Shown here piece by piece: positions 1-64,000 of a stretch of DNA of 64,000 bases. Below the pieces are notes generated by a model that saw only the letters and a program-made list of their open reading frames with translations, was not told the DNA's origin and made no database searches. This DNA is from an uncultured Pelagibacteraceae bacterium (GTDB lineage: Bacteria > Pseudomonadota > Alphaproteobacteria > Pelagibacterales > Pelagibacteraceae), in contig CACJBA010000001.1 of NCBI GenBank assembly GCA_902591535.1, positions 62,001 through 126,000 on the forward strand. The letters are read 5' to 3'. The position numbers and the translations under genes are program-made. The stretch's first letter is position 1, and each line of letters begins with the position of its first letter.

Positions 1-1018
1 CAATCTCATCTGAAACACCAATAGCTTCATCTTTACCATTTTTGAAACAATTTAATTGTACTAAATCACCTTCATCCATTGTTGTTATTAAAGTTTTCCC
101 TACTCTATTTTCATTATTTGCGATTAAATTTGAAGCAACAGATAAAATGTTTTGAGAAGATCTATAATTTTGTTCAAGTCTTATAATTTTGGTATTTTTA
201 TAAACTTTATCAAATTCTAAAAAATTTTTAATTTCAGCTCCTCGCCAACTGTAGATTGACTGATCATCATCTCCTACACAACAAATATTTTCATTTTTAC
301 CAGATAAAAGATTTAACCATTTGCTTTGAATAAAATTTGTATCCTGGTATTCATCTACAAGAATATACTTAAAATTTTTTGAGTAAATTTCTTTAATATC
401 GGGATTTTGCTCTAAAATTTTTACTGTATGTAAAATTAAATCTCCAAAATCACATGAGTTTAAGTCGGTTAATTTTTCTTGATAAATCTTATAAAGGGGA
501 AGTACAGTTTTTTCATAAATATCTTTTTTATTTATAATTACTTCATTTGGATAATAACCTTTATTTTTCCATCTATCTATTATTGCGAGTATAAATCTTG
601 GTGATAATTGCTTGATATCTATGTTTTCAGCTTTACAAATATTTTTTATAAGCCTCATTTGGTCATCTGTATCAACTATAGTAAAATTTGAGTTTAATTT
701 AACGGCTGAAGCATGTTTTCTTAACAATTTTGAGCATATTGAGTGAAATGTGCCAAGCCAAGAGAGACCCACGGCTGTAGAGCCTAATATTCCACTTACT
801 CTATTTTGCATTTCTTTTGCAGCTTTGTTGGTAAAAGTAACTGCCAAAATTTGATTTGGAAAAGCCTTCTTTTCTTTAATTATATTAGCTATTCTTGATG
901 TTAAAACTTTTGTTTTACCAGAGCCTGCTCCAGCAACAATTAAAAGAGGTCCATCTAAATGTAAAACAGCCTCTTTTTGAGCCTCATTTAAATTTTTTAA
1001 ATAATCTCTGTTTATCAT
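1..1018 (-). CDS. uvrD: UvrD/PcrA-type superfamily 1 DNA helicase, C-terminus cut off by the window edge
   Basis: ATP-dependent 3'-5' helicase of DNA repair and replication restart. Reading the minus strand from the ATG at 1018 gives an open frame to base 1 (about 339 residues). It shows the SF1A motifs in order: Walker A GAGSGKT (residues 30-36), TFTNKAAKEM, the DEYQDTN Walker B/DExx box, DDDQSIYSWRGA and LEQNYRSS. Family members run about 650-750 residues, so roughly half is missing because the gene leaves the window, not because it is broken. It is divergent from the AsmA-like gene, 34 bases away. PcrA, UvrD and Rep cannot be separated on this half alone. Confidence 0.9.
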   Translation of the reverse strand, partial: MINRDYLKNLNEAQKEAVLHLDGPLLIVAGAGSGKTKVLTSRIANIIKEKKAFPNQILAVTFTNKAAKEMQNRVSGILGSTAVGLSWLGTFHSICSKLLRKHASAVKLNSNFTIVDTDDQMRLIKNICKAENIDIKQLSPRFILAIIDRWKNKGYYPNEVIINKKDIYEKTVLPLYKIYQEKLTDLNSCDFGDLILHTVKILEQNPDIKEIYSKNFKYILVDEYQDTNFIQSKWLNLLSGKNENICCVGDDDQSIYSWRGAEIKNFLEFDKVYKNTKIIRLEQNYRSSQNILSVASNLIANNENRVGKTLITTMDEGDLVQLNCFKNGKDEAIGVSDEI

Positions 1019-1052
1019 TTAAAATAATACTTTATAAGCATTTCTGATTATT

Positions 1053-2543
1053 ATGAGTAAATCAAATTTAATTGCGAATTTTTTTAAAAACATAAATCTA
1101 TTTATTAATAAACTTTTAGAGAAAAATTTAAACAAGTTAAACAGTAAAAATTTAACAAGCATTATTAAGAGTAATAAAATATTTGTCGCATCAGTTGCTT
1201 TAATTATTTTGTTTTTATCCTATTTGTCCATACCAAATATTTACAATCAAAAGGATTTAGTAAGAGAATTAAAAAGCGAATTGTTAACTAAATTTAAAAT
1301 TAACATAGGTTTCTCTAAAAAATTGCATTATAATTTTTTTCCAAGGCCACATTTTTCAACAGATGAAACACTAATATTTTACAATGAGAACGAAATATCA
1401 AAAAATAATAATTTGAAAATTTATATATCTCCTAAAAATCTATTTTCATTAAATAGTATAAATGTCACTGATGTAATTTTTAAGGGAGCGAGTTTTAATT
1501 TAAACAAAGATAATTATAATTTTTTTATTAATATCTTAGATAACAACTTTTTAAATACCAATTTAAAATTTATTAATAGTAATATTTTTTATAGAACTAT
1601 TGATAGTGAGGTTTTATTAGTTAATAAAATTTCTGAGATGAAATATTATTTTGACGAAAAAAATTTTAATAACATTCTTTATTCAAATAATGAAATATTT
1701 AATATACCTTATTCTGTAGAAATATTTAATGACGATGAAAAAAAAATAATACATACACAATTAGACATCAATTTATTAAGACTAGAAATAGAAAATCAAT
1801 ATTTTTATAAAAATGAAACCAAGTCTGGTTTTTCAAATTTATCAATTAATAATTTTAAAAGTATAATTAATTATAAAAAGAGTAAAAATTTATTTGAGTT
1901 TAATTACTTCGATAAAAAAGATGATCAAAAATTTTTATATAGTGGGGAATTATTTTTTAATCCTTTTTACTCAAATTTAAAAGGAAATACTGATGAACTA
2001 AATATATTTTATTTATTAAATTCTAATAGCATCATTCCACAACTGTTAAAAACAGAAATATTAAATAATAAAAATATAAGTTTTAATTTAAATTTAAATG
2101 CCAAAAAAATTTTAAATTATAGCAACTTTGTAAACGTTTTGTTGAATTCAAAAATTCAAGAAGGTCTGATAGATATTGATGATACTGAATTTAATTGGAA
2201 AAACCATGCAAAATTTAGATTGACTGATAGCTTAATTTATATCAAAGACGGTGAATTAATATTAGATGCAAATAGCCATATAGACATAATAAATAACATT
2301 GAGATATATAAGTTTTTACAAAGTCCAAAAAACTTAAGAAAAAAAATTAAAAAAATAGATTTAAATTTTAATTTTAATTTTGATCAAAAAGTAATTAATG
2401 TAAATGATGTTAGAATTGACGGTAAATCAAATCAAAAACTAACTGAAGTATTGACAAATATATCGATAAAGAGTGATGATTTGCAAAATAAAATTTACTT
2501 CAAAAATTTATTAAATGAAGCTTTAAAAAATCATGCAGGGTAA
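1053..2543 (+). CDS. AsmA-like inner-membrane-anchored protein
   Basis: A 496-residue protein, very rich in Asn, Lys, Ile and Phe. There is one membrane segment at about residues 43-62, preceded by a short basic stretch. The large remainder looks like repeated beta-rich strands. The region after the anchor ([18 protein letters not shown]...) and a later segment about functions placed on ISPKNLF resemble the start of AsmA/YhjG-type envelope proteins, which have one N-terminal helix and a long periplasmic part. Those proteins are linked to outer-membrane assembly or lipid transport. The match is by general layout only, with no catalytic motif. Its 3' end overlaps the convergent fumC by 13 bases. 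Confidence 0.5.
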
Positions 2544-3919
2544 ATCATTTTTTTTGGGTTAACGATTTTTTTATATTCACCCTCACTTATTAAACCTGTT
2601 TTTAAAGTTTCATGTTTAAGTGTTGTATTATTTTTTAGTGCTGTCTTTGCAATTTTAGCAGCATTATCATATCCTATATGTGGTGCTAGCGCGGTTACTA
2701 ACATTAATGAGTTGTCTAAGTGCTCTTGGATCTTTTTCTTATTAGCTTTAATACCTTGGACACAATATAAGGTAAAATTTTTTGTACTATCGGCAATTAA
2801 ATCAATTGATTGTAGAATATTATGAGCAATTAATGGCTTGAACACATTTAATTCAAAATGACCGTGGGAACCAGCCATTGTTATACCGTTGTGATTACCT
2901 ATAACTTTTACACAAACCATTGTAACAGCCTCACATTGAGTAGGATTTACTTTACCGGGCATTATTGATGAGCCCGGTTCATTTTCTGGTAAAATTAATT
3001 CACCATAACCAGCTCTAGGACCTGAACCCAAAAATCGGATATCATTAGATATTTTCATTAAAGCGACAGCACAAGTATTTAAAGTTCCGGAAAAGTTGAC
3101 TATAGAGTCGTGTGCAGCTAGCTCTGCAAATTTGTTTGGAGCTGGTTTGAATTTTATTTTTGTAAATTTAGCAATTTCTTTTACAATTTTTTTGTCAAAA
3201 TTTTTCTTTGAATTTATTCCAGTACCAACTGCCGTACCTCCTTGAGCGAGAAACAATATTTCCTTTAAAGCATATTCTATTCTTTCAATACTTTTCTTTA
3301 TTTGAAAATGATATCCAGAAAATTCTTGCCCAAGTGAAATAGGAGTCGCATCTTGAAGATGAGTTCTTCCAATTTTAACAATATTTTTAAATTCATTTGA
3401 TTTCTTTTTTAGTGCTTTTTCCAAAATTTTTAAATTTGGCAACAATTTGGTTATAGTTTCTTGAGCGATTGATATGTGCATAGCAGTAGGAAAAACATCA
3501 TTGGTAGATTGCGATTTATTTACGTGGTCATTTGGATGAACAGGCTTTTTTGTTCCTTTTTTTCCACCTAAAATTTCTATTGCTCTGTTAGCGATAACCT
3601 CATTCACATTCATATTTGTCTGTGTCCCAGAACCTGTTTGCCAGACTTTTAAAGGAAAATTTTCATCTAATTTACCCTTGATTACTTCATCAGATGCTTT
3701 GATTATTGCTTTAGAAATTTTACCATCAATTAATTTATCTTTAGCATGTACAATCGCAGCTGATCTTTTAATAATTGCTGTTGATTTAATGATTGAAATA
3801 TTTACTAAAATTTTACCTATATTAAAAAATTTATTGGATCTTTGAGTAGATGCGCCCCAATATCTATCATTAGGAACCCTTATAATTCCAATGCTGTCAA
3901 ATTCTTTTCTTAATTTCAT
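2531..3919 (-). CDS. fumC: Fumarate hydratase class II
   Basis: Iron-independent fumarase that interconverts fumarate and L-malate in the TCA cycle in the cytoplasm. Its 462 residues match the usual length of class II fumarases. The superfamily signature loop [11 protein letters not shown] is present, as are the substrate-site segments [13 protein letters not shown] and [14 protein letters not shown] and the [10 protein letters not shown] segment. These also occur in aspartase and argininosuccinate lyase relatives. Overall similarity and the [17 protein letters not shown] stretch favour fumarase over aspartase. It is a stand-alone gene, convergent with the AsmA-like gene. Confidence 0.93.
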
Positions 3920-3986
3920 TGATTAATTTTTAAGTAACAAATAATTATTAACATACAATAAATTTTTAAAAACATACAGGAGCATT

Positions 3987-4358
3987 ATGTCGAATTTTAG
4001 TAAAGTAGGCACTTTCATGAAAACTTTTGGTCAAGAAGTTAAAACTAAACCATCATTTAGTACTGATAAAATAAATAAATTAAGAATAGATCTTATTAAA
4101 GAGGAATTAGAGGAATTTACTGAAGCCATGAATAAAAAGGATTTATTGGAAGTGGCTGATGCACTTACAGATATATTATATGTAACTTATGGAGCAGGGC
4201 ATGCTTTTGGAATTGATCTAGATAAATGTTTTGATGAAGTTCAAAATTCAAATATGAGCAAATTAGATGAAAATGGCAAACCTATTTACAATGACTCTGG
4301 AAAAGTTATGAAAGGTCCAAACTATTTTAAACCTGATCTTTCTAAATTCGTAAATTAG
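3987..4358 (+). CDS. MazG-like / PRA-PH-type all-alpha nucleotide pyrophosphohydrolase
   Basis: A 123-residue helical protein with the metal-binding pattern of the all-alpha NTP pyrophosphatase superfamily: EELEEF at about residues 35-40, then EVADALTDILY at about 55-65 (EExxE and ExxD). Such enzymes hydrolyse (d)NTPs or phosphoribosyl-ATP, often for house-cleaning. The exact substrate cannot be read from sequence. The tail GPNYFKPDL resembles single-domain phage and bacterial versions. A good ribosome site (CAGGAG) lies 7 bases before the ATG. It converges on nadC, overlapping it by 4 bases. Confidence 0.75.
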   Translation: MSNFSKVGTFMKTFGQEVKTKPSFSTDKINKLRIDLIKEELEEFTEAMNKKDLLEVADALTDILYVTYGAGHAFGIDLDKCFDEVQNSNMSKLDENGKPIYNDSGKVMKGPNYFKPDLSKFVN

Positions 4359-5203
4359 ATTTCTAACTTAAAGTCAACAGCAGGAGCACTATGAGTTATG
4401 CTGCCAACAGAAATTCTATTAACTCCAGTAGACGCAATAGCTTTGACAGTTTTTAAATTAACATTACCAGAAGCTTCGGTTTGGTAATACTTTTTTGCAA
4501 TTTTTACACTATTTTTTAAATTTTTAATACTCATGTTGTCTAGTAGAACAGTATTAAATTTTAGACCTAAAATTGATTTAAGCTGCTTAATTGTATCAAC
4601 TTCAACAGTAATTTTTTTTCCTTTTTTATTTTTAATAGCTTTTAAAACCAAACTCTTTAAATCTGAACTAGCGATATGGTTATCCTTTATTAAATATTCG
4701 TCACTTAAATTAAATCTATGATTAGTACCACCTCCCAATTTAACGGCATATTTTTGTACAACTCTTAAATTTGGAATTGTTTTTCTTGTGCAGCAAATTT
4801 TACTTTTTTTTCCAACTAATTTAACAAACTCATCTGTTTTAGTTGCAATTCCAGAAATGTGAGATAAAAAATTTAAAGCAACTCTTTCTGCAATCAAAAT
4901 ATTTTTTGCTTTTCCTTTAATTGAGGCAATTAAAGAACCCTTCCTTACTCTTGAACCATCCTTTTTTTTAATAATGAACTTTATTTTACTATCAATTAAT
5001 GAAAAGGCCTCTTTAGCGAATAATAATCCTCCAACAATTGCATTTTGATTTGATATTAATTTAACTGCTATTACGTTATCATTATTAATCAGACCTGAAG
5101 TAATATCTCCTGAAGGATAAAGATCTTCATTCAATGCTAGCTTAACAGTGCTTTTGATAAATTCTTTGCTTAGTTTTATTTTCGACACTTGTTTATCTGC
5201 CAA
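4355..5203 (-). CDS. nadC: Quinolinate (nicotinate-nucleotide) phosphoribosyltransferase
   Basis: Converts quinolinate and PRPP to nicotinate mononucleotide in de novo NAD synthesis. The 282 residues match the family. Recognisable segments are AERVALNFLSHISGIAT, the active-site CCTRKTIPNLR, KLGGGTNHRFNLSDEYLIKDNHI, and the C-terminal ASTGVNRISVGSITHS that binds phosphate. It lies directly downstream of nadA on the same strand, with an 11-base overlap, so the two are almost certainly one transcript. No nadB is present in the window, so the source of iminoaspartate must be encoded elsewhere. Confidence 0.95.
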   Translation of the reverse strand: MADKQVSKIKLSKEFIKSTVKLALNEDLYPSGDITSGLINNDNVIAVKLISNQNAIVGGLLFAKEAFSLIDSKIKFIIKKKDGSRVRKGSLIASIKGKAKNILIAERVALNFLSHISGIATKTDEFVKLVGKKSKICCTRKTIPNLRVVQKYAVKLGGGTNHRFNLSDEYLIKDNHIASSDLKSLVLKAIKNKKGKKITVEVDTIKQLKSILGLKFNTVLLDNMSIKNLKNSVKIAKKYYQTEASGNVNLKTVKAIASTGVNRISVGSITHSAPAVDFKLEI

Positions 5204-6182
5204 TAGCTGCCATTCTTTCTACAGATATTCTGGCTTTATCAATTGTTTCTTTGTCCATAATTATTTCACCAGTTTCATTCTCTAAACAATCTAATATCTT
5301 TGGAAGCGTTATTTTTTTCATGTGAGGGCACATATTACATGGTTTAACAAAGTCTACATTTGGATTTTCTATCTGGATGTTGTCACTCATTGAGCACTCA
5401 GTAACCATCATTACTTTTTTTGGTTGATTATCTTTTACATATTTTATCATTCCAGATGTTGATCCGGCAAAATCACTTGCTTCAATTACATCAGGAGGAC
5501 ATTCTGGATGCGCAATAATTTTAATTCCTGGATTATTTTTTCTTATATCCTCTATTTCTTTTTTATTAAATTGGTCATGAACAATGCAAATTCCTTTCCA
5601 AGAAATAATTTCAACATCAGTTTGAGAAGCAACATATTTAGCCAAGTAATCATCAGGTAAAAATATTACTCTTTTTACCCCGAGTGATTTAACTATTTTA
5701 ACTGCATTAGCTGAAGTACAACAAACGTCCGTTTCTGCCTTAACTTCTGCTGACGTATTGACATAAGATACAACAGGAACGCCTGGGTATTTTTCTTTTA
5801 ACAACCTAACATCTTTACCTGTGATAGATGATGATAAAGAACAACCAGCATCCATATCAGGAAGAATAACTTTTTTATCAGGGCTCATTAATTTTGCAGT
5901 TTCTGCCATGAAATGTACCCCAGCCATTAAAATAATATCAGCTGAAGTTTTTGAGGCTTCTATTGCTAATGCAAGAGAGTCAGCAGAAAAATCGGCAACA
6001 CCATGATAAATTTCTGGAGTTTGATAATTGTGGGCTAAAATTACAGCATTTTTTTCTTTTTTTAATTTATTAATTTTATGAATATACGGAGCATGCACTG
6101 ACCATTCAATTTCAGGCATAACCTTAGAAATTTTTTGATAAATAGGATCTGTTGCTTTACGCACTTCTTGTGTAAATTCCAT
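5193..6182 (-). CDS. nadA: Quinolinate synthase, [4Fe-4S] enzyme
   Basis: Condenses iminoaspartate with dihydroxyacetone phosphate to give quinolinate. The three cluster cysteines are expected in the segments MDAGCSLSS, DVCCTSANAV and PCNMCPHMKK, and all are present. The AHNYQ and SADSLALA regions near the N-terminus are also typical. I chose the ATG at 6182 (protein starts MEFTQEVRKATDP). An in-frame TTG at 6197 would add five residues, and neither start has a clear ribosome site. It is first in the nadA-nadC pair and divergent from the tRNA gene, whose predicted promoter lies within its upstream region. Confidence 0.94.
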   Translation of the reverse strand: MEFTQEVRKATDPIYQKISKVMPEIEWSVHAPYIHKINKLKKEKNAVILAHNYQTPEIYHGVADFSADSLALAIEASKTSADIILMAGVHFMAETAKLMSPDKKVILPDMDAGCSLSSSITGKDVRLLKEKYPGVPVVSYVNTSAEVKAETDVCCTSANAVKIVKSLGVKRVIFLPDDYLAKYVASQTDVEIISWKGICIVHDQFNKKEIEDIRKNNPGIKIIAHPECPPDVIEASDFAGSTSGMIKYVKDNQPKKVMMVTECSMSDNIQIENPNVDFVKPCNMCPHMKKITLPKILDCLENETGEIIMDKETIDKARISVERMAAIGR

Positions 6183-6198
6183 GGGGATTTTTACCAAT

Positions 6199-6227
6199 TT
6201 GAATCATGATTGTCATTCATTTATTAT
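6199..6227 (+). promoter_or_regulatory. Predicted sigma-70 promoter of tRNA-Leu
   Basis: TTGAAT at 6199-6204 and TATTAT at 6222-6227 are separated by exactly 17 bases. The expected start site falls a few bases before the mature tRNA 5' end at 6238. The hexamers match the consensus at 4/6 and 5/6 positions by eye. AT-rich DNA makes chance matches common, so the position relative to the tRNA is the main support. Confidence 0.5.
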
Positions 6228-6237
6228 GAGACATATC

Positions 6238-6323
6238 GCGGTCGTGCTGAAATTGGTAGACAGGCACGGTTGAGGGCCGTGTGGACCTAGTCCATGAGAG
6301 TTCGAGTCTCTCCGACCGCACCA
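6238..6323 (+). tRNA. tRNA-Leu, anticodon GAG, CCA encoded
   Basis: A class II tRNA can be folded by hand. The acceptor arms GCGGTCG and CGACCGC pair over 7 bases with discriminator A (6320) and an encoded CCA (6321-6323). The anticodon stem CACGG/CCGTG encloses the loop TTGAGGG, giving anticodon GAG (reads CUC/CUU leucine codons). A long variable arm TGGAC-cta-GTCCA is present, as expected for Leu. The T-arm is GAGAG-TTCGAGT-CTCTC. Confidence 0.97.
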
Positions 6324-6349
6324 AAGTTAATTTTATATAGGAGTTTTTG

Positions 6350-6511
6350 ATGGATAAATTACTTTCTGTAATATTTATGGTCGGGGTTTTGCTTTTAGTT
6401 CTACCAAGTTTTTTAAAATCAAATTCTCAATTAAAGCAATTTCTTAAAAATCTCAGTATTTGGATTATTGTAGTTTTTATAATTTTAATTATTGTTTATT
6501 TATTTAAATAA
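6350..6511 (+). CDS. Small two-helix membrane protein, unknown function
   Basis: A 53-codon frame (MDKLLSVIFM...) starts 26 bases after the tRNA, with AGGAG at 6339-6343 placed 6 bases before the ATG, a strong site for this genome. Two hydrophobic segments at about residues 4-20 and 37-52 are separated by a polar, basic link (KSNSQLKQFLKN), predicting a hairpin in the inner membrane. It may be transcribed from the tRNA promoter. I do not recognise the family. The ribosome site and well-formed membrane helices support it being real. Confidence 0.55.
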   Translation: MDKLLSVIFMVGVLLLVLPSFLKSNSQLKQFLKNLSIWIIVVFIILIIVYLFK

Positions 6512-6516
6512 GAAAA

Positions 6517-7407
6517 TTAGTTTTTTATCCAATCAGGTTTATTGATGTTTATTGAAGCTTCTTTAGTTTTAAAATTTGCTTTTTCATCAAAGTTTTCGTT
6601 TAAGTATTTAATTAAAGCAAAAGGGTAGTCGCTATCAATTAAAACCTTGCCTATTTCAATTTCATTATTATAAATACTTTCGCCTTCGTATAGTTTTCCA
6701 TTAATTAAATTTATTGGAAACAATCTTTTTGAAAGTTTGTTTTTTAATTTAATTCGTGCTGTATTTTCTTGGCCAACATAACAGCCCTTTTTGAAATCGA
6801 TTCCATTTAATTCTTCAAAATTACATTCAATACCAAACAATTTGTTTTTCAATTTATTTAAATCTTTTGGAACAATTCCAAGGCTATGACTTAATGAATA
6901 ATATTCTTTCAGATTTGCATCGTGAAGATCTAGTTTTTTTAAAGATAAATAAAGTTTTTCTAGATTAATAATTAATCTAGCACCCAATTCTTTATTTCTT
7001 GGATCTAAAAATATTGGATCTTCTCTATATATAATTGTGTATCCAGGTTGATCTTTTGCTTCATCAAAAGTTAAGAATTTTTCATAAGAAAATGCTGCTA
7101 CAACAAATTCATTACTTAAATTGAGAATTTCAACTTTTGATCTTAGCTTATATAGGGATAATTGTTTGAATAACTCCTCTGCCTGAGGTTTTTCACAATC
7201 CAAAAGATATCCAGACTTATGTTTTACAATTATAAATTCATATAAAAATTTACCCTGGGGTGTAAGTAATGAGCTAAAACAACTATTTACATAGCTTACT
7301 TTGTTAATGTCGTTACTAATGAGATTTTGAAGAAATTCTTTTGCATCTTCTCCATTAATATAAAGAATTGCTCTGTCATCTAAAATATAAACATTTTTTA
7401 TATTCAT
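6517..7407 (-). CDS. ygfZ: YgfZ/CAF17-like folate-binding protein (iron-sulfur protein maintenance)
   Basis: A GcvT-fold protein. Family members bind folate and help assemble or repair certain [4Fe-4S] enzymes. The hallmark motif is present as KKGCYVGQE near residue 210, followed by the C-terminal beta-barrel region. The N-terminal half (YINGEDAKEFLQNLISNDI, LTPQGKFLYEF) matches the family. I placed the start at the ATG at 7407. A longer open frame begins at 7488 but would run through the divergent pyrC start at 7451 and adds a non-conserved leader. It shares a 43-base intergenic region with pyrC. Confidence 0.88.
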   Translation of the reverse strand: MNIKNVYILDDRAILYINGEDAKEFLQNLISNDINKVSYVNSCFSSLLTPQGKFLYEFIIVKHKSGYLLDCEKPQAEELFKQLSLYKLRSKVEILNLSNEFVVAAFSYEKFLTFDEAKDQPGYTIIYREDPIFLDPRNKELGARLIINLEKLYLSLKKLDLHDANLKEYYSLSHSLGIVPKDLNKLKNKLFGIECNFEELNGIDFKKGCYVGQENTARIKLKNKLSKRLFPINLINGKLYEGESIYNNEIEIGKVLIDSDYPFALIKYLNENFDEKANFKTKEASININKPDWIKN

Positions 7408-7450
7408 AATTGATAAATTATAAATTGTAATATAATAACAATTTTTCAAA

Positions 7451-8758
7451 ATGTTAGATCTTATAATTAAAAACGGACATTGTTTCATCGATGGTGAATT
7501 AAAAGATGCAGATGTTGCTATAAAAGATGGAAAAATTCAACAGATTGGACAAATTTCAGAAGAAGCAAAAGAGACAATTAATGCAGATGGCCATACAGTA
7601 TTACCTGGTTGCATAGATACCCAAACACATTTTAGAGAACCAGGATCAACAGATACCGAGGATCTTCATTCAGGGAGTAGAGCAGCAATAGCAGGAGGTA
7701 TTACAAGTGTATTTGAAATGCCAAACACTAATCCACCAACTTCTAACATGAAGGAATTTCAAAGAAAACTAGATCTTGCTAAAAACAGAATGTATTGCAA
7801 TTATGCTTTTTATTTTGGAGCAACAGCAGACAATGCGGATGATTTAGCAAGTCTAGAGGGTTTAGAAGGTTGTTGTGGTATTAAACTTTTTGCAGGATCT
7901 TCAACTGGTAATTTATTGGTTGCTGAAGAAGACGATATAGATAAGGTTTTTCAAAATGCTTCAAAAGTAGTTGCGGTTCATTCTGAAGATGAAGCAATTT
8001 TAAATGTAAACAAGAAATTAATAAAAGAGGGCGATGTTCATACGCATCCTATATGGAGAAGTGTAGAATGTGCAATAGCATCTACAAGAAGAATTGTTCG
8101 AATTGCAGAAAAGCACAATAAAAAAGCTCATGTACTTCATATTACTACTAAAGAAGAAATAGATTTCTTATCTCAGCACAAAGGAAATATTACATTTGAA
8201 ATTACTCCTCAGCATTTAACTCTTTATGCTCCAGATTGTTATGATAATCTTGGAACGTACGCTCAGATGAATCCACCATTAAGAGATAAATCTCATTATG
8301 ACAGATTGTGGTATGGAGTGAGAAATAATTTTAATGATACCATTGGATCTGATCACGCTCCTCATTTAAAAGAAAATAAAGATAAGGTATATCCAAATAC
8401 TCCTTCTGGAATGCCAGGAGTTCAAACTTTAATGCCTGTAATGTTAAATCATATTAATGATGGAAAATTAACTCTTAATCAATTGATGAACTTTGTTTGT
8501 GAAAATCCGGTTAAGATCTTTGGAATTAAAAACAAAGGATTTATTAAAAAAGGTTATGATGCAGACTTTACAATTGTTGATATGAACAAAACTATCGAGA
8601 TTAAAAATGAAAATATAGAAAGTAAATGTAAATGGTCACCATTTAATGGATTTAAATTTAAAGGAACACCAACACATACAATTATTGCAGGAAAAATTAA
8701 AATGCAGGATGGAAAGATTTTAGGTGATCCTGATGGAACCCCTTTACAGTTTAGCTAA
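7451..8758 (+). CDS. pyrC: Dihydroorotase
   Basis: Zinc enzyme of pyrimidine synthesis that cyclises carbamoyl-aspartate to dihydroorotate. The 435-residue amidohydrolase has the THFREPG segment, the GIKLFAGSSTGN lysine region (carbamylated Lys in the family), the later metal histidines (HSEDE and HVLHIT) and the catalytic GSDHAPH. One oddity is that the usual metal-binding HxH before REPG reads QTH, so glutamine replaces the first histidine. I recall similar sequences among alphaproteobacterial dihydroorotases but have not checked. A hydantoinase-like amidohydrolase is the less likely alternative. It is convergent with the SMR gene, with an 8-base overlap. Confidence 0.85.
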   Translation: MLDLIIKNGHCFIDGELKDADVAIKDGKIQQIGQISEEAKETINADGHTVLPGCIDTQTHFREPGSTDTEDLHSGSRAAIAGGITSVFEMPNTNPPTSNMKEFQRKLDLAKNRMYCNYAFYFGATADNADDLASLEGLEGCCGIKLFAGSSTGNLLVAEEDDIDKVFQNASKVVAVHSEDEAILNVNKKLIKEGDVHTHPIWRSVECAIASTRRIVRIAEKHNKKAHVLHITTKEEIDFLSQHKGNITFEITPQHLTLYAPDCYDNLGTYAQMNPPLRDKSHYDRLWYGVRNNFNDTIGSDHAPHLKENKDKVYPNTPSGMPGVQTLMPVMLNHINDGKLTLNQLMNFVCENPVKIFGIKNKGFIKKGYDADFTIVDMNKTIEIKNENIESKCKWSPFNGFKFKGTPTHTIIAGKIKMQDGKILGDPDGTPLQFS

Positions 8759-9083
8759 GCTTTCCAGAAAAACTATTTACCAAAATTACACCAATTACAA
8801 TTAAAAATAATCCTAAAACTGCTTGCCATGCTAAAGTTTGTTTAAAGAATATATAGCCAAGGATTGCGATTGTAAAAATTCCAAGACCACTCCATGTTGC
8901 ATACATAATCGCAATAGGGATTTTATCTGCTACAAAAGTTAAAAGGTAGAATGCACAAAGATAAAAGAATGCAAGAGCAGCTGTTGGGATTAGTTTTGTG
9001 AAATTTTGAGTTACAGGTAATAACATTGTACCAGCAACTTCAAAAAATACTGCACCTGCAAGAAATAAATATGTTTTAACCAT
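8751..9083 (-). CDS. Small multidrug resistance (SMR/EmrE-like) transporter
   Basis: A 110-residue protein with four hydrophobic helices, the standard SMR size. The membrane-embedded glutamate of helix 1 is present in AVFFEVAGT (about residue 16). The helix 3 segment YATWSGLGIFTIAILGY matches the Trp/Gly-rich signature. Family members exchange protons for cationic drugs, or in some subtypes export guanidinium. The subtype cannot be told here. It follows prpE on the same strand with an 8-base overlap, so the two are probably co-transcribed. Confidence 0.85.
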   Translation of the reverse strand: MVKTYLFLAGAVFFEVAGTMLLPVTQNFTKLIPTAALAFFYLCAFYLLTFVADKIPIAIMYATWSGLGIFTIAILGYIFFKQTLAWQAVLGLFLIVIGVILVNSFSGKLS

Positions 9084-10977
9084 TGTTTAAAATTTTATGT
9101 TGAATTAAATCTTCCTTAATCTCAGTTAAAATTGCTGGATCATCTATTGTTGGTGGCACTTTGTATTCAACATTGTCAGCAATTTTTCTTATTGTTCCTC
9201 TTAAAATTTTACCTGACCTTGTTTTTGGTAATCTTTTAATTACAATTACTACTTTAAATGCAGCAACTGGACCTATTTTATCCCTAACCATTTTCACACA
9301 CTCTTTTGAAATTGAATTATTATCTTTATCAACACCTGACTTGAGAACTACTAATCCAATAGGTATTTGACCTTTTAATTTATCCGCAATACCAAGCACA
9401 GCACATTCAGCAACAGATTGATGTTCAGATAATACTTCTTCAATAGCTCCTGTTGATAATCTATGACCTGCAACATTTATAATGTCATCAGTTCTAGACA
9501 TAATCCAAATATAACCATCATCATCAATGTGGCCCGCATCATAAGTTTGATAATAGCCATCATAGTTAGACATGTAGTTTTCTTTGTATCTTTGGTCTGC
9601 ATTCCATAATGTTGGAAATGTCCCAGGAGGTAATGGAAGTTTTACGACAATATCTCCCATTTCATTTGGTTTGGCTAATGATTGATCTGGCTTAATTATT
9701 TTAACATCATATCCAGGTACAGCCTTACACGCTGAACCATATTTCGTTTCCATCATTTCAATACCAGTGCAATTTGAGCTAATAGCCCAACTAGTCTCTG
9801 TCTGCCACCAATGATCAATAACTGGTACTTTAAGTAAATTCTCCGCCCATTTAATTGTATCTGGGTCAGCTCTCTCTCCAGCAAGGAATAAGCTTTCAAA
9901 ATTACTTAAGTCATATTTAGAAAAAAATTTACCTTCAGGATCTTCTTTTTTTATAGCTCTAAAAGCTGTTGGGGCGGTGAAGAGAGATTTAACTTTATAG
10001 TCAGAGATTATTTTCCAAAAAGCACCAGCATCAGGTGTCCCAACAGGCTTACCTTCAAACAAAACTGTTGTACATCCTTTGAACAACGGAGCATAGACTA
10101 TATATGAGTGCCCAACAATCCAACCAATATCACTTGCTGACCACCAAATATCATCGGTATCAATGTTATAAATATTTTTCATAGTCCATTTGAGAGCCAC
10201 AATATGACCTCCAATGTCCCTTACAATACCTTTTGGGGTTCCAGTTGTACCTGATGTATATAAAATATAAGCAAACTCATTTGAGTTCATCTCAATACAA
10301 TCAGTATCTTTAGCATTAGAGACAACTTCTTCCCAGTTTACCTCGTTTGGACCATTTAATTTAACCTCATGACCAGGTCTTTGGAATAAAATCATCTTTT
10401 CAATTTTATGATTAGCTATTTTTATAGCCTCATCGACAAGAGGTTTGTACTCAACTGTTCTTCCTGGCTCAAATCCACAAGAAGCAGTCACCAATATCTT
10501 TGCTTTGCTGTCATCTATTCTGCTTGCAAGTTCATTAGAGGCAAATCCTCCAAATACAACCGAATGAATTGCACCAATTCTAGCACAAGCAAGCATGGCA
10601 ACTACTGCTTCTGGGATCATTGGCATGTAAATTATTACCCTGTCACCTTTGTTTGCACCTTGAGCCTTTAATGCTCCAGCAAATTTAGAAACTTTTGACC
10701 TTAATTCCTCATAAGTAAATTGATCTTTGTTACCAGTAATAGGACTATCATAAATTAAAGCAGTTTTTTCACCTCTACCCTGATCAATATGAATGTCTAG
10801 GGCGTTGTAACAAGTGTTTGTAACACCATCTTCGAACCATTTATAGAAAGGAGGATTAGATTTATTTAAAATTTTTGTTGGTTTTTTAAACCAGAAGATA
10901 TCTTTAGAAGCCTCCTTCCAAAATTTTTCAGGATTATTTATAGAATTTTGATAAATTTCTTTAAACTTAGAAGACAT
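9076..10977 (-). CDS. prpE: Propionyl-CoA (short-chain acyl-CoA) synthetase
   Basis: ATP-dependent ligase that activates propionate or acetate to the CoA thioester. The 633 residues match the AMP-forming acyl-CoA synthetase family. Visible elements are the P-loop-like YTSGTTGTPKG, the adenylation core (YQTYDAGHIDDDGYIWIMSRTDDIINVAGHRLS region) and the catalytic C-terminal lysine in TRSGKILRG. The segment TASCGFEPGR followed by YKPLVDEAI is typical of PrpE/ACSS3 rather than Acs, so propionate is the preferred guess. It is transcribed away from proteorhodopsin. Confidence 0.88.
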   Translation of the reverse strand: MSSKFKEIYQNSINNPEKFWKEASKDIFWFKKPTKILNKSNPPFYKWFEDGVTNTCYNALDIHIDQGRGEKTALIYDSPITGNKDQFTYEELRSKVSKFAGALKAQGANKGDRVIIYMPMIPEAVVAMLACARIGAIHSVVFGGFASNELASRIDDSKAKILVTASCGFEPGRTVEYKPLVDEAIKIANHKIEKMILFQRPGHEVKLNGPNEVNWEEVVSNAKDTDCIEMNSNEFAYILYTSGTTGTPKGIVRDIGGHIVALKWTMKNIYNIDTDDIWWSASDIGWIVGHSYIVYAPLFKGCTTVLFEGKPVGTPDAGAFWKIISDYKVKSLFTAPTAFRAIKKEDPEGKFFSKYDLSNFESLFLAGERADPDTIKWAENLLKVPVIDHWWQTETSWAISSNCTGIEMMETKYGSACKAVPGYDVKIIKPDQSLAKPNEMGDIVVKLPLPPGTFPTLWNADQRYKENYMSNYDGYYQTYDAGHIDDDGYIWIMSRTDDIINVAGHRLSTGAIEEVLSEHQSVAECAVLGIADKLKGQIPIGLVVLKSGVDKDNNSISKECVKMVRDKIGPVAAFKVVIVIKRLPKTRSGKILRGTIRKIADNVEYKVPPTIDDPAILTEIKEDLIQHKILNNG

Positions 10978-11139
10978 AAAGATTTGATTCGAATTCCTTA
11001 TTTTTTTTGATTTTTAACTTATAAATTGTATTTAATTTTAAAAATTAAGTAAAATCAATGAGAATAAGTCGCAATTAAGTCTTCATTTATCCAAATTAAT
11101 TTGCTATTAACCGCGACATTGGCTTAGGAAACTGAGTCT

Positions 11140-11153
11140 AGTTTATATAAACT
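11140..11153. promoter_or_regulatory. 14-base perfect palindrome upstream of proteorhodopsin
   Basis: AGTTTATATAAACT is its own reverse complement and lies 30 bases before the proteorhodopsin start. A weak sigma-70-like TTGGCT element lies about 15 bases further upstream. The palindrome could be an operator or overlap the -10 region. In DNA this AT-rich a 14-base palindrome may also arise by chance, so support is limited to symmetry and position. Confidence 0.3.
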
Positions 11154-11183
11154 AAATAAAAACTAACGAAGAGGGAGTTTTTT

Positions 11184-11957
11184 ATGAAAAAACTTAAACT
11201 GTTTGCTTTAGCAGCTATGGCTCTGATTGGATTTTCAGGTATAGCTATTGCAGCAGACGCAACGATGTTGATGCAAGATGACTTCGTAGGAATTTCATTC
11301 TGGGTTATCTCTATGGGAATGTTAGCAGCTACTGCTTTCTTTTTCATGGAAGCGGGCAACGTCGCATCAGGCTGGAGAACATCAGTTATTGTTGCTGGTC
11401 TAGTAACTGGTATAGCATTCATACACTACATGTACATGAGAGAAGTATGGGTATCTACTGGAGACTCACCAACTGTTTACAGATACATTGACTGGTTAAT
11501 TACTGTGCCTTTACAGATGGTAGAATTTTACTTAATTCTAGCAGCTATCGGTAAAGCAAACTCTGGAATGTTCTGGAGATTGTTAATCGGTTCATTAGTA
11601 ATGCTTATCGGTGGATACTTAGGTGAAGCAGGATATATTAATTCTACACTAGGTTTCATTATTGGAATGGCAGGTTGGATATACATTCTATATGAAATAT
11701 TCTCTGGTGAAGCTGGTAAAGCTGCAGCTAAAAGTGGTAACAAAGCTTTAGTAACTGCTTTTGGTGCTATGAGAATGATCGTTACAGTAGGTTGGGCAAT
11801 TTACCCATTAGGTTATGTATTTGGTTACTTAACTGGTGGTGTAGACGCTAACTCACTTAACGTCGTTTACAACTTAGCTGACTTCATTAACAAAATTGCA
11901 TTTGGTCTAGTAATTTGGGCTGCTGCAACTAGTTCAAGCGGAAAAAGAGCTAAGTAA
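11184..11957 (+). CDS. Proteorhodopsin, blue-absorbing proton pump
   Basis: Light-driven retinal proton pump of the inner membrane. The 257 residues include a cleavable signal peptide (about 1-23) and seven membrane helices. By alignment with the well-studied proteorhodopsin (offset of 6), D103 is the proton acceptor, T107 and E114 complete the DTE pump motif, H81 is the acceptor-linked histidine, and K237 in FINKIAF binds retinal. Position 111 is Gln, the residue that tunes the pigment to blue light (Leu gives green). A strong ribosome site (GAGGGAG) precedes the ATG and a terminator follows. No retinal-synthesis genes lie nearby. Confidence 0.97.
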   Translation: MKKLKLFALAAMALIGFSGIAIAADATMLMQDDFVGISFWVISMGMLAATAFFFMEAGNVASGWRTSVIVAGLVTGIAFIHYMYMREVWVSTGDSPTVYRYIDWLITVPLQMVEFYLILAAIGKANSGMFWRLLIGSLVMLIGGYLGEAGYINSTLGFIIGMAGWIYILYEIFSGEAGKAAAKSGNKALVTAFGAMRMIVTVGWAIYPLGYVFGYLTGGVDANSLNVVYNLADFINKIAFGLVIWAAATSSSGKRAK

Positions 11958-11977
11958 TTAGTTAAAATTTAAATTAA

Positions 11978-12012
11978 GGGCAAGTACATTTTTGTACTTG
12001 CCCTTTTTTTTA
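11978..12012 (+). terminator. Rho-independent terminator of proteorhodopsin
   Basis: GGGCAAGTAC and GTACTTGCCC form a 10-base-pair stem (11978-12003) around an ATTTTT loop, followed directly by a run of T. This is a clear intrinsic terminator ending the proteorhodopsin transcript before the desaturase gene. Confidence 0.93.
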
Positions 12013-12057
12013 CCTTTATTAAAATTATATATAATAACTATACATAATTTTTTATTC

Positions 12058-13059
12058 ATGGATGTTAAATTAGAAAAATGGCACAAATGCCATATTGATA
12101 AAGAAGTCCTTAAAGAACTCTCAAAGAAATCTAATTTAAAAGGACTTCAGCATGTTTCTATTTTTTTTGGCCTATTGCTGGTAACAGGAATTTTTGCATA
12201 CATTACCTGGGGAACTTGGTGGTCTGTATTTTGGTTTTTAGTTTATGGAAATATTTATTCGTTCTCTAATCCATTATGGCATGAGACAGGTCATAAAACT
12301 GCTTTTAAATCAAAATACTTAAACGAACTTTTTTATTATATCTCTTCTTACATGGCCAACTTTGAGCCCACAAGATGGAGATACACACACTTTATTCATC
12401 ATGGAAATACATATTCAACCGAGAATCCTTTTGATCATGAAATTGAATATGGAAATGATTTAAAAGAAACACCTAAAAGATTGATTATAAATGTTGTTCC
12501 TTTTCTAGATTTAATTTTTTTTAAAAAACATATTTCCTTTGAAATTATTCAGCATGCACTTGGAATAAAAACAAAAGTCATGAAAGATAGTATTCCAGAA
12601 AATGTACAACTGAAAGCAATTTTTAATTCAAGAATTTATGTTTTGATTTGGTTAACAATTATTTTATGGTCAATAATGGTTTCTTCTTGGATGCCAATGC
12701 TATTCTTTTTGTTACCACAATATTATGGAAAAACTTTGCATAAACTTGTAGCTTTTACGCAGCATGCAGGTCTTGCAAGAAACATTAAAGATCACAGACT
12801 TACATCTCGTGAAATGTATTTAAATCCAATACTAAGCTTTTTATATTGGAAAATGGAATATCATTTAACTCACCATATGTTTCCGACAGTTCCGTCTTAT
12901 AATTTAGATAAGCTACACCATCATATTAAAGATCAGTTACCACGAACTAATGATGGATTAATTGATGCTTATCAAGAAATTATTCCAGCGTTGTTGAGAC
13001 AAAAAGAGGATGAGACTTATTTTATAAAAAAAGAGCTTCCTCAGCCTCAAAATATTTAA
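12058..13059 (+). CDS. Membrane fatty-acid desaturase-family di-iron enzyme
   Basis: An integral-membrane di-iron oxygenase of about 333 residues. All three histidine boxes are visible: HETGH (75-79), HFIHH (111-115) and HLTHH near the C-terminus, with a further LHHHI. Hydrophobic segments flank them. The family desaturates or hydroxylates acyl chains or related substrates using O2 and electrons from ferredoxin. The start at 12058 is preferred because a longer frame from 11992 begins inside the terminator. The next two genes encode a matching ferredoxin and ferredoxin reductase, which supports a complete redox chain. The substrate is unknown; carotenoid or alkane hydroxylation are alternatives. 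Confidence 0.8.
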   Translation: MDVKLEKWHKCHIDKEVLKELSKKSNLKGLQHVSIFFGLLLVTGIFAYITWGTWWSVFWFLVYGNIYSFSNPLWHETGHKTAFKSKYLNELFYYISSYMANFEPTRWRYTHFIHHGNTYSTENPFDHEIEYGNDLKETPKRLIINVVPFLDLIFFKKHISFEIIQHALGIKTKVMKDSIPENVQLKAIFNSRIYVLIWLTIILWSIMVSSWMPMLFFLLPQYYGKTLHKLVAFTQHAGLARNIKDHRLTSREMYLNPILSFLYWKMEYHLTHHMFPTVPSYNLDKLHHHIKDQLPRTNDGLIDAYQEIIPALLRQKEDETYFIKKELPQPQNI

Positions 13060-13120
13060 AATTGTATTAAGTATGATTTTACATACTTGCTCAATTTAGA
13101 TATGAACCTATATATAACGC

Positions 13121-13441
13121 ATGGCAAAAATTACTTATAATACTTACGATAATAAAACACACACAATTGACGTTCAAAACGGATTAAGTGTTATGGAAGG
13201 TGCTGTTCAAAATGATATTCCAGGTATTGATGCAGATTGTGGAGGTGGTATGGCTTGTGCAACTTGCCACGTTTACGTCAAAGAAGAATGGTTAGGTAAG
13301 CTTCCAGCAAAAGAGGATGGAGAGGAAGATATGCTTGATATGGCATTTGAGCCAAAAAGTAACAGTCGACTAAGTTGCCAATTAATTGTTTCAGATGAAT
13401 TAGATGGATTAGAAATAAATATTCCATCAAAGCAAGCTTAA
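13121..13441 (+). CDS. [2Fe-2S] ferredoxin, adrenodoxin/ISC type
   Basis: A 106-residue soluble electron carrier. Cluster cysteines are seen in [13 protein letters not shown] (C-x5-C-x2-C) and in RLSCQLIV near residue 87. The acidic [11 protein letters not shown] stretch is typical of the vertebrate-type class that receives electrons from flavoprotein reductases. It abuts the ferredoxin reductase (stop at 13441, ATG at 13442) and follows the desaturase. It most likely passes electrons between these two, although many ferredoxins of this class serve several partners. Confidence 0.92.
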
Positions 13442-14458
13442 ATGAATAAAACAGATGTATTAATTATTGGAGCAGGTCCCACAGGTTTGTTTTGTGCTCA
13501 CCAACTTGGAATTATAGGATTAACTTGCGAGATTGTAGATAATCTTGATAAGGCTGGAGGACAATGTATTGAACTTTATCCAGATAAACCAATTTATGAT
13601 ATTCCAGCAGTTCCTGAGTGCACTGGTGAAGAGTTAACAAATAATCTTTTACAACAAATAAAACCTTTTAATGTGAAATTTCATTTAAATGAAAGAGTAG
13701 AGGAACTTAAAAAAGTTGAAAAACGATGGAATGTTAAAACTTCAGGTGGTTTAGAGTTTGATGTTGCAGCTATCGTTATAGCTGGTGGTGTTGGTTCTTT
13801 TGAACCAAGAAAATTCTCAGTTAAAGAATGTGAAAAGTTTGAGGGGAGCTCTTTATTGTATTCAATTAAAGATAAAACAATATTTAAAGATAAAACTATC
13901 TCGATATTTGGTGGAGGAGATTCAGCTTTAGATTGGGCAATAGAACTGTCAAATGTATCAAATGTAAATTTAATTCACAGAAGAGACGGTTTTAGTGGAG
14001 CAGAATCTAGCGTTCAAAAAGTAAAACAACTGCATGAGCAAGGAAAATTAAATTTATTTACAAAGTATCAGATGGAGTCTGTTGTTGGTGATAATAAAAT
14101 TGACTTAATAAAAATAAAACATGACGAAGGTGAGATTAAAGAACTTAAGTCCGATTATGTTTTAGGTTTTTTTGGTTTAATTATGCAACTTGGTCCAATT
14201 TTAAATTGGGGTCTAAATATAAATAAAAAAACAGTCGAAGTTAATACTAAAAGTTTTGAGACCAATATAAGCGGTATATTTGCAATTGGAGATATTTGTT
14301 CTTACCCAGGTAAATTAAAATTAATTCTGTCAGGCTTTCATGAAGGAGCATTAGCTGCAAGAGGTTGTTTTAAATATGCTAAACCAGATGAAAAATTAAG
14401 GTTTGAATTTACAACAACATCTAAAGCTGCTCAAGAAAGACTTGGAATTAAAAAATGA
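13442..14458 (+). CDS. Ferredoxin--NADP+ reductase, thioredoxin-reductase-like
   Basis: A 338-residue FAD/NADPH flavoprotein. The N-terminal FAD fold (IIGAGPTGLFCAHQLG) is followed by GGQCIELYPDKPIYDIP, a hallmark of the TrxR-like FNR family. An NADPH-binding fold with SIFGGGDSALDWAIEL follows, then the C-terminal FAD site GIFAIGDICSYPGK. The redox CxxC of true thioredoxin reductases is not seen, which favours ferredoxin as partner. Such genes are often labelled trxB in SAR11. The gene sits directly after the ferredoxin and overlaps the GST gene by 4 bases. Confidence 0.88.
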   Translation: MNKTDVLIIGAGPTGLFCAHQLGIIGLTCEIVDNLDKAGGQCIELYPDKPIYDIPAVPECTGEELTNNLLQQIKPFNVKFHLNERVEELKKVEKRWNVKTSGGLEFDVAAIVIAGGVGSFEPRKFSVKECEKFEGSSLLYSIKDKTIFKDKTISIFGGGDSALDWAIELSNVSNVNLIHRRDGFSGAESSVQKVKQLHEQGKLNLFTKYQMESVVGDNKIDLIKIKHDEGEIKELKSDYVLGFFGLIMQLGPILNWGLNINKKTVEVNTKSFETNISGIFAIGDICSYPGKLKLILSGFHEGALAARGCFKYAKPDEKLRFEFTTTSKAAQERLGIKK

Positions 14459-15081
14459 TTGAATTATTTTCTGCCAACACTCCTAATGGATGGAAAATTG
14501 GTATTATGTTAGAGGAGATTGGTTACAAGTATAAAGTAACTAAAGTTGATTTAAGTAAAGACGAACAATTTAATCCAGAATTTGTAAAAATCAGTCCTTT
14601 TGGAAAAATTCCAGTAATTATTGATCATGAAGACAACAATACAGTTTTTGAATCTGGTGCTATTTTAATGTACTTGGCTGATAAAAGTGGAAAGTTTTAT
14701 GATCAAAAAGATAGACTGGTTATCAACCAATGGTTAATGGCTCAGATGGGAACCATCGGTCCTATGATTGGACAGCATCATCAGTTTCATCATTATAATT
14801 CTGGAAAGAGTGAGTTCGGAGAGGAAAGGTATTTCAAAATTGCCAGAAGAATATATGGAGAGTTAGACGCAAGATTAAAAGAATCAAAATTTCTTGCAGG
14901 ATCTGATTATACTATTGCTGATATTGCTACATGGCCGTGGATGGCAAGACATGAGTGGCACGATATTGGACTAAAGAAATATAAAAATTTATCTAGATGG
15001 TATTTAGAAATTGCTGAACGAGAAGGGACTGTTAAAGGTTTTAGTTTTATGGATAAGAACGCTAAAATACCTAAGCCTTAA
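14455..15081 (+). CDS. Glutathione S-transferase family protein, YfcG/Ure2p-like
   Basis: A 208-residue GST with an N-terminal thioredoxin-like domain (ELFSANTPNGWKIGIMLEEIG, then FGKIPVIID and VFESGAILMYLA, the glutathione-binding ESGAI loop) and a helical C-terminal domain (YTIADIATWPW). The TPNGWK segment matches the YfcG/Ure2p group, whose members have disulfide-reductase or peroxidase activity with glutathione. It is translationally coupled to the ferredoxin reductase by an ATGA overlap and ends the four-gene desaturase run. Confidence 0.88.
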   Translation: MIELFSANTPNGWKIGIMLEEIGYKYKVTKVDLSKDEQFNPEFVKISPFGKIPVIIDHEDNNTVFESGAILMYLADKSGKFYDQKDRLVINQWLMAQMGTIGPMIGQHHQFHHYNSGKSEFGEERYFKIARRIYGELDARLKESKFLAGSDYTIADIATWPWMARHEWHDIGLKKYKNLSRWYLEIAEREGTVKGFSFMDKNAKIPKP

Positions 15082-15087
15082 AGAACT

Positions 15088-15183
15088 TTATCCAAACAAT
15101 CTATAGAGGGTACTTAGTATTCCATAACCTGAAAATTCAATAGCTACTATGACGATGACAATTAATATTAATTTTTTATTCAT
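15088..15183 (-). CDS. Possible 31-residue membrane peptide
   Basis: The minus-strand ATG at 15183 opens a 31-codon frame (MNKKLILIVIVIVAIEFSG...) with one strong hydrophobic helix after a basic start, ending in TLYRLFG. The same frame stays open for about 22 more hydrophobic codons upstream without a standard start, so a longer two-helix protein that lost its start is possible. No clear ribosome site is visible. It lies between gst and dksA and follows dksA on the same strand. Confidence 0.3.
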   Translation of the reverse strand: MNKKLILIVIVIVAIEFSGYGILSTLYRLFG

Positions 15184-15298
15184 TTCAGAAACAAATATAA
15201 CAATAGCAAGATCCAGAAAAAAGGGTAATAAAAATAAATATATTTCTTAGCAAAAAGAAATGAGATTGAATTTTGTTTAGAAGATTTTTTTCTCATTT

Positions 15299-15814
15299 TT
15301 AGTCGTCTGCATGAACTTTTTCATCTTTTTCATGTTTTTCTTGTGCTGCAATAGTATATTTCGCAACAGGTCTTGCCATTAATCTTTTTAGTCCAATTGG
15401 TTCTGCTGTATCTAAGCAGTAACCGTAAGTGTCTTCTCTAATTCTCATCAAAGCCTTATCAATTTCTGAGATTAGTTTAATTTGTCTATTGATTGCTTTC
15501 ATTTCTACATTTTTATCAATGTATGAGCTAGCTTGATCAACAATATCTGCTGAAATATTATTATCATCCATGCTTCCATTATAGAGCGCCTCGTTATTTG
15601 CTTTTATTAATTCTTTTTTCCACTCTGTTAATCGAATTCTGAAAAATACTTTATGTTTTTCACACATATATTTTTCTGTATCTTTAGGGATATAATTTTT
15701 TGAAATTTTAACTGGTCCTTTTGAAATAACTTTAGGTTCAGCTTTTTTGGATTTGCTTACAATTTTAGTTTTTGGCTTTGTTGCTTTTTTTTTCGCTTTA
15801 GCAGTCTTAGGCAT
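15299..15814 (-). CDS. dksA: DksA/TraR-family RNA polymerase-binding regulator with a reduced zinc site
   Basis: DksA binds the RNA polymerase secondary channel and, with ppGpp, adjusts rRNA and amino-acid promoters. The 171-residue protein has a Lys/Ala-rich N-terminal tail (about 1-35), a helical coiled-coil centre and the C-terminal globule with TYGYCLDTAEPIGLKRLMARP. Only one of the four classical zinc-finger cysteines (in GYC) is retained, and the second CxxC pair is replaced by YTIAAQ. Such loss is known in alphaproteobacterial DksA proteins. The Lys-rich tail adds about 35 residues relative to E. coli DksA. Confidence 0.87.
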   Translation of the reverse strand: MPKTAKAKKKATKPKTKIVSKSKKAEPKVISKGPVKISKNYIPKDTEKYMCEKHKVFFRIRLTEWKKELIKANNEALYNGSMDDNNISADIVDQASSYIDKNVEMKAINRQIKLISEIDKALMRIREDTYGYCLDTAEPIGLKRLMARPVAKYTIAAQEKHEKDEKVHADD

Positions 15815-15891
15815 ATGTAAATTTTGAGTTCCGGAGTATATTCAGCAAAATAGGGGTGTCAAGCAGGCTGAATTGTTATAAATAATTATAA

Positions 15892-17214
15892 ATGACCAAT
15901 AATACCAAAAATATCAATAATGTTTTTTTTATTTTTATTATATCACATCTTATTTTCTGGACTTTGATTCCTTCACTTACAAATCATAATTTACCATTGG
16001 ACACAATTGAAGCTCTAGCTTGGGGGAGTAATTTGGATTGGGGATTCAATAAGCATCCTCCCATGAGTGCTTTCTTTACAGAAATTTTTTTTCAAATCTT
16101 TGGTTCTCAAGATTGGGTTTATTATTTATTAAGTCAAATTTTTGTAATCACGTCTTTTTATTATGTTTTTAAATTTTCTAAAGAAATTTTTAATAACGAC
16201 TTGTTAGGTTTAATTTCGGTTCTTTTAATAGAATCTATATATTTTTATAATTTTACTACACCAGAATTTAACGTAAATGTATGTCAATTACCATTCTGGT
16301 CATTAACAGTTTATTATTCTTGGAAAATATTTAGTGGAAAAGAAATAAAGTTTTTAGATTGTTTTTTAGTAGGTCTTTTTGCTGCATTTGGTTTTTTATC
16401 AAAATATTTATTTATATATCTGTTATTCTCCATTGATCTTTTATTTATTTATTTAATATTTATTAAAAAAGAGAGAAAATTTGATTTTAAATATTTAATA
16501 ACAATAGAGATTTTTTTAGTTGTATTAGTTCCCCATTTGATTTGGCTTTATAATAATGATTTTATTACCATTACCTATGGCCTTGCAAGAACCGGCTTAG
16601 AGCAATCTACTTTAATTGAACATATTTTATTTCCGTTAACTTTTTTACTTAAGCAATTAGGAATAATAATTCCATTTTTAATTTTAATTTGGTTATTAGT
16701 GAGAAATGTAAAATTTAAATTAAATTTTAAAGATAAAAAGTTACTTTTTTTATTAGCTGTAAATCTATTACCAATTTTTTTAATGTTTTTAACTTCATTA
16801 GTTACTGGTTCAAAAATAAGAACGATGTGGATGACACCTTTTTATTTATTTTTTGGTACATTCGCTGTTTATTTATTAAAAGAACAAATAAATCTTAAAA
16901 AATTAAAACCTTTTATGATTGGTATTGGTTTCTTTTTCTTTTTGTCTCCAATACTTTATGCTTACATTTCAATTTCAAAAGATGATAAGAGAACTGATTA
17001 TCAAGGAAAAGAGATTGCAATAAAAACTCAATATGCATGGGATCAGCAATTTAGTTCAACTATTAATGTAGTTTTGGGAAATGAGTGGAATGCAGGTAAT
17101 TTATCATATCATTTAAAATCACGACCAGTTTGGGAAGGAATTGTTGAAAAAGAAAAACTTGATCAATTGAAAGATTTTATGTGCCTTGATAATATTTGCA
17201 TAGGATCAAGATAG
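15892..17214 (+). CDS. GT39/ArnT-like membrane glycosyltransferase
   Basis: A 440-residue polytopic membrane protein with about ten hydrophobic helices. The first periplasmic loop carries LPLDTIEALAWG and GFNKHPPMSAFF, matching the DE/D-x-P-like loop of the GT-C fold, family 39 (PMT/ArnT). These enzymes transfer a sugar from a polyprenyl-phosphate carrier to lipid A, protein or another envelope acceptor. The next gene, a GT2 that probably makes the lipid-linked donor, abuts it with no gap. Acceptor and sugar are unknown. Confidence 0.82.
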   Translation: MTNNTKNINNVFFIFIISHLIFWTLIPSLTNHNLPLDTIEALAWGSNLDWGFNKHPPMSAFFTEIFFQIFGSQDWVYYLLSQIFVITSFYYVFKFSKEIFNNDLLGLISVLLIESIYFYNFTTPEFNVNVCQLPFWSLTVYYSWKIFSGKEIKFLDCFLVGLFAAFGFLSKYLFIYLLFSIDLLFIYLIFIKKERKFDFKYLITIEIFLVVLVPHLIWLYNNDFITITYGLARTGLEQSTLIEHILFPLTFLLKQLGIIIPFLILIWLLVRNVKFKLNFKDKKLLFLLAVNLLPIFLMFLTSLVTGSKIRTMWMTPFYLFFGTFAVYLLKEQINLKKLKPFMIGIGFFFFLSPILYAYISISKDDKRTDYQGKEIAIKTQYAWDQQFSSTINVVLGNEWNAGNLSYHLKSRPVWEGIVEKEKLDQLKDFMCLDNICIGSR

Positions 17215-18084
17215 ATGAAATATGTAATTTTAATTCCAATTTATAATGACAGGGAGTCATTGAAATTACTTATTGAGAATATCAATTATGAAGCAAAAGA
17301 TTTAAAGTCTGAAATTTCCATAATTGTTATAAATGATGCCTCTTCTCAACAGATAATAGATACTTATCCAAACATTGAAAATATTCATTCTATTGAGATT
17401 ATAAATATGAAAGAAAATAGAGGTCATGCAAGATGCATTGCTTCTGGTTTAAAATATATCTTTGAAAAAAAAGAATTTGATTATGTAATTCCAATGGATG
17501 GAGATGGAGAAGATAGACCAGAGGAAATTAAAAAATTTATAGAAATGGCAGATAACTCTGCGGGAAAATCAATTATTGGTGAGAGGGTAAAAAGATCAGA
17601 AGGTCTTTTCTTTAAGCTATGCTATCAGTTTCATAAGTTTTTAACTTTAGCATTTACGGGAAAATCAATTAAGTTTGGAAACTTTACCTGTTTATCTAAG
17701 ATAACAATTAAAAAAATGCTTGAAGAGAAGGCTACCTGGAATAGTTTTTCTGGCTCACTTAAAAAAATTGAAAATGATCTTGTTTCCATGCCGTCAATAA
17801 GAGGATCAAGATACTTTGGTCCATCAAAAATGAGTTTTTTTAATTTGTTAAAACATTCACTTTCTATAATTAGTGTATTTAGAAAAACCGTTTTAATAAG
17901 ATCAGCTTTATTTATAGTTTTTTATATTTTACTTATTAAAAGTTTTGCATCAGTAATTACCTCATTACCATTAGTCTTTTTACTGTTTATGATTTACTCA
18001 ATTTCTAGTTTAGCTTTAAGAGAAAATATTGAAGAATTTAATAATTCTTTAAACAATATACATGATGTTGATAAAATTAAATAA
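17215..18084 (+). CDS. GT2 polyprenyl-phosphate sugar transferase (DPM/GtrB-like)
   Basis: A 289-residue glycosyltransferase with the GT-A fold: ILIPIYNDRESL at the N-terminus, VINDASS, GHARCIASGL and the metal/nucleotide-binding MDGDGEDRPEEI near residues 98-109. Two hydrophobic helices near residues 225-265 anchor the C-terminus. The layout fits enzymes that load a hexose onto polyprenyl phosphate. The ATG directly follows the stop of the GT39 gene, so the two are translationally coupled and likely act as donor-maker and transferase. Confidence 0.85.
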   Translation: MKYVILIPIYNDRESLKLLIENINYEAKDLKSEISIIVINDASSQQIIDTYPNIENIHSIEIINMKENRGHARCIASGLKYIFEKKEFDYVIPMDGDGEDRPEEIKKFIEMADNSAGKSIIGERVKRSEGLFFKLCYQFHKFLTLAFTGKSIKFGNFTCLSKITIKKMLEEKATWNSFSGSLKKIENDLVSMPSIRGSRYFGPSKMSFFNLLKHSLSIISVFRKTVLIRSALFIVFYILLIKSFASVITSLPLVFLLFMIYSISSLALRENIEEFNNSLNNIHDVDKIK

Positions 18085-18131
18085 ATTTTAAGAATTGACA
18101 TGAATTTTATTTTTATTTATCATTAATTATT

Positions 18132-18169
18132 CAAGTCTGGTTGTGCTGACTTGTAAATCAAGGGACAAC
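18132..18169 (+). ncRNA. Candidate pseudoknot regulatory RNA, copy 1
   Basis: A 38-nt element ends 10 bases before the DUF1800 start codon. Stem P1 pairs CAAGTC (18132-18137) with GACTTG (18148-18153) around a 10-nt loop TGGTTGTGCT. GTTGT in that loop (18140-18144) can pair with ACAAC (18165-18169), forming an H-type pseudoknot with an 11-nt linker TAAATCAAGGG. A purine-rich AAGGG sits between the stems, 15 bases before the ATG, so folding could affect translation. The second copy at 25118 differs only at one P1 pair, C-G here and A-U there. The ligand or signal is unknown. Confidence 0.6.
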
Positions 18170-18179
18170 ATACATTTTT

Positions 18180-19622
18180 ATGAAAAATTTTTATAGAAAA
18201 GTTGCTTTTGGTTTGAAACCTGATGAAAAAATTCCATCAGACCCATTGGTTTGGGCTACTTCGCAGATAACAGATAAAATTCCAGAGTTTTCATTTAAAG
18301 GTAAAATTTATTCTGAAGAAGAGTTAAGAAAGCATTATAGAGAGTATGTTTATCAAGACAGAAAAGTATTAAGAAAAAAGTTTAAAAAAGATAAAATGGG
18401 CTATAAAGCTGCTAAGAACTTATTAAAAGACAGTACAGGTCAAAAGTTCTGGAAAAATTTAGAAATAGCCATCAGACATAAAGAGGCAACTCAAGGAAAT
18501 CATCCTGTACTTGCAAAATTTTGGTACTTTTGGACAAATCATTTCACGATAAGTGATAAAGATTTTCTAGCAGATTATTCAACTGGTGGTTATCAAAGAG
18601 AGACAATTAGAGCTAATTTAAATAAATCGTTCGAGGAGCTAGCATATGAAGCAACTATAGCTTGGGCAATGATTCATCATTTAGATAATGCAGAAAATGT
18701 TGGCCCTAAATCTGAAGATGCAAGAGCTGAGTGGAGGAGAAGAAAAAAAAGACCAGCAACAATAAATGAAAATCATGCAAGAGAATTATTAGAGCTACAT
18801 ACTGTTTCACCTAATTCAGGATATACTCAAGAAAATATTACAGAGTTAGCTTTAATTATGACGGGTTGGGCACCGGATGACAAATACTGGAAAACAAAAC
18901 TCGAAACTGCAGATGTAAGATTTCAAAGCAAATATCACGAACCAGGAAAAAAAATATTTTGGGGAAAAGAGTTTCCCAAAGGAAAAAAAGGCCTACGAGC
19001 TGCAGTTAATTTTTTAGTAAATCATCCCTCTTGTAGAGAGTTTATTGCTTATAAACTTTGTAGATATTTGATTACAGATTATCCAACCAAAGAAATGACT
19101 GATCCAATTATAAAGGCATGGCAAAAGAGCGATGGTTTTTTACCTGAGGTGCATAAAGCAGCAATTGAAGTTGCTTTTAAATTTAATGACAAATATTCGA
19201 AATTTCAAAATCCAGAAAATTGGTGGCTGCAGATGAGCAGAATGACGGATGCAAAGTGGCCACCTAAAGATGAAAGATTTGATACATATAGACTCGGTGG
19301 GGGACCAGATCCTTATCAAGCAAAACCAAGTTGGTTCATGGAGGATATAGGTCATCATCCATATTTATCAAAGCAACCAAATGGTTATTCTGATTTAGCA
19401 GAAGACTGGATGTCACCAGAACTAATTATCAGAAGACTTATATATGCTAGACAAGGCTATATTAATTTAAAATCTGATAACAAAAACAATGAATTTTTCC
19501 AAAAGGTAGTGGATAAAAATTTTGATAATCCAGATAAAATAATGAAACTTTTAAATCAAAATGAGAAACCAATTGATAGACATATACTGTTATTTAACCT
19601 ACCGGAGGTATTTAGAGCATGA
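18180..19622 (+). CDS. DUF1800 family protein
   Basis: A 480-residue protein of the DUF1800 family, which usually pairs with DUF1501 proteins and has no agreed biochemical function. Family features include HPVLAKFWYFWTNHFTIS, NENHARELLELHTV, YTQENITELALIMTGW, and a region of W/H-rich segments before the C-terminus. No signal peptide is evident at the N-terminus. The start is the ATG directly after the pseudoknot element. It overlaps the DUF1501 gene by 4 bases (ATGA). It belongs to the first of two gene sets headed by the same RNA element. Confidence 0.85.
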   Translation: MKNFYRKVAFGLKPDEKIPSDPLVWATSQITDKIPEFSFKGKIYSEEELRKHYREYVYQDRKVLRKKFKKDKMGYKAAKNLLKDSTGQKFWKNLEIAIRHKEATQGNHPVLAKFWYFWTNHFTISDKDFLADYSTGGYQRETIRANLNKSFEELAYEATIAWAMIHHLDNAENVGPKSEDARAEWRRRKKRPATINENHARELLELHTVSPNSGYTQENITELALIMTGWAPDDKYWKTKLETADVRFQSKYHEPGKKIFWGKEFPKGKKGLRAAVNFLVNHPSCREFIAYKLCRYLITDYPTKEMTDPIIKAWQKSDGFLPEVHKAAIEVAFKFNDKYSKFQNPENWWLQMSRMTDAKWPPKDERFDTYRLGGGPDPYQAKPSWFMEDIGHHPYLSKQPNGYSDLAEDWMSPELIIRRLIYARQGYINLKSDNKNNEFFQKVVDKNFDNPDKIMKLLNQNEKPIDRHILLFNLPEVFRA

Positions 19623-20770
19623 AGATAACCAGAAGAAATTTTTTAAAAGGTTCTTTGGCGACTTTATTTTTAGCTGGATCGGGAATTCCCGTATATTCCT
19701 CTAATAAAGTTAAAAAAAACCTTGTTGTAATTATGCTTAGAGGTGGAATGGATGCCCTATGTGCTGTCCCTGTGATTGGTGATAAAAATTTTGAAAAGCG
19801 TAGAAAACAATTAATTTTAGATAATACTATAAAGTTAAATTCTGATTTTGCACTTCATCCAATTTTAGAAGGTTTTCATGAGCTATGGAAAGAAAAAAAA
19901 GGTGCCATTGTTCATGCAACAAACATTCCCTATACAGGCAGATCTCATTTTGATGGTCAAAATTTAATGGAGTCTGGAGGTAAAGTTCCCTATCAAGTCA
20001 AGACTGGATGGCTGGGCAGAGGAATGAAAATTGCTGGCCTAAAACAAGAGGGTTTAGCATTAGCTTTACCAATGCCATTAATTTTAAGAGGGGTTCCAAA
20101 AAATAACAATTATTTTCCAACGAAAGGTAAACTTCCTACAGATAAAGTCCTTGCTTTACTTAAAGATGTTTACAATGAAAAATCTGAAGATGAACTGATT
20201 GGTATGCTTGAGATAATAAAATCAAGACCTAAAGAGAGATCTTATGCAGCAGATGATTTATATTCTTTAGCAAATGAAGCGGGTACCTTAATGAAAGAAC
20301 CAGATGGACCAAGAGTAGCAGTTTTTGAAGTTGGAGGATTTGATACACATGCGGCGCAAGGAGGAGTTCATGGTACACATTCTGATTGTTTGAAAGATAT
20401 GGATCTTATATTTGCAACATTAAAGAAGAGACTTAAAGAAGAATTTGATAATACACTTATAGTTACTCTTACTGAGTTTGGTAGAACAATAAAACAAAAT
20501 AGCGGTTTGGGAACTGAGCATGGGTATGGCTCAGCTATATTTATGGGCGGAGGTCTTTTAAAGAAAAATCAAGTTTTTGCTGATTGGCCAGGCTTAAAGA
20601 AGAAAGAATTATTTGAGGGAAGAGATTTAAATTCTACAATTGATTCAAGATCAATCTATGCATCTGCTATGTCAACGGTATTTGATGTCGATTTTACAAG
20701 AATACAAAATGATGTTTTCTTCGGAGATCAATTACAAAACTATTCAGATAAATTATTTAAAACGATATGA
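19619..20770 (+). CDS. DUF1501 family protein with Tat signal
   Basis: A 383-residue protein beginning MKITRRNFLKGS, a twin-arginine export signal followed by a hydrophobic stretch, predicting folded export to the periplasm. The body matches DUF1501 (RGGMDALCAVPV, GGFDTHAAQGG and TLTEFGRTI), a family related to the alkaline phosphatase/sulfatase fold but without proven activity. It is translationally coupled to DUF1800. The ThrArgArg variant of the Tat motif is acceptable. A cofactor or metal-binding role is inferred only from Tat use and fold. Confidence 0.87.
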   Translation: MKITRRNFLKGSLATLFLAGSGIPVYSSNKVKKNLVVIMLRGGMDALCAVPVIGDKNFEKRRKQLILDNTIKLNSDFALHPILEGFHELWKEKKGAIVHATNIPYTGRSHFDGQNLMESGGKVPYQVKTGWLGRGMKIAGLKQEGLALALPMPLILRGVPKNNNYFPTKGKLPTDKVLALLKDVYNEKSEDELIGMLEIIKSRPKERSYAADDLYSLANEAGTLMKEPDGPRVAVFEVGGFDTHAAQGGVHGTHSDCLKDMDLIFATLKKRLKEEFDNTLIVTLTEFGRTIKQNSGLGTEHGYGSAIFMGGGLLKKNQVFADWPGLKKKELFEGRDLNSTIDSRSIYASAMSTVFDVDFTRIQNDVFFGDQLQNYSDKLFKTI

Positions 20771-20865
20771 TAGATACTCGTTTTAATTGAAATAAAATTT
20801 AAAACTAATCTTTTGCTCGTTTATTAAAGCTTTTTATTCGTCAAAATAAGATATAGGATTTAACC

Positions 20866-21040
20866 ATGAAAGGTTTAGCCAGGTGAAGCATTTGGCAGAA
20901 GATCTGCCACAACAATAGTAAAATTAATAATTGTTTTTTTTCTACTAATTTTTTTTACATCTAATTTAGAAGCAGCAAAGGAAGAAAAAGAAAAAGATTG
21001 TACTTATTGTAAGAAGTACGAAAAGTTAAAGGATTGGCCT
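20866..21040 (+). pseudogene. Disrupted N-terminus (signal anchor) of the following lysine-rich gene
   Basis: An ATG at 20866 has an excellent ribosome site (AGGA at 20855-20858, 7 bases away) but meets TGA after six codons (MKGLAR). If one base is skipped around 20881, the reading continues as GEAFGRRSATT, then a hydrophobic helix (IVKLIIVFFLLIFFTSN) and DCTYCKKYEKLKDWP, joining the frame of the next gene without a stop. No standard start exists in that frame before the TTG at 21041. This suggests a one-base insertion, a sequence error or, less likely, programmed +1 frameshifting. Confidence 0.6.
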
Positions 21041-21571
21041 TTGAGTGAAAGGCCAGAAGCGTTTATATACGAAGAAATTGTATACCCAGAGGGAATGTTT
21101 CATGAAAGCTTAATTAAAAGCAAACAAAAGCAAGGTGAAGCAGGTAGAAAAGTATATCAAAGATTTGTGAAAGGAAAAGGTGAGTTAAACAAATACCAAC
21201 ATCATATGATTAGAGACATGGCCTATTTCGAGGCTTTGTTTAATGAAATGCTTAATGACAAAAATGCAAGTGTTGAAACATTAGAGGGCATTAAAAAAGG
21301 CAGAGAAGCCATGAGGATGAGCTTAAATATTTCACCAAAAGCTAAATCATCAGAGGCAGTTCTTAAATTTTGGGCAACAGGTAAAATGCTTTATGCAGCA
21401 CATAAAAAAAATAAAAAGAAAAAGAAAAAGAAAGCAAAAAAATTAACTCCAGAAATAGCTGAGCGTGCTGCAGTATTAGCTAATCTGAAAAAACAAATTG
21501 CAACAGCAAAAGTAAATGCTCAAAGAGCTGCTACTATTACAGCTCAAGAAAAAATAGAGGAAGGAAATTAA
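21041..21571 (+). CDS. Lysine-rich hypothetical protein, probably membrane-anchored when intact
   Basis: I do not recognise the family. From the TTG at 21041 it has 176 residues, mostly helical and charged, with a long lysine run at about residues 125-133 and an Ala-rich C-terminus (ATAKVNAQRAATITAQEK). The TTG has no clear ribosome site, and coding sequence for a signal anchor and a CxxC segment lies in frame just upstream, so the annotated start is probably an artefact of the frameshift described at 20866. Five bases separate it from the Met-rich gene, suggesting one operon with DUF1800/DUF1501. Confidence 0.6.
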   Translation: MSERPEAFIYEEIVYPEGMFHESLIKSKQKQGEAGRKVYQRFVKGKGELNKYQHHMIRDMAYFEALFNEMLNDKNASVETLEGIKKGREAMRMSLNISPKAKSSEAVLKFWATGKMLYAAHKKNKKKKKKKAKKLTPEIAERAAVLANLKKQIATAKVNAQRAATITAQEKIEEGN

Positions 21572-21576
21572 TTACT

Positions 21577-24036
21577 TTGAAGATTATAATTAAAACTTTT
21601 TTAATATTTTTATTATTTCTAAACTTAACTGTTAAAGCAAATGATATAGCTGCTATGTCTGGAATTTCAGAAGCAGCAGGAAACTCAGCTCAAGCTGCAG
21701 CAGATCAATTAGCTGCAGATGCAGGTAAAGTTGCAGAAAATATTTCAGGCGCAACAGAAGCTTTAGGACAAGCAAAAAGTGATATAGGTAAAGCCTTGGA
21801 TGTATCCATTGCTCAGGCTGAAACTGCAATGCAATTTGCTACAGAAAGTTTAGCAAAAGGCGATATCACTTCTGCAGTACAGGCAATGTCATTAGTTGAA
21901 GGTGTTACTGATATGGCCTTAGGCGCTATTCCAGATCCTACAGCTTTGGATATGACTGGAATTGATTTTGCAAATGATTTTTCTCCAGAAGAGATGGCAG
22001 CCTTGTCTAGTATAGCTGGCCAAATGGGTGCTGGAAAAGTTGTATCGTTACAAAAAATGGCTGGGCAGATGAATGCTTTAGGTGCTGTTGGATTTGATGC
22101 TAAAGGAATGATGGGAACTTTAGATGCTCAAGGAATAGGTATGGGTTCTGCCATGGAAGGATTATCAAAATCAGGTTTAGTAGATATGGAGGCCATAACT
22201 GGTTCAGCTAATTTCGATATGGCAAATTTTAATCCAGGAAATTTTGCTTCTATGAATGTTGCAGAGATGGGAATGAATCCAGTAATGATGGCAGGAGCTT
22301 TGAATGCATTGCCAGTTGGTGCCGCAACTGCTGCTCTAGAAACGTTAGCAGCTAATCCTGATACGATGGGTCAAATGAGTCAATCTATGACTGGTGCAAT
22401 AGTAGCTACCATGAGTGCCAAAGGCATGGGTGAAGAAATGATGAAGAGCATGGAGACAAGTATTGGAATGGAAGGCATGACAGATATGGCTAAAGGTATG
22501 GGTGGTATAGAGGGAATGCAGGAAATTGGAAAAGCAATGCAAGAGATGGGAATGGATCAAATGGCTCAAACATTGCAAACAGCATTCGCCAATCCAGAAG
22601 TTGGAATTACCTCAGCTATGTCAGGAACAGTTGGAATGATAAGCCAAGCAATTTCAGGAAAAGCACCAAAAGAACAGAATGCCATTCAAAAAGGAATGGG
22701 GATGAAAGATTCTTTTGCAAACAATATGTCAGCGCCTGAAGCTATAGAGATGCCAGAAAATGTAAGTGAGTCTGGAATGATGATGGGTGCAATGATCATG
22801 GCCAAACCATCTTTAGCAGGAGGATTGCCTGGTGCAATGGCGCCCCCTGAAGGAATGACAGCTTTAGGTATGGGACAAGTTTTAGATCCTACTAATCCGT
22901 CAGGTGGTATGATGATGGGAGGAGTTATGGAAAACATGTCAAAAGCTGATATGGGTGAAGCAATGGCAAACATGACTGGAATGGAAGTTGGAGAAATGGA
23001 TAAATTAGGAATGGCTGATATGGCAATGCAAACAGGTTTAACTCCAGGAATGGTAGCAAGCATGGGTGCAGCAGGAATTGCAGGAATGGATGTATCGACA
23101 ATTATGTCAACTAACGTTGCTGGACTTGGCAGTAAAGCTATTAAAGGAGTTGCAGAAATGGCTAAGTCTGGAAATTTATCTGCTGGTCAAATGGGAGATA
23201 TGATGGAAGTTGGATTAGTCAACCAAGGAACAATGGCTGCTATGGGAGCTGAGGGAATGAAAGGATTAAGCGGCGCTATGGGAATGGAAGGTGGAGACAT
23301 GGGCCTTGCAGCGATGAGTGGTGGAATGGTTGGTATGGGAGAAATGAATTTAGATGCACAAATGAATCCAGAAATGGCAGCGAGTATGGGTTTAGTAGGA
23401 AGTCCTGAGGGTGCAAAATTAGGAGATATAATGGGTGGAGCACCTGAAGGGTTAGAAGGTGGTATGAAAGGTGGAATGAATTTAGGACAAGTCTCTGCTG
23501 CAATGGGAACAGGAGTTGACCCAGGAGCAGCAATTGGAAACGTAGCAGGTGCTGCAATGGCAGCTGATGGAGCAGGAGGATTAGCAGGTGCTGCAATGGG
23601 ATCAGCTATGGCTGCTCAAGGAGCAGCAGCGTCAGCTATGGGTTCTCATGCAATGGGAGCAGCAATGGGAATGGAAGGCATGGGCGAAGGTGCAATGGGT
23701 AAAGCCATGGGCGGCGCTATGCAAGAAGGAATGTCAGGAACAATGGGTGGCGCTATGGCAGGTGCAATGGCTGGAGGTCCAGCTGGCCCAGGCGATATGG
23801 GTCCAATGGGTGATATGGGTCCAATGGGCGGTCCAGATGGTGGTCCAATGGGTGATATGGGTCCAATGGGCGGCGACATGGGCGGCATGGGTGGTGCTAT
23901 GGGAGATATTGGTGGTGCTGTTGAAGGAGCAATGGGAGGTCCAGGTGCTCCGGGTGATCCAGGTCCAGGCCAACCAGGAGCTCCTCCTCCAGGTGACCCA
24001 GGTCCAAATCCAGGTGGTCCAGGAGATCCTAAGTAA
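21577..24036 (+). CDS. Exported methionine/glycine/alanine-rich low-complexity protein
   Basis: Not assignable to a family. It has 819 residues with a signal peptide (about 1-21, ending VKA). The mature part is dominated by Met, Gly and Ala: I count about 116 Met (about 14%) and see no Cys, Trp or Tyr. The centre has imperfect Met-Gly helical-type repeats, and the last 120 residues become GPM/GDM and Gly-Pro rich, almost collagen-like. The start is TTG with GAGGAAGG about 10 bases upstream. A structural or surface role, or metal binding through methionine, are guesses. It lies 14 bases before the glycoside hydrolase gene. Confidence 0.75.
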   Translation: MKIIIKTFLIFLLFLNLTVKANDIAAMSGISEAAGNSAQAAADQLAADAGKVAENISGATEALGQAKSDIGKALDVSIAQAETAMQFATESLAKGDITSAVQAMSLVEGVTDMALGAIPDPTALDMTGIDFANDFSPEEMAALSSIAGQMGAGKVVSLQKMAGQMNALGAVGFDAKGMMGTLDAQGIGMGSAMEGLSKSGLVDMEAITGSANFDMANFNPGNFASMNVAEMGMNPVMMAGALNALPVGAATAALETLAANPDTMGQMSQSMTGAIVATMSAKGMGEEMMKSMETSIGMEGMTDMAKGMGGIEGMQEIGKAMQEMGMDQMAQTLQTAFANPEVGITSAMSGTVGMISQAISGKAPKEQNAIQKGMGMKDSFANNMSAPEAIEMPENVSESGMMMGAMIMAKPSLAGGLPGAMAPPEGMTALGMGQVLDPTNPSGGMMMGGVMENMSKADMGEAMANMTGMEVGEMDKLGMADMAMQTGLTPGMVASMGAAGIAGMDVSTIMSTNVAGLGSKAIKGVAEMAKSGNLSAGQMGDMMEVGLVNQGTMAAMGAEGMKGLSGAMGMEGGDMGLAAMSGGMVGMGEMNLDAQMNPEMAASMGLVGSPEGAKLGDIMGGAPEGLEGGMKGGMNLGQVSAAMGTGVDPGAAIGNVAGAAMAADGAGGLAGAAMGSAMAAQGAAASAMGSHAMGAAMGMEGMGEGAMGKAMGGAMQEGMSGTMGGAMAGAMAGGPAGPGDMGPMGDMGPMGGPDGGPMGDMGPMGGDMGGMGGAMGDIGGAVEGAMGGPGAPGDPGPGQPGAPPPGDPGPNPGGPGDPK

Positions 24037-24050
24037 AAATAAAAATAAAA

Positions 24051-25061
24051 ATGTTTATTAGATTTATTTTATTCATTGTTTTTTTTAATCTGGTTTCAAA
24101 TTCATCTTTTGCAAACTCTAGATTTGGAGAGTTAACTGAAATGCGAGATAAAAAAATGAGAGGTAAAGATAATCAATGGGTTAGACCTCATCCAGGACCT
24201 TTTATATGGAACCACATTGAAAAAGAAAAAGGAAAGTTTACTTGGGAAGAGGCAGACAAATATGTTGTTTATGCTCAAGAACACAATCAAACAATTTTAG
24301 CTACTATCTGGCCTCACGCTAATTGGGAGCAAAAATCTTGTAAAAGAAAAAAAGCAAGAAGTCCCTTTGGAAAAAAATTTACCAAATATCTTAGCAAACC
24401 CTGTTCAATGGATGACTATAAAAACTTTCTTTTACAATTAGTTGATCGTTATGACGGAGATGGTTCAAATGATATGCCCGGCCTAACTAAACCAATTATA
24501 TACTGGGATATAATGAACGAGCCTGAGTTTAAAATGTTTTTCAAAGGAAGTGAGGAAGACTTTGTAGAAATATTTAATTTTTCATCTAAGGTAATTAAGG
24601 AAAAACAGCCAGATGCAGTCATTGTTATGGCTGGTGCTGCAGGAATGTTTCCAGAAAGTAAAAAATTTTGGAAGTCTGCTTTGCCAAAAATCAAAGATCA
24701 TTTTGATATCGCAAATATTCACCATATAAGTGGTCCTGATGGTCAGTGTGATAGAGAACTATGGGTGGATGAATTTGCTGCCTTATTAAAAAGTGTAGAT
24801 GTAAATAAACCTATTTGGTTAACTGAAGCTATGACTTGTGGTGCTCCTGTAAAAGCTTGGGTAAAAGCTTTTTTAAATGGAGCTGAGCTGATTATCGATG
24901 TTGGTGTAAATGCTCCAGGAAAAAAAATGAGCAAAAAAGGTAGAAAGAAATTAAATGAATTCATTGCTGAATATGATGGATTTACATCAATAAAAAGTAT
25001 TTCAAAAAAACAAGTAGAATTTACTTACAGCGATGGATCTAAAAAAATATTAGATTTTTAA
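24051..25061 (+). CDS. Secreted clan-A (GH5/10/39-like) glycoside hydrolase
   Basis: A 336-residue protein with a signal peptide (about 1-21) and a TIM-barrel layout. Retaining glycosidase residues fit clan GH-A: E157 in MNEPE as acid/base and E259 in WLTEA as nucleophile, about 100 residues apart. The N-terminal segment GPFIWNHIEKEKGKFTWEEADKYV resembles GH10/GH39/GH42 beginnings. The substrate is unknown, and xylan-, galactan- or fucose-type glycans cannot be distinguished. Secreted glycosidases are unusual for SAR11. It follows the Met-rich gene closely. Confidence 0.75.
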   Translation: MFIRFILFIVFFNLVSNSSFANSRFGELTEMRDKKMRGKDNQWVRPHPGPFIWNHIEKEKGKFTWEEADKYVVYAQEHNQTILATIWPHANWEQKSCKRKKARSPFGKKFTKYLSKPCSMDDYKNFLLQLVDRYDGDGSNDMPGLTKPIIYWDIMNEPEFKMFFKGSEEDFVEIFNFSSKVIKEKQPDAVIVMAGAAGMFPESKKFWKSALPKIKDHFDIANIHHISGPDGQCDRELWVDEFAALLKSVDVNKPIWLTEAMTCGAPVKAWVKAFLNGAELIIDVGVNAPGKKMSKKGRKKLNEFIAEYDGFTSIKSISKKQVEFTYSDGSKKILDF

Positions 25062-25117
25062 ATTACCATCAATTCTTACAATTGACATCACAATCACAAT
25101 AGTTAATATTAATTTTC

Positions 25118-25155
25118 AAAGTCTGGTTGTGCTGACTTTTAAATCAAGGGACAAC
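25118..25155 (+). ncRNA. Candidate pseudoknot regulatory RNA, copy 2
   Basis: Identical to the element at 18132 in 36 of 38 positions. P1 pairs AAAGTC (25118-25123) with GACTTT (25134-25139). The loop GTTGT (25126-25130) can pair with ACAAC (25151-25155). The loop (TGGTTGTGCT) and linker (TAAATCAAGGG) are unchanged. Both differences are in the outermost P1 pair and keep it paired. It lies 23 bases before a 15-codon mini-ORF and 81 bases before the serine hydrolase start. The competing CTTG/CAAG hairpin possible in copy 1 is weakened here, which favours the pseudoknot. Confidence 0.6.
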
Positions 25156-25178
25156 AAACGTTTTAAAAAATTTAAAAT

Positions 25179-25226
25179 ATGAAAAAATTGTTTGTTGTAA
25201 TTTCATTAATTTTTCTTCTAATATAA
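25179..25226 (+). CDS. 15-codon signal-peptide-like mini-ORF
   Basis: MKKLFVVISLIFLLI followed by TAA, ending 10 bases before the serine hydrolase start. It looks like the first part of a signal peptide with nothing after it. It could be a leader peptide linking the pseudoknot to downstream translation, or the stub of a deleted exported gene. No strong ribosome site is seen. Confidence 0.35.
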   Translation: MKKLFVVISLIFLLI

Positions 25227-25236
25227 AAAAAGGTAA

Positions 25237-26679
25237 ATGAAAAAAATTTTAATAATTATATTTTTATTTTTATTTTCAAATACATCTTACGCAAATGATT
25301 CAAGAATTGACGAGTTTAACAATTGGTTATTAGACAACGGTCATACACAGTATTTAAATATTGAACAAAAAGCAGGATGCAAAAAATTAATTCAAAAACA
25401 TGGTTTAAAAGTACCAAAGGTTGGTCTTATTGATGAACCAAAGGTTAAAACTAACGAGTGGTTCTGGCTTGAATGTCATAAAGTTCAAGCCACAAATAAT
25501 CTAAAAATAAAATTTTTTAAATCACCAGAAATTCCTTGGGGCACTAATCCAAATAAAGATACTTTGCTGTATTATTTATTTAGATACATTGTTACAGAAG
25601 ATGGATTTGACCGTGCTGGCTCTAAAGGATCAAAAAATCCTTATAAATTTAAAACCGAATTAAGAGATGACAAAATTTCCAAATACATCAAAAAACATAT
25701 GCAGAAAACAGCATTACTTAGTTACTTACTTTACGAAGATGGTAAAATTACTATAGATGAGATATCGCCAAAAAATCGTTTTGGAATTTTGTTTGATAAT
25801 AATACTCAGTTCACCAGCATGTCTGTTGGAAAAAGCATTGTATCCTATGTGACAGGTCATGCAATTTGTAAAGGATATATAAATGGTGTTGACCATAGAT
25901 TAAATGATTGGCCTCTATTAGAAAATACACTTTTTTATGATCAAAAATTAATAAATCTTCTAAATATGGCTGCTGGTCATCAAAAATATGCAGATAAGGA
26001 TTTAAAAACAAATAAATACAGAAAAAATGCGAACGCAAATACTGTTGAATTTCACTTGCAGAAGGGAGTTTTTAAAGACTCAAAAAAGGTAAAAAGCAAA
26101 TATCAATACACTAATTTTATAACCAATATTTTAATAAACTATGTTTGGTTCAAATCTGAAGGTCAATTTCAAAATCTTTTAGATGAAATATTTATAGACA
26201 AAGCAAAAGTTAAAAATGATGTGTGGTTTTTAAAAATGAATGACAGAACTATTAAATCCAATAATAGAAATAATAAAATTTTAAAAGAGTATAAAGTAAG
26301 AGATGAAGATGGTCCTTTAAGATATTCATTCAATGCTACAAGGTATGATTATCTGAGAATAGCTAAAGCAATGCTAGATGATTGGCAAAATGATACTTGT
26401 GTTGGAAAGTATTTAAAAAATATTCATGAAAGAAGAATTCCAAAAAATGATAAGTGGAAAGATGACAAAAGTCCAGGTTTAAATCCTAAATCATATGCTG
26501 GGCAGTTCTACGCAGACTATTCAGGAATGCGTGGAAGGAATATAATGGGAATGGTTGGTAAAGGTGGACAAAGTATTATGATTGATTTTGATAAAGGTAG
26601 AATAAACGTAATTAATACTATTCACATAGATTATAATTGGAAAAAAATAGCTCATGCAGTTATTAAAAAAGGTAAATGA
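25237..26679 (+). CDS. Exported beta-lactamase-fold serine hydrolase
   Basis: A 480-residue protein with a signal peptide (about 1-19). The class C beta-lactamase/DD-peptidase catalytic motifs are visible: SVGK (S196 and K199 of SxxK) and YTN (Y291 to N293 of YxN). The C-terminal GKGGQS segment is a plausible third box. Members include esterases, peptidases and amidases, so the substrate is open. In this context it may deacylate a glycan or peptide. AGGT lies 3 bases before the ATG. It overlaps the next gene by 4 bases. Confidence 0.8.
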   Translation: MKKILIIIFLFLFSNTSYANDSRIDEFNNWLLDNGHTQYLNIEQKAGCKKLIQKHGLKVPKVGLIDEPKVKTNEWFWLECHKVQATNNLKIKFFKSPEIPWGTNPNKDTLLYYLFRYIVTEDGFDRAGSKGSKNPYKFKTELRDDKISKYIKKHMQKTALLSYLLYEDGKITIDEISPKNRFGILFDNNTQFTSMSVGKSIVSYVTGHAICKGYINGVDHRLNDWPLLENTLFYDQKLINLLNMAAGHQKYADKDLKTNKYRKNANANTVEFHLQKGVFKDSKKVKSKYQYTNFITNILINYVWFKSEGQFQNLLDEIFIDKAKVKNDVWFLKMNDRTIKSNNRNNKILKEYKVRDEDGPLRYSFNATRYDYLRIAKAMLDDWQNDTCVGKYLKNIHERRIPKNDKWKDDKSPGLNPKSYAGQFYADYSGMRGRNIMGMVGKGGQSIMIDFDKGRINVINTIHIDYNWKKIAHAVIKKGK

Positions 26680-27605
26680 AAAAAGTACTATTAGTAATTT
26701 TATCCTTTTTCTTATTTTTTTCTGTTCAAGCCAAAGAATGGAAAAATAAAAATAAGTGGAAAATTTCTTGCGGCGTAGTTAATGATGAGTCTCTCATTGT
26801 AAATGGAAAAAGTAAAAAATATTCAAAAAACGAATTCAAATTAGTAGATGTGGTTTTCAAGCTTGATAAAGGAGATATAGGTAGTTGTCCTACAGACAAG
26901 AAACCAGCAGGTGGGTACCCTTATTCTGGTAGACAAGAAATAACTCATAAACTTCCAATAGGACATACTATTTTTGAAACTGATATTACAATTGATGGTG
27001 CTCCATCAGCTAGATCAACTATATTTCAAATACACGATGGTAGAAATAAAGGTGCTCCTCCCTCGTGGATAGGTATAGATGGTGGCTGGAAAATTATTCA
27101 AAAATTTCCCAAAGGAGAATGTTCTTCAGAAAATTGTAAAATGTTAGAATTCATTACTTTAGAAACTGGTAAAACTTATAGATTTAAGGCAGAGGTAGAT
27201 TATAAAAAAAAAGCCAAATTTTTATCTGTTAAATATTATCTTGATGATAAATTTATTCTTCATCATTATGACGTCCCACTATTAACTAAAAAGACCGATG
27301 GACCTTACGGACCAACCAAACCTTATATTAAAATTGGTATCTATAGAATTGGAGATACTGGTACAACAACTTATGCATATAAGAATTTAGTTATAAAAAA
27401 TAAAAAAAAATCTTCATTTGAAAAAGTTGATAGTTCAAAAGGCGCAACTAAATTTTTTGTTGTTGTTTCAAGAAAATCAGATCCTTCCGTTCAATTTCGA
27501 TATGAAGATGAGCTTAAAGGAAAAGCTAGAACACAAGCTTTAAAAAAATGTTTTACTGCAGGACATGACGATTGTGAAGTTTCTTTGATTGGTGTCACGA
27601 AATAA
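26676..27605 (+). CDS. Secreted concanavalin-fold polysaccharide lyase-like protein (1 of 3)
   Basis: A 309-residue protein with a signal peptide (about 1-19). The central region (TIFQIHDGRNKGAPPSWIGIDG, KYYLDDKFILHHY, YIKIGIYRIGDTG) resembles jelly-roll polysaccharide lyases such as PL7/PL13/PL20 and the Polysacc_lyase (heparinase I-like) group. The KxGIYR strand is the clearest match. After about residue 245 comes a short extra domain (FFVVVSRKSDPSVQFRYEDELKG). Four cysteines may form disulfides. It is coupled to the serine hydrolase and followed after 4 bases by the next family member. Lyase activity is inferred from fold only. Confidence 0.6.
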   Translation: MKKVLLVILSFFLFFSVQAKEWKNKNKWKISCGVVNDESLIVNGKSKKYSKNEFKLVDVVFKLDKGDIGSCPTDKKPAGGYPYSGRQEITHKLPIGHTIFETDITIDGAPSARSTIFQIHDGRNKGAPPSWIGIDGGWKIIQKFPKGECSSENCKMLEFITLETGKTYRFKAEVDYKKKAKFLSVKYYLDDKFILHHYDVPLLTKKTDGPYGPTKPYIKIGIYRIGDTGTTTYAYKNLVIKNKKKSSFEKVDSSKGATKFFVVVSRKSDPSVQFRYEDELKGKARTQALKKCFTAGHDDCEVSLIGVTK

Positions 27606-27609
27606 TTAA

Positions 27610-28536
27610 ATGAGAAAAATTGTAATTTTATTTACTATTTTTATTCTATTTATTTTTAACAATGTTTTTGCTGAAAAGATAAATGTTAAAAATGGAGTAA
27701 AGTTACCAAAAGACGTTGCTAGAGGATATGAAAATCCCTGGGAATTATTCTGTACATGGACCGAAGATGGAAAATGTATGACACCTAAATACGCTTTACA
27801 AATTGTAAATAAAAAAGACAACCATCCAGTAAGGCTTGGGAAAAAATCTATTAGAATGGAATTAAGAAAAGGAGATTGTCATCAAAAAAGAAAAGGTTCT
27901 TATAATGATTGTAAAGCTACTCCTCCCGCAGAAAGACATGAGCTTACAAACAGAAATGATATTTTGGGAAAGAAATGGCATACATATTCAATTTATTTAC
28001 CAAAAGAAAATCCAAAAGTAATCTCTGAATGGATTACTATGGGTCAATTTCATTCATTAAATGTATCTTACCCACCTGTAAATTTGGATCTTGAGCATGA
28101 TCAATTTCTTTTAGTGACAAGGTTTTTATGTATTCATCCAAAAAAAATTGGAAAATCATGTTCTTCTGATGATCCTGAAAATAGAAGAATAAAAATTCTA
28201 AACAGTGATGAATTATTTGGAAAATGGAATGACTTTATTTTTAGTGCTAATTGGACCAATAATGAAAAAAAGGGATATTTTAAATTTTGGTTAAATGGAA
28301 AACTAATTTATCATTTTAATGGAAGAACTATTGGACCTGAAGCAGATGATGCAGCAATTCATCAGTTAGGAATATATAGAGGTGCGGCTAAAAATTCTGG
28401 AGACGCAAATCATGTTGTTTATTATGATGAAATTAAAACGGCTTCGTCTTGTAAAAAAATTAACTTAAAAAAACTTGGCTATTCTTGTAAAGATATAGAA
28501 AATCAAAAACTTGAAACAATACATAAAATTAAATGA
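27610..28536 (+). CDS. Secreted heparinase-I-fold polysaccharide lyase-like protein (2 of 3)
   Basis: A 308-residue protein with a signal peptide (about 1-21). It is the best match of the three to the Polysacc_lyase family: PPAERHELTNRNDILGKKWHTYSIYLP early, then WITMGQFHS, GKWNDFIFSANWTNNEKKGYFKFWLNGKLIYHFNG and QLGIYRG. The conserved RHE segment and QFH segment line the cleft in relatives. Cleavage by beta-elimination of a uronic-acid glycan is the family activity; the actual glycan is unknown. It is flanked within 4-10 bases by the related genes, so an operon is likely. Confidence 0.68.
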   Translation: MRKIVILFTIFILFIFNNVFAEKINVKNGVKLPKDVARGYENPWELFCTWTEDGKCMTPKYALQIVNKKDNHPVRLGKKSIRMELRKGDCHQKRKGSYNDCKATPPAERHELTNRNDILGKKWHTYSIYLPKENPKVISEWITMGQFHSLNVSYPPVNLDLEHDQFLLVTRFLCIHPKKIGKSCSSDDPENRRIKILNSDELFGKWNDFIFSANWTNNEKKGYFKFWLNGKLIYHFNGRTIGPEADDAAIHQLGIYRGAAKNSGDANHVVYYDEIKTASSCKKINLKKLGYSCKDIENQKLETIHKIK

Positions 28537-28546
28537 ATAAAATTCA

Positions 28547-29554
28547 ATGAAAAAAATTTTAGTAATACTGATTATGAGCTTATTATTAAGCTCCAATGCT
28601 TTTGCCAATAAGTGGCATATTAAAATGAAGAAAAAAGAAAAAAAAGATTTTGCCCATTATGTTCTTAAAGCACAGTCAGATAATAAAATGGTATTTAACC
28701 TTAGAAACATCAAAAATTCTAAAATGTATAAGTTTTTTGATAAGTTTGAGGATCGTATGGGAGTTGCTGAAAAAGGAGTTGAGTTTAATTTAAAATATTC
28801 ATTTGAAGGCCATAAACAAGATTGGTCTAGATGGGGAAAACCCGGACATGCACAAAGATTCCAGATAATGGAGCCCTATAAGGAAACTACCAAAAAAAAT
28901 AAAACGAAATGGTATAGGGTTGGTTATTTTTTTCCAGAAGATGTGAGAATTGATAAACATACAATATCTTTATTTGATTTTAAAAAATTATATGGAAAAG
29001 GTGAGAAAACTCATGATGCAGCTCTCAATATTATAAATAATAGATTTAATTGGGTATTTAATTCACCAAATTACACTGCTCATAAAAATGAGACGGGTGA
29101 GGAATATTTATATTTCGATACCTATTTTGTAAATCTTGATCACTATTTTTCGCCATTGAAAGGTAAATGGGTCAATGTCTTAGTAAACGCAAAATGGGCT
29201 GAAAACGGATTTTTACACTTGTGGATAGATGGAAAACTTAGATCAAGCTACTATGGTGATACTTTAGGTGGTGCGTCAAGTGTAAGATTTAAATTTGGAC
29301 CTTATAGACACCACATGAATCAGGCAACGGAAGCTGGTATTGAAATTCCTGATGTTAAAATTAAATATTCTAATGTTGGTAAAGCTGATAATTGTGATGA
29401 TTTGTGGAGTGGTTGTTCTGAAATAGTAAGTCAATTAAATGGAAAATCCCAGCTTAATGGAGTAAGGATGGTTGCATTTTGTAAAACAGCTCCTCAATCA
29501 GACGGATCTTCTTGTAAAAATTTAGGCTATCCATCTAATCAAAGACCTTTTTGA
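28547..29554 (+). CDS. Secreted heparinase-I-fold polysaccharide lyase-like protein (3 of 3)
   Basis: A 335-residue protein with a signal peptide (about 1-20). It shares the family strands WYRVGYFFPEDV, LKGKWVNVLVNAKWAENGFLHLWIDGKL and FKFGPYRH with the two upstream proteins, but is diverged elsewhere and lacks an obvious RHE segment (AQRFQIM occupies the place). It may be a carbohydrate-binding relative or an enzyme with altered specificity. A Cys-containing tail (about residues 280-335) could be disulfide-linked. It precedes the sulfatase gene by 36 bases. Confidence 0.6.
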   Translation: MKKILVILIMSLLLSSNAFANKWHIKMKKKEKKDFAHYVLKAQSDNKMVFNLRNIKNSKMYKFFDKFEDRMGVAEKGVEFNLKYSFEGHKQDWSRWGKPGHAQRFQIMEPYKETTKKNKTKWYRVGYFFPEDVRIDKHTISLFDFKKLYGKGEKTHDAALNIINNRFNWVFNSPNYTAHKNETGEEYLYFDTYFVNLDHYFSPLKGKWVNVLVNAKWAENGFLHLWIDGKLRSSYYGDTLGGASSVRFKFGPYRHHMNQATEAGIEIPDVKIKYSNVGKADNCDDLWSGCSEIVSQLNGKSQLNGVRMVAFCKTAPQSDGSSCKNLGYPSNQRPF

Positions 29555-29590
29555 TTAGATTTAGATTTTATTAAGTATTATTATTTTTAT

Positions 29591-31174
29591 ATGGGAAAAG
29601 TAAAAAACATACTTTTTATAATGGCTGATCAATTGAGATGGGATTATCTATCTTGTTATGGTCATCCTCATTTAAAAACTCCTAATATTGACAGTTTAGC
29701 AAAAAAAGGAGTACAGTTCGATTCTGCTTTTGTCCAATCACCAGTGTGTGGCCCTTCAAGAGCATCTTATTACACTGGTAGAACAGTTTTTAGTCATGGC
29801 TCTACATGGAACCAAGTTCCGCTTCCAATTGGAGAATTAACTATTGGAGACTATTTACGACAATCAGGAATAAGAACTGGTGTAGTTGGTAAAACACACA
29901 TGAGACCAGATTTAGATGGTATGAGCAGACTTGGTATTACTAAAGATACTGAAATTGGATTGATAGTTAGCGAACCCGGGTTTGATCCTTATGAAAGAGA
30001 TGATGGCCTTCATCCAAATAATCAAATTAAAAATTCTAAAAAAACTTTATCTTACAATGAATGGTTAAATAAACTTGGATATGATGGGCCTAATCCATGG
30101 AATGATTGGGCAAATTCTGCTGAAGGTGAAAATGGTGAAATACTAAGTGGTTGGCGACTAAGAAATTCGAATAAACCTGCAAGAATTCCTGAAGAGCATT
30201 CCGAAACAGCTTTCATGACCAATCGAGCAATGGAATTTATAGAAGAAAGTAAACATAAACCATGGTTTTTACATTTATCTTATATCAAACCACATTGGCC
30301 TTATATGGCACCAGCCCCTTATCATAATATGTATTCTGCTAATGAATTTTATCCAGTTCATAGAAATGATGCTGAACGAAATAATGATCACCCAGTTTAT
30401 AAAGCATTTATGGAAAATAGTATTTCCAAAACTTTTTCAAAAGATGAAGTAAGAAATACAGTTCTTGCTGGATATATGGGTTTGATAAAACAAATTGATG
30501 ACAATTTAGGAAGGTTATTTAAATTCTTAGAAAGTTCAGGTCATATGGATGATACGATGATTATATTTACTTCAGATCATGGAGACTACCAAGGTGATCA
30601 TTGGTTAGGCGAAAAAGAATTATTTCATGAGCAGTCAGTTAGAGTTCCAATGATTATTTATGATCCAAGTGATTATGCAAATAAAACTCGAGGCACAAAA
30701 GAACAAAGATTTATAGAAGCCATCGATTTACTACCAACTTTTTTGGATGCAGTAGAAAGTCCGGCAAGCAAACATAGATTAGAAGGTAATTCATTAATGC
30801 CATTATTAAAAGGGGAGAGTACTAAAAATTGGAAAGAATTTGTTTTTAGTGAAATAGATTATGCATTTAATGAAGCTAGAAAAATTTTGAACATAGGAGC
30901 CTCAGATGCAAGAGCCTTTATGATAAGAAATAATAATTGGAAGTATATTTATTACAAAGGATTTGAACCACAGTTGTTTGATTTAAAAAATGATCCAGAC
31001 GAATTTAATGATTTAGGAAAATCTGAAAAACATTCAAAGATTAGAGAAGAAATGAAAGAATTACTTCTGAAAAGAATTATAGATAGAAAAAATAGAGTTG
31101 CAGCTACTGATGAGTTTGTAACTAAAGAAAGAGACTATACCAAAGATGATGGTATTATGATTGGTGTTTGGTAA
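29591..31174 (+). CDS. Sulfatase-superfamily hydrolase (arylsulfatase or phosphonate monoester hydrolase)
   Basis: A 527-residue alkaline-phosphatase-superfamily enzyme. The formylglycine site is CGPSR at residues 53-57, with metal ligands in MADQLRWD and FTSDHGDYQGDH. The cysteine must be oxidised by a maturase, which is not in this window. Length and the segments GLIKQIDDNLGRLF and DDTMIIFTSDHGD resemble the phosphonate monoester hydrolase/arylsulfatase branch as well as glycan sulfatases. No signal peptide is visible, so it is probably cytoplasmic, which weakens a role on extracellular polysaccharide. It abuts the convergent dctM-like gene. Confidence 0.83.
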   Translation: MGKVKNILFIMADQLRWDYLSCYGHPHLKTPNIDSLAKKGVQFDSAFVQSPVCGPSRASYYTGRTVFSHGSTWNQVPLPIGELTIGDYLRQSGIRTGVVGKTHMRPDLDGMSRLGITKDTEIGLIVSEPGFDPYERDDGLHPNNQIKNSKKTLSYNEWLNKLGYDGPNPWNDWANSAEGENGEILSGWRLRNSNKPARIPEEHSETAFMTNRAMEFIEESKHKPWFLHLSYIKPHWPYMAPAPYHNMYSANEFYPVHRNDAERNNDHPVYKAFMENSISKTFSKDEVRNTVLAGYMGLIKQIDDNLGRLFKFLESSGHMDDTMIIFTSDHGDYQGDHWLGEKELFHEQSVRVPMIIYDPSDYANKTRGTKEQRFIEAIDLLPTFLDAVESPASKHRLEGNSLMPLLKGESTKNWKEFVFSEIDYAFNEARKILNIGASDARAFMIRNNNWKYIYYKGFEPQLFDLKNDPDEFNDLGKSEKHSKIREEMKELLLKRIIDRKNRVAATDEFVTKERDYTKDDGIMIGVW

Positions 31175-32491
31175 TCAGGAAGACGCCATTAAACTTGGTA
31201 AGTATAAACATATCGCAGGAAAAGCAATAATAAGCGCAACTCTAATTACATCTGTTAGCAAAAAAGGAATTGTTCCAAACCAAATAGTTTGAAGAGGCGT
31301 ATTTTGCATCACACCTTTAATTACAAATAAATTCATCCCAACAGGTGGAGAGACCAATCCAAACTCAACAACTATTACAGCAAATATCCCAAACCAAACA
31401 GGATCTATACCCGCATCAACGATAACGGGAAAAAAAACTGGAATTGTTAAAAATAACATTGCTAAAGAGTCCATTACAGTTCCAAGGACTAGATAAATTA
31501 CACATATAACTAAAATAATTCCCAATGGTGTTAGTTCTAAATAATTTATATAATCAACAACTGCAAAAGGAAGCTGTGTAACTGTAATTAAGTAATTGAA
31601 TATACTTGCACCAATTACAATTAAATATAAAGAACCAACAGTTTTAATTGTTGTCCATAAGGCTTCTTTCAATAAGTTTAATGTAAGTTGCCCTCTAGCA
31701 AAAATGAATATCAAAACCAAGATTACTCCAACAGCAGCACTTTCTGTAGCAGTAAAGAAACCTAAATAAAGACCACCCATTATAATTGCAAAGATTAAAA
31801 AAATTGGGAATACTTTTGAAATTGCTGAAATTCTCTCTTTAAGAGGCATCTTATTTCCGTAACCTCCATGAGACGGATAAATTAAAAGATAAACTCTTAT
31901 TGCAATCATATATAAAATTACTGCTATTAGACCTGGAATTAATGCTGCAAAGAAAAGTTCTTGAACTGATTGTTCTGTTAAATATGCATAAATTACCAAT
32001 ATAACACTTGGTGGAATTATAATTCCAAGGGTTCCTCCAGATGCAATTGAACCACTTATTAAAGCATCACTATAACCATGTCTTTTCATTTCTGGTCCTG
32101 CCATTTGGGACATGGTTGCAGCAGTTGCAATAGAAGATCCGCAAATCATTCCAAATCCAGCACACGCCCCAACAGTAGACATTGCTAAACCACCTTTGTA
32201 ATGACCAACAACTGCGTAAGCAGCGTCATATAAATTTCTTGATAAATTTGCGCTATTAGCAAGATTTCCCATCAAAACAAAAAGAGGGAGTACAGATAAA
32301 GTATACTTAGAGACCGCATCAAATGGTGCTGTTCCTAAAACAAAAATAGCAGGATCAAAACCTGATATTAATGCAAATCCAGTGAACCCCACAAGCAACA
32401 TAGCAATTCCAATTGGAATATTTAAAACCATAAGTATTAAGACTGCAGCAAATGCTATTCCACCGTTAATAATTGGACCCATTTCCATCAA
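31175..32491 (-). CDS. dctM: TRAP transporter large permease subunit
   Basis: The sodium-coupled membrane subunit of a tripartite transporter for organic acids. It has 438 residues with about 12 helices. Family segments include PLFVLMGNLANSANLSRNLYDA, GMICGSSIATAATMSQMAGPEMKRHGY and GTLGIIIPPSVILVIY, the conserved IPPS region. It overlaps the small subunit by 4 bases. The solute-binding protein is encoded nearby on the other strand (33941), after the FAH-family gene, so the transporter is split around a divergent promoter region. Confidence 0.93.
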   Translation of the reverse strand: MMEMGPIINGGIAFAAVLILMVLNIPIGIAMLLVGFTGFALISGFDPAIFVLGTAPFDAVSKYTLSVLPLFVLMGNLANSANLSRNLYDAAYAVVGHYKGGLAMSTVGACAGFGMICGSSIATAATMSQMAGPEMKRHGYSDALISGSIASGGTLGIIIPPSVILVIYAYLTEQSVQELFFAALIPGLIAVILYMIAIRVYLLIYPSHGGYGNKMPLKERISAISKVFPIFLIFAIIMGGLYLGFFTATESAAVGVILVLIFIFARGQLTLNLLKEALWTTIKTVGSLYLIVIGASIFNYLITVTQLPFAVVDYINYLELTPLGIILVICVIYLVLGTVMDSLAMLFLTIPVFFPVIVDAGIDPVWFGIFAVIVVEFGLVSPPVGMNLFVIKGVMQNTPLQTIWFGTIPFLLTDVIRVALIIAFPAICLYLPSLMASS

Positions 32492-32967
32492 ATTTCTTTC
32501 GTATTAGAATTCGTTTGAGATAATGCTTTTATAAACCAAAATATAATAGCCAATACACTTAGCCACATCCCAAGAGCTGAAATAAAATAAAATGGATAAA
32601 AATATAACTCTAGATCAATTGTAACTCTTTCGTTCGACATAAATTTTAAAGAAGTTTTTGTAGTCGCATAAGCCATCAAAGACATAATGATGATCATTAA
32701 GAAAAATTTAAGAATTATTAACCAAGTTTTAAATATTCCTAAATTTAAATTATTAATAAAATCAGCAGATACATTTGCGTTTAAAAAAAAGGCTCTTGGC
32801 ATTGCTAAAAAAGCAACCAAAGCCATCCCAATTTCAACTAATTCTATTGTTCCGGTAACTGGTGAGTTTAAAAATCTTCGACCAAACACGTCACAGAAAG
32901 TTAATACTGATAAAAGCAAAAGTATTAAACCAGAGGCAATTGCAGAGTAATCAAATATTTTATTCAT
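32488..32967 (-). CDS. dctQ: TRAP transporter small permease subunit
   Basis: A 159-residue protein with four membrane helices, the usual size of DctQ. The first helix region contains LTFCDVFGRRFLNSPVTGTIELVEIGMA, a typical DctQ signature with the Glu-rich helix 2 start. It couples the binding protein to DctM. It is first gene of the dctQM pair, 72 bases from the divergent FAH-family gene. The substrate is not determined by sequence. Confidence 0.9.
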   Translation of the reverse strand: MNKIFDYSAIASGLILLLLSVLTFCDVFGRRFLNSPVTGTIELVEIGMALVAFLAMPRAFFLNANVSADFINNLNLGIFKTWLIILKFFLMIIIMSLMAYATTKTSLKFMSNERVTIDLELYFYPFYFISALGMWLSVLAIIFWFIKALSQTNSNTKEI

Positions 32968-33039
32968 ATTTTAAAAATCTATCTTCAAATATAAGAAACA
33001 TTAGCATATAAGGTTGTTTTAAAACAGAAAGTATTATTT

Positions 33040-33891
33040 ATGAAATTTATTTCTTATTCGCATGAGGGTGAACACAAATTTGGTATTTTAGATAGTGATT
33101 TAATAACTGATCTTACAGGTAAAATATCAGGAGCAACTTCTTTAAAAGAATTAATTTTTAAAAAAGGTATTTCCGAAGCTAAAAAATATGCTAGTGCAAA
33201 TCCTGGTAATTTAAATGTTAATGATATTGAGTACTTACCATTAATACCAAATCCTGGAAAAATTATTTGTGTAGGCTTAAATTATAGTGAGCATGTTAAG
33301 GAAACTAATCGAACAGTAGAAGAAAACCCTGTAATTTTTCACCGTTTCCCTGAAAGTCAAACTGCACATTTGCAATCAATACAAAGACCAATTGCTTCTG
33401 ACAATTTGGATTTTGAGGGAGAGATGGCTGTTATAATGGGTGAAGCTGGTAAACATATAGAACCAGAAGATGCTTTAAAACATATAGTTGGTTATTCTTG
33501 TTACAATGAAAGTACGATAAGAGATTGGCAGAGACATACTAGACAATTTGGTATGGGAAAAAATTTTGAAAAGACAGGAAGCTTTGGACCGCACATGGTT
33601 CTTGCCGAAGATATCAAGGATTATAAAGAACTAACTCTAGAAACAAGATTGAATGGTAAAGTTATGCAAAATGCTAAATTAAGCCAACTTATTTTTGATA
33701 TACCTATTTTAATTTCCTATGTATCGAAAGCTATGGCATGGAGAGCAGGAGATGTTTTGGTTACAGGAACACCAGGCGGTGTAGGTTTCAAAAGAAATCC
33801 GCCTGTTTTTATGAAGCCTGGTGATAAAGTCGAGGTAGAAGTGACGCAAATTGGTGTTTTATCTAACACAATTAAAGATGAAATAATTTAG
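33040..33891 (+). CDS. Fumarylacetoacetate hydrolase (FAH) family enzyme
   Basis: A 283-residue metal-dependent enzyme of the FAH superfamily, whose members cleave C-C bonds or hydrate, isomerise or decarboxylate beta-keto and ring-cleavage products. Recognisable parts are GKIICVGLNYSEH, the metal site DFEGEMAVIMG and VTGTPGGVGF. The typical NDVSARDLQ helix reads NESTIRDWQ. Position beside an extradiol dioxygenase and flavin hydroxylase suggests processing of an aromatic ring-cleavage product. A sugar-acid role is possible because TRAP systems also carry uronates. Confidence 0.85.
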   Translation: MKFISYSHEGEHKFGILDSDLITDLTGKISGATSLKELIFKKGISEAKKYASANPGNLNVNDIEYLPLIPNPGKIICVGLNYSEHVKETNRTVEENPVIFHRFPESQTAHLQSIQRPIASDNLDFEGEMAVIMGEAGKHIEPEDALKHIVGYSCYNESTIRDWQRHTRQFGMGKNFEKTGSFGPHMVLAEDIKDYKELTLETRLNGKVMQNAKLSQLIFDIPILISYVSKAMAWRAGDVLVTGTPGGVGFKRNPPVFMKPGDKVEVEVTQIGVLSNTIKDEII

Positions 33892-33940
33892 ATTTCAAGT
33901 TACTATTTTAGAATAATTTTAAACAATAAGGGGATAATTT

Positions 33941-34951
33941 ATGAAAAAATTAATTGGATTAATAATTGGAATTTTTTCTTTCAGCATTGTTAGTGCGTCT
34001 TCTGCAACAGAACTTAAGTTAGCAACTTTTGAACCACCAAAAGCATTTATCGCAAGTAAAATTCTTGCTGGTTGGGCAAAGAAAGTTAACCAATGTTCAG
34101 CTGGGGAATTAAATGTAAAAATGTATGCTGGGGGAGTATTGGGAAGTCCACCAAAACAGTATGACATTGTAACGTCAGGAGTTGCTGATATTTCTTGGAC
34201 TGTACTAGGGTATATCGGAGGACAGTTTCCTTTGAGCTCAGTAATTGAATTACCGTTTCTTACAAAATCTTCAAAAGCTGGAACAACTGCTTTGAATACT
34301 TTGTTTAACGAAGGATATTTGGATAAAGAGATGGCAGGAATTAAAGTAATAGGACTTCATTCTAATCCTGGATACCAAATACACATGAAAGAAACAAAAG
34401 TAGTAAGACCTGCAGATTTTAAAGGTAAGAAAATGAGAGTGCCAAGTAAAATTGCTGGTACAATTTTAAAAACTTTAGGAGCAACAGGAGTTAAAGTGCC
34501 TGCTCCAGGAACATCTGAAGCATTAAGCAAGGGTGTGGTTGATGGAACTCCATTTCCATATACTGCTGTTGGATCATTTAGATTATTTGACGTAACAAAA
34601 TATCATACGGAAGTTAATCTAACGAATGCAACGTTTGGTTTAATTATGAATGAAGATAAGTTCAATAGTCTATCATCAGGAGCACAAGCATGTATAAATA
34701 AATTTAGTGGACATGATTTTGGTGATTGGGCATCAGGCTTAATCGACAATCAAAATGCTAAGATGAAAACTGAAATCTCAAAAAGAGATGGTCATGAAAT
34801 CATTATTGCATCAGATGATGTTATTGCTGAATATAAACAAATATTAGCACCAATTGAATCTGATTGGTTAAAAGAAATGAGTGGCAAAGGTCTTAATGGT
34901 GATGCTGTTCTTAATAGAGCAAGAGAAATTATCACTGCAATTGAAGGCTAG
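33941..34951 (+). CDS. dctP: TRAP transporter solute-binding protein (DctP family)
   Basis: A 336-residue periplasmic binding protein with a signal peptide (about 1-22). It matches the DctP family: the core begins LKLATFEPPKAFIASKILAGWAKKV, and GKKMRVPS carries the conserved carboxylate-binding arginine. It delivers ligand to the DctQM permease encoded nearby on the opposite strand. A strong hairpin follows the stop codon, which may end or stabilise this transcript and give higher levels of binding protein than of the downstream enzymes. Confidence 0.92.
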   Translation: MKKLIGLIIGIFSFSIVSASSATELKLATFEPPKAFIASKILAGWAKKVNQCSAGELNVKMYAGGVLGSPPKQYDIVTSGVADISWTVLGYIGGQFPLSSVIELPFLTKSSKAGTTALNTLFNEGYLDKEMAGIKVIGLHSNPGYQIHMKETKVVRPADFKGKKMRVPSKIAGTILKTLGATGVKVPAPGTSEALSKGVVDGTPFPYTAVGSFRLFDVTKYHTEVNLTNATFGLIMNEDKFNSLSSGAQACINKFSGHDFGDWASGLIDNQNAKMKTEISKRDGHEIIIASDDVIAEYKQILAPIESDWLKEMSGKGLNGDAVLNRAREIITAIEG

Positions 34952-34970
34952 AAAACTACATACAGTTTAT

Positions 34971-34992
34971 GAGCCCACATTAATGTGGGCTC
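34971..34992 (+). terminator. Strong hairpin after dctP (terminator or mRNA-stabilising stem)
   Basis: GAGCCCACAT and ATGTGGGCTC form a 10-base-pair stem with a two-base tip. The following sequence (ATTTAATC) is not a clean T run, so termination may be partial. Placement between a binding-protein gene and enzymes 20 bases downstream fits differential expression within one operon. Confidence 0.6.
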
Positions 34993-35014
34993 ATTTAATC
35001 TAAGGAATTTTTAA

Positions 35015-35989
35015 ATGGCTATTACAGCTCTAAGTTACATTGGAGTAAACTCAGATAAATTTGAAGACTGGTCAGACTACAGTCAAAAAAAATTAGGAAT
35101 GCAACTAGTTGATAGAGGTAAAGACATTCTCTCTTTTAGAATGGATGATCAAAAACAGCGTCTAACAATTACTGGAGAAAAAGGTGACAATCTTGGATTT
35201 ATGGGTTGGGAAGTTGAAAATAAAGAAGATTTACAATTTTTTGCCACAAAACTAGAAAAAAATAAAATTGATGTACATCAAGGAAAAAATTCATTTGCTG
35301 ACAAGAGATTTGTTGAAGATTTAATTTATTTTAATGACCCACAAGGTAATAGAGTTGAATTAGTCTATAAACCAATGAATGATACTGATCCATTCAAACC
35401 AGGTCGTCCAATTTCAGGATTTAAAACTGGTGCATTAGGAATGGGTCATGCAGTTATTCATGTTAAAAAAATTGATGATTTAATACCATTTTATACAGAA
35501 GTTTTAGGTTTTAAAATTAGTGATTACAGTCATACACCTATTTCCCTATGTTTTTTTCATGTGAATGGTCGACATCATAGTTTAGCGTTATTTGGATCTG
35601 GAAGAACAGGCTTCCATCATTTTATGGTCGAGTACAACAGTCTTGATGATGTTGGTCAAGGATATGACTTGTTACAATATGAGGAAAATAAAATTGCTTA
35701 TACTTTAGGAAGACACACCAATGATTATATGACGTCATTTTATTCAATAACACCATCTGGTTTTTTTATTGAAAATGGATGGGGTGGAAGAATTATTGAT
35801 CCTAAAACATGGAAACCTATTGAAACTTTTGAAGGACCAAGTTTTTGGGGTCATGAAAGATTGTATTTACCAGATGAAGAAAGAATGAAATTTAGAAATA
35901 AAAGATTAGAAACCGCTTCTGAAGGAAAACAAGCGCCACTTTTTATTGATTGCCCTTGGTTATATTCAAATACTATAAACAAAAAATAA
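35015..35989 (+). CDS. Type I extradiol (meta-cleavage) dioxygenase, BphC-like
   Basis: Fe(II) enzyme opening catechol rings next to the hydroxyls. It has 324 residues in two VOC domains, as in BphC. Metal ligands are in place: H145 (LGMGHAVIH), a His of the HHFMVE pair (201-202) and E253 (PSGFFIENGWGG). The second-sphere residues expected from BphC are also present: His in GRHHSLAL (187-188), H234 in GRHTNDYM and Y243 in SFYSITPSG. The catechol substrate is unknown. It forms a probable operon with dctP and the flavin hydroxylase. Confidence 0.87.
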   Translation: MAITALSYIGVNSDKFEDWSDYSQKKLGMQLVDRGKDILSFRMDDQKQRLTITGEKGDNLGFMGWEVENKEDLQFFATKLEKNKIDVHQGKNSFADKRFVEDLIYFNDPQGNRVELVYKPMNDTDPFKPGRPISGFKTGALGMGHAVIHVKKIDDLIPFYTEVLGFKISDYSHTPISLCFFHVNGRHHSLALFGSGRTGFHHFMVEYNSLDDVGQGYDLLQYEENKIAYTLGRHTNDYMTSFYSITPSGFFIENGWGGRIIDPKTWKPIETFEGPSFWGHERLYLPDEERMKFRNKRLETASEGKQAPLFIDCPWLYSNTINKK

Positions 35990-36008
35990 CAGGATTATTA
36001 TTTTGTAA

Positions 36009-37469
36009 ATGAAAAAGTATGATGTTGTAATTGTAGGTTTTGGTCCAACAGGGGGCACTTTAGCAAATTTATTAGCTCTGCATGGTTTTTCAATTTTAGT
36101 TTTAGAAAAGGAAAAAAGTTTTTATCCATTACCAAGAGCAGTACACTTTGATGACGAAGTAATGAGAGTGTTTGAAACTATTGGTATAACTGATACTTTT
36201 TTAAAACATACAATCATAAATAAAGGAACAAAATTTGTTGATAAAAAAAATAGAGTAATTTTAGATTGGCCAAGACCAAGAGAAATCACAGACAATGGAT
36301 GGTATCCTAGTTATAGGTTTAATCAACCTGATTTAGAGAGAGAACTTAGAAAGAAACTAAAGTCTTACAAAAAAGTTGAAATTAGACAAAACTCTAATGT
36401 TAAAAAAATCATAAATAAAAAAAATAAGGTAAATATTATATTTGAAGATATTAATTCAAAAAAAATACTTAACATACAATCAAAATATTTAATTGGTTGT
36501 GATGGTGCAAATTCAATAACAAGATCACAAATGAAAACAAAAATGAAAAATCTTGGTTTTACTCAAAAATGGGCGGTTATAGATTTAATATTAACCAAAA
36601 GTAAAAAAGATTTACCAGATAGGACCATTCAATACTCAAATCCTACAAGACCCGCTACTTATTGTAGAAATGTAGGTAAAAGAAGAAGATGGGAGTTTGC
36701 AATTAAAAAAACTGAGAATATAGAGACTATTCTTTCTGATAAGTATATTTGGAATTTTTTAAAACCTTGGCTTAAGAAAAAAGAAGCTAAAATGGAGAGA
36801 AAAACAATATACACATTCCAATCTGCATTAGCTAAAAGTTGGCAAAAAGGCAGAATTTTTTTAGCTGGAGATGCTGCACATTTGATGCCACCATTTATGG
36901 GTCAAGGAATGTGTGCTGGTATTAGAGATGTTTCAAATCTTGCATGGAAGATTTCGCTTTGTTTAAAGAACAAACATGATGATAAGCTTTTAAATACTTA
37001 TCAATCCGAAAGATCTTCAAACGTTAAGGAATATATAGAAACCACAATGCGTATGGGAGAGTTTGTCAATGCAGTAGGAAAATCACCAATAACCAATAAT
37101 ATTTCTGCAGATAGCAAAGGCAGAAAAAGTATGAAATCAATAAAACCTAGACTTGGAAGAGGTTTAGGTGATTTAAAAGATAAGTTTCGAGGAAAAGTTT
37201 TTCCACAATATATAATTAAGAACAATAAAAAATTAGATGAAAAATTTTCTTTAAAGCCTGCTTTAGTTATATCAGATGAAATAAAAAAAAATATACCCTC
37301 AAAAATTAAATTAATAAGATCTAAAAATATTAAAAATTTAGAACTCTTTTTTAAGGAACATAATTGTAAGGCAGTTATAGTTAGACCAGATAGATTTATT
37401 CTTTCGTCATGTAAATCAGTTAAAGATTTTAACTCTTATTTATCTAAAAATTTATATTATCTAGTTTAA
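36009..37469 (+). CDS. FAD-dependent aromatic hydroxylase, MhpA-like
   Basis: A 486-residue class A flavoprotein monooxygenase. The N-terminal FAD site is VVIVGFGPTGGTLANLLAL (GxGxxG at residues 10-15) and the second FAD site GRIFLAGDAAHLMPPFMGQGMCAGIRD. These and LPRAVHFDDEVMRVFE match 3-(3-hydroxyphenyl)propionate hydroxylase and resorcinol/phenol hydroxylases. It probably hydroxylates a monohydroxylated aromatic to the catechol opened by the preceding dioxygenase. The last 9 bases overlap the convergent BKACE gene. Confidence 0.87.
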   Translation: MKKYDVVIVGFGPTGGTLANLLALHGFSILVLEKEKSFYPLPRAVHFDDEVMRVFETIGITDTFLKHTIINKGTKFVDKKNRVILDWPRPREITDNGWYPSYRFNQPDLERELRKKLKSYKKVEIRQNSNVKKIINKKNKVNIIFEDINSKKILNIQSKYLIGCDGANSITRSQMKTKMKNLGFTQKWAVIDLILTKSKKDLPDRTIQYSNPTRPATYCRNVGKRRRWEFAIKKTENIETILSDKYIWNFLKPWLKKKEAKMERKTIYTFQSALAKSWQKGRIFLAGDAAHLMPPFMGQGMCAGIRDVSNLAWKISLCLKNKHDDKLLNTYQSERSSNVKEYIETTMRMGEFVNAVGKSPITNNISADSKGRKSMKSIKPRLGRGLGDLKDKFRGKVFPQYIIKNNKKLDEKFSLKPALVISDEIKKNIPSKIKLIRSKNIKNLELFFKEHNCKAVIVRPDRFILSSCKSVKDFNSYLSKNLYYLV

Positions 37470-38246
37470 TTTAAATAATTTATTGATTGCATCAACTTTC
37501 ATATGATTATCTGATGCAATTTCACCATTAGGCATAAATAATGAATTTTCAAATCCAACTCTAATTTTACCTCCAAGACTTACAGCTTTTTCTAAGCAAC
37601 TCATTTCTTCTTTCCCAAAAGCACATATCGACCAATCAAGTTTTATTTTTTTTTCTTCCATTTTTTTTATAAATAATGAAATATTATCTGGATAACTTAT
37701 TCTTCCACTATAGTGCCCAATTACAAATAAACACCAAGCATCATTAATTTGAACCTCTGCTTTATTAAGTAAATTGATTAATAAATCAATATCTTCAGGC
37801 TGATAAAGTATATGTTGAATTTTAGTACCTGCTTCAGTTAGATATTTATAAAGTTTAATATCTTCATTTTCTGGATTTCTTGAAGGGATTAATTCAGATG
37901 TTCCAATTGATGCTCCTGGTGGTGTTACATCGTATGCAAGTTTTCTCATATCAGCTGGAGAGTATTTTCCAACTGCTTCAGTAGTAACTTGGATATGCAT
38001 ATTGGGTACCTGATGCTCTAATTCATTTAAGGCCTCTTTATATAGTCCAGCATCCAAAACATGTTGTCCTTCCTTATCTCTAACATGTAAATGGATTGCA
38101 CCTGCACCTGCTTTATAACAAGATTTTGCTGTTTCTACTGTTTCACTTATTGTTAATGGAACAGCTGGGTGATCTTTTTTTACTTTTCTAGCCCCATTCG
38201 GAGCTACCATTAATTTAGGTAACTTTTCTGGTTTATAAAAACTCAT
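37461..38246 (-). CDS. Beta-keto acid cleavage enzyme (BKACE, DUF849)
   Basis: A 261-residue zinc TIM-barrel enzyme. The family condenses a beta-keto acid with acetyl-CoA to give acetoacetate and a new CoA ester, as in 3-keto-5-aminohexanoate cleavage. Visible elements are VPLTISETVETAKSCYKAGAGAIHLHVRD (the HLHVRD metal-binding strand) and TPPGASIGTSELIPSR. Keto acid specificity varies greatly and is not predictable here. It is preceded 4 bases upstream by a small gene on the same strand. Neighbouring ring-cleavage genes make a catabolic role plausible. Confidence 0.87.
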   Translation of the reverse strand: MSFYKPEKLPKLMVAPNGARKVKKDHPAVPLTISETVETAKSCYKAGAGAIHLHVRDKEGQHVLDAGLYKEALNELEHQVPNMHIQVTTEAVGKYSPADMRKLAYDVTPPGASIGTSELIPSRNPENEDIKLYKYLTEAGTKIQHILYQPEDIDLLINLLNKAEVQINDAWCLFVIGHYSGRISYPDNISLFIKKMEEKKIKLDWSICAFGKEEMSCLEKAVSLGGKIRVGFENSLFMPNGEIASDNHMKVDAINKLFKLN

Positions 38247-38250
38247 TCAT

Positions 38251-38472
38251 TTAACAACAACTACAGCTTTTTTTATTAGCTTTCGGTTGCTCATCAGCTT
38301 CTGAACTTTCTAATTCTTTTTTCTCATCTTCAATAGCTTTTTGCTTTTTTGAAATTTTGTCTTCAAAGTAATCATATAAAGAAGCAAAGCCTAATTTAGA
38401 TGCTCTTTTTTCCTCATAGCTTCTTCGACCCTTAAGATTTTCTATTATTTTGACTATTTCTTGGTTTTGCAT
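38251..38472 (-). CDS. Small hypothetical protein with a CSCC tail
   Basis: No known family recognised. It has 73 residues, helical and charged (REYDE-like YEEKRASKLGFASLYDYFEDKISKKQKAIEDEKKELES), then a flexible tail ending in KKSCSCC. The three clustered C-terminal cysteines could bind metal or form redox bonds. It is encoded 4 bases upstream of BKACE on the same strand, so the two are probably co-transcribed. It may be an independent conserved small protein. Confidence 0.6.
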   Translation of the reverse strand: MQNQEIVKIIENLKGRRSYEEKRASKLGFASLYDYFEDKISKKQKAIEDEKKELESSEADEQPKANKKSCSCC

Positions 38473-38558
38473 GCCTCTTTTTTATTAAAAAAGCTAAATA
38501 ATTCAAGCTCTAATAATTGACAAATAATAAAAAATTTTTTTTGTGCTAGGATAATGGA

Positions 38559-39368
38559 ATGAATATAAGTCAAAAAATACTCGAAAAATCTAAAGGCAGA
38601 TTAGAAATCAAAATAAAAGATCAAAATTTACAAAAACTTTATCAACAAGGATCTTTAAAAGCTTTGATGCCGGATTTTCATGAAAATTTAAAACAATTAA
38701 TGCTTATAAATACTGCTGGTGGAATTACCAGTGGAGATGAATACAATTGCGATATAGAGATTGATAAATCGAATCTTTGTATTTCAACCCAGGCGGCAGA
38801 AAAAATTTACAGTGGGTTTGGCAATCCAGCAAATTTAGAAATTAATTTAAATTTGTTAAATAATTCAAGTTTATTTTGGTTACCTAAAGAATTAATTTTA
38901 TTTAATAATTGTAATTTAAAAAGAAAAATAAATTTTAATTTATCTAAAGATTCAAATTTACTAATTTGTGAAAATATTATTTTTGGACGTACTTCAATGA
39001 AGGAGGTATTTGAAAAAGGATATTTTTCAGATTTTTGGAATATTAATATAGAAAATAAATTAATTCATACAGAGGCAATAAATACAAATTTTTTTGAGAA
39101 AAAATATTTGAATAGTTTTTCTACATTAAATAATAATTCTGCAATTGCGACAATTATTATTGTAGGAAAAAAATTTTTGAATAATCTGAATAATTTACCT
39201 GAAACTCTAACAAATAATGAAAATACAACTTCAAATTATTCTCACTGGGACAATAAATTGATCGTAAGATTTTTATCTAAGGATAGTTATAATCTTAAAT
39301 TTGCAATTGATAAAATTTTGTCTTATTTTTCTGAAGGTTCAAAAATACCAAGAATATGGAATATCTAA
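38559..39368 (+). CDS. ureD: Urease accessory protein UreD
   Basis: Scaffold that joins UreF and UreG to apo-urease for nickel insertion. The 269-residue protein carries the UreD segments LMLINTAGGITSGDEYNCDIEI, STQAAEKIYSG, FWLPKELILFNN and ICENIIFGRTSM. It opens the urease cluster, and the stop is followed immediately by ureA. It is quite AT-rich in coding bias (many Asn, Ile and Lys), like its neighbours, so base composition gives no sign of recent transfer. Confidence 0.93.
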   Translation: MNISQKILEKSKGRLEIKIKDQNLQKLYQQGSLKALMPDFHENLKQLMLINTAGGITSGDEYNCDIEIDKSNLCISTQAAEKIYSGFGNPANLEINLNLLNNSSLFWLPKELILFNNCNLKRKINFNLSKDSNLLICENIIFGRTSMKEVFEKGYFSDFWNINIENKLIHTEAINTNFFEKKYLNSFSTLNNNSAIATIIIVGKKFLNNLNNLPETLTNNENTTSNYSHWDNKLIVRFLSKDSYNLKFAIDKILSYFSEGSKIPRIWNI

Positions 39369-39671
39369 ATGAAATTGACTCCTAGAGAAAAAGATAAACT
39401 TTTAATAAGTCTTGCAGCAATTGTTGCTAAAAATCGGTTATCAAAAGGTATAAAATTAAATTATCCAGAAGCTATAGCTTTAATAACAGATTTTGTAATT
39501 GAGGGAGCCAGAGAAGGCAAAAGTGTTGCAGAATTGATGGAGGCAGGAGCTCATGTTATAAAAAAAAAAGATTGCATGGAAGGCATTCCAGATATGGTGA
39601 AAGAAGTTCAGGTAGAAGCTACTTTTCCTGATGGAACTAAATTAGTAACAGTGCACAAACCTATTAGGTGA
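39369..39671 (+). CDS. ureA: Urease gamma subunit
   Basis: Smallest structural subunit of the nickel enzyme that hydrolyses urea to ammonia and carbamate. The 100 residues match the family, beginning [20 protein letters not shown] and containing [21 protein letters not shown] and [27 protein letters not shown]. It is coupled to ureD and followed 7 bases later by ureB; no fusion of gamma and beta is present. Confidence 0.97.
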
Positions 39672-39678
39672 TAATATT

Positions 39679-39984
39679 ATGAAGCCAGGTGAAGTAATTA
39701 CAAAAAACGAGGAAATAGAATTAAATAAAGACTCTAAAGTTACTAAGATAAAAATTTCTAATTCTGGAGATAGACCTGTACAAGTTGGAAGCCATTATCA
39801 TTTTTTTGAAACAAATGAGTATTTAGTTTTTGACAGGGAATTATCATATGGAAAAAGATTAAATATACCTTCAGGAACTGCTGTAAGATTTGAGCCAGGT
39901 CAATCTAAAGATGTTGAGCTTATAGAAATAAATGGATCAAAAAAAATATACGGGTTCAATAAGAAAGTTATGGGGAAATTATAA
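39679..39984 (+). CDS. ureB: Urease beta subunit
   Basis: Structural subunit, 101 residues, starting [18 protein letters not shown]. It holds the conserved [18 protein letters not shown] and [22 protein letters not shown] segments. The gene overlaps ureC by 1 base (TAATG). Separate gamma, beta and alpha subunits are the usual bacterial arrangement. Confidence 0.97.
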
Positions 39985-41690
39985 TGGCCAAAATTTCTAG
40001 AGCAGCTTATGCGGATATGTATGGGCCTACAACAGGAGACAAAGTAAGGCTCGCAGATACTGACTTATATATTGAGGTTGAAAACGATCTAACAACTTAT
40101 GGTGAAGAGGTAAAGTTTGGTGGTGGAAAAGTAATTAGAGATGGGATGGGTCAATCTCAAATTAGTAGAAAAAAAGGAGCTGCAGATACAGTTATAACTA
40201 ATGCTTTAATTGTTGATGTAAATGGAATTTATAAAGCTGATGTTGGTTTAAAGGATGGAAAAATAATTGAAATTGGTAAAGCTGGAAATCCAGACACTCA
40301 ATCTGAAGTAAATATTATTATTGGTCCAGGAACAGAGATAATTGCAGGTGAAGGAAAAATTTTAACAGCAGGGGGTTTTGATAGTCATATTCATTATATA
40401 TGCCCCCAACAAATTGATGATGCTTTACATTCAGGTATCACGACTATGCTCGGAGGAGGTACTGGACCTGCTCATGGTACACTTGCAACAACTTGTACGC
40501 CGGGACCATGGCATATACAAAGAATGATCCAATCTGCTGATGGTTTTTCTATGAATTTAGCTTTTGCTGGGAAAGGAAATTCTTCATTACCAGAAGGTCT
40601 TGAGGAACAAATTCTAGCCGGAGCCTCAGCACTTAAACTACATGAGGATTGGGGAACCACTCCTGGAGCAATTGATAATTGTTTAAATATTGCTGACAAA
40701 AATGATGTACAAGTAATGATTCACACAGACACTTTAAATGAAAGTGGTTTTGTAGAAAATACCATCAAAGCAATTAACAAACGAACTATTCATGCTTTTC
40801 ATACAGAGGGTGCTGGCGGTGGACATGCACCAGATATAATTAAAGTTTGTGGAGAAGAGTATGTTATTCCTTCTTCAACAAATCCAACCAGACCATATAC
40901 AGTCAATACAATAGAAGAACATTTAGATATGTTAATGGTGTGTCACCATCTTGATAAATCAATTCCGGAGGATGTAGCATTTGCTGAAAGTAGAATAAGA
41001 AGAGAAACTATTGCAGCAGAAGATATCCTTCATGATATGGGTGCCTTTTCAATTATTGCATCAGATAGTCAGGCAATGGGAAGAGTAGGAGAAGTTATCA
41101 TTAGAACTTGGCAAACCGCACATAAAATGAAAGTTCAAAGAGGAAGTTTGCCAGAGGAAAAAGGGGATAATGATAATTTTAGAGTTAAGAGATATTTAGC
41201 AAAATACACAATTAATCCTGCAATTGCTCATGGAATTTCAAAACATATTGGTAGTATTGAAAAAAATAAACGTGCAGATTTAGTTCTGTGGGATCCAGCA
41301 TTCTTTGGTGCTAAACCAGAAATGATTTTAATAGGAGGAAGTATAGCTTGTGCGCAGATGGGAGACCCAAATGCATCAATTCCAACTCCACAGCCAGTAT
41401 ACACTAGACCAATGTTTTCATCATTTGGAACTTCTTTAGAGAAATCTTCAGTAATTTTCACAAGTAAACTAGCTCTTGAAAAGAATTCTTTAAAAGATGC
41501 AGGTATTAGAAAAGACTTATTACCTGTAGAAAACACAAGAGCCATTTCTAAAAAAGATATGATTTTAAACAACAAGTGTCCAAAAATTGAGGTAAATCCT
41601 GAGACATACGAGGTGAAAGCTGATGGTGAGATAATTACCTGTGAACCAGCTAAAGAACTTCCTTTGGCACAAAGATATTTTATGTTTTAG
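39984..41690 (+). CDS. ureC: Urease alpha (catalytic) subunit
   Basis: Di-nickel catalytic subunit, 568 residues as expected. The nickel-binding HIHYICPQQ (two His), the carbamylated lysine in [38 protein letters not shown] and the active-site flap [22 protein letters not shown] are all intact, so the enzyme should be functional. All needed accessory genes (D, E, F, G) are in the cluster. No urea transporter gene is adjacent, so uptake may rely on diffusion or on genes elsewhere. Confidence 0.98.
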
Positions 41691-41693
41691 CTT

Positions 41694-42137
41694 ATGGATA
41701 ATTGTTTTTTAATAGTTAATAAAATTGCCAAAAATAAAGCAAAAGATCACATATCTTTATCTTATGATGAGAGATTTTTAAGAAGAAAAAAACTTGTTTC
41801 AGATAATGGTTTTGAATTTTTAGTCAATTTACCAGAGACAAAATCACTTTCAGAAAATCAAGCGTTTAGGCTTCAAAGCGGAAATTTAATTTTAATTAAA
41901 AACAAAAAAGAAAATTTATTAGAAATAAAAGGAAAAAATTTAATGCAATTGATTTGGCATATTGGAAATAGGCACATGCCATGCCAAATTGAAAAAGACA
42001 AAATTTTTATTCAGTATGATGAAGTAATAAAAAAAATGATATTAAAATTAGGTGGAAAGGTAAAGAAAGTTTCAAGACCTTTTAAACCAGAGGGAGGAGC
42101 ATATGGAATTGGTAGAACCCATAGCCATAGACACTAA
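41694..42137 (+). CDS. ureE: Urease accessory nickel-binding protein UreE
   Basis: Nickel metallochaperone, 147 residues. Visible are the family's DRFLRRKKL-like segment after the N-terminus, LMQLIWHIGNRHMPCQIE (with the conserved metal-binding His region) and the C-terminal [20 protein letters not shown]. The His-rich tail is short compared with Klebsiella UreE. Its 3' end overlaps the ureF start by 35 bases. Confidence 0.92.
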   Translation: MDNCFLIVNKIAKNKAKDHISLSYDERFLRRKKLVSDNGFEFLVNLPETKSLSENQAFRLQSGNLILIKNKKENLLEIKGKNLMQLIWHIGNRHMPCQIEKDKIFIQYDEVIKKMILKLGGKVKKVSRPFKPEGGAYGIGRTHSHRH

Positions 42138-42783
42138 AATAAAAAGTAAAAAAGATTTAAAAGAGTCTTTACAAATTCTTCAAACTTGGTTTTCACCATC
42201 ATTTCCCGTTGGAAGTTTTTCATACTCTCATGGTTTGGAGGCAATGATTAATGATAATTTAATTAAGTCAAAAGAGGATATTTTGGATTATTTAAAATGT
42301 ATTTTAAAATATGGAACTGGTAAAAATGACGTAATTTTAATGAAATATACTTATCATGGAGAAGAGTTAAATGAATTAGCTCTATCTCTTTGTCCATCTA
42401 AAGAAAGAAAAATAGAGTCTACTGAGATGGGTAATGCATTTAGAAAAGTTTTAGCTGATAGTTGGGATTTTGAAATTAAAGAAAACACCGCTTATCCAAT
42501 TGCAGTTGCTAAAGCAGCCAAACATTTTGATATACCCTTAAATTTAACGATTGTATCTTATCTGCAATCTTTTGTTTCAAATCTAATAAATGTCTGTATC
42601 AAACATATACCGATTGGACAAAAAATGGGACAGGACTGTATTATAAAAACTTATGACTTAATAAGAGAAATAGAAAAACAAAGTGATAATTTAAATTTAG
42701 AGGACTTAGGTGGAATTTGTTTTAATAGTGATATTTATAGTATTAAGCATGAAAATTTGAAAACACGAATTTATAAAACATGA
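42103..42783 (+). CDS. ureF: Urease accessory protein UreF
   Basis: Helical accessory protein, 226 residues, that gates GTP hydrolysis by UreG in the activation complex. Conserved segments include [23 protein letters not shown] and a C-terminal [12 protein letters not shown]. The start at 42103 lies inside ureE; I kept it because the core begins near residue 23, no other ATG precedes the core, and a 35-base overlap is common in this gene order. It overlaps ureG by 4 bases. Confidence 0.9.
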
Positions 42784-43391
42784 AAAATATAAATGGACCT
42801 TTAAAAGTTGGAATAGGAGGACCTGTTGGTGCAGGAAAGACAAGTTTGACCGCTGAACTCTGTAAGTTTTTATCAAAGAAAATTTCTATGGCTGTAATAT
42901 CAAACGATATTTATACAAAAGAGGATGCAGAATTTTTAATGAAAGTTCAGGCTTTACCTCTTGAGAGAATCAAAGGAGTTGAAACAGGAGGGTGTCCACA
43001 TACTGCAATACGTGAAGATGCTTCAATTAATATGCTTGCTGTAGAAAACATGAAAAAAAAATTTCCTGATCTTGATTTAATTTTAATTGAGTCTGGTGGA
43101 GATAATTTAGCAGCAACTTTTAGTCCAGAATTAGTTGATCTATCTATTTATGTTATTGATGTTGGAATGGGTGGCGATATTCCAAGAAAAGGTGGTCCTG
43201 CTATTCAAAAGTCAGACTTGTTAATTATTAACAAAACAGATTTAGCTCCTCATGTAGAAGTTAATCTGGAAACCATGAAAGAAGACGTAAAAAAGGCCCG
43301 AAATGGCTTACCTTATGTTTTTTGCCAAATGAAAAAGCAAATTGGCGTTGAAGATGTTGCTAAATTCTTATTTTCATCAGGTGGACTATAG
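42780..43391 (+). CDS. ureG: Urease accessory GTPase UreG
   Basis: SIMIBI GTPase, 203 residues, that delivers nickel to urease. It has the P-loop [40 protein letters not shown] (conserved Cys-Pro-His nickel site), [17 protein letters not shown] and [10 protein letters not shown]. It ends the urease cluster and is convergent with umuC 9 bases away. Confidence 0.97.
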
Positions 43392-43400
43392 AGTTTTTTA

Positions 43401-44678
43401 TTATGCTCTAATTGTTGGTAGACAATAGAAATCAGCTGTATCAATTTTAGAAGAATACTGTCTTCGCATATTCCACTTCTTATGAACCCCAGCACTTGCA
43501 ACACTCAAAGTCGATCTTCCGTATCGATGATTAGTGTTATCAATTGATCGCATCAAGCTATTAATTTTTTCATCTTTTTCAGATGTAAATAAATTTGTTT
43601 TATCACTAGCATTCGATAATCCTGTTAGCATCACACCTGCTTTTTGATAACGGTAACCATTTTTAAAAATACTCTCAAGTATTGAAACTGCTGTCTTAAC
43701 TGTTTCAATACTATTGTTTGTTGCAATTGGAAAATCAACTGTCTTTGCATTTGAGTAATAACCAAAGTTTCTTTGGAAAGGACTGGTTCTAACAAAAACT
43801 GTAATTGCTTTTGCAACTAAAGATTCTGATCTAATTTTTTCAGATGCGTTTAGACAATAGTTAGCAACTGCTTCTTTTAATTCTTGGAAAGTTTCAATTC
43901 TTTTTCCAAATGATCTTGAAACTACACAGCTCTTTCTTTTAGTGGTGGTCGTCTCTAATCCAATACAAGAAATTCCTCTAAGCTCCATTGCAGTTCTTGA
44001 ACTTAGAACATTTGAACTTTTCTTGATCCATGTATTAGATTTATTCTTAAGTTGTTTAGCATTATAAATTCCATGCTTTTGATAAAATTTAGTTAATTGT
44101 CTTCCAACACCCCAGACATCGTTAATTTCAACTTTTTCTAAAATAGGATCTAAATTTTCAATACCAATTAAACTTGTCACCCCTGATTGTTTTTTCTTTG
44201 CAATATGATTTGCAACTTTACTTAAAGTTTTTGTGTTGGCTATTCCAATACTGGTTGGAATACCAGTCCACTGTAAAACTGTTTCTCTAATTTCTTTTCC
44301 AACTTTTTCTACTTCACTGTCAGGAAAGTTTGATAAATCTAAAAATGCTTCATCAATTGAATAAACTTCTATTTCTGAATTAAATCTTTTGAGTGTTCGC
44401 ATTACTCTTCTCGATAAATCTCCGTATAAAGAATAGTTTGAAGAAAATACTTCAACTTTATTTTTAAGAATAATATCTTTTGCTTTAAAGTAGGGCTCTC
44501 CCATTTTAATTCCTAAAGCTTTTGCTTCATTCGATCTTGAAATAATACAGCCATCATTATTGGATAAAACTACAACAGGTTTTCTTCTTATTTTAGGATT
44601 GAATAATCTTTCACAAGAAACATAAAAAGAATTACAATCAATTAATGCTATTTTTTTAGTACGTAGAATGGATGACAT
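43401..44678 (-). CDS. umuC: Y-family DNA polymerase V catalytic subunit
   Basis: Translesion polymerase subunit. Its roughly 425 residues show the Y-family signatures [15 protein letters not shown] (metal-binding Asp) and [15 protein letters not shown], then [10 protein letters not shown] (helix-hairpin-helix) and a C-terminal little-finger domain. I chose the ATG at 44678 with a GGGGGG tract 9 bases upstream; an in-frame TTG at 44687 is also possible. The start overlaps the end of umuD by 23 bases, indicating coupled translation. It works with UmuD' and RecA filaments. Confidence 0.93.
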
Positions 44679-45081
44679 AAGTAACAACCCCCCAAATAAA
44701 AATATCTTGTTCTTCGTTAATTAAAATTCTGTCAGAAAATTCTTTAGAACCAGAAGTTAAAAATTTTTTATCTCTTTCTTGAACTAAAGTTTTAACCACA
44801 AGCTCATCATGAACATTCGCAATCACAGTTGAAAAGTTTTTTGGTTTTAAACTTTTATCAACCACTAATAAGTCACCATCATTAATCCCAACATCGACCA
44901 TAGATTTACCTTGAACTCTGATGATGAAAGTTGCTGGAACATTTTTTATTAAATGCATGTTTAGATCAATATCTTCTTCGATATAATCAGTAGCAGGGGA
45001 AGGAAAACCAGCGCCTGCTTTATGCAGATAATAAGGGATTGTTAGTTTCATGTTCTTGTTTTGTTCTAATTTATAGACCAT
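44656..45081 (-). CDS. umuD: UmuD-type self-cleaving polymerase V subunit
   Basis: A 141-residue S24-family protein that cleaves itself on RecA filaments to form active UmuD'. The cleavage site falls at A24-G25 (AGAGFPSPA), the nucleophile is S60 (QGKSMVD) and the general base K97 (LVVKTL). These numbers match those of E. coli UmuD (C24-G25, S60, K97), which supports the start at 45081. It is first in the umuDC operon. Direct repeats like an alphaproteobacterial LexA box lie 43-69 bases upstream. Confidence 0.93.
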
Positions 45082-45123
45082 TTATACATTACACTCAAGA
45101 GGTTGTATTTTGAGTCCGTAATT

Positions 45124-45150
45124 GAATCAAAAGTGAATCAAAACGTGAAC
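45124..45150 (-). promoter_or_regulatory. Candidate LexA-like operator of umuDC
   Basis: Read on the plus strand, GAAT (45124), GAAT (45135) and GAAC (45147) repeat at 11- and 12-base steps. The first pair fits GAAT-N7-GAAT, close to the alphaproteobacterial SOS box GAAC-N7-GAAC. A similar 15-mer stands upstream of recA. No lexA gene is in this window. Confidence 0.4.
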
Positions 45151-45226
45151 ATCAAAAACAACATTTGGTGGACATGTGGATAACTTTTACAATAAGTAGT
45201 CTTAAAGTGATTTAAAAAGGAAAATT

Positions 45227-45421
45227 ATGATTTGTATTAAAGCAGATATTCCAGAAGAGTTAAACGAAATAGATGATGAATTAAAAGCAGTTTACCATAG
45301 CAAAGATACTGTTTGTTTTTTCATATTAAAAACAAGAGAATTAAGAAATAAGTTTATAGAAGAAACCAAGGGAATGAACAAAAATGAAAGAGAAAAAGTT
45401 TACGAGGTATATAATAAATAA
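45227..45421 (+). CDS. Small hypothetical protein
   Basis: A 64-residue acidic/basic helical protein (MICIKADIPEELNEIDDELKAVYHSKDTVCFFILKTRELRNKFIEETKG...). I recognise no family. AAGG lies 8 bases before the ATG, and it is the first gene of a co-directed run with a VOC protein and a GFA protein. No membrane or signal segment. It is divergent from umuDC. Confidence 0.6.
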   Translation: MICIKADIPEELNEIDDELKAVYHSKDTVCFFILKTRELRNKFIEETKGMNKNEREKVYEVYNK

Positions 45422-45433
45422 ATTAAATAAATT

Positions 45434-45817
45434 ATGAATATTTTAGATTTTGTGATGGTTGGTTCTAATGATTATAAAAAATCAAGCGAGTTCTATGATG
45501 CTGTTTTAGAACCTTTAAAATTAAAAAAAAGTGTAACAACAGAAAAATATATTGGTTATGCTAATCCAAGTGAACCTGAAAAAGCACTATTTTATGTAAC
45601 AACTCCTGTAAACGGTGAACCAGCAACATTTGGAAATGGAACGCAAATAACACTATTAGCAGAATCTAAACAGGCAGTAGAAAAATTTTATGAAATTGCA
45701 ATGTCCAAGGGAGCAGTTGATGAAGGTGCACCAGGAGTAAGAAGTGATGGTAATTATTATGCTTATATAAGAGATATGGATGGAAATAAGATTGCAGCAA
45801 AAAAAAATTTAAAATAA
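45434..45817 (+). CDS. VOC-superfamily (glyoxalase-like) protein
   Basis: A 127-residue single-domain vicinal-oxygen-chelate protein. It shows LDFVMVGSNDYKKSSEFYDAVLEPL at the N-terminus and YYAYIRDMDGNKIAA at the C-terminus, typical of unassigned VOC proteins. Members include dioxygenases, glyoxalase I and antibiotic-binding proteins. Activity is unknown. It is 13 bases before the GFA gene. Confidence 0.75.
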   Translation: MNILDFVMVGSNDYKKSSEFYDAVLEPLKLKKSVTTEKYIGYANPSEPEKALFYVTTPVNGEPATFGNGTQITLLAESKQAVEKFYEIAMSKGAVDEGAPGVRSDGNYYAYIRDMDGNKIAAKKNLK

Positions 45818-45830
45818 ATTAGAGGGAATT

Positions 45831-46196
45831 ATGAAATTAAATTGTCATTGTGGTGCCGTTGAAGCTGAAATCAATTCTACAGTTAATGAATTAGCAAAAA
45901 TTGTAAGATGCAACTGTTCTATTTGTAAAAGAAAAAATGCAACAATGGGCATGGTTAAAAATGAAGATTTTAAAGTTACTAAAGGAGAAGATAAATTAAA
46001 ACTTTATCAGTATCATACCAAAGTAGCTAACCATTATTTTTGCACTGAATGTGGAATATATACTCATCACAATCCAAGAAGTGCTCCTACGATGACAGGA
46101 ATTAACTTAGGTTGCGTGGATGAAATTAAGGTAGAAGATTTAGATAATATAATTTCCTTTGATGGCCTAAATCATCCAATGGATCAGAAAAAATAA
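45831..46196 (+). CDS. GFA (glutathione-dependent formaldehyde-activating)/CENP-V-like zinc protein
   Basis: A 121-residue protein with the zinc cysteine pairs CHCGAVE, RCNCSICKR and FCTECGIYTHH. GFA proteins bind two zinc ions and some catalyse S-hydroxymethylglutathione formation. The role here is not established, and many members have no known substrate. An AGAGGG ribosome site precedes the ATG. Confidence 0.82.
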   Translation: MKLNCHCGAVEAEINSTVNELAKIVRCNCSICKRKNATMGMVKNEDFKVTKGEDKLKLYQYHTKVANHYFCTECGIYTHHNPRSAPTMTGINLGCVDEIKVEDLDNIISFDGLNHPMDQKK

Positions 46197-46203
46197 AAAT
46201 TTA

Positions 46204-47130
46204 ATGAGATTAGCTGCTGAGTGTTTTAAAAAAGTTAAAAAAGATTGTATAAAATTTATTAAATCGCAAGAAACCTCAAAGGAAAAATTTATAAATAAAG
46301 AAGGGATGCTTAAAGCATTCTTAATCCCAATATGTTTTTGGATTGCAAAAAAAGCTAATAATAAACAAACATACTTTGTTGGATTGGCAGGCGGACAAGG
46401 GACAGGAAAAACAACTATTAGTTCAATTCTAAAAATAATATTAGAAAAATATTTTAAACTTAAAGTTTTTAAAGTTTCTATTGATGATTTTTATAAAACA
46501 AGAAAAGAAAGGTATAGACTATCAAAAAAAATACATCAAATGTTGATGACCAGAGGAGTTCCAGGAACACATGATATTAAAATTATGTTAGATTTTTTTA
46601 AACAAGCAAAAAGTAAAAATTTTAAAAAAATTAAAATTCCTAATTTTAATAAAGCTATTGATGACCGATTTCCTAAAAAAAATTGGTATAATATTAAACA
46701 AAGACCTGATGTAATTATTTTTGAAGGTTGGTGCGTAGGAGCAAGGGCAGAGTCTAACAAAACATTGAAAAGAGCAATCAATTCTCTTGAAAAAGTTAAT
46801 GATCAAAAACTTATTTGGAGAAAATATGTTAATAATCAATTAAAAAATTCATATAAAAAGTTATATTCACAATTAAATTGTTTAATTTATTTAAAAGCAA
46901 AAAACTTTAGTTTATTACAAAAATGGAGAATGAAGCAGGAAAATAAATTATGGTTAAAAACAAAGAAGAAGTCTAATCATAAAATCATGAGTAAAGGAGA
47001 TGTAATTAATTTTATGCAAACTTACCAAAGAATTACACAGAACATGTTTAAATTTGCTCCAAAATATTCTACAATTATCTTAAATTTAAATAGCAACCAT
47101 CAAATAAAGACAATAAAATATAATAGATGA
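46204..47130 (+). CDS. P-loop kinase, D-glycerate 3-kinase-like (YggC family)
   Basis: A 308-residue phosphoribulokinase/uridine-kinase-like protein. The Walker A is GLAGGQGTGKTT, then SIDDFYKTRKER (the DDFY substrate segment), RGVPGTHD and FEGWCVGAR. These match the plant-type D-glycerate 3-kinase group that returns glycerate to 3-phosphoglycerate. Related pantothenate or uridine kinases are less likely because of the RGVPGTHD segment. It overlaps tolC by 4 bases, so the two may be co-transcribed. Confidence 0.72.
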   Translation: MRLAAECFKKVKKDCIKFIKSQETSKEKFINKEGMLKAFLIPICFWIAKKANNKQTYFVGLAGGQGTGKTTISSILKIILEKYFKLKVFKVSIDDFYKTRKERYRLSKKIHQMLMTRGVPGTHDIKIMLDFFKQAKSKNFKKIKIPNFNKAIDDRFPKKNWYNIKQRPDVIIFEGWCVGARAESNKTLKRAINSLEKVNDQKLIWRKYVNNQLKNSYKKLYSQLNCLIYLKAKNFSLLQKWRMKQENKLWLKTKKKSNHKIMSKGDVINFMQTYQRITQNMFKFAPKYSTIILNLNSNHQIKTIKYNR

Positions 47131-48425
47131 AAAAATTTTTATTAATTATCTTTTGTACAATTATTTTTCCACTAAGTGCTTTTTCAGCAACTTTAAAAGA
47201 AGCACTAAAACAAACATTTGATAATAATCTAGAACTTCAAGCAGAAAGAAAAAATTTAGAAATTCAACAAGAAGTAATAAATATGTCTAGAAGTGATTTA
47301 TTGCCTACTTTAACGCTTACTGGTAAAAAAAATTTTGAAGAAACAAATGAAATTACCACACAGTCTGGTGCAGATGCATCAGTTACAGATGTAGACACTT
47401 CATCAGCTTCAATTAAACTTGAACAAACATTGCTTGATGGAAGTGGAAGAAAAAGTGAATATGAAAAAAGTAAGTTAGGATTGAATTTAACAGAAGCAAA
47501 ATTAATACAAAAAGAACAAGAAATTTTCTTAAGAGCTATTGAAGCATACACAGGATTAATTCTGGCTTATGAAAAATTAAATATTAATGAAGAAAACGTA
47601 AACTTACTTCAAAGACAATTTGAATTAGATAATGCAAGACTTAGTAGAGGACAAATCACAGCATCAGATCTAGCACAGTCACAATCATCCCTTGCAGGAG
47701 CTCAAGCAAGATATATTGAAGCTCAAAACAACATAGTTACCAGTAAGCTTAATTATGAAAATGTAATTGGAGTTATAGCTGCAAAAGAAAACTTAAAAAA
47801 AATATATAATGCACAAGTATCAATCCCTAAAAATTTAAATGAAGCTAAAAAAATATCTTTGGAGAAAAGTCCTGAATTAATTATTGCAGAAATAGAATAT
47901 GGACAATCAGAATTAGATGTTAAAATTGCAAGATCTGATCTTTCTCCAACAGCAAAGATTTCATTAGAGAGAACTTATACAGATGATTTAAGTGCAACTT
48001 ATGATGAAAGAGAAAAAGATGTTTTACAAGCAACTGTTTCTTGGCCTTTTCAATTTGGTGGAAAAAATAAATCTAATGTAACTAAAAATCTTCAAGCTAA
48101 GGGTATGAAAAGATTGTTATTAGAGAACGCTCAAAAAAATAATACACAATCAGTAACTTCATCTTGGTCAACTTTACAATCCTCAAGAAGCTTTTTACAA
48201 GCTGTGCAATCTCAAGTTAAAGCAGCAGAAATTGCAACCGAAGGTATTAGTTTTGAGTATGAAAGCGGATCTGGAAGATCTACTTTTGACGTTCTTCAAT
48301 CAAGATCAAGTTTGATAAATGCAAAAATAAATCTTGCTGAAGCAGAAAGAAGCTATTTGTTAGCCCAATATAAAGTGTTAAAATCTGTTGGCTTGCTTAA
48401 TAGCGATTATCTAAATCTTAAGTAA
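47127..48425 (+). CDS. tolC: TolC-family outer-membrane efflux/secretion channel
   Basis: A 432-residue protein with a signal peptide (about 1-20). It has a two-fold repeat of coiled-coil and beta-strand parts typical of TolC: LKEALKQTFDNNLELQAERKNLEIQQEVINMSRSDLLPTLTLTG at the start and the internal repeat near VSIPKNLNEAKKISLEKSPELIIAEIEY. It forms the outer-membrane exit duct for type I secretion and RND efflux. It is a plausible route for exported proteins in general, but no link to any particular gene here is shown. Confidence 0.88.
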   Translation: MKKFLLIIFCTIIFPLSAFSATLKEALKQTFDNNLELQAERKNLEIQQEVINMSRSDLLPTLTLTGKKNFEETNEITTQSGADASVTDVDTSSASIKLEQTLLDGSGRKSEYEKSKLGLNLTEAKLIQKEQEIFLRAIEAYTGLILAYEKLNINEENVNLLQRQFELDNARLSRGQITASDLAQSQSSLAGAQARYIEAQNNIVTSKLNYENVIGVIAAKENLKKIYNAQVSIPKNLNEAKKISLEKSPELIIAEIEYGQSELDVKIARSDLSPTAKISLERTYTDDLSATYDEREKDVLQATVSWPFQFGGKNKSNVTKNLQAKGMKRLLLENAQKNNTQSVTSSWSTLQSSRSFLQAVQSQVKAAEIATEGISFEYESGSGRSTFDVLQSRSSLINAKINLAEAERSYLLAQYKVLKSVGLLNSDYLNLK

Positions 48426-48468
48426 TTCGTTCTTTTTTTATTAAATTTAATAAATATATTGCTAATGA

Positions 48469-48483
48469 GAACAAAATGTGTAC
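48469..48483 (+). promoter_or_regulatory. Candidate LexA-like operator of recA
   Basis: GAAC (48469-48472) and GTAC (48480-48483) are spaced 7 bases, close to the alphaproteobacterial SOS box GAAC-N7-GAAC. It sits 49 bases before the recA ATG. It shares 10 of 15 positions with the repeat upstream of umuD. One mismatch and AT-rich context limit confidence. Confidence 0.4.
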
Positions 48484-48532
48484 ATTTATTTTATGATTCG
48501 ACTGTTAAAAATTACAAAAAAAGAGGCAAAAA

Positions 48533-49687
48533 ATGACGAAAAGTAACCTAAAAGTAGTTAAATCTACTAAAGATCAAGAAATGGATGTTAAAGAAAAAAA
48601 TAAAGCACTTGATGCTGCAATAGCTCAAATCACAGATAATTTTGGAAAAGGCTCTGTAATGAAACTTGGTGAAAAAAGAGCTATGGATATCGAGTCTGTT
48701 TCAACAGGTTCTTTAAGTCTTGATTTAGCTTTAGGTATAGGTGGATTACCAAAAGGAAGAATTATCGAAGTTTATGGACCAGAGTCATCAGGTAAAACTA
48801 CTTTAGCATTACAAGTTGTTGCTGAAGCTCAAAAAGCTGGAGGCATTTGTGCGTTTGTTGATGCAGAGCATGCTTTAGATCCGGTTTATGCAAAAAAATT
48901 AGGTGTAAATACAGAAGAACTTTTAATTTCACAGCCAGATACTGGTGAACAAGCGTTAGAAATCGCTGATACACTAGTAAAATCAGGCTCTATTTCAGTA
49001 ATCGTAATCGACTCTGTTGCAGCTTTAACTCCTAAAGCTGAAATTGAAGGAGAAATGGGAGATCATCACGTTGGTCTTCAATCAAGATTAATGAGTCAGG
49101 CATTAAGAAAATTAACAGGCTCAATATCAAACACAAATACAATGATGATTTTCATTAACCAAATTAGAATGAAAATTGGAGTTATGTTTGGAAGTCCAGA
49201 AACAACATCAGGCGGTAATGCACTTAAGTTTTACTCATCTGTAAGAATGGACATTAGAAGAATTGGTGCCATTAAAGATAAAGATGAAATTATTGGTAAT
49301 TCTACAAGAGTGAAAGTAGTTAAGAATAAAGTAGCACCACCATTTAAAGTTGTTGAATTTGACTTGATGTATGGAAGAGGAATAAGCAAGATGGGTGAAC
49401 TAGTCGATCTTGGTTCCAAAGCAGATATAATTGAAAAATCAGGTGCTTGGTATGCTTATAAAGGTGAGAAGATTGGTCAAGGTAGAGAGAATGCTAAGAC
49501 TTATCTAGCTCAAAATCCTAATGTTGCTGCAGAAATTGAAATGGCAATTAGAGAAAAAGCAGGTGTGATTTCTAAGAAAATAGAAGGAAATCCAATCGAT
49601 CCAGAAAAATTGGAAAAAGAAAAGAAAGTAGCTGAAAAAGAAGAAGCTGATAAAGCAGAAGCTACTCCTCCATCTAAAAAGAATTAA
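48533..49687 (+). CDS. recA: RecA recombinase
   Basis: DNA strand-exchange ATPase and SOS co-protease, 384 residues, slightly longer than the usual 350 because of a Lys-rich N-terminal lead (about residues 1-20) and a Glu/Lys tail. It has the Walker [11 protein letters not shown], the Walker B region [47 protein letters not shown], and the C-terminal acidic tail. A strong terminator follows. It is preceded by a LexA-like repeat. Confidence 0.98.
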
Positions 49688-49706
49688 TAGGTCATCTTTA
49701 TTAATA

Positions 49707-49734
49707 AAAGGCGCTTAAATTAAGCGCCTTTTTT
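49707..49734 (+). terminator. Rho-independent terminator of recA
   Basis: AAAGGCGCTTAA and TTAAGCGCCTTT form a long inverted repeat whose GC-rich arm GGCGCTT/AAGCGCC is followed by six T. It lies 20 bases after the recA stop, before alaS. Confidence 0.92.
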
Positions 49735-49780
49735 CCCTTCGATATCTAGACATAGAATAAAAAAGCTGTATTTTAAAAAT

Positions 49781-52447
49781 ATGGCAGACAAAACACTTAA
49801 TGAAATAAGAAATACTTTCCTAAAGTATTTTGAAAAGAATGATCATAAGATTGTGGAATCTAGTAATTTAGTTCCAAACAATGATCCTACTTTAATGTTT
49901 GCCAATTCTGGAATGGTCCAGTTTAAAAATGTATTCACAGGATTAGAAAAAAGAGACTACGTCAGAGCTACTACTTCTCAAAAATGCGTAAGAGCAGGTG
50001 GAAAACATAATGATCTAGAAAATGTTGGCTATACACCAAGACACCACACATTCTTTGAGATGTTAGGAAATTTTTCTTTTGGTGATTATTTCAAAGAGCA
50101 AGCCATACATTACGCATGGGATTTAATAACAAAAGATTTTGGAATAGATAAAAATAGACTTTATGTAACCGTATTTCATGAAGATGATGAGGCCTTCAAT
50201 TTTTGGAAGAAAATAGCGGGTTTTAGCGATGATAGAATTATAAGGATAGCAACTTCAGATAATTTTTGGTCAATGGGAGAAACAGGTCCTTGTGGACCTT
50301 GCTCTGAAATATTTTTTGATCATGGTGATCATCTACCCGGAGGGTTACCTGGAACTAAAGATGAAGATGGGGATAGATTTATAGAAATTTGGAACTTGGT
50401 CTTTATGCAGTTTGAACAAGTTACAAAAGATAAAAGAATTAATCTTCCAAAACCATCTGTTGATACTGGAATGGGATTAGAAAGAATTGCAGCTTTATTG
50501 CAAGGGTCACATGACAACTATGAAACAGATCATTTTAAAAAAATAATTAATTCTGCATCTGAAATTGTAAAAGTTAAATCAGACAAATCTAATCTTGCAA
50601 GCTTTAGAGTTATAGCTGATCACTTAAGAGCAAGCTCATTTTTAATTGCCGAAGGTGTTTTGCCATCTAACGAAGGTAGAGGATATGTTCTTAGAAGAAT
50701 AATGAGAAGAGGGATGAGACATTCTCATTTATTAGGATCAAAAGAACCAGTTTTTTATAATTTGTTTGATACTCTTAAAAATGAAATGTCTGGAAACTAT
50801 CCAGAACTTGTAAGAGCTGAGTCTCTAATTAAAGAAACTTTAAAAATGGAGGAAGAAAAATTCTTAGTTTTATTAGATAGAGGAATTAAAATTTTAAACG
50901 ATGAAATATCAAAAATAGATAAAGTTTTGCCAGGAGAAGTGGCTTTTAAATTGTATGACACATATGGGTTTCCTTTAGATCTTACAGAAGATATTTTAAG
51001 AAATAAATCAATGTCAATTGACACTGAAAAGTTTCAATCTTTAATGAAAGAAAGTAGAGAGCTTGCTAAAAAAAATTGGAAAGGATCTGGTGATGCAGCT
51101 GTTGAAGATATTTGGTTTGGTATAAAAGATAAGCTAGAAGCAACTGAATTTTTAGGTTATGAAACTAATCAGGCTGAGGGTGTTGTCTTATCGTTGCTTA
51201 AAGACAATAAAGAAGTTAAAGAATTGAAAGAAAATGATGAGGGAATGATTATAGTAAATCAAACCCCTTTTTATGGCGAGTCTGGAGGTCAAGTTGGAGA
51301 TACAGGTAAGATTGCTTCAAATAAATTTAAATTTGAAGTAACAGATGTTCAAAAAAAACTTGGTGATTTATTTGTTCATTATGGAAGAGTAATTAGTGGT
51401 TCGGTTACATTAAAAGATAGTGTCGAATTAAAAATCAATGTTGAAAGAAGAGATGACACTCGTGCTTACCACTCTGCAACACACTTATTACACGAGTCGT
51501 TAAGAAGAGTTTTAGGAAATCATGTAACTCAGAAAGGTTCGTTGGTTGAGCCTAGTAGATTGAGATTTGATTTTAGCCACATGAAACCAATATTAAGTGA
51601 AGAGATAGATAAAATAGAGGAATTTGTTAATTCAATGGTATCTAAAAAATCTGATGTTAAAACTAGATTAATGACACCAGATGAGGCAGTTGAGAATGGT
51701 GCTTTAGCACTATTTGGTGAAAAATATGGTGATGAAGTAAGAGTTCTTTCTATGGGTGATGAGAATGGAAAGTATTTTTCAACTGAATTATGTGGTGGAA
51801 CACATGTAAAAAATACTGGTGATATTGGTAAATTTAAAATTATCAGCCAATCATCAATTGCTGCAGGAGTTAGAAGAATTGAGGCTTTGAGAGACAAACA
51901 GCTAGAGGAATATCTAAAAAATAAAGAAAAATTATCAAATTTATCTTCCGAAAAAAATGAGGAAACTATTAAAGATTTAAGTCAGCAAATTGTAAAATTG
52001 GGAGGAAAACCAAATCTAGATGAATCTGATCAAAAAACTTTAATTAAAAATTTAACTAAACAATTAGAAACTATTTCAGTTAATGCAATTCTAAATGATA
52101 AATCGAAGAACATAATTAAAGACGAAGAAATAAATGGAGTTAAATTAAGACTTCAAAAAATAGATGGACTACCTCCAAAAGAACTAAGAAAACTTGTAGA
52201 CAAAGGTAAAAAAGATTTGAGCGAAGGTATTGTTGTTGTGTTTGCAAATAAAGATGACAAGGTTGGGTTGGCTGTTGGTGTAACGGAAAGTTTAACAAGT
52301 AAGTTTGATGCAGTTCAATTTGTTAAAGTTGGATCTGAAATTATAGGTGGCAAAGGTGGTGGGGGAAGAAAAGATTTTGCCCAAGCAGGTGGACAACATC
52401 AATCGAAAATTGACGAAGCTTTTGAAAAGCTTAAGAGTTTAGTTTAA
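49781..52447 (+). CDS. alaS: Alanyl-tRNA synthetase
   Basis: Charges tRNA-Ala. The 888 residues match the full-length bacterial enzyme with all parts: class II catalytic core ([45 protein letters not shown] and the GMGLERIA motif 3), tRNA-binding region, editing domain with [16 protein letters not shown] and the Cys/His zinc site [13 protein letters not shown], and the C-Ala region with [16 protein letters not shown] near the end. It is convergent with icd, with a 9-base overlap. Confidence 0.98.
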
Positions 52448-53653
52448 TTTTTTTTTCAAATTACTATCAATTTCATCCAAGAATTGATTTGTCGTAAGGT
52501 ATTTGCTCTCAGGACCAACTAAGATGGCTAAGTCTTTTGTCATAGAACCATTTTCAACACATTCTATACAAACTTTTTCAAGTGTTTGAGCAAAATTAAT
52601 TAATTCTTGGTTGTTGTCTAGCTTCCCTCTATGTGCAAGTCCTCTCGTCCATGCAAAAATTGATGCAATAGGGTTAGTTGAAGTTTCTTTACCTTGTTGA
52701 TGCATTCTATAATGTCTAGTTACAGTTCCATGAGCCGCTTCTGCTTCCATTACTTTTCCATCAGGAGTTAAAAGAGTACTTGTCATCAGACCAAGTGAAC
52801 CATAACCTTGAGCCATAGTATCAGACTGGACATCTCCATCATAATTTTTACATGCCCAAATATATTTACCACTCCACTTCATTGCACAAGCAACCATATC
52901 ATCAATTAATCTATGTTCGTAAGTTAAATTATTTTTTTCGAATTCTTTTTTATATTCATTTTCAAATACTTCTTGGAATATATCTTTAAATCTTCCATCA
53001 TATTGTTTTAAAATTGTATTTTTAGTAGACATATAGACAGGCCATTTTTTTATTAATCCATAACTGAAACAAGATCGTGCAAAATCCTCAATAGATTTGT
53101 CTAAATTATACATTGAAAGAGCAACACCCGGACCTGTGAAATTAAATACTTCATATTTAATTTCATCTTTTCCATCCTCTGATGTCCATCTAACTTCCAT
53201 TTTACCTTTACCGGGTACTTTAAAATCCGTAGCTCGATATTGGTCTCCAAAAGCATGTCTTCCAATAATTACAGGATCAGTCCATGATGGAACCAGTTTT
53301 GGAATATTTTTGCAGATAATAGGTTCTCTAAAAACTGTCCCTCCAATAATATTTCTTATGGTACCATTTGGAGATCTCCACATTTTTTTTAAATCAAATT
53401 CCTCAACTCTTGCTTCATCAGGAGTTATAGTTGCGCATTTAATTCCAACACCAATTTTTTTTATAGCTTTTGCTGAATCAATAGTGATTTGATCATCAGT
53501 TTTATCCCTACTTTTCATTCCTAAATCGTAATATTCAATTCCAAGATCGATATAAGGGAGAATAAGCTTGTTCTTAATGAACTCCCAAATAATTCGTGTC
53601 ATTTCATCACCATCCAGCTCTACTACCGGGTTTTTTACGTTGATTTTGCTCAT
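52439..53653 (-). CDS. icd: NADP-dependent isocitrate dehydrogenase, dimeric eukaryote-like type
   Basis: Oxidatively decarboxylates isocitrate to 2-oxoglutarate, making NADPH. At 404 residues it is the short dimeric type found in eukaryotes and many alphaproteobacteria. The N-terminus [18 protein letters not shown], isocitrate-site [13 protein letters not shown] and [19 protein letters not shown], and [11 protein letters not shown] match. It is the only NADP-linked TCA enzyme in the window and is convergent with alaS. Confidence 0.96.
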
Positions 53654-53730
53654 TAATTAAAAAACTATCTTATTAATTGAATTTGATCATTTTATATACA
53701 TATTAATCGAAAATTAGCAAATAGAAGAAT

Positions 53731-54378
53731 ATGTTTAGTAAAATATTTCCAAAAATTCATACAGAAGGTTACAAGTTTATAGTTATAGCAGCATTTATAA
53801 CAATCATATTTTTAATCATAAATAATTTTCTTGGACTAATTGGTTTATTGCTAACTATATGGGTCTATTATTTTTTCAGAGATCCAGAAAGAATAATTAT
53901 AGGAGACGACAGTTATTTAGTTAGTCCAGCAGATGGAGAAGTAATTAAAGTAGAGGAAGTAGATGGGCCTAAAGAACTTAATTTAGAAAATAAAAAATTC
54001 AAAAAAATAAGTATCTTTATGAACGTTTTTGATTGTCATGTTAATAGAACCCCTTGTTCGGGTACAGTCGAGGAAATTTTATATAAGCCTGGAAAATTTT
54101 TGAATGCTTCATTAGATAAAGCAAGTGAAGATAATGAAAGAAATTATTATAAGATAAAAGATAAACATGGAAATGATATTATTGTAGTTCAAATAGCTGG
54201 ATTAGTTGCAAGAAGAATTGTTTGTGAAACAAATCAAAATCAAGAGTTAACCCAAGGTGAAAGAATTGGAATGATTAGGTTTGGTAGTAGAGCCGATGTT
54301 TATTATGAAAATTATGAGCCACTTGTAAAAGTTGGTCAAACAGCAATTTCTGGAGAGACTTTGTTGGCTAAAAATTAA
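53731..54378 (+). CDS. psd: Phosphatidylserine decarboxylase, short form
   Basis: Makes phosphatidylethanolamine from phosphatidylserine. The 215-residue protein is the short PSD-A/B-like form with two N-terminal helices (about 17-50), SPADGEVIKVEE, FMNVFDCHVNRTPCSG and the self-processing serine in MIRFGSRADVY, which gives the pyruvoyl group. The gene abuts pssA (2-base gap), so the two steps of PE synthesis form one operon. Confidence 0.93.
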   Translation: MFSKIFPKIHTEGYKFIVIAAFITIIFLIINNFLGLIGLLLTIWVYYFFRDPERIIIGDDSYLVSPADGEVIKVEEVDGPKELNLENKKFKKISIFMNVFDCHVNRTPCSGTVEEILYKPGKFLNASLDKASEDNERNYYKIKDKHGNDIIVVQIAGLVARRIVCETNQNQELTQGERIGMIRFGSRADVYYENYEPLVKVGQTAISGETLLAKN

Positions 54379-54380
54379 TT

Positions 54381-55190
54381 ATGGAACAACCAAAAAACAA
54401 TATAAAAATTGTTACTGACAAAAAAAATAAAGCAAGAGTAATTTTGCCTAATATGCTTACTTTGATTGGAGTATGTATAGGGTTAACGTCAATAAGATTT
54501 GCTCTAGATGGAAGATTTGAATTTGCAGTCATAGCAATTATTCTTGCTGCATTGATAGACGGATTAGATGGAAGAATTGCTAGATTAATTAACGCAACCT
54601 CAAAAGTAGGAAAAGAGCTAGACTCATTAACTGACATGATTAGTTTTGGAGTAGCTCCTGCATTTATAATGTATTTTTGGAAATTAAATACACTTGGAAG
54701 ATTTGGATGGTTGTTGTGCCTTATATATGTGATTTGTGTAGCATTAAGATTAGCTAGATTTAATGTAAATACAGGTCAAGCTCCATCATGGAGAGACAAT
54801 TTTTTTGAGGGCGTCCCATCACCAGCGGGAGGTATTTTAGTTTTAACCCCACTAATTTTAAGTTTGGCAAGTTTTGATTTTTTTCAAATTAATTACGATG
54901 TATTAGTGCCAATTTTTTTCGTTACAACTTCATTGCTCTTGATAAGTAAATTTCCAAGTTATTCATTTAAAAAAATTGTAATTCAGAGAAAAGCAACTAT
55001 TTTTTTATTGTTTGGAATAGTTTTGTTTTTTGGTTTATTACTGATTTATCCATTTAATGTTATTTTTATAAGTGCAATAATTTATTTAAGTATGCTTCCA
55101 ATTAGTTTCTTTCATTATCAAAAATTAAAGAAACAAAATGAAGATCAAAATTATAATGACGATGAAGATGATCTTGAAGATGTATTGTAA
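54381..55190 (+). CDS. pssA: CDP-diacylglycerol--serine O-phosphatidyltransferase
   Basis: CDP-alcohol phosphatidyltransferase, 269 residues with about eight helices. The metal-binding motif DGLDGRIARLINATSKVGKELDSLTDMISFG carries the conserved Asp/Gly/Arg pattern. It makes phosphatidylserine, which Psd then decarboxylates. The acidic tail (QNYNDDEDDLEDV) is unusual but harmless-looking. It overlaps the next gene by 1 base. Confidence 0.93.
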   Translation: MEQPKNNIKIVTDKKNKARVILPNMLTLIGVCIGLTSIRFALDGRFEFAVIAIILAALIDGLDGRIARLINATSKVGKELDSLTDMISFGVAPAFIMYFWKLNTLGRFGWLLCLIYVICVALRLARFNVNTGQAPSWRDNFFEGVPSPAGGILVLTPLILSLASFDFFQINYDVLVPIFFVTTSLLLISKFPSYSFKKIVIQRKATIFLLFGIVLFFGLLLIYPFNVIFISAIIYLSMLPISFFHYQKLKKQNEDQNYNDDEDDLEDVL

Positions 55191-56101
55191 TGAAAAAAAA
55201 TGTAATTGTATCTTTAGCTGACTCTAATTATTACCCATTATTATGTGAATTAATTGATTCAATTAAAAGATTTAGTGAGAGCATCAACACAGCAATTTGC
55301 ATATTGGATGCTGGTTTATCAGATAATCAAAAAAAGGAATTATCATCAAAAGTAGATGAAATTAAATCAGCTGAATGGGATATAAAAGTTCCGGATAACA
55401 AAATTAAAGGTCGTGAATGGTTAAAGAGTCAAGTATCTAGAGCATTTTTGCCTAAGTATTTCCCAAATTATGAAAAATACTTATGGATTGATTGTGATGC
55501 CTGGGTCAATGATTGGAAAACTGTCGAGATTTATTTTAAAGCTTGTGATAACGGTAAACTTGGAATTACTCAAACAATAGGACCTGGCTACAAAATAACT
55601 TCAAGGGTAGATTGGGTGTTTGGAAGACTAGCAGTTATTAAATCCCAAAATTTTAAACACGCTATAAAATCAAATATCAGTTATGAAAAAGCAAGAAAGC
55701 TAGCATTTGCACCGCATATTAATATTGGTGTTTTCTCATTAGAAAAAAATTCAATCTGTTGGAATTCTTGGCAAGAAAATTTAAGACATACATTAAAAGG
55801 TGGAGAAATATTTGGTTCAGAACAATTAGCAATGAATATGTCTGTATATATTGATAACATTGAGTCTGAATTTCTTCCACTAAATTGTAATTGGATTACT
55901 AGTAATCTTTTACCTAAATTTGATGAAGAAAATAAAACCTTCGTAGAACCTTATTTACCAAATTATAAAATAGGAATTATGCACTTAGCTGCAGGTATTT
56001 GGAAAGATAATAAAGATATGAGATTAGATAAGGACATTAAAATAGATATTAAAACTCTTACAGGTAAAATTTTAAATAAAAGTTTAAGATTTAATAATTA
56101 A
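55190..56101 (+). CDS. GT8-like/GT-A glycosyltransferase-family protein
   Basis: A 303-residue soluble protein with a GT-A type fold. It has VIVSLADSNYYPLLCELIDSIKRFS at the start, YLWIDCDAWVND with the DxD-type metal site near residues 100-105, and HLAAGIWKD at the end (the GT8-like His site). The sugar and acceptor are unknown. It is embedded between pssA and rlmE with almost no spacing, so it shares a transcript with lipid genes by position only. Confidence 0.72.
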   Translation: MKKNVIVSLADSNYYPLLCELIDSIKRFSESINTAICILDAGLSDNQKKELSSKVDEIKSAEWDIKVPDNKIKGREWLKSQVSRAFLPKYFPNYEKYLWIDCDAWVNDWKTVEIYFKACDNGKLGITQTIGPGYKITSRVDWVFGRLAVIKSQNFKHAIKSNISYEKARKLAFAPHINIGVFSLEKNSICWNSWQENLRHTLKGGEIFGSEQLAMNMSVYIDNIESEFLPLNCNWITSNLLPKFDEENKTFVEPYLPNYKIGIMHLAAGIWKDNKDMRLDKDIKIDIKTLTGKILNKSLRFNN

Positions 56102-56713
56102 TTGAAAAAAAATAAAATCTCTAAGAATTGGGTAAACAAACAACGTAGAGATATCTATGTAAGACAATCAAAAGTAGATGGTTACAGAGCTAGATCGGCT
56201 TATAAATTAATTGAAATTGATGAAAAATTTAAAATTTTTAAAGGTGGTTTATCAATAATTGATATTGGTGCGGCTCCTGGTAGTTGGTCACAATATGCTC
56301 TTAAAGCCTCAAAAAATAGTAAGTTAATATCTGTAGATCTAAAAAAAATGCAACCAATAGGTAATAGCGTCCAAATTCAAGGGGATTTCACAGAAGAGAA
56401 AATTCAAGAAGAAATAAAAAAAAATATAAATACTAAAGTTGACGTTGTGATGTCTGATATGGCTGTAGACACAACTGGTATTAAAAATATCGACTCAATT
56501 CAAACTGGAGAACTTTGTAAAGAGGCAATGAACTTTGCAAAAGATTTAATGAAAGAAAATGCTTACTTTATTTCAAAGATTTTTATGGGTGGGACATTTA
56601 ACGAAATCGTCGCAGAGGGAAAAAAATATTTTAAAGAAGTTAAGGTTTTTAAACCAAAATCTAGCAGAAAAGATTCAAAAGAAAGTTTTATAGTTTGTAG
56701 AAAAATTCGATAG
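56102..56713 (+). CDS. rlmE: 23S rRNA (uridine-2'-O)-methyltransferase
   Basis: Methylates U2552 of 23S rRNA in late 50S assembly. The 203 residues match FtsJ/RrmJ: the substrate-binding lysine/arginine start YRARSAYKLIEIDEKF, SAM site DIGAAPGSWSQYAL, the catalytic MSDMAVDTTG and KIFMGGTF. The start is TTG directly after the previous stop; no in-frame ATG exists near the N-terminus. K/D/K/E tetrad residues appear to be present. Confidence 0.93.
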   Translation: MKKNKISKNWVNKQRRDIYVRQSKVDGYRARSAYKLIEIDEKFKIFKGGLSIIDIGAAPGSWSQYALKASKNSKLISVDLKKMQPIGNSVQIQGDFTEEKIQEEIKKNINTKVDVVMSDMAVDTTGIKNIDSIQTGELCKEAMNFAKDLMKENAYFISKIFMGGTFNEIVAEGKKYFKEVKVFKPKSSRKDSKESFIVCRKIR

Positions 56714-56750
56714 AGACTTTTAATTTAAAAGGAATCGTATATAAAAGATT

Positions 56751-57827
56751 ATGGTTCCTATAAAAGAAGCACTTACCTTTGACGATGTTACATTAGCTCC
56801 AAAGTATTCTGAAATATTGCCTTCTGAAACAGATACCGGTGTATCTTTAACTAAGTATTTAAAACTTAAAATTCCACTTCTATCATCTGCAATGGATACA
56901 GTTACTGAAAGCAGAATGGCTATAGCTATGGCAAAAGCTGGAGGTATAGGAGTTATTCATCGAAATCTAGATATTGAAAAACAGTTATCAGAAATAAAAA
57001 AGGTTAAAAAACAAAAATTAGTAGTTGGAGCAGCTGTAGGTGCAGCACCAAATGAATTTGTTAGAGCTAAAGAAATAATTAAAGAGGGCGTAGATTTAAT
57101 TGTAGTGGATACAGCGCATGCCCATACAAAGAAAGTTGCTGAAATAATTAAATATATAAAAAAAATTAAGACTAACAAAATCGCATTGTGTGCAGGGAAT
57201 ATTGCAACACCAGAAGCTGCAAAATTCCTTATAAATCTAGGAGTAGACGTAATTAAGGTTGGTATAGGGCCGGGCTCTATTTGTACAACAAGATTAGTTG
57301 CTGGTATTGGAGTTCCTCAGCTAAGTGCAATTTTAGCTGTAAGAGGTGGTTTAAAGAATAAAAATGTTAAAATAATTTCAGATGGTGGAATAAAATATTC
57401 TGGTGATTTGGCAAAAGCTTTTGCTGCAGGTGCTGATGCGGTAATGATAGGTTCATTATTTGCAGGAACAAATGAAACCCCGGGAAAATTAATCAAAAAA
57501 AAAGGTCAACTCTTTAAGAGCTTTAGAGGAATGGGGTCTGTTGGAGCTATGAACAAAGGATCAGCTGACAGATATTTTCAAAAAAAACAAAAAGATTCCT
57601 CAAAATATGTGCCAGAGGGTGTTGAAGGTTTTGTTAAATATAAAGGAGAAGTTGGGACCATTATTTATAAATTAATTGGTGGATTGAAATCTTCTATGGG
57701 TTATCTTGGATCAAAAACTATTATTAAATTAAGAAATAAACCACAGTTTGTAAAAATTACAAAAGCTGGATTTTACGAAAGTATGGTTCATAATGTGGAT
57801 GTGGTAAAAAACGATAGTAAATATTAA
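56751..57827 (+). CDS. guaB: IMP dehydrogenase lacking the CBS (Bateman) domain
   Basis: NAD-dependent enzyme that converts IMP to XMP, the committed step to GMP. It is 358 residues rather than about 490. The catalytic barrel is complete: [41 protein letters not shown] with the active-site Cys, [20 protein letters not shown] and EGVEGF. The sequence runs from [21 protein letters not shown] straight into KLVVGAAVG, where the two CBS modules normally sit. Nucleotide regulation through CBS should therefore be absent. It is linked to guaA through a small TPR gene. Confidence 0.93.
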
Positions 57828-58267
57828 TGAGCAATTTTTTTAAGATAATTGGACTATTACTGTTAACAATTTCTTTTAATAGCACATCTTATAGTAAAGA
57901 AAATTTTTTTAATGAAGCTCTAGAATTATTCAAAAAAGAAAAATATGAGGATGCACGTTTTTTATTTGAAAGAAATATAGTTTTTAATCCAAAGGATGCA
58001 AATTCATATTTATATTTGGCTAAAATTTATAACCAAGAAGAAAATCAAAGAAAAGAAGAATATAATTTAGAAACAACACTTTTAATCCAGCCTGATAACG
58101 AAGAAGCCTTATTAATGTTGATAAAAATTGCTCTAGAAAAATCTAATTATGAAAAAGTCAAAAATCTTTCTGACAAGTTTGTGAAAGTTTGCAAAAATTT
58201 ATGTGGTGAAAATAAAGATATTCAAGATTCATTAAAAAATATAGAACCAGAAAATAATGAGTCTTGA
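57827..58267 (+). CDS. Exported TPR-like protein
   Basis: A 146-residue protein with a signal peptide (about 1-21) followed by tetratricopeptide-like helix pairs ([45 protein letters not shown]...). Probably a periplasmic adaptor; no partner is identified. It overlaps guaB by 1 base and guaA by 11, so it is transcribed with both, though function does not suggest a link to purine synthesis. Confidence 0.7.
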
Positions 58268-59819
58268 TCAAAATTTGGATAAAATCTTAATCATAGATTT
58301 TGGATCACAATTTACTCAATTAATTGCAAGAAGAGTAAGAGAATTAGGCATTTTTTCTGAGATAATTAGTCATAAAAAAATTAAACTAAAAGACATAAAT
58401 AATGCTGTTAAGGGAATAGTATTATCTGGTGGCCCATTAAATGTTTATCAAATAAAAAAATACTCATTTGATAAAAAAATTTTGCAACTTAATGTACCAG
58501 TGCTTGGAATATGTTTTGGTCATCAAATATTATCAAAAATTAATGGTGGAAAAGTAAAACAGTCGAAACATCGAGAATTTGGGCTAGCTAATGTTTATAA
58601 AAAAAATAAAAGTCTCTTAACATCAAATTTTTTTGGAAATAAAAAATCCAAACAAGTTTGGATGAGTCATGCTGATCAAGTTTCAAAACTTCCAAAAAAC
58701 TTTAAAGTCGTAGCTTCAAGCACCAATTCAAAATTTGCAATTGTTGAAGATAAAATAAAAAAATATTATGGAGTACAATTTCATCCAGAGGTTACACATA
58801 CTGAAAATGGAAAAAAAATAATAAGTAATTTTATTTTTTTAATTTGTAAAATTAAAAAAAATTGGTCTTCAAAGGATCAAAAAAACCAATTAATTAAAGA
58901 TGTTAGAAAACAAGTTGGAACACATAAGGTAATTTGTGCTTTATCAGGAGGAGTAGATAGTAGTGTAGTTGCTCAATTACTGAATAAAGCTATTGGTAAA
59001 AAACTTTATTGTATTTTTGTAAACACAGGTCTTTTAAGGAAAAATGAGGAAGCTCAAGTAGTTCAAACTTTTAAAAAGCGTTTAAAAATGAATTTAATTT
59101 ATGTAAATGCTGAAAAAGAATTTTTGAAGAAGTTAAAAAATGTTTCTGATCCAGAAAGAAAGAGAAAAATAATAGGTAATTTATTTATTAAAATATTTGA
59201 AAGATATTCAAAGAAAATTAAAAATGTTAAATTCTTAGCTCAAGGAACTCTTTATCCAGATTTAATTGAGAGTAAATCTGTTACCGGTAGTCAAACCTCC
59301 AAAATCAAATCTCATCATAATGTTGGTGGTTTACCAAAAAAAATGAATTTAAAATTAGTAGAACCATTAAAATTTTTATTTAAAGATGAAGTAAGAAAAT
59401 TAGGATTAGAGTTAAAATTAAGTAAAGAAATTATCTCAAGACATCCATTTCCAGGACCAGGTCTAGCTATTCGAATGCCAGGTATAATTACGAATGAAAA
59501 AATAAAAATTTTAAAAGAAGCCGATTATTATTTTATCCAAGCTTTAAAAGACTACGGTCTTTATCACAAAATTTGGCAGGCATATGCAGCATTGCTTCCA
59601 GTAAAAACGGTAGGAGTCATGGGTGACAATCGAACGTATGAATATTTATGTTTATTGAGAGCTATTACCTCTGAAGATGGGATGACTGCAGACTATTATG
59701 AATTTAAAAAGTCTTTTATGCAAAATATATCAAACAAAATAGTTAACAGTATAAGGGGTATAAATAGGGTAGTGTACGACGTTACATCTAAACCACCTAG
59801 CACTATTGAATTAGAGTAG
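58257..59819 (+). CDS. guaA: GMP synthase (glutamine-hydrolysing)
   Basis: Amidates XMP to GMP. The 520 residues include the class I glutaminase domain ([19 protein letters not shown], nucleophile Cys in LGICFGHQ, and the His/Glu in [12 protein letters not shown]), the ATP pyrophosphatase loop [10 protein letters not shown], and the C-terminal dimerisation domain with RPPSTIELE-like ending KPPSTIELE. The start overlaps the TPR gene by 11 bases. Confidence 0.97.
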
Positions 59820-59841
59820 TTTTCAAATATAAGTAAAGCTT

Positions 59842-60261
59842 ATGAAATATTTACATACAATGATTAGAATTAAAAACGTAGATGAGTCTCTCAGGTTTTT
59901 CTGTGAAGGGCTTGGTTTACAAGAAACAAGAAGAATGGAAAATGAAAAAGGTAGATTTACTCTAATTTTTCTAGCAGCTCCTAATGATGAAAAAGCAGAG
60001 ATAGAATTAACTTATAATTGGGATGGTGATGAACTTGGTGAAGGTTCAAGAAATTTTGGCCATCTTGCATATAGAGTAGATAATATTTATGAAACCTGCC
60101 AAAGATTAATGGATATGGGCTACACTATTAATAGACCACCAAGAGATGGTCATATGGCTTTTGTTAGATCGCCAGACAAAATATCAATTGAAATACTTCA
60201 AGAAGGAAATTTAGAACCCAAAGAACCTTGGGCTTCAATGGAAAATACCGGCTCTTGGTAG
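59842..60261 (+). CDS. gloA: Lactoylglutathione lyase (glyoxalase I)
   Basis: Detoxifies methylglyoxal as its glutathione adduct. The 139 residues form two VOC half-modules. Conserved parts are HTMIRIKNVDESLRFFCEGLGL (first metal His), ELTYNWD, FGHLAYRVDNIYETC (second metal His) and RSPDKISIEILQ (metal Glu). Similar to bacterial nickel-type GloA. It sits 22 bases after guaA and 4 bases before panB. Confidence 0.92.
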   Translation: MKYLHTMIRIKNVDESLRFFCEGLGLQETRRMENEKGRFTLIFLAAPNDEKAEIELTYNWDGDELGEGSRNFGHLAYRVDNIYETCQRLMDMGYTINRPPRDGHMAFVRSPDKISIEILQEGNLEPKEPWASMENTGSW

Positions 60262-60265
60262 GTCG

Positions 60266-61039
60266 ATGAAAAAAAAAATTACAGATTTAATTAAAAAAAA
60301 AAATAAAAAAAAAATTGTAAGTTTAACTGCTTACTCAAAAAACATAGCTTCAATTTTAGACAACTATTGTGATATTGTTCTTGTAGGAGATTCTCTCGGT
60401 TCAGTTTTATATAATTATAAATCTACTAGAGAAGTATCTCTAAGTATGATGATAGAACATTCAAAGAGTGTCAGAATGGGAATTAAAAAAGCTTTAATGG
60501 TTGTTGATATGCCACATAATACCTATCGAAATTCAAAAGAAGCTTTAAAAAATGCAAAAAAAATAATGTTAAAAACCAAGTGTGACGCTGTGAAATTGGA
60601 GGGTGGAAAAAAAATTTATGAAACAGTTAAAACTTTAGTTAAAAATAAAATTCCGGTTATGGGTCATTTAGGTTTGCTTCCTCAGTCAGATAAAACATTT
60701 AAATTTAAAGGTAAAAAAAAGTTAGAGAGACAAAACATTATAAAGGACTCGCAATTATTAGAAAAAGCTGGAGTATTTTCAGTCGTTTTAGAATGCGTTG
60801 AAACTTCTTTAGCAAAACTTTTGACACAAAATTTAAAGGTACCAACAATTGGAATTGGAGCTTCCAAATATTGCGATGGTCAAATACTAGTTTTTGATGA
60901 TTTGATTGGATTAAATCCAATGAATTATAGGTTTGTAAAAAAATATGCAAATATTAGAAATGAAATTTCTAAAGCCGTTTCAAATTATTCAAAAGAAGTA
61001 AGAAAAATTAAATTTCCAAATAAAAATAACTCTTATTAA
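60266..61039 (+). CDS. panB: 3-methyl-2-oxobutanoate hydroxymethyltransferase
   Basis: First committed enzyme of pantothenate synthesis, transferring a hydroxymethyl group from methylene-THF to ketoisovalerate. The 257 residues match. The metal-binding segment VLVGDSLGSVLYNY, VVDMPHNTYRN, AVKLEGG, VMGHLGLLPQS and IGIGASKYCDGQILVFDD are all clear. It abuts the convergent TerC gene. No panC is in the window. Confidence 0.95.
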   Translation: MKKKITDLIKKKNKKKIVSLTAYSKNIASILDNYCDIVLVGDSLGSVLYNYKSTREVSLSMMIEHSKSVRMGIKKALMVVDMPHNTYRNSKEALKNAKKIMLKTKCDAVKLEGGKKIYETVKTLVKNKIPVMGHLGLLPQSDKTFKFKGKKKLERQNIIKDSQLLEKAGVFSVVLECVETSLAKLLTQNLKVPTIGIGASKYCDGQILVFDDLIGLNPMNYRFVKKYANIRNEISKAVSNYSKEVRKIKFPNKNNSY

Positions 61040-61651
61040 TTAAAAGTATTTTTTAAATTCTTCATTAATATTTAATATTTCAAGGTCCACTAATCCACCA
61101 ATTACTAGTTGAAGACCAACAATTAAGATAAACACCAAACCAACATAAGCTATCCAAATATGTCTTTGTATATAATTAGCCATATATGTTGCTAGAGCAC
61201 CAGTTAAAACAACTGATAACATAAGACCAAATATCATAAATCCAAAATATCCTTTTGCTGCCGCAACTACACCAATTACATTATCGAAACTAATCATGAT
61301 ATCTGCAAATAAAACTTTTCCAATACTGCTTATGTACGAAGGTTCCTTCCCTTTTTTTGTAGTAGGTTTAACTTTTTTAATGTCTAATAAATCTTTCCTT
61401 AAATCATTTACAATCCAAATTAATAACAAACCACCTAAAATCTTTATAAAATAAAATTCAAATAAAAAAGTTGCGAAAATTGCAAAAAAGATTTTAAAAA
61501 CGAAAGCTCCAATTACACCCCAAAGAATTATTTGTTTTCTATTTTTTGGAACAAAATTTGAAGCAATTGATCCAACAATTACTGCATTATCAGCAGTTAA
61601 TATAATGGTGATAAAAATTATATTGGTTAAAATTATGAGTTCTTCAATCAA
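61040..61651 (-). CDS. TerC/YjbE-family integral membrane protein
   Basis: A 203-residue membrane protein with about six helices and the TerC-family acidic metal sites: TADNAVIVGSIAS at about residues 18-31 and MISFDNVIGVVAA at about 119-131. Relatives are implicated in manganese or calcium efflux. The substrate here is unproven. It is 1 base from panB in convergent orientation. Confidence 0.85.
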   Translation of the reverse strand: MIEELIILTNIIFITIILTADNAVIVGSIASNFVPKNRKQIILWGVIGAFVFKIFFAIFATFLFEFYFIKILGGLLLIWIVNDLRKDLLDIKKVKPTTKKGKEPSYISSIGKVLFADIMISFDNVIGVVAAAKGYFGFMIFGLMLSVVLTGALATYMANYIQRHIWIAYVGLVFILIVGLQLVIGGLVDLEILNINEEFKKYF

Positions 61652-61704
61652 GATGGATTAATAATGTTTAAATTTTTTTAGTTTTTCAATAAATACCATT
61701 TTCA

Positions 61705-61735
61705 TAAAAAAGGCGGTCAAGTTTATGACCGCCTT
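61705..61735 (-). terminator. Terminator of the LivK-like gene
   Basis: Reading the minus strand, AAGGCGGTCA and TGACCGCCTT form a 10-base-pair stem around TAAACT, followed by a six-T run. It lies 20 bases after the end of the binding-protein gene and may serve both strands. Confidence 0.9.
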
Positions 61736-61754
61736 ATTAATATTTTATAATATT

Positions 61755-63011
61755 TTATCTTTCAGACCAAGTAGGCATTGGATATTTTAGTTTACAAGCT
61801 GCTAACTCAAATGGATATACTGTACAATATTTTCCATTTTGAACCTGCATCAAAATACCTCTAGTCTTTTCGTTTTGACCATCTGCACCAAATTTAATTC
61901 CTCTGTATGGAACTATTAGTGACTCTGATGACATATCTAAATTAACTAGAGCTTGTCTTATTTTCTCAGGATCAGTAGATCCTGCATTGTTGATTGCATT
62001 TGCTAAAGCCATAAATCCAGTAAAAGCTCTTGCAGGCACATCTGATAAATCTCTTCCACCAGAATGTGTTTTAAAAAGATCATTTACAGTTCCGATCATA
62101 GGAATAGTTTTAGCTAAGTCGGTGTTAAAAGGTGATCTTGTGATCACACCTTCGGCTTTACTTCCCATCGTATCTATAAACTTAGGATCTGTGTAACCAG
62201 CATTTTGAGCTACTAAAAGCTTAGGATTGTAATCAAGCTCTTTAGCAGTATTTAAAAACAAATAAGCATCTGCTGTATAAGAAGAAGGCAATAAAACATC
62301 AGGGTTTTTTGCTTTTAATCTTTGAACTTCAGAACTTAAAGTTGTTGTTTTTGCTTTGTAGCTAATTTTTTCTATAACTTTATAACCTTGCTCCTTAGCC
62401 ATTTTATCTTGAGTTCCACCACTGTCTGATCCCCAAAGAGTATCTTCATGAATAATACCAACAGTATTTAATTTGTTGCTATTTTTTTTATTGAAGTCAT
62501 TCATGAATTCAAACATTAATTGAGTGAACTCGCCATCGTGTGGAGTAACTCTAAAGAAATATTTAAATCCTCTTGTTGTAAGTTTTGGAGATGTAGATTC
62601 ACCATTAACCCATGGTATTCCAGCTCTTTCAGAAACTTGGCTTGCTGCACCTGTTACAGATGAATAGTAAGCTCCAAACATTGCATGAACCTTATCAGAA
62701 TTTAACATTTTTTCTGTTTCACCAACACCCACATCAGGTTTTCCACCATGGTCACCGACAACGATAGATATTTTTCCACCACCTAAGCCTTTTAAACCAG
62801 CATCTTTAGCTAAAGGCATTCCAGGAATGTTATGACTGTTGTTAATTATATCTAAAGCAGTTTTTACAGCAGCAACTGCATCTTTACCAACTTGTGCCAC
62901 AGGGCCAGTTAGCGGATATAGTACTCCGATTTTAACATCTTGTGCGTAACTGATTGCAGGTGCACAAACTAATGATAAAAAAGCGAATACTGTAAGAATA
63001 GATTTTCTCAT
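61755..63011 (-). CDS. livK: Branched-chain amino acid/amide ABC transporter substrate-binding protein
   Basis: A periplasmic binding protein of 418 residues with a signal peptide (about 1-23, ending ISYAQ). It matches the LivK/type I fold: VKIGVLYPLTGPVAQVGKDAVAAVKTALDIIN, AMFGAYYSSVTGAASQVSERAGIPWVN, and PDVLLPSSYTADAYLFLNTAKEL. The ligand could be branched-chain amino acids, amides or another small solute. UrtA-type urea binders are a possible alternative but I see no specific match. A GAGGGGA ribosome site precedes the ATG. It is divergent from livH and has its own terminator. Confidence 0.87.
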   Translation of the reverse strand: MRKSILTVFAFLSLVCAPAISYAQDVKIGVLYPLTGPVAQVGKDAVAAVKTALDIINNSHNIPGMPLAKDAGLKGLGGGKISIVVGDHGGKPDVGVGETEKMLNSDKVHAMFGAYYSSVTGAASQVSERAGIPWVNGESTSPKLTTRGFKYFFRVTPHDGEFTQLMFEFMNDFNKKNSNKLNTVGIIHEDTLWGSDSGGTQDKMAKEQGYKVIEKISYKAKTTTLSSEVQRLKAKNPDVLLPSSYTADAYLFLNTAKELDYNPKLLVAQNAGYTDPKFIDTMGSKAEGVITRSPFNTDLAKTIPMIGTVNDLFKTHSGGRDLSDVPARAFTGFMALANAINNAGSTDPEKIRQALVNLDMSSESLIVPYRGIKFGADGQNEKTRGILMQVQNGKYCTVYPFELAACKLKYPMPTWSER

Positions 63012-63127
63012 TTATTTCCCCTCGTATTTGTTTTTTAAAACAACATTTTAATACCAAATGAGAAACCAATTCAATGATTTACTTTTATATATATAATTGT
63101 CTATATATAGATAATTAATTTATTTAA

Positions 63128-63994
63128 ATGACATCTGAAATAATTCTTCAAGCACTAGTTACTGGATTAATGATGGGTTTGATTTATGCATTAATTGCAG
63201 CTGGCTTAAGTTTAATTTTTGGATTAATGGAAATAGTAAATTTTGCACATGGAGAACACTTGATGCTTTCTATGTTTTCTTCCTTTTGGCTTTGGTCTCT
63301 TTTTGGTTTAGATCCACTTTTTTCTATACCAATAACAATATTGCTTTTAGCTTTTTGTGGAATACTCACCCATTATTTTTTAATACGATATATTTTAAAA
63401 GCTAAAATGTTAATCCAAATATGTGCTACATTTGGATTATCAATTTTTATAAGATCTATCGCTCAATTATTATGGACACCAGATTTCAGAAATGTAGACA
63501 AACCTATATTAGAAGGTCGAATAGAGGTCGGATCAGTATTTATTGGACAACCACAACTTTATGCAAGTCTTGTGTGTTTGCTAGCCTTTATTGGTTTGTA
63601 CTTATTTGTTACTAAAACTGAAACTGGACTAGCTTTACAAGCTACAGCTCAAGATAGACACGCTGCAGAAGTTCTAGGAATACCATCAAATAAAATGTTT
63701 GCAATAGGTTGGGCAATAGGGCTTGGATGTGTAGGTGTTGCAGGTGGAATGATGGCAAATTATTTTTTCATTTTTACTGACGTAGGTATTAATTTTGCTC
63801 TATTTGCTTTTGTAGCTGTAGCGTTAGGTGGATTTGGAAGTATCATTGGATGTCTGTATGCTGGAATAATAATAGGATTAGTGGAGTCTTTAGGTGGACT
63901 TCTTATAGATCCTTCATTTAAACTTTTATATGTTTTTGTGATTTATTTACTAGTTGTAATTTATAAACCTCAAGGATTGTTTGGTAGGTATTGA
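63128..63994 (+). CDS. livH: Branched-chain amino acid ABC transporter permease LivH
   Basis: A 288-residue inner-membrane permease with about eight helices. Family segments are LIYALIAAGLSLIFGLMEIVNFAHGEHLMLSMF at the N-terminus, ALQATAQDRHAAEVLGIPSNKMFAIGWAIG and VALGGFGSIIGCLYAGIIIGLVESLGG (EAA-like coupling region). It is the first permease of a Liv set that continues beyond the window. It shares a 116-base divergent promoter region with the binding protein. Confidence 0.93.
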   Translation: MTSEIILQALVTGLMMGLIYALIAAGLSLIFGLMEIVNFAHGEHLMLSMFSSFWLWSLFGLDPLFSIPITILLLAFCGILTHYFLIRYILKAKMLIQICATFGLSIFIRSIAQLLWTPDFRNVDKPILEGRIEVGSVFIGQPQLYASLVCLLAFIGLYLFVTKTETGLALQATAQDRHAAEVLGIPSNKMFAIGWAIGLGCVGVAGGMMANYFFIFTDVGINFALFAFVAVALGGFGSIIGCLYAGIIIGLVESLGGLLIDPSFKLLYVFVIYLLVVIYKPQGLFGRY

Positions 63995-64000
63995 TGGAAA
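63994..64000 (+). CDS. Start of a further gene, probably LivM, cut by the window edge
   Basis: ATGGAAA begins at 63994, overlapping the livH stop by one base. Only two codons are visible; assignment rests on the common livH-livM order. Confidence 0.35.

What the first reader, a model, noticed from the sequence alone, without database searches (positions are those of the whole stretch)
21577..24036. 819-residue exported protein with about 14% methionine and no Cys, Trp or Tyr
I count about 116 Met, interspersed with Gly and Ala, with a Gly-Pro-Met collagen-like tail. This composition is rare, and costly for an organism with reduced sulfur pathways as known for SAR11. It may be a structural or surface polymer, an oxidant sink or a metal binder. 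It sits in an operon with DUF1800/DUF1501 proteins of unknown function.
Basis: partly seen in the sequence, partly recalled or inferred. Interest (0 to 1): 0.75.

Follow-up and report, generated by a model that had tools for sequence, protein, structure and literature searches.

The report
Methionine-cored exported protein of SAR11
Some SAR11 ocean bacteria make a large exported protein in which one residue in seven is methionine; it belongs to an undescribed protein family in which methionine has replaced the usual oily residues of the interior, and it is made together with a partner gene that appears to need a ribosomal reading-frame shift to be translated.

Summary
21577-24036 (+) is an intact 819-residue ORF (TTG start, Sec-type signal peptide) with 116 Met (14.2%), no Cys, Trp, Tyr or Arg and one His. 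It is not a broken repeat: 28 full-length relatives in Pelagibacteraceae keep it, dN/dS is 0.06-0.22, and Met is the best-conserved residue. No Pfam, NCBIfam or PDB sequence family matches.

Three orthologues from the same genus have similar length, the same partner gene and the same lack of Cys/Trp, but only 3% Met. At the Met columns they carry Ile/Leu/Met/Val in 83% of cells. So Met was substituted one for one at apolar core positions. That argues against a dedicated metal-site array.

In SAR11 paralogues it is fused to a relative of the Met protein's N-terminal domain. In 17 loci it has no start codon in frame. A conserved ATG in the frame before leads into an invariant TTA GCC AGG, which points to a programmed +1 frameshift.

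Most likely this is a subunit of a SAR11-specific envelope or surface protein pair with a soft, methionine-packed helical body. Function is inferred. Oxidant buffering and element economy are live rivals.

The parts
21577..24036 (+). Met-rich exported protein, 819 aa, TTG start
   Evidence: 28 full-length relatives
21577..21639 (+). signal peptide of the Met-rich protein (cut before ND[IV])
   Evidence: conserved hydrophobic core and A-x-A|ND in the relatives; by inspection
21640..22190 (+). N-terminal helical domain, lowest Met content in its first 80 residues; related to the N-terminal domain of giant SAR11 paralogues and, through them, to fused paralogues
   Evidence: hhalign A6-A4 96.5%, E 8e-10 over 128 columns; A6-A5 92%, E 6e-7
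22191..23770 (+). Met/Gly/Ala body, predicted as many short helices; Met columns correspond to Ile/Leu/Val in low-Met orthologues
   Evidence: structure models of low confidence
23771..24033 (+). variable Gly/Pro/Met tail, absent from the low-Met orthologues
20866..21571 (+). partner gene: exported, DCxYC motif, lysine-rich, basic; ATG at 20866 in the frame before, main frame open from 20879
   Evidence: dN/dS 0.04-0.08
20875..20883 (+). TTA GCC AGG, proposed +1 frameshift site, invariant in 17 loci
24051..25061 (+). GH10-like exported protein, frequent downstream neighbour (24 of 32 loci); weak Pfam GH10 match below cut-off
18180..20770 (+). DUF1800 and DUF1501 genes; optional neighbours
25237..31174 (+). 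variable polysaccharide cargo: weak class C beta-lactamase-like exported protein, three PF14099 polysaccharide lyase-like proteins, sulfatase

Best explanation
The Met-rich protein is one subunit of an exported two-protein complex so far found only in SAR11. Its acidic body of short helices packs with methionine where orthologues use isoleucine, leucine or valine, giving a soft, flexible, chemically plain scaffold at the cell envelope or surface. The basic, lysine-rich DCxYC partner is made just before it and binds its N-terminal domain. Translation of the pair is probably set by a +1 frameshift at the start of the partner gene. SHOWN by sequence: the exported pair, its conservation, the one-for-one replacement of aliphatic residues by Met, the fusion of related parts in paralogues, and the conserved start arrangement. 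INFERRED: physical complex, location beyond the inner membrane, scaffold role, and use of the frameshift.
For: Conserved family, dN/dS 0.055-0.22, Met identity 91.6% with 69 of 115 Met invariant. Orthologues with 3% Met and 32-34% identity, with partner adjacent; at 99 Met columns they have I 28, L 27, M 15, V 13%. Total M+I+L+V is similar, 27% versus 29%. Partner adjacent wherever the contig reaches far enough. A fused paralogue, one copy in this genome, carries the partner domain (98%, E 2.7e-13) and a relative of the Met protein's N-terminal domain, linked through the giant paralogues; the fused profile runs across the gene boundary of a split pair in G054. Opposite charge: Met protein 27 K+R versus 82 D+E, partner 42 versus 24.
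Against: No reliable fold: pLDDT 38 and 41, no PDB fold match. Helical periodicity of Met is weak. The direct profile match between fused paralogue and the Met protein is not significant, so that link rests on the intermediate giant paralogues. No expression or localisation data. Met-rich and low-Met forms differ in cargo and in tail, so their roles may differ.
Confidence: 0.5

Rival explanations
1. [quoted passage not shown]
For: Exported; Met is the only easily oxidised residue kept in number (no C/W/Y, one H). This genome has MsrP and an MsrQ-like gene and MsrB. MrpX with yedYZ is described as a periplasmic methionine cycle (PMC4623255).
Against: Low-Met orthologues also lack C/W, so that absence was not selected alongside Met. 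MsrP is unlinked and its co-occurrence is not significant: 10/14 versus 8/20, p = 0.09. Met sits at core positions. No MsrA found (genome 79% complete).
Confidence: 0.2
2. Element economy: an abundant exported protein was stripped of nitrogen and carbon (Asn/Ser/Lys to Gly/Ala, Ile/Leu to Met), paid for with organic sulfur that SAR11 obtains ready-made.
For: C per residue 3.98 versus 4.42 in the low-Met orthologue and 5.13 in window ORFs; N per residue 1.11, 1.18 and 1.34. Asn/Ser/Lys positions become Gly/Ala.
Against: Met for Ile/Leu/Val saves no nitrogen, and SAR11 lacks assimilatory sulfate reduction (PMC5069961, abstract), so Met is a costly choice; the partner gene is nitrogen-rich in lysine.
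Confidence: 0.15
3. Copper or silver binder using Met motifs.
For: Exported and rich in M-x2-M and M-x3-M pairs: 22 and 26.
Against: These spacings also fit helix packing; Met columns are aliphatic in orthologues; no copper gene among the neighbours scanned; one His, no Cys.
Confidence: 0.06
4. Artefact: frameshifted or drifting low-complexity repeat.
For: Biased composition, GC 0.46 against about 0.30 around it.
Against: Open in independent single-cell assemblies, strong purifying selection.
Confidence: 0.01

Closest known systems
MrpX-type periplasmic methionine-rich peptide with MsrP/MsrQ (YedYZ)
   Same: exported and Met-rich; MsrP/MsrQ-like genes exist in the genome
   Different: 819 aa conserved protein, no detectable homology to any curated family, not in an operon with msrPQ, Met at core positions, low-Met orthologues exist
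Collagen-like Gly-X-Y proteins
   Same: Gly/Pro-rich tail
   Different: strict Gly-X-Y runs of only 6 triplets here; body is predicted helical; tail is absent in the low-Met orthologues
Ty1/ABP140 (CUU_AGG_C) and Ty3 (GCG_AGU_U) +1 frameshift sites (PMC5009743)
   Same: slow AGG in the A site as in Ty1; Ala codon in the P site as in Ty3; new frame begins with Gly (GGC/GGU), as GGC in Ty1
   Different: bacterial, at the very start of a gene, and needed to make any full-length product; inferred from comparison only

Membership tests
MrpX / MsrPQ methionine cycle | Met-rich peptide encoded next to msrP/msrQ | tested here: not met
   MsrP/MsrQ-like pair on contig C19, not near this gene; MsrP not found in 4 of 14 genomes with the Met-rich protein, drafts 87-96% complete
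MrpX / MsrPQ methionine cycle | exported, Met-rich | tested here: met
MrpX / MsrPQ methionine cycle | reversible Met oxidation in vivo | not testable with these tools
   needs experiment
Any curated protein family | profile match in Pfam, NCBIfam or PDB sequences | tested here: not met
   (best PDB hit for the family E 0.083)
Collagen-like proteins | long uninterrupted Gly-X-Y | tested here: not met
   6 triplets
DUF1800/DUF1501 operon | constant linkage with these genes | tested here: not met
   present in about half of the loci with enough upstream sequence
Programmed +1 frameshifting (partner gene) | no start in the main frame; conserved start and slow-codon site in the frame before | tested here: met
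   17 of 17 loci with the motif; GCC about 5% of Ala codons and AGG about 6% of Arg codons in the window
Programmed +1 frameshifting (partner gene) | trans-frame protein observed | not testable with these tools
   needs peptide or reporter data

The most novel reading that the evidence does not exclude
SAR11 owns an undescribed family of paired exported proteins in which one lineage rebuilt a whole protein interior out of methionine, and a bacterial +1 frameshift on rare Ala/Arg codons gates translation of the pair.
Probability: 0.4. Interest if true: 0.82.

Novelty: categorically new. Interest (0 to 1): 0.68.

Why it matters
SAR11 bacteria are among the most abundant cells in the sea and depend on reduced sulfur, yet some invest in an exported protein that is 14% methionine. 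The low-Met orthologues are a natural control for asking what methionine does in a protein interior. The conserved shift site would, to my knowledge, be a rare bacterial +1 frameshift outside prfB, and it explains why a constant partner gene is easily missed or mis-started by gene callers.

Tried and rejected
SAM or other riboswitch upstream: no Rfam match at gathering threshold there, and only chance-level hits at E <= 10. Phage origin: none of 42 pattern hits in IMG/VR encodes a relative. Structure prediction: two AlphaFold jobs, pLDDT 38 and 41, and Foldseek found nothing with E below 0.6. Spread beyond SAR11: the partner profile A3 matched only the own genome in a class sample of 190, and profile A4 only the own genome in a phylum sample of 399. 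Helical periodicity of Met: weak only. The AAAGGTTTAGCCAGG motif as a general regulatory element: one copy in the own genome and one in one of 100 relatives, both at this locus. Papers: nothing found on this protein.

Full report
Observation. 21577-24036 (+) is a single open frame of 819 codons that begins with TTG. It holds 116 Met counting the start (14.2%), 159 Gly, 134 Ala, no Cys, Trp, Tyr or Arg and one His. Other window ORFs of 200 aa or more average 2.45% Met (SD 1.11), so it lies 10.6 SD out. The N-terminus is a typical Sec signal peptide, kept in the relatives (by inspection). The genome is a SAR11 draft (1.15 Mb, 38 contigs, 79% complete), and all 32 genome-contig loci are named Pelagibacteraceae.

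It is a real, constrained protein. The 28 full-length relatives aligned share 72-96% of the mature sequence. dN/dS against the window is 0.055-0.22. Met is the most conserved residue: 91.6% mean identity, 69 of 115 invariant. Occurrence is patchy: 18 of 397 Pelagibacterales genomes, three of them with the low-Met form. No Pfam, NCBIfam or PDB sequence family matches. No relatives were found in viral contigs or elsewhere in a phylum-wide sample.

The key comparison. A profile search returned three orthologues of 736-764 residues (L063, L064, L065) with the same partner gene next to them. They are 32-34% identical and align end to end apart from the tail, but have only 2.8-3.4% Met. They too lack Cys and Trp and nearly lack Tyr, Arg and His, so that absence is a family trait while Met-richness belongs to one subfamily. 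At 99 columns that are Met in the Met-rich forms they carry I 28%, L 27%, M 15% and V 13%. The sum M+I+L+V is about equal in both (27% and 29%). Ser, Asn and Lys positions tend to become Gly or Ala. More distant paralogues are also low in Met, so the Met-rich state is probably derived. The tree separates the two forms fully; unlike composition is noted there as a caution.

The partner. Immediately upstream lies an exported basic protein with DCxYC and a lysine-rich stretch (frame 20879-21571). It precedes the Met protein wherever the contig reaches far enough (its frame is broken in L032 and L038) and is under stronger constraint (dN/dS 0.04-0.08). DUF1800/DUF1501, polysaccharide lyases and sulfatase come and go; the GH10-like gene follows in 24 of 32 loci. 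A 582-residue exported paralogue in this same genome (G000:C1:161411-163156) joins the partner domain (hhalign 98.0%, E 2.7e-13) to a region related to the N-terminal domain of the Met protein, by way of giant SAR11 paralogues. The direct comparison alone is not significant. With the fused profile, one match in G054 runs across the stop codon between the two genes of a split pair. This gene-fusion evidence, with opposite net charges, suggests that the two proteins act together.

The start of the partner gene. In 17 loci the partner's frame opens with a stop codon followed by CCA GG and holds no ATG, GTG or TTG ahead of the hydrophobic core of the signal peptide. An ATG in the frame before leads through a few varying codons (MKGLAR, MRGLAR, MKVLAR, MQGLAR, MRYYRKGLAR, MRHYSKGLAR, MNGFLAR) into TTA GCC AGG, invariant at all nine bases while flanks average 62-63% identity. 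The variation includes an in-frame insertion, as expected of translated sequence. GCC and AGG are rare here (39 of 725 Ala and 26 of 416 Arg codons). A +1 shift at GCC AGG Y gives ...Leu-Ala-Gly..., running into the signal peptide. AGG_C is the slow A-site element of the yeast Ty1 site, and Ty3 uses an Ala codon in the P site (PMC5009743). Other loci start normally in frame (for example L020, L023, L024, L029). The tree needs at most three changes and does not exclude one origin. Start from a non-standard codon is the main alternative. In several loci the partner's stop overlaps the start of the Met gene, so translational coupling of the two is plausible but inferred.

How it most likely works. 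The best-supported reading is an exported acidic, helix-rich scaffold with Met as packing residue, made with a basic partner. The fold is not established: both models are of low confidence, though they agree on many short helices. Why Met was chosen is open. Oxidant buffering is possible: MsrP/MsrQ-like genes are in the genome, but linkage is absent and co-occurrence not significant (10/14 versus 8/20, p = 0.09). Economy of carbon and nitrogen fits the composition but not the sulfur price in a lineage without sulfate assimilation (PMC5069961, abstract). Metal binding is least likely.

Verdict. A new SAR11 protein family with a Met-built subfamily; the family is new, while novelty of the function cannot be judged yet.

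Noticed in passing
window 20866-20884 (and 16 related loci): Conserved ATG...TTA GCC AGG before a frame without start codons: candidate programmed +1 ribosomal frameshift in SAR11.
   Followed up: partly
window 24051-31174: SAR11 cluster of GH10-like, weak beta-lactamase-like, three PF14099 polysaccharide lyase-like proteins and a sulfatase, next to PMT_2 and GT2 glycosyltransferases: polysaccharide-active genes, which by general knowledge are not expected in SAR11, in a variable region.
   Followed up: partly
G000:C1:161411-163156 (L098:9412-11157 -), L061, L062, L103: Wider SAR11 superfamily of exported proteins: fused 580-residue forms and giant 1.1-1.65 thousand-residue forms with their own partner genes; no known family.
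   Followed up: partly
window 18180-20770: DUF1800-DUF1501 pair downstream of a GT2 gene, recalling the bacterial chitin synthase neighbourhoods in PMC5122149.
   Followed up: no
L032 and L038, partner gene: Partner frame appears broken in two single-cell assemblies; error or decay not resolved.
   Followed up: no
window 40141-40414 (-): Rfam 5_ureB_sRNA match antisense to a coding frame (39984-41690 +); probably the model matching the conserved protein gene on the other strand.
   Followed up: no
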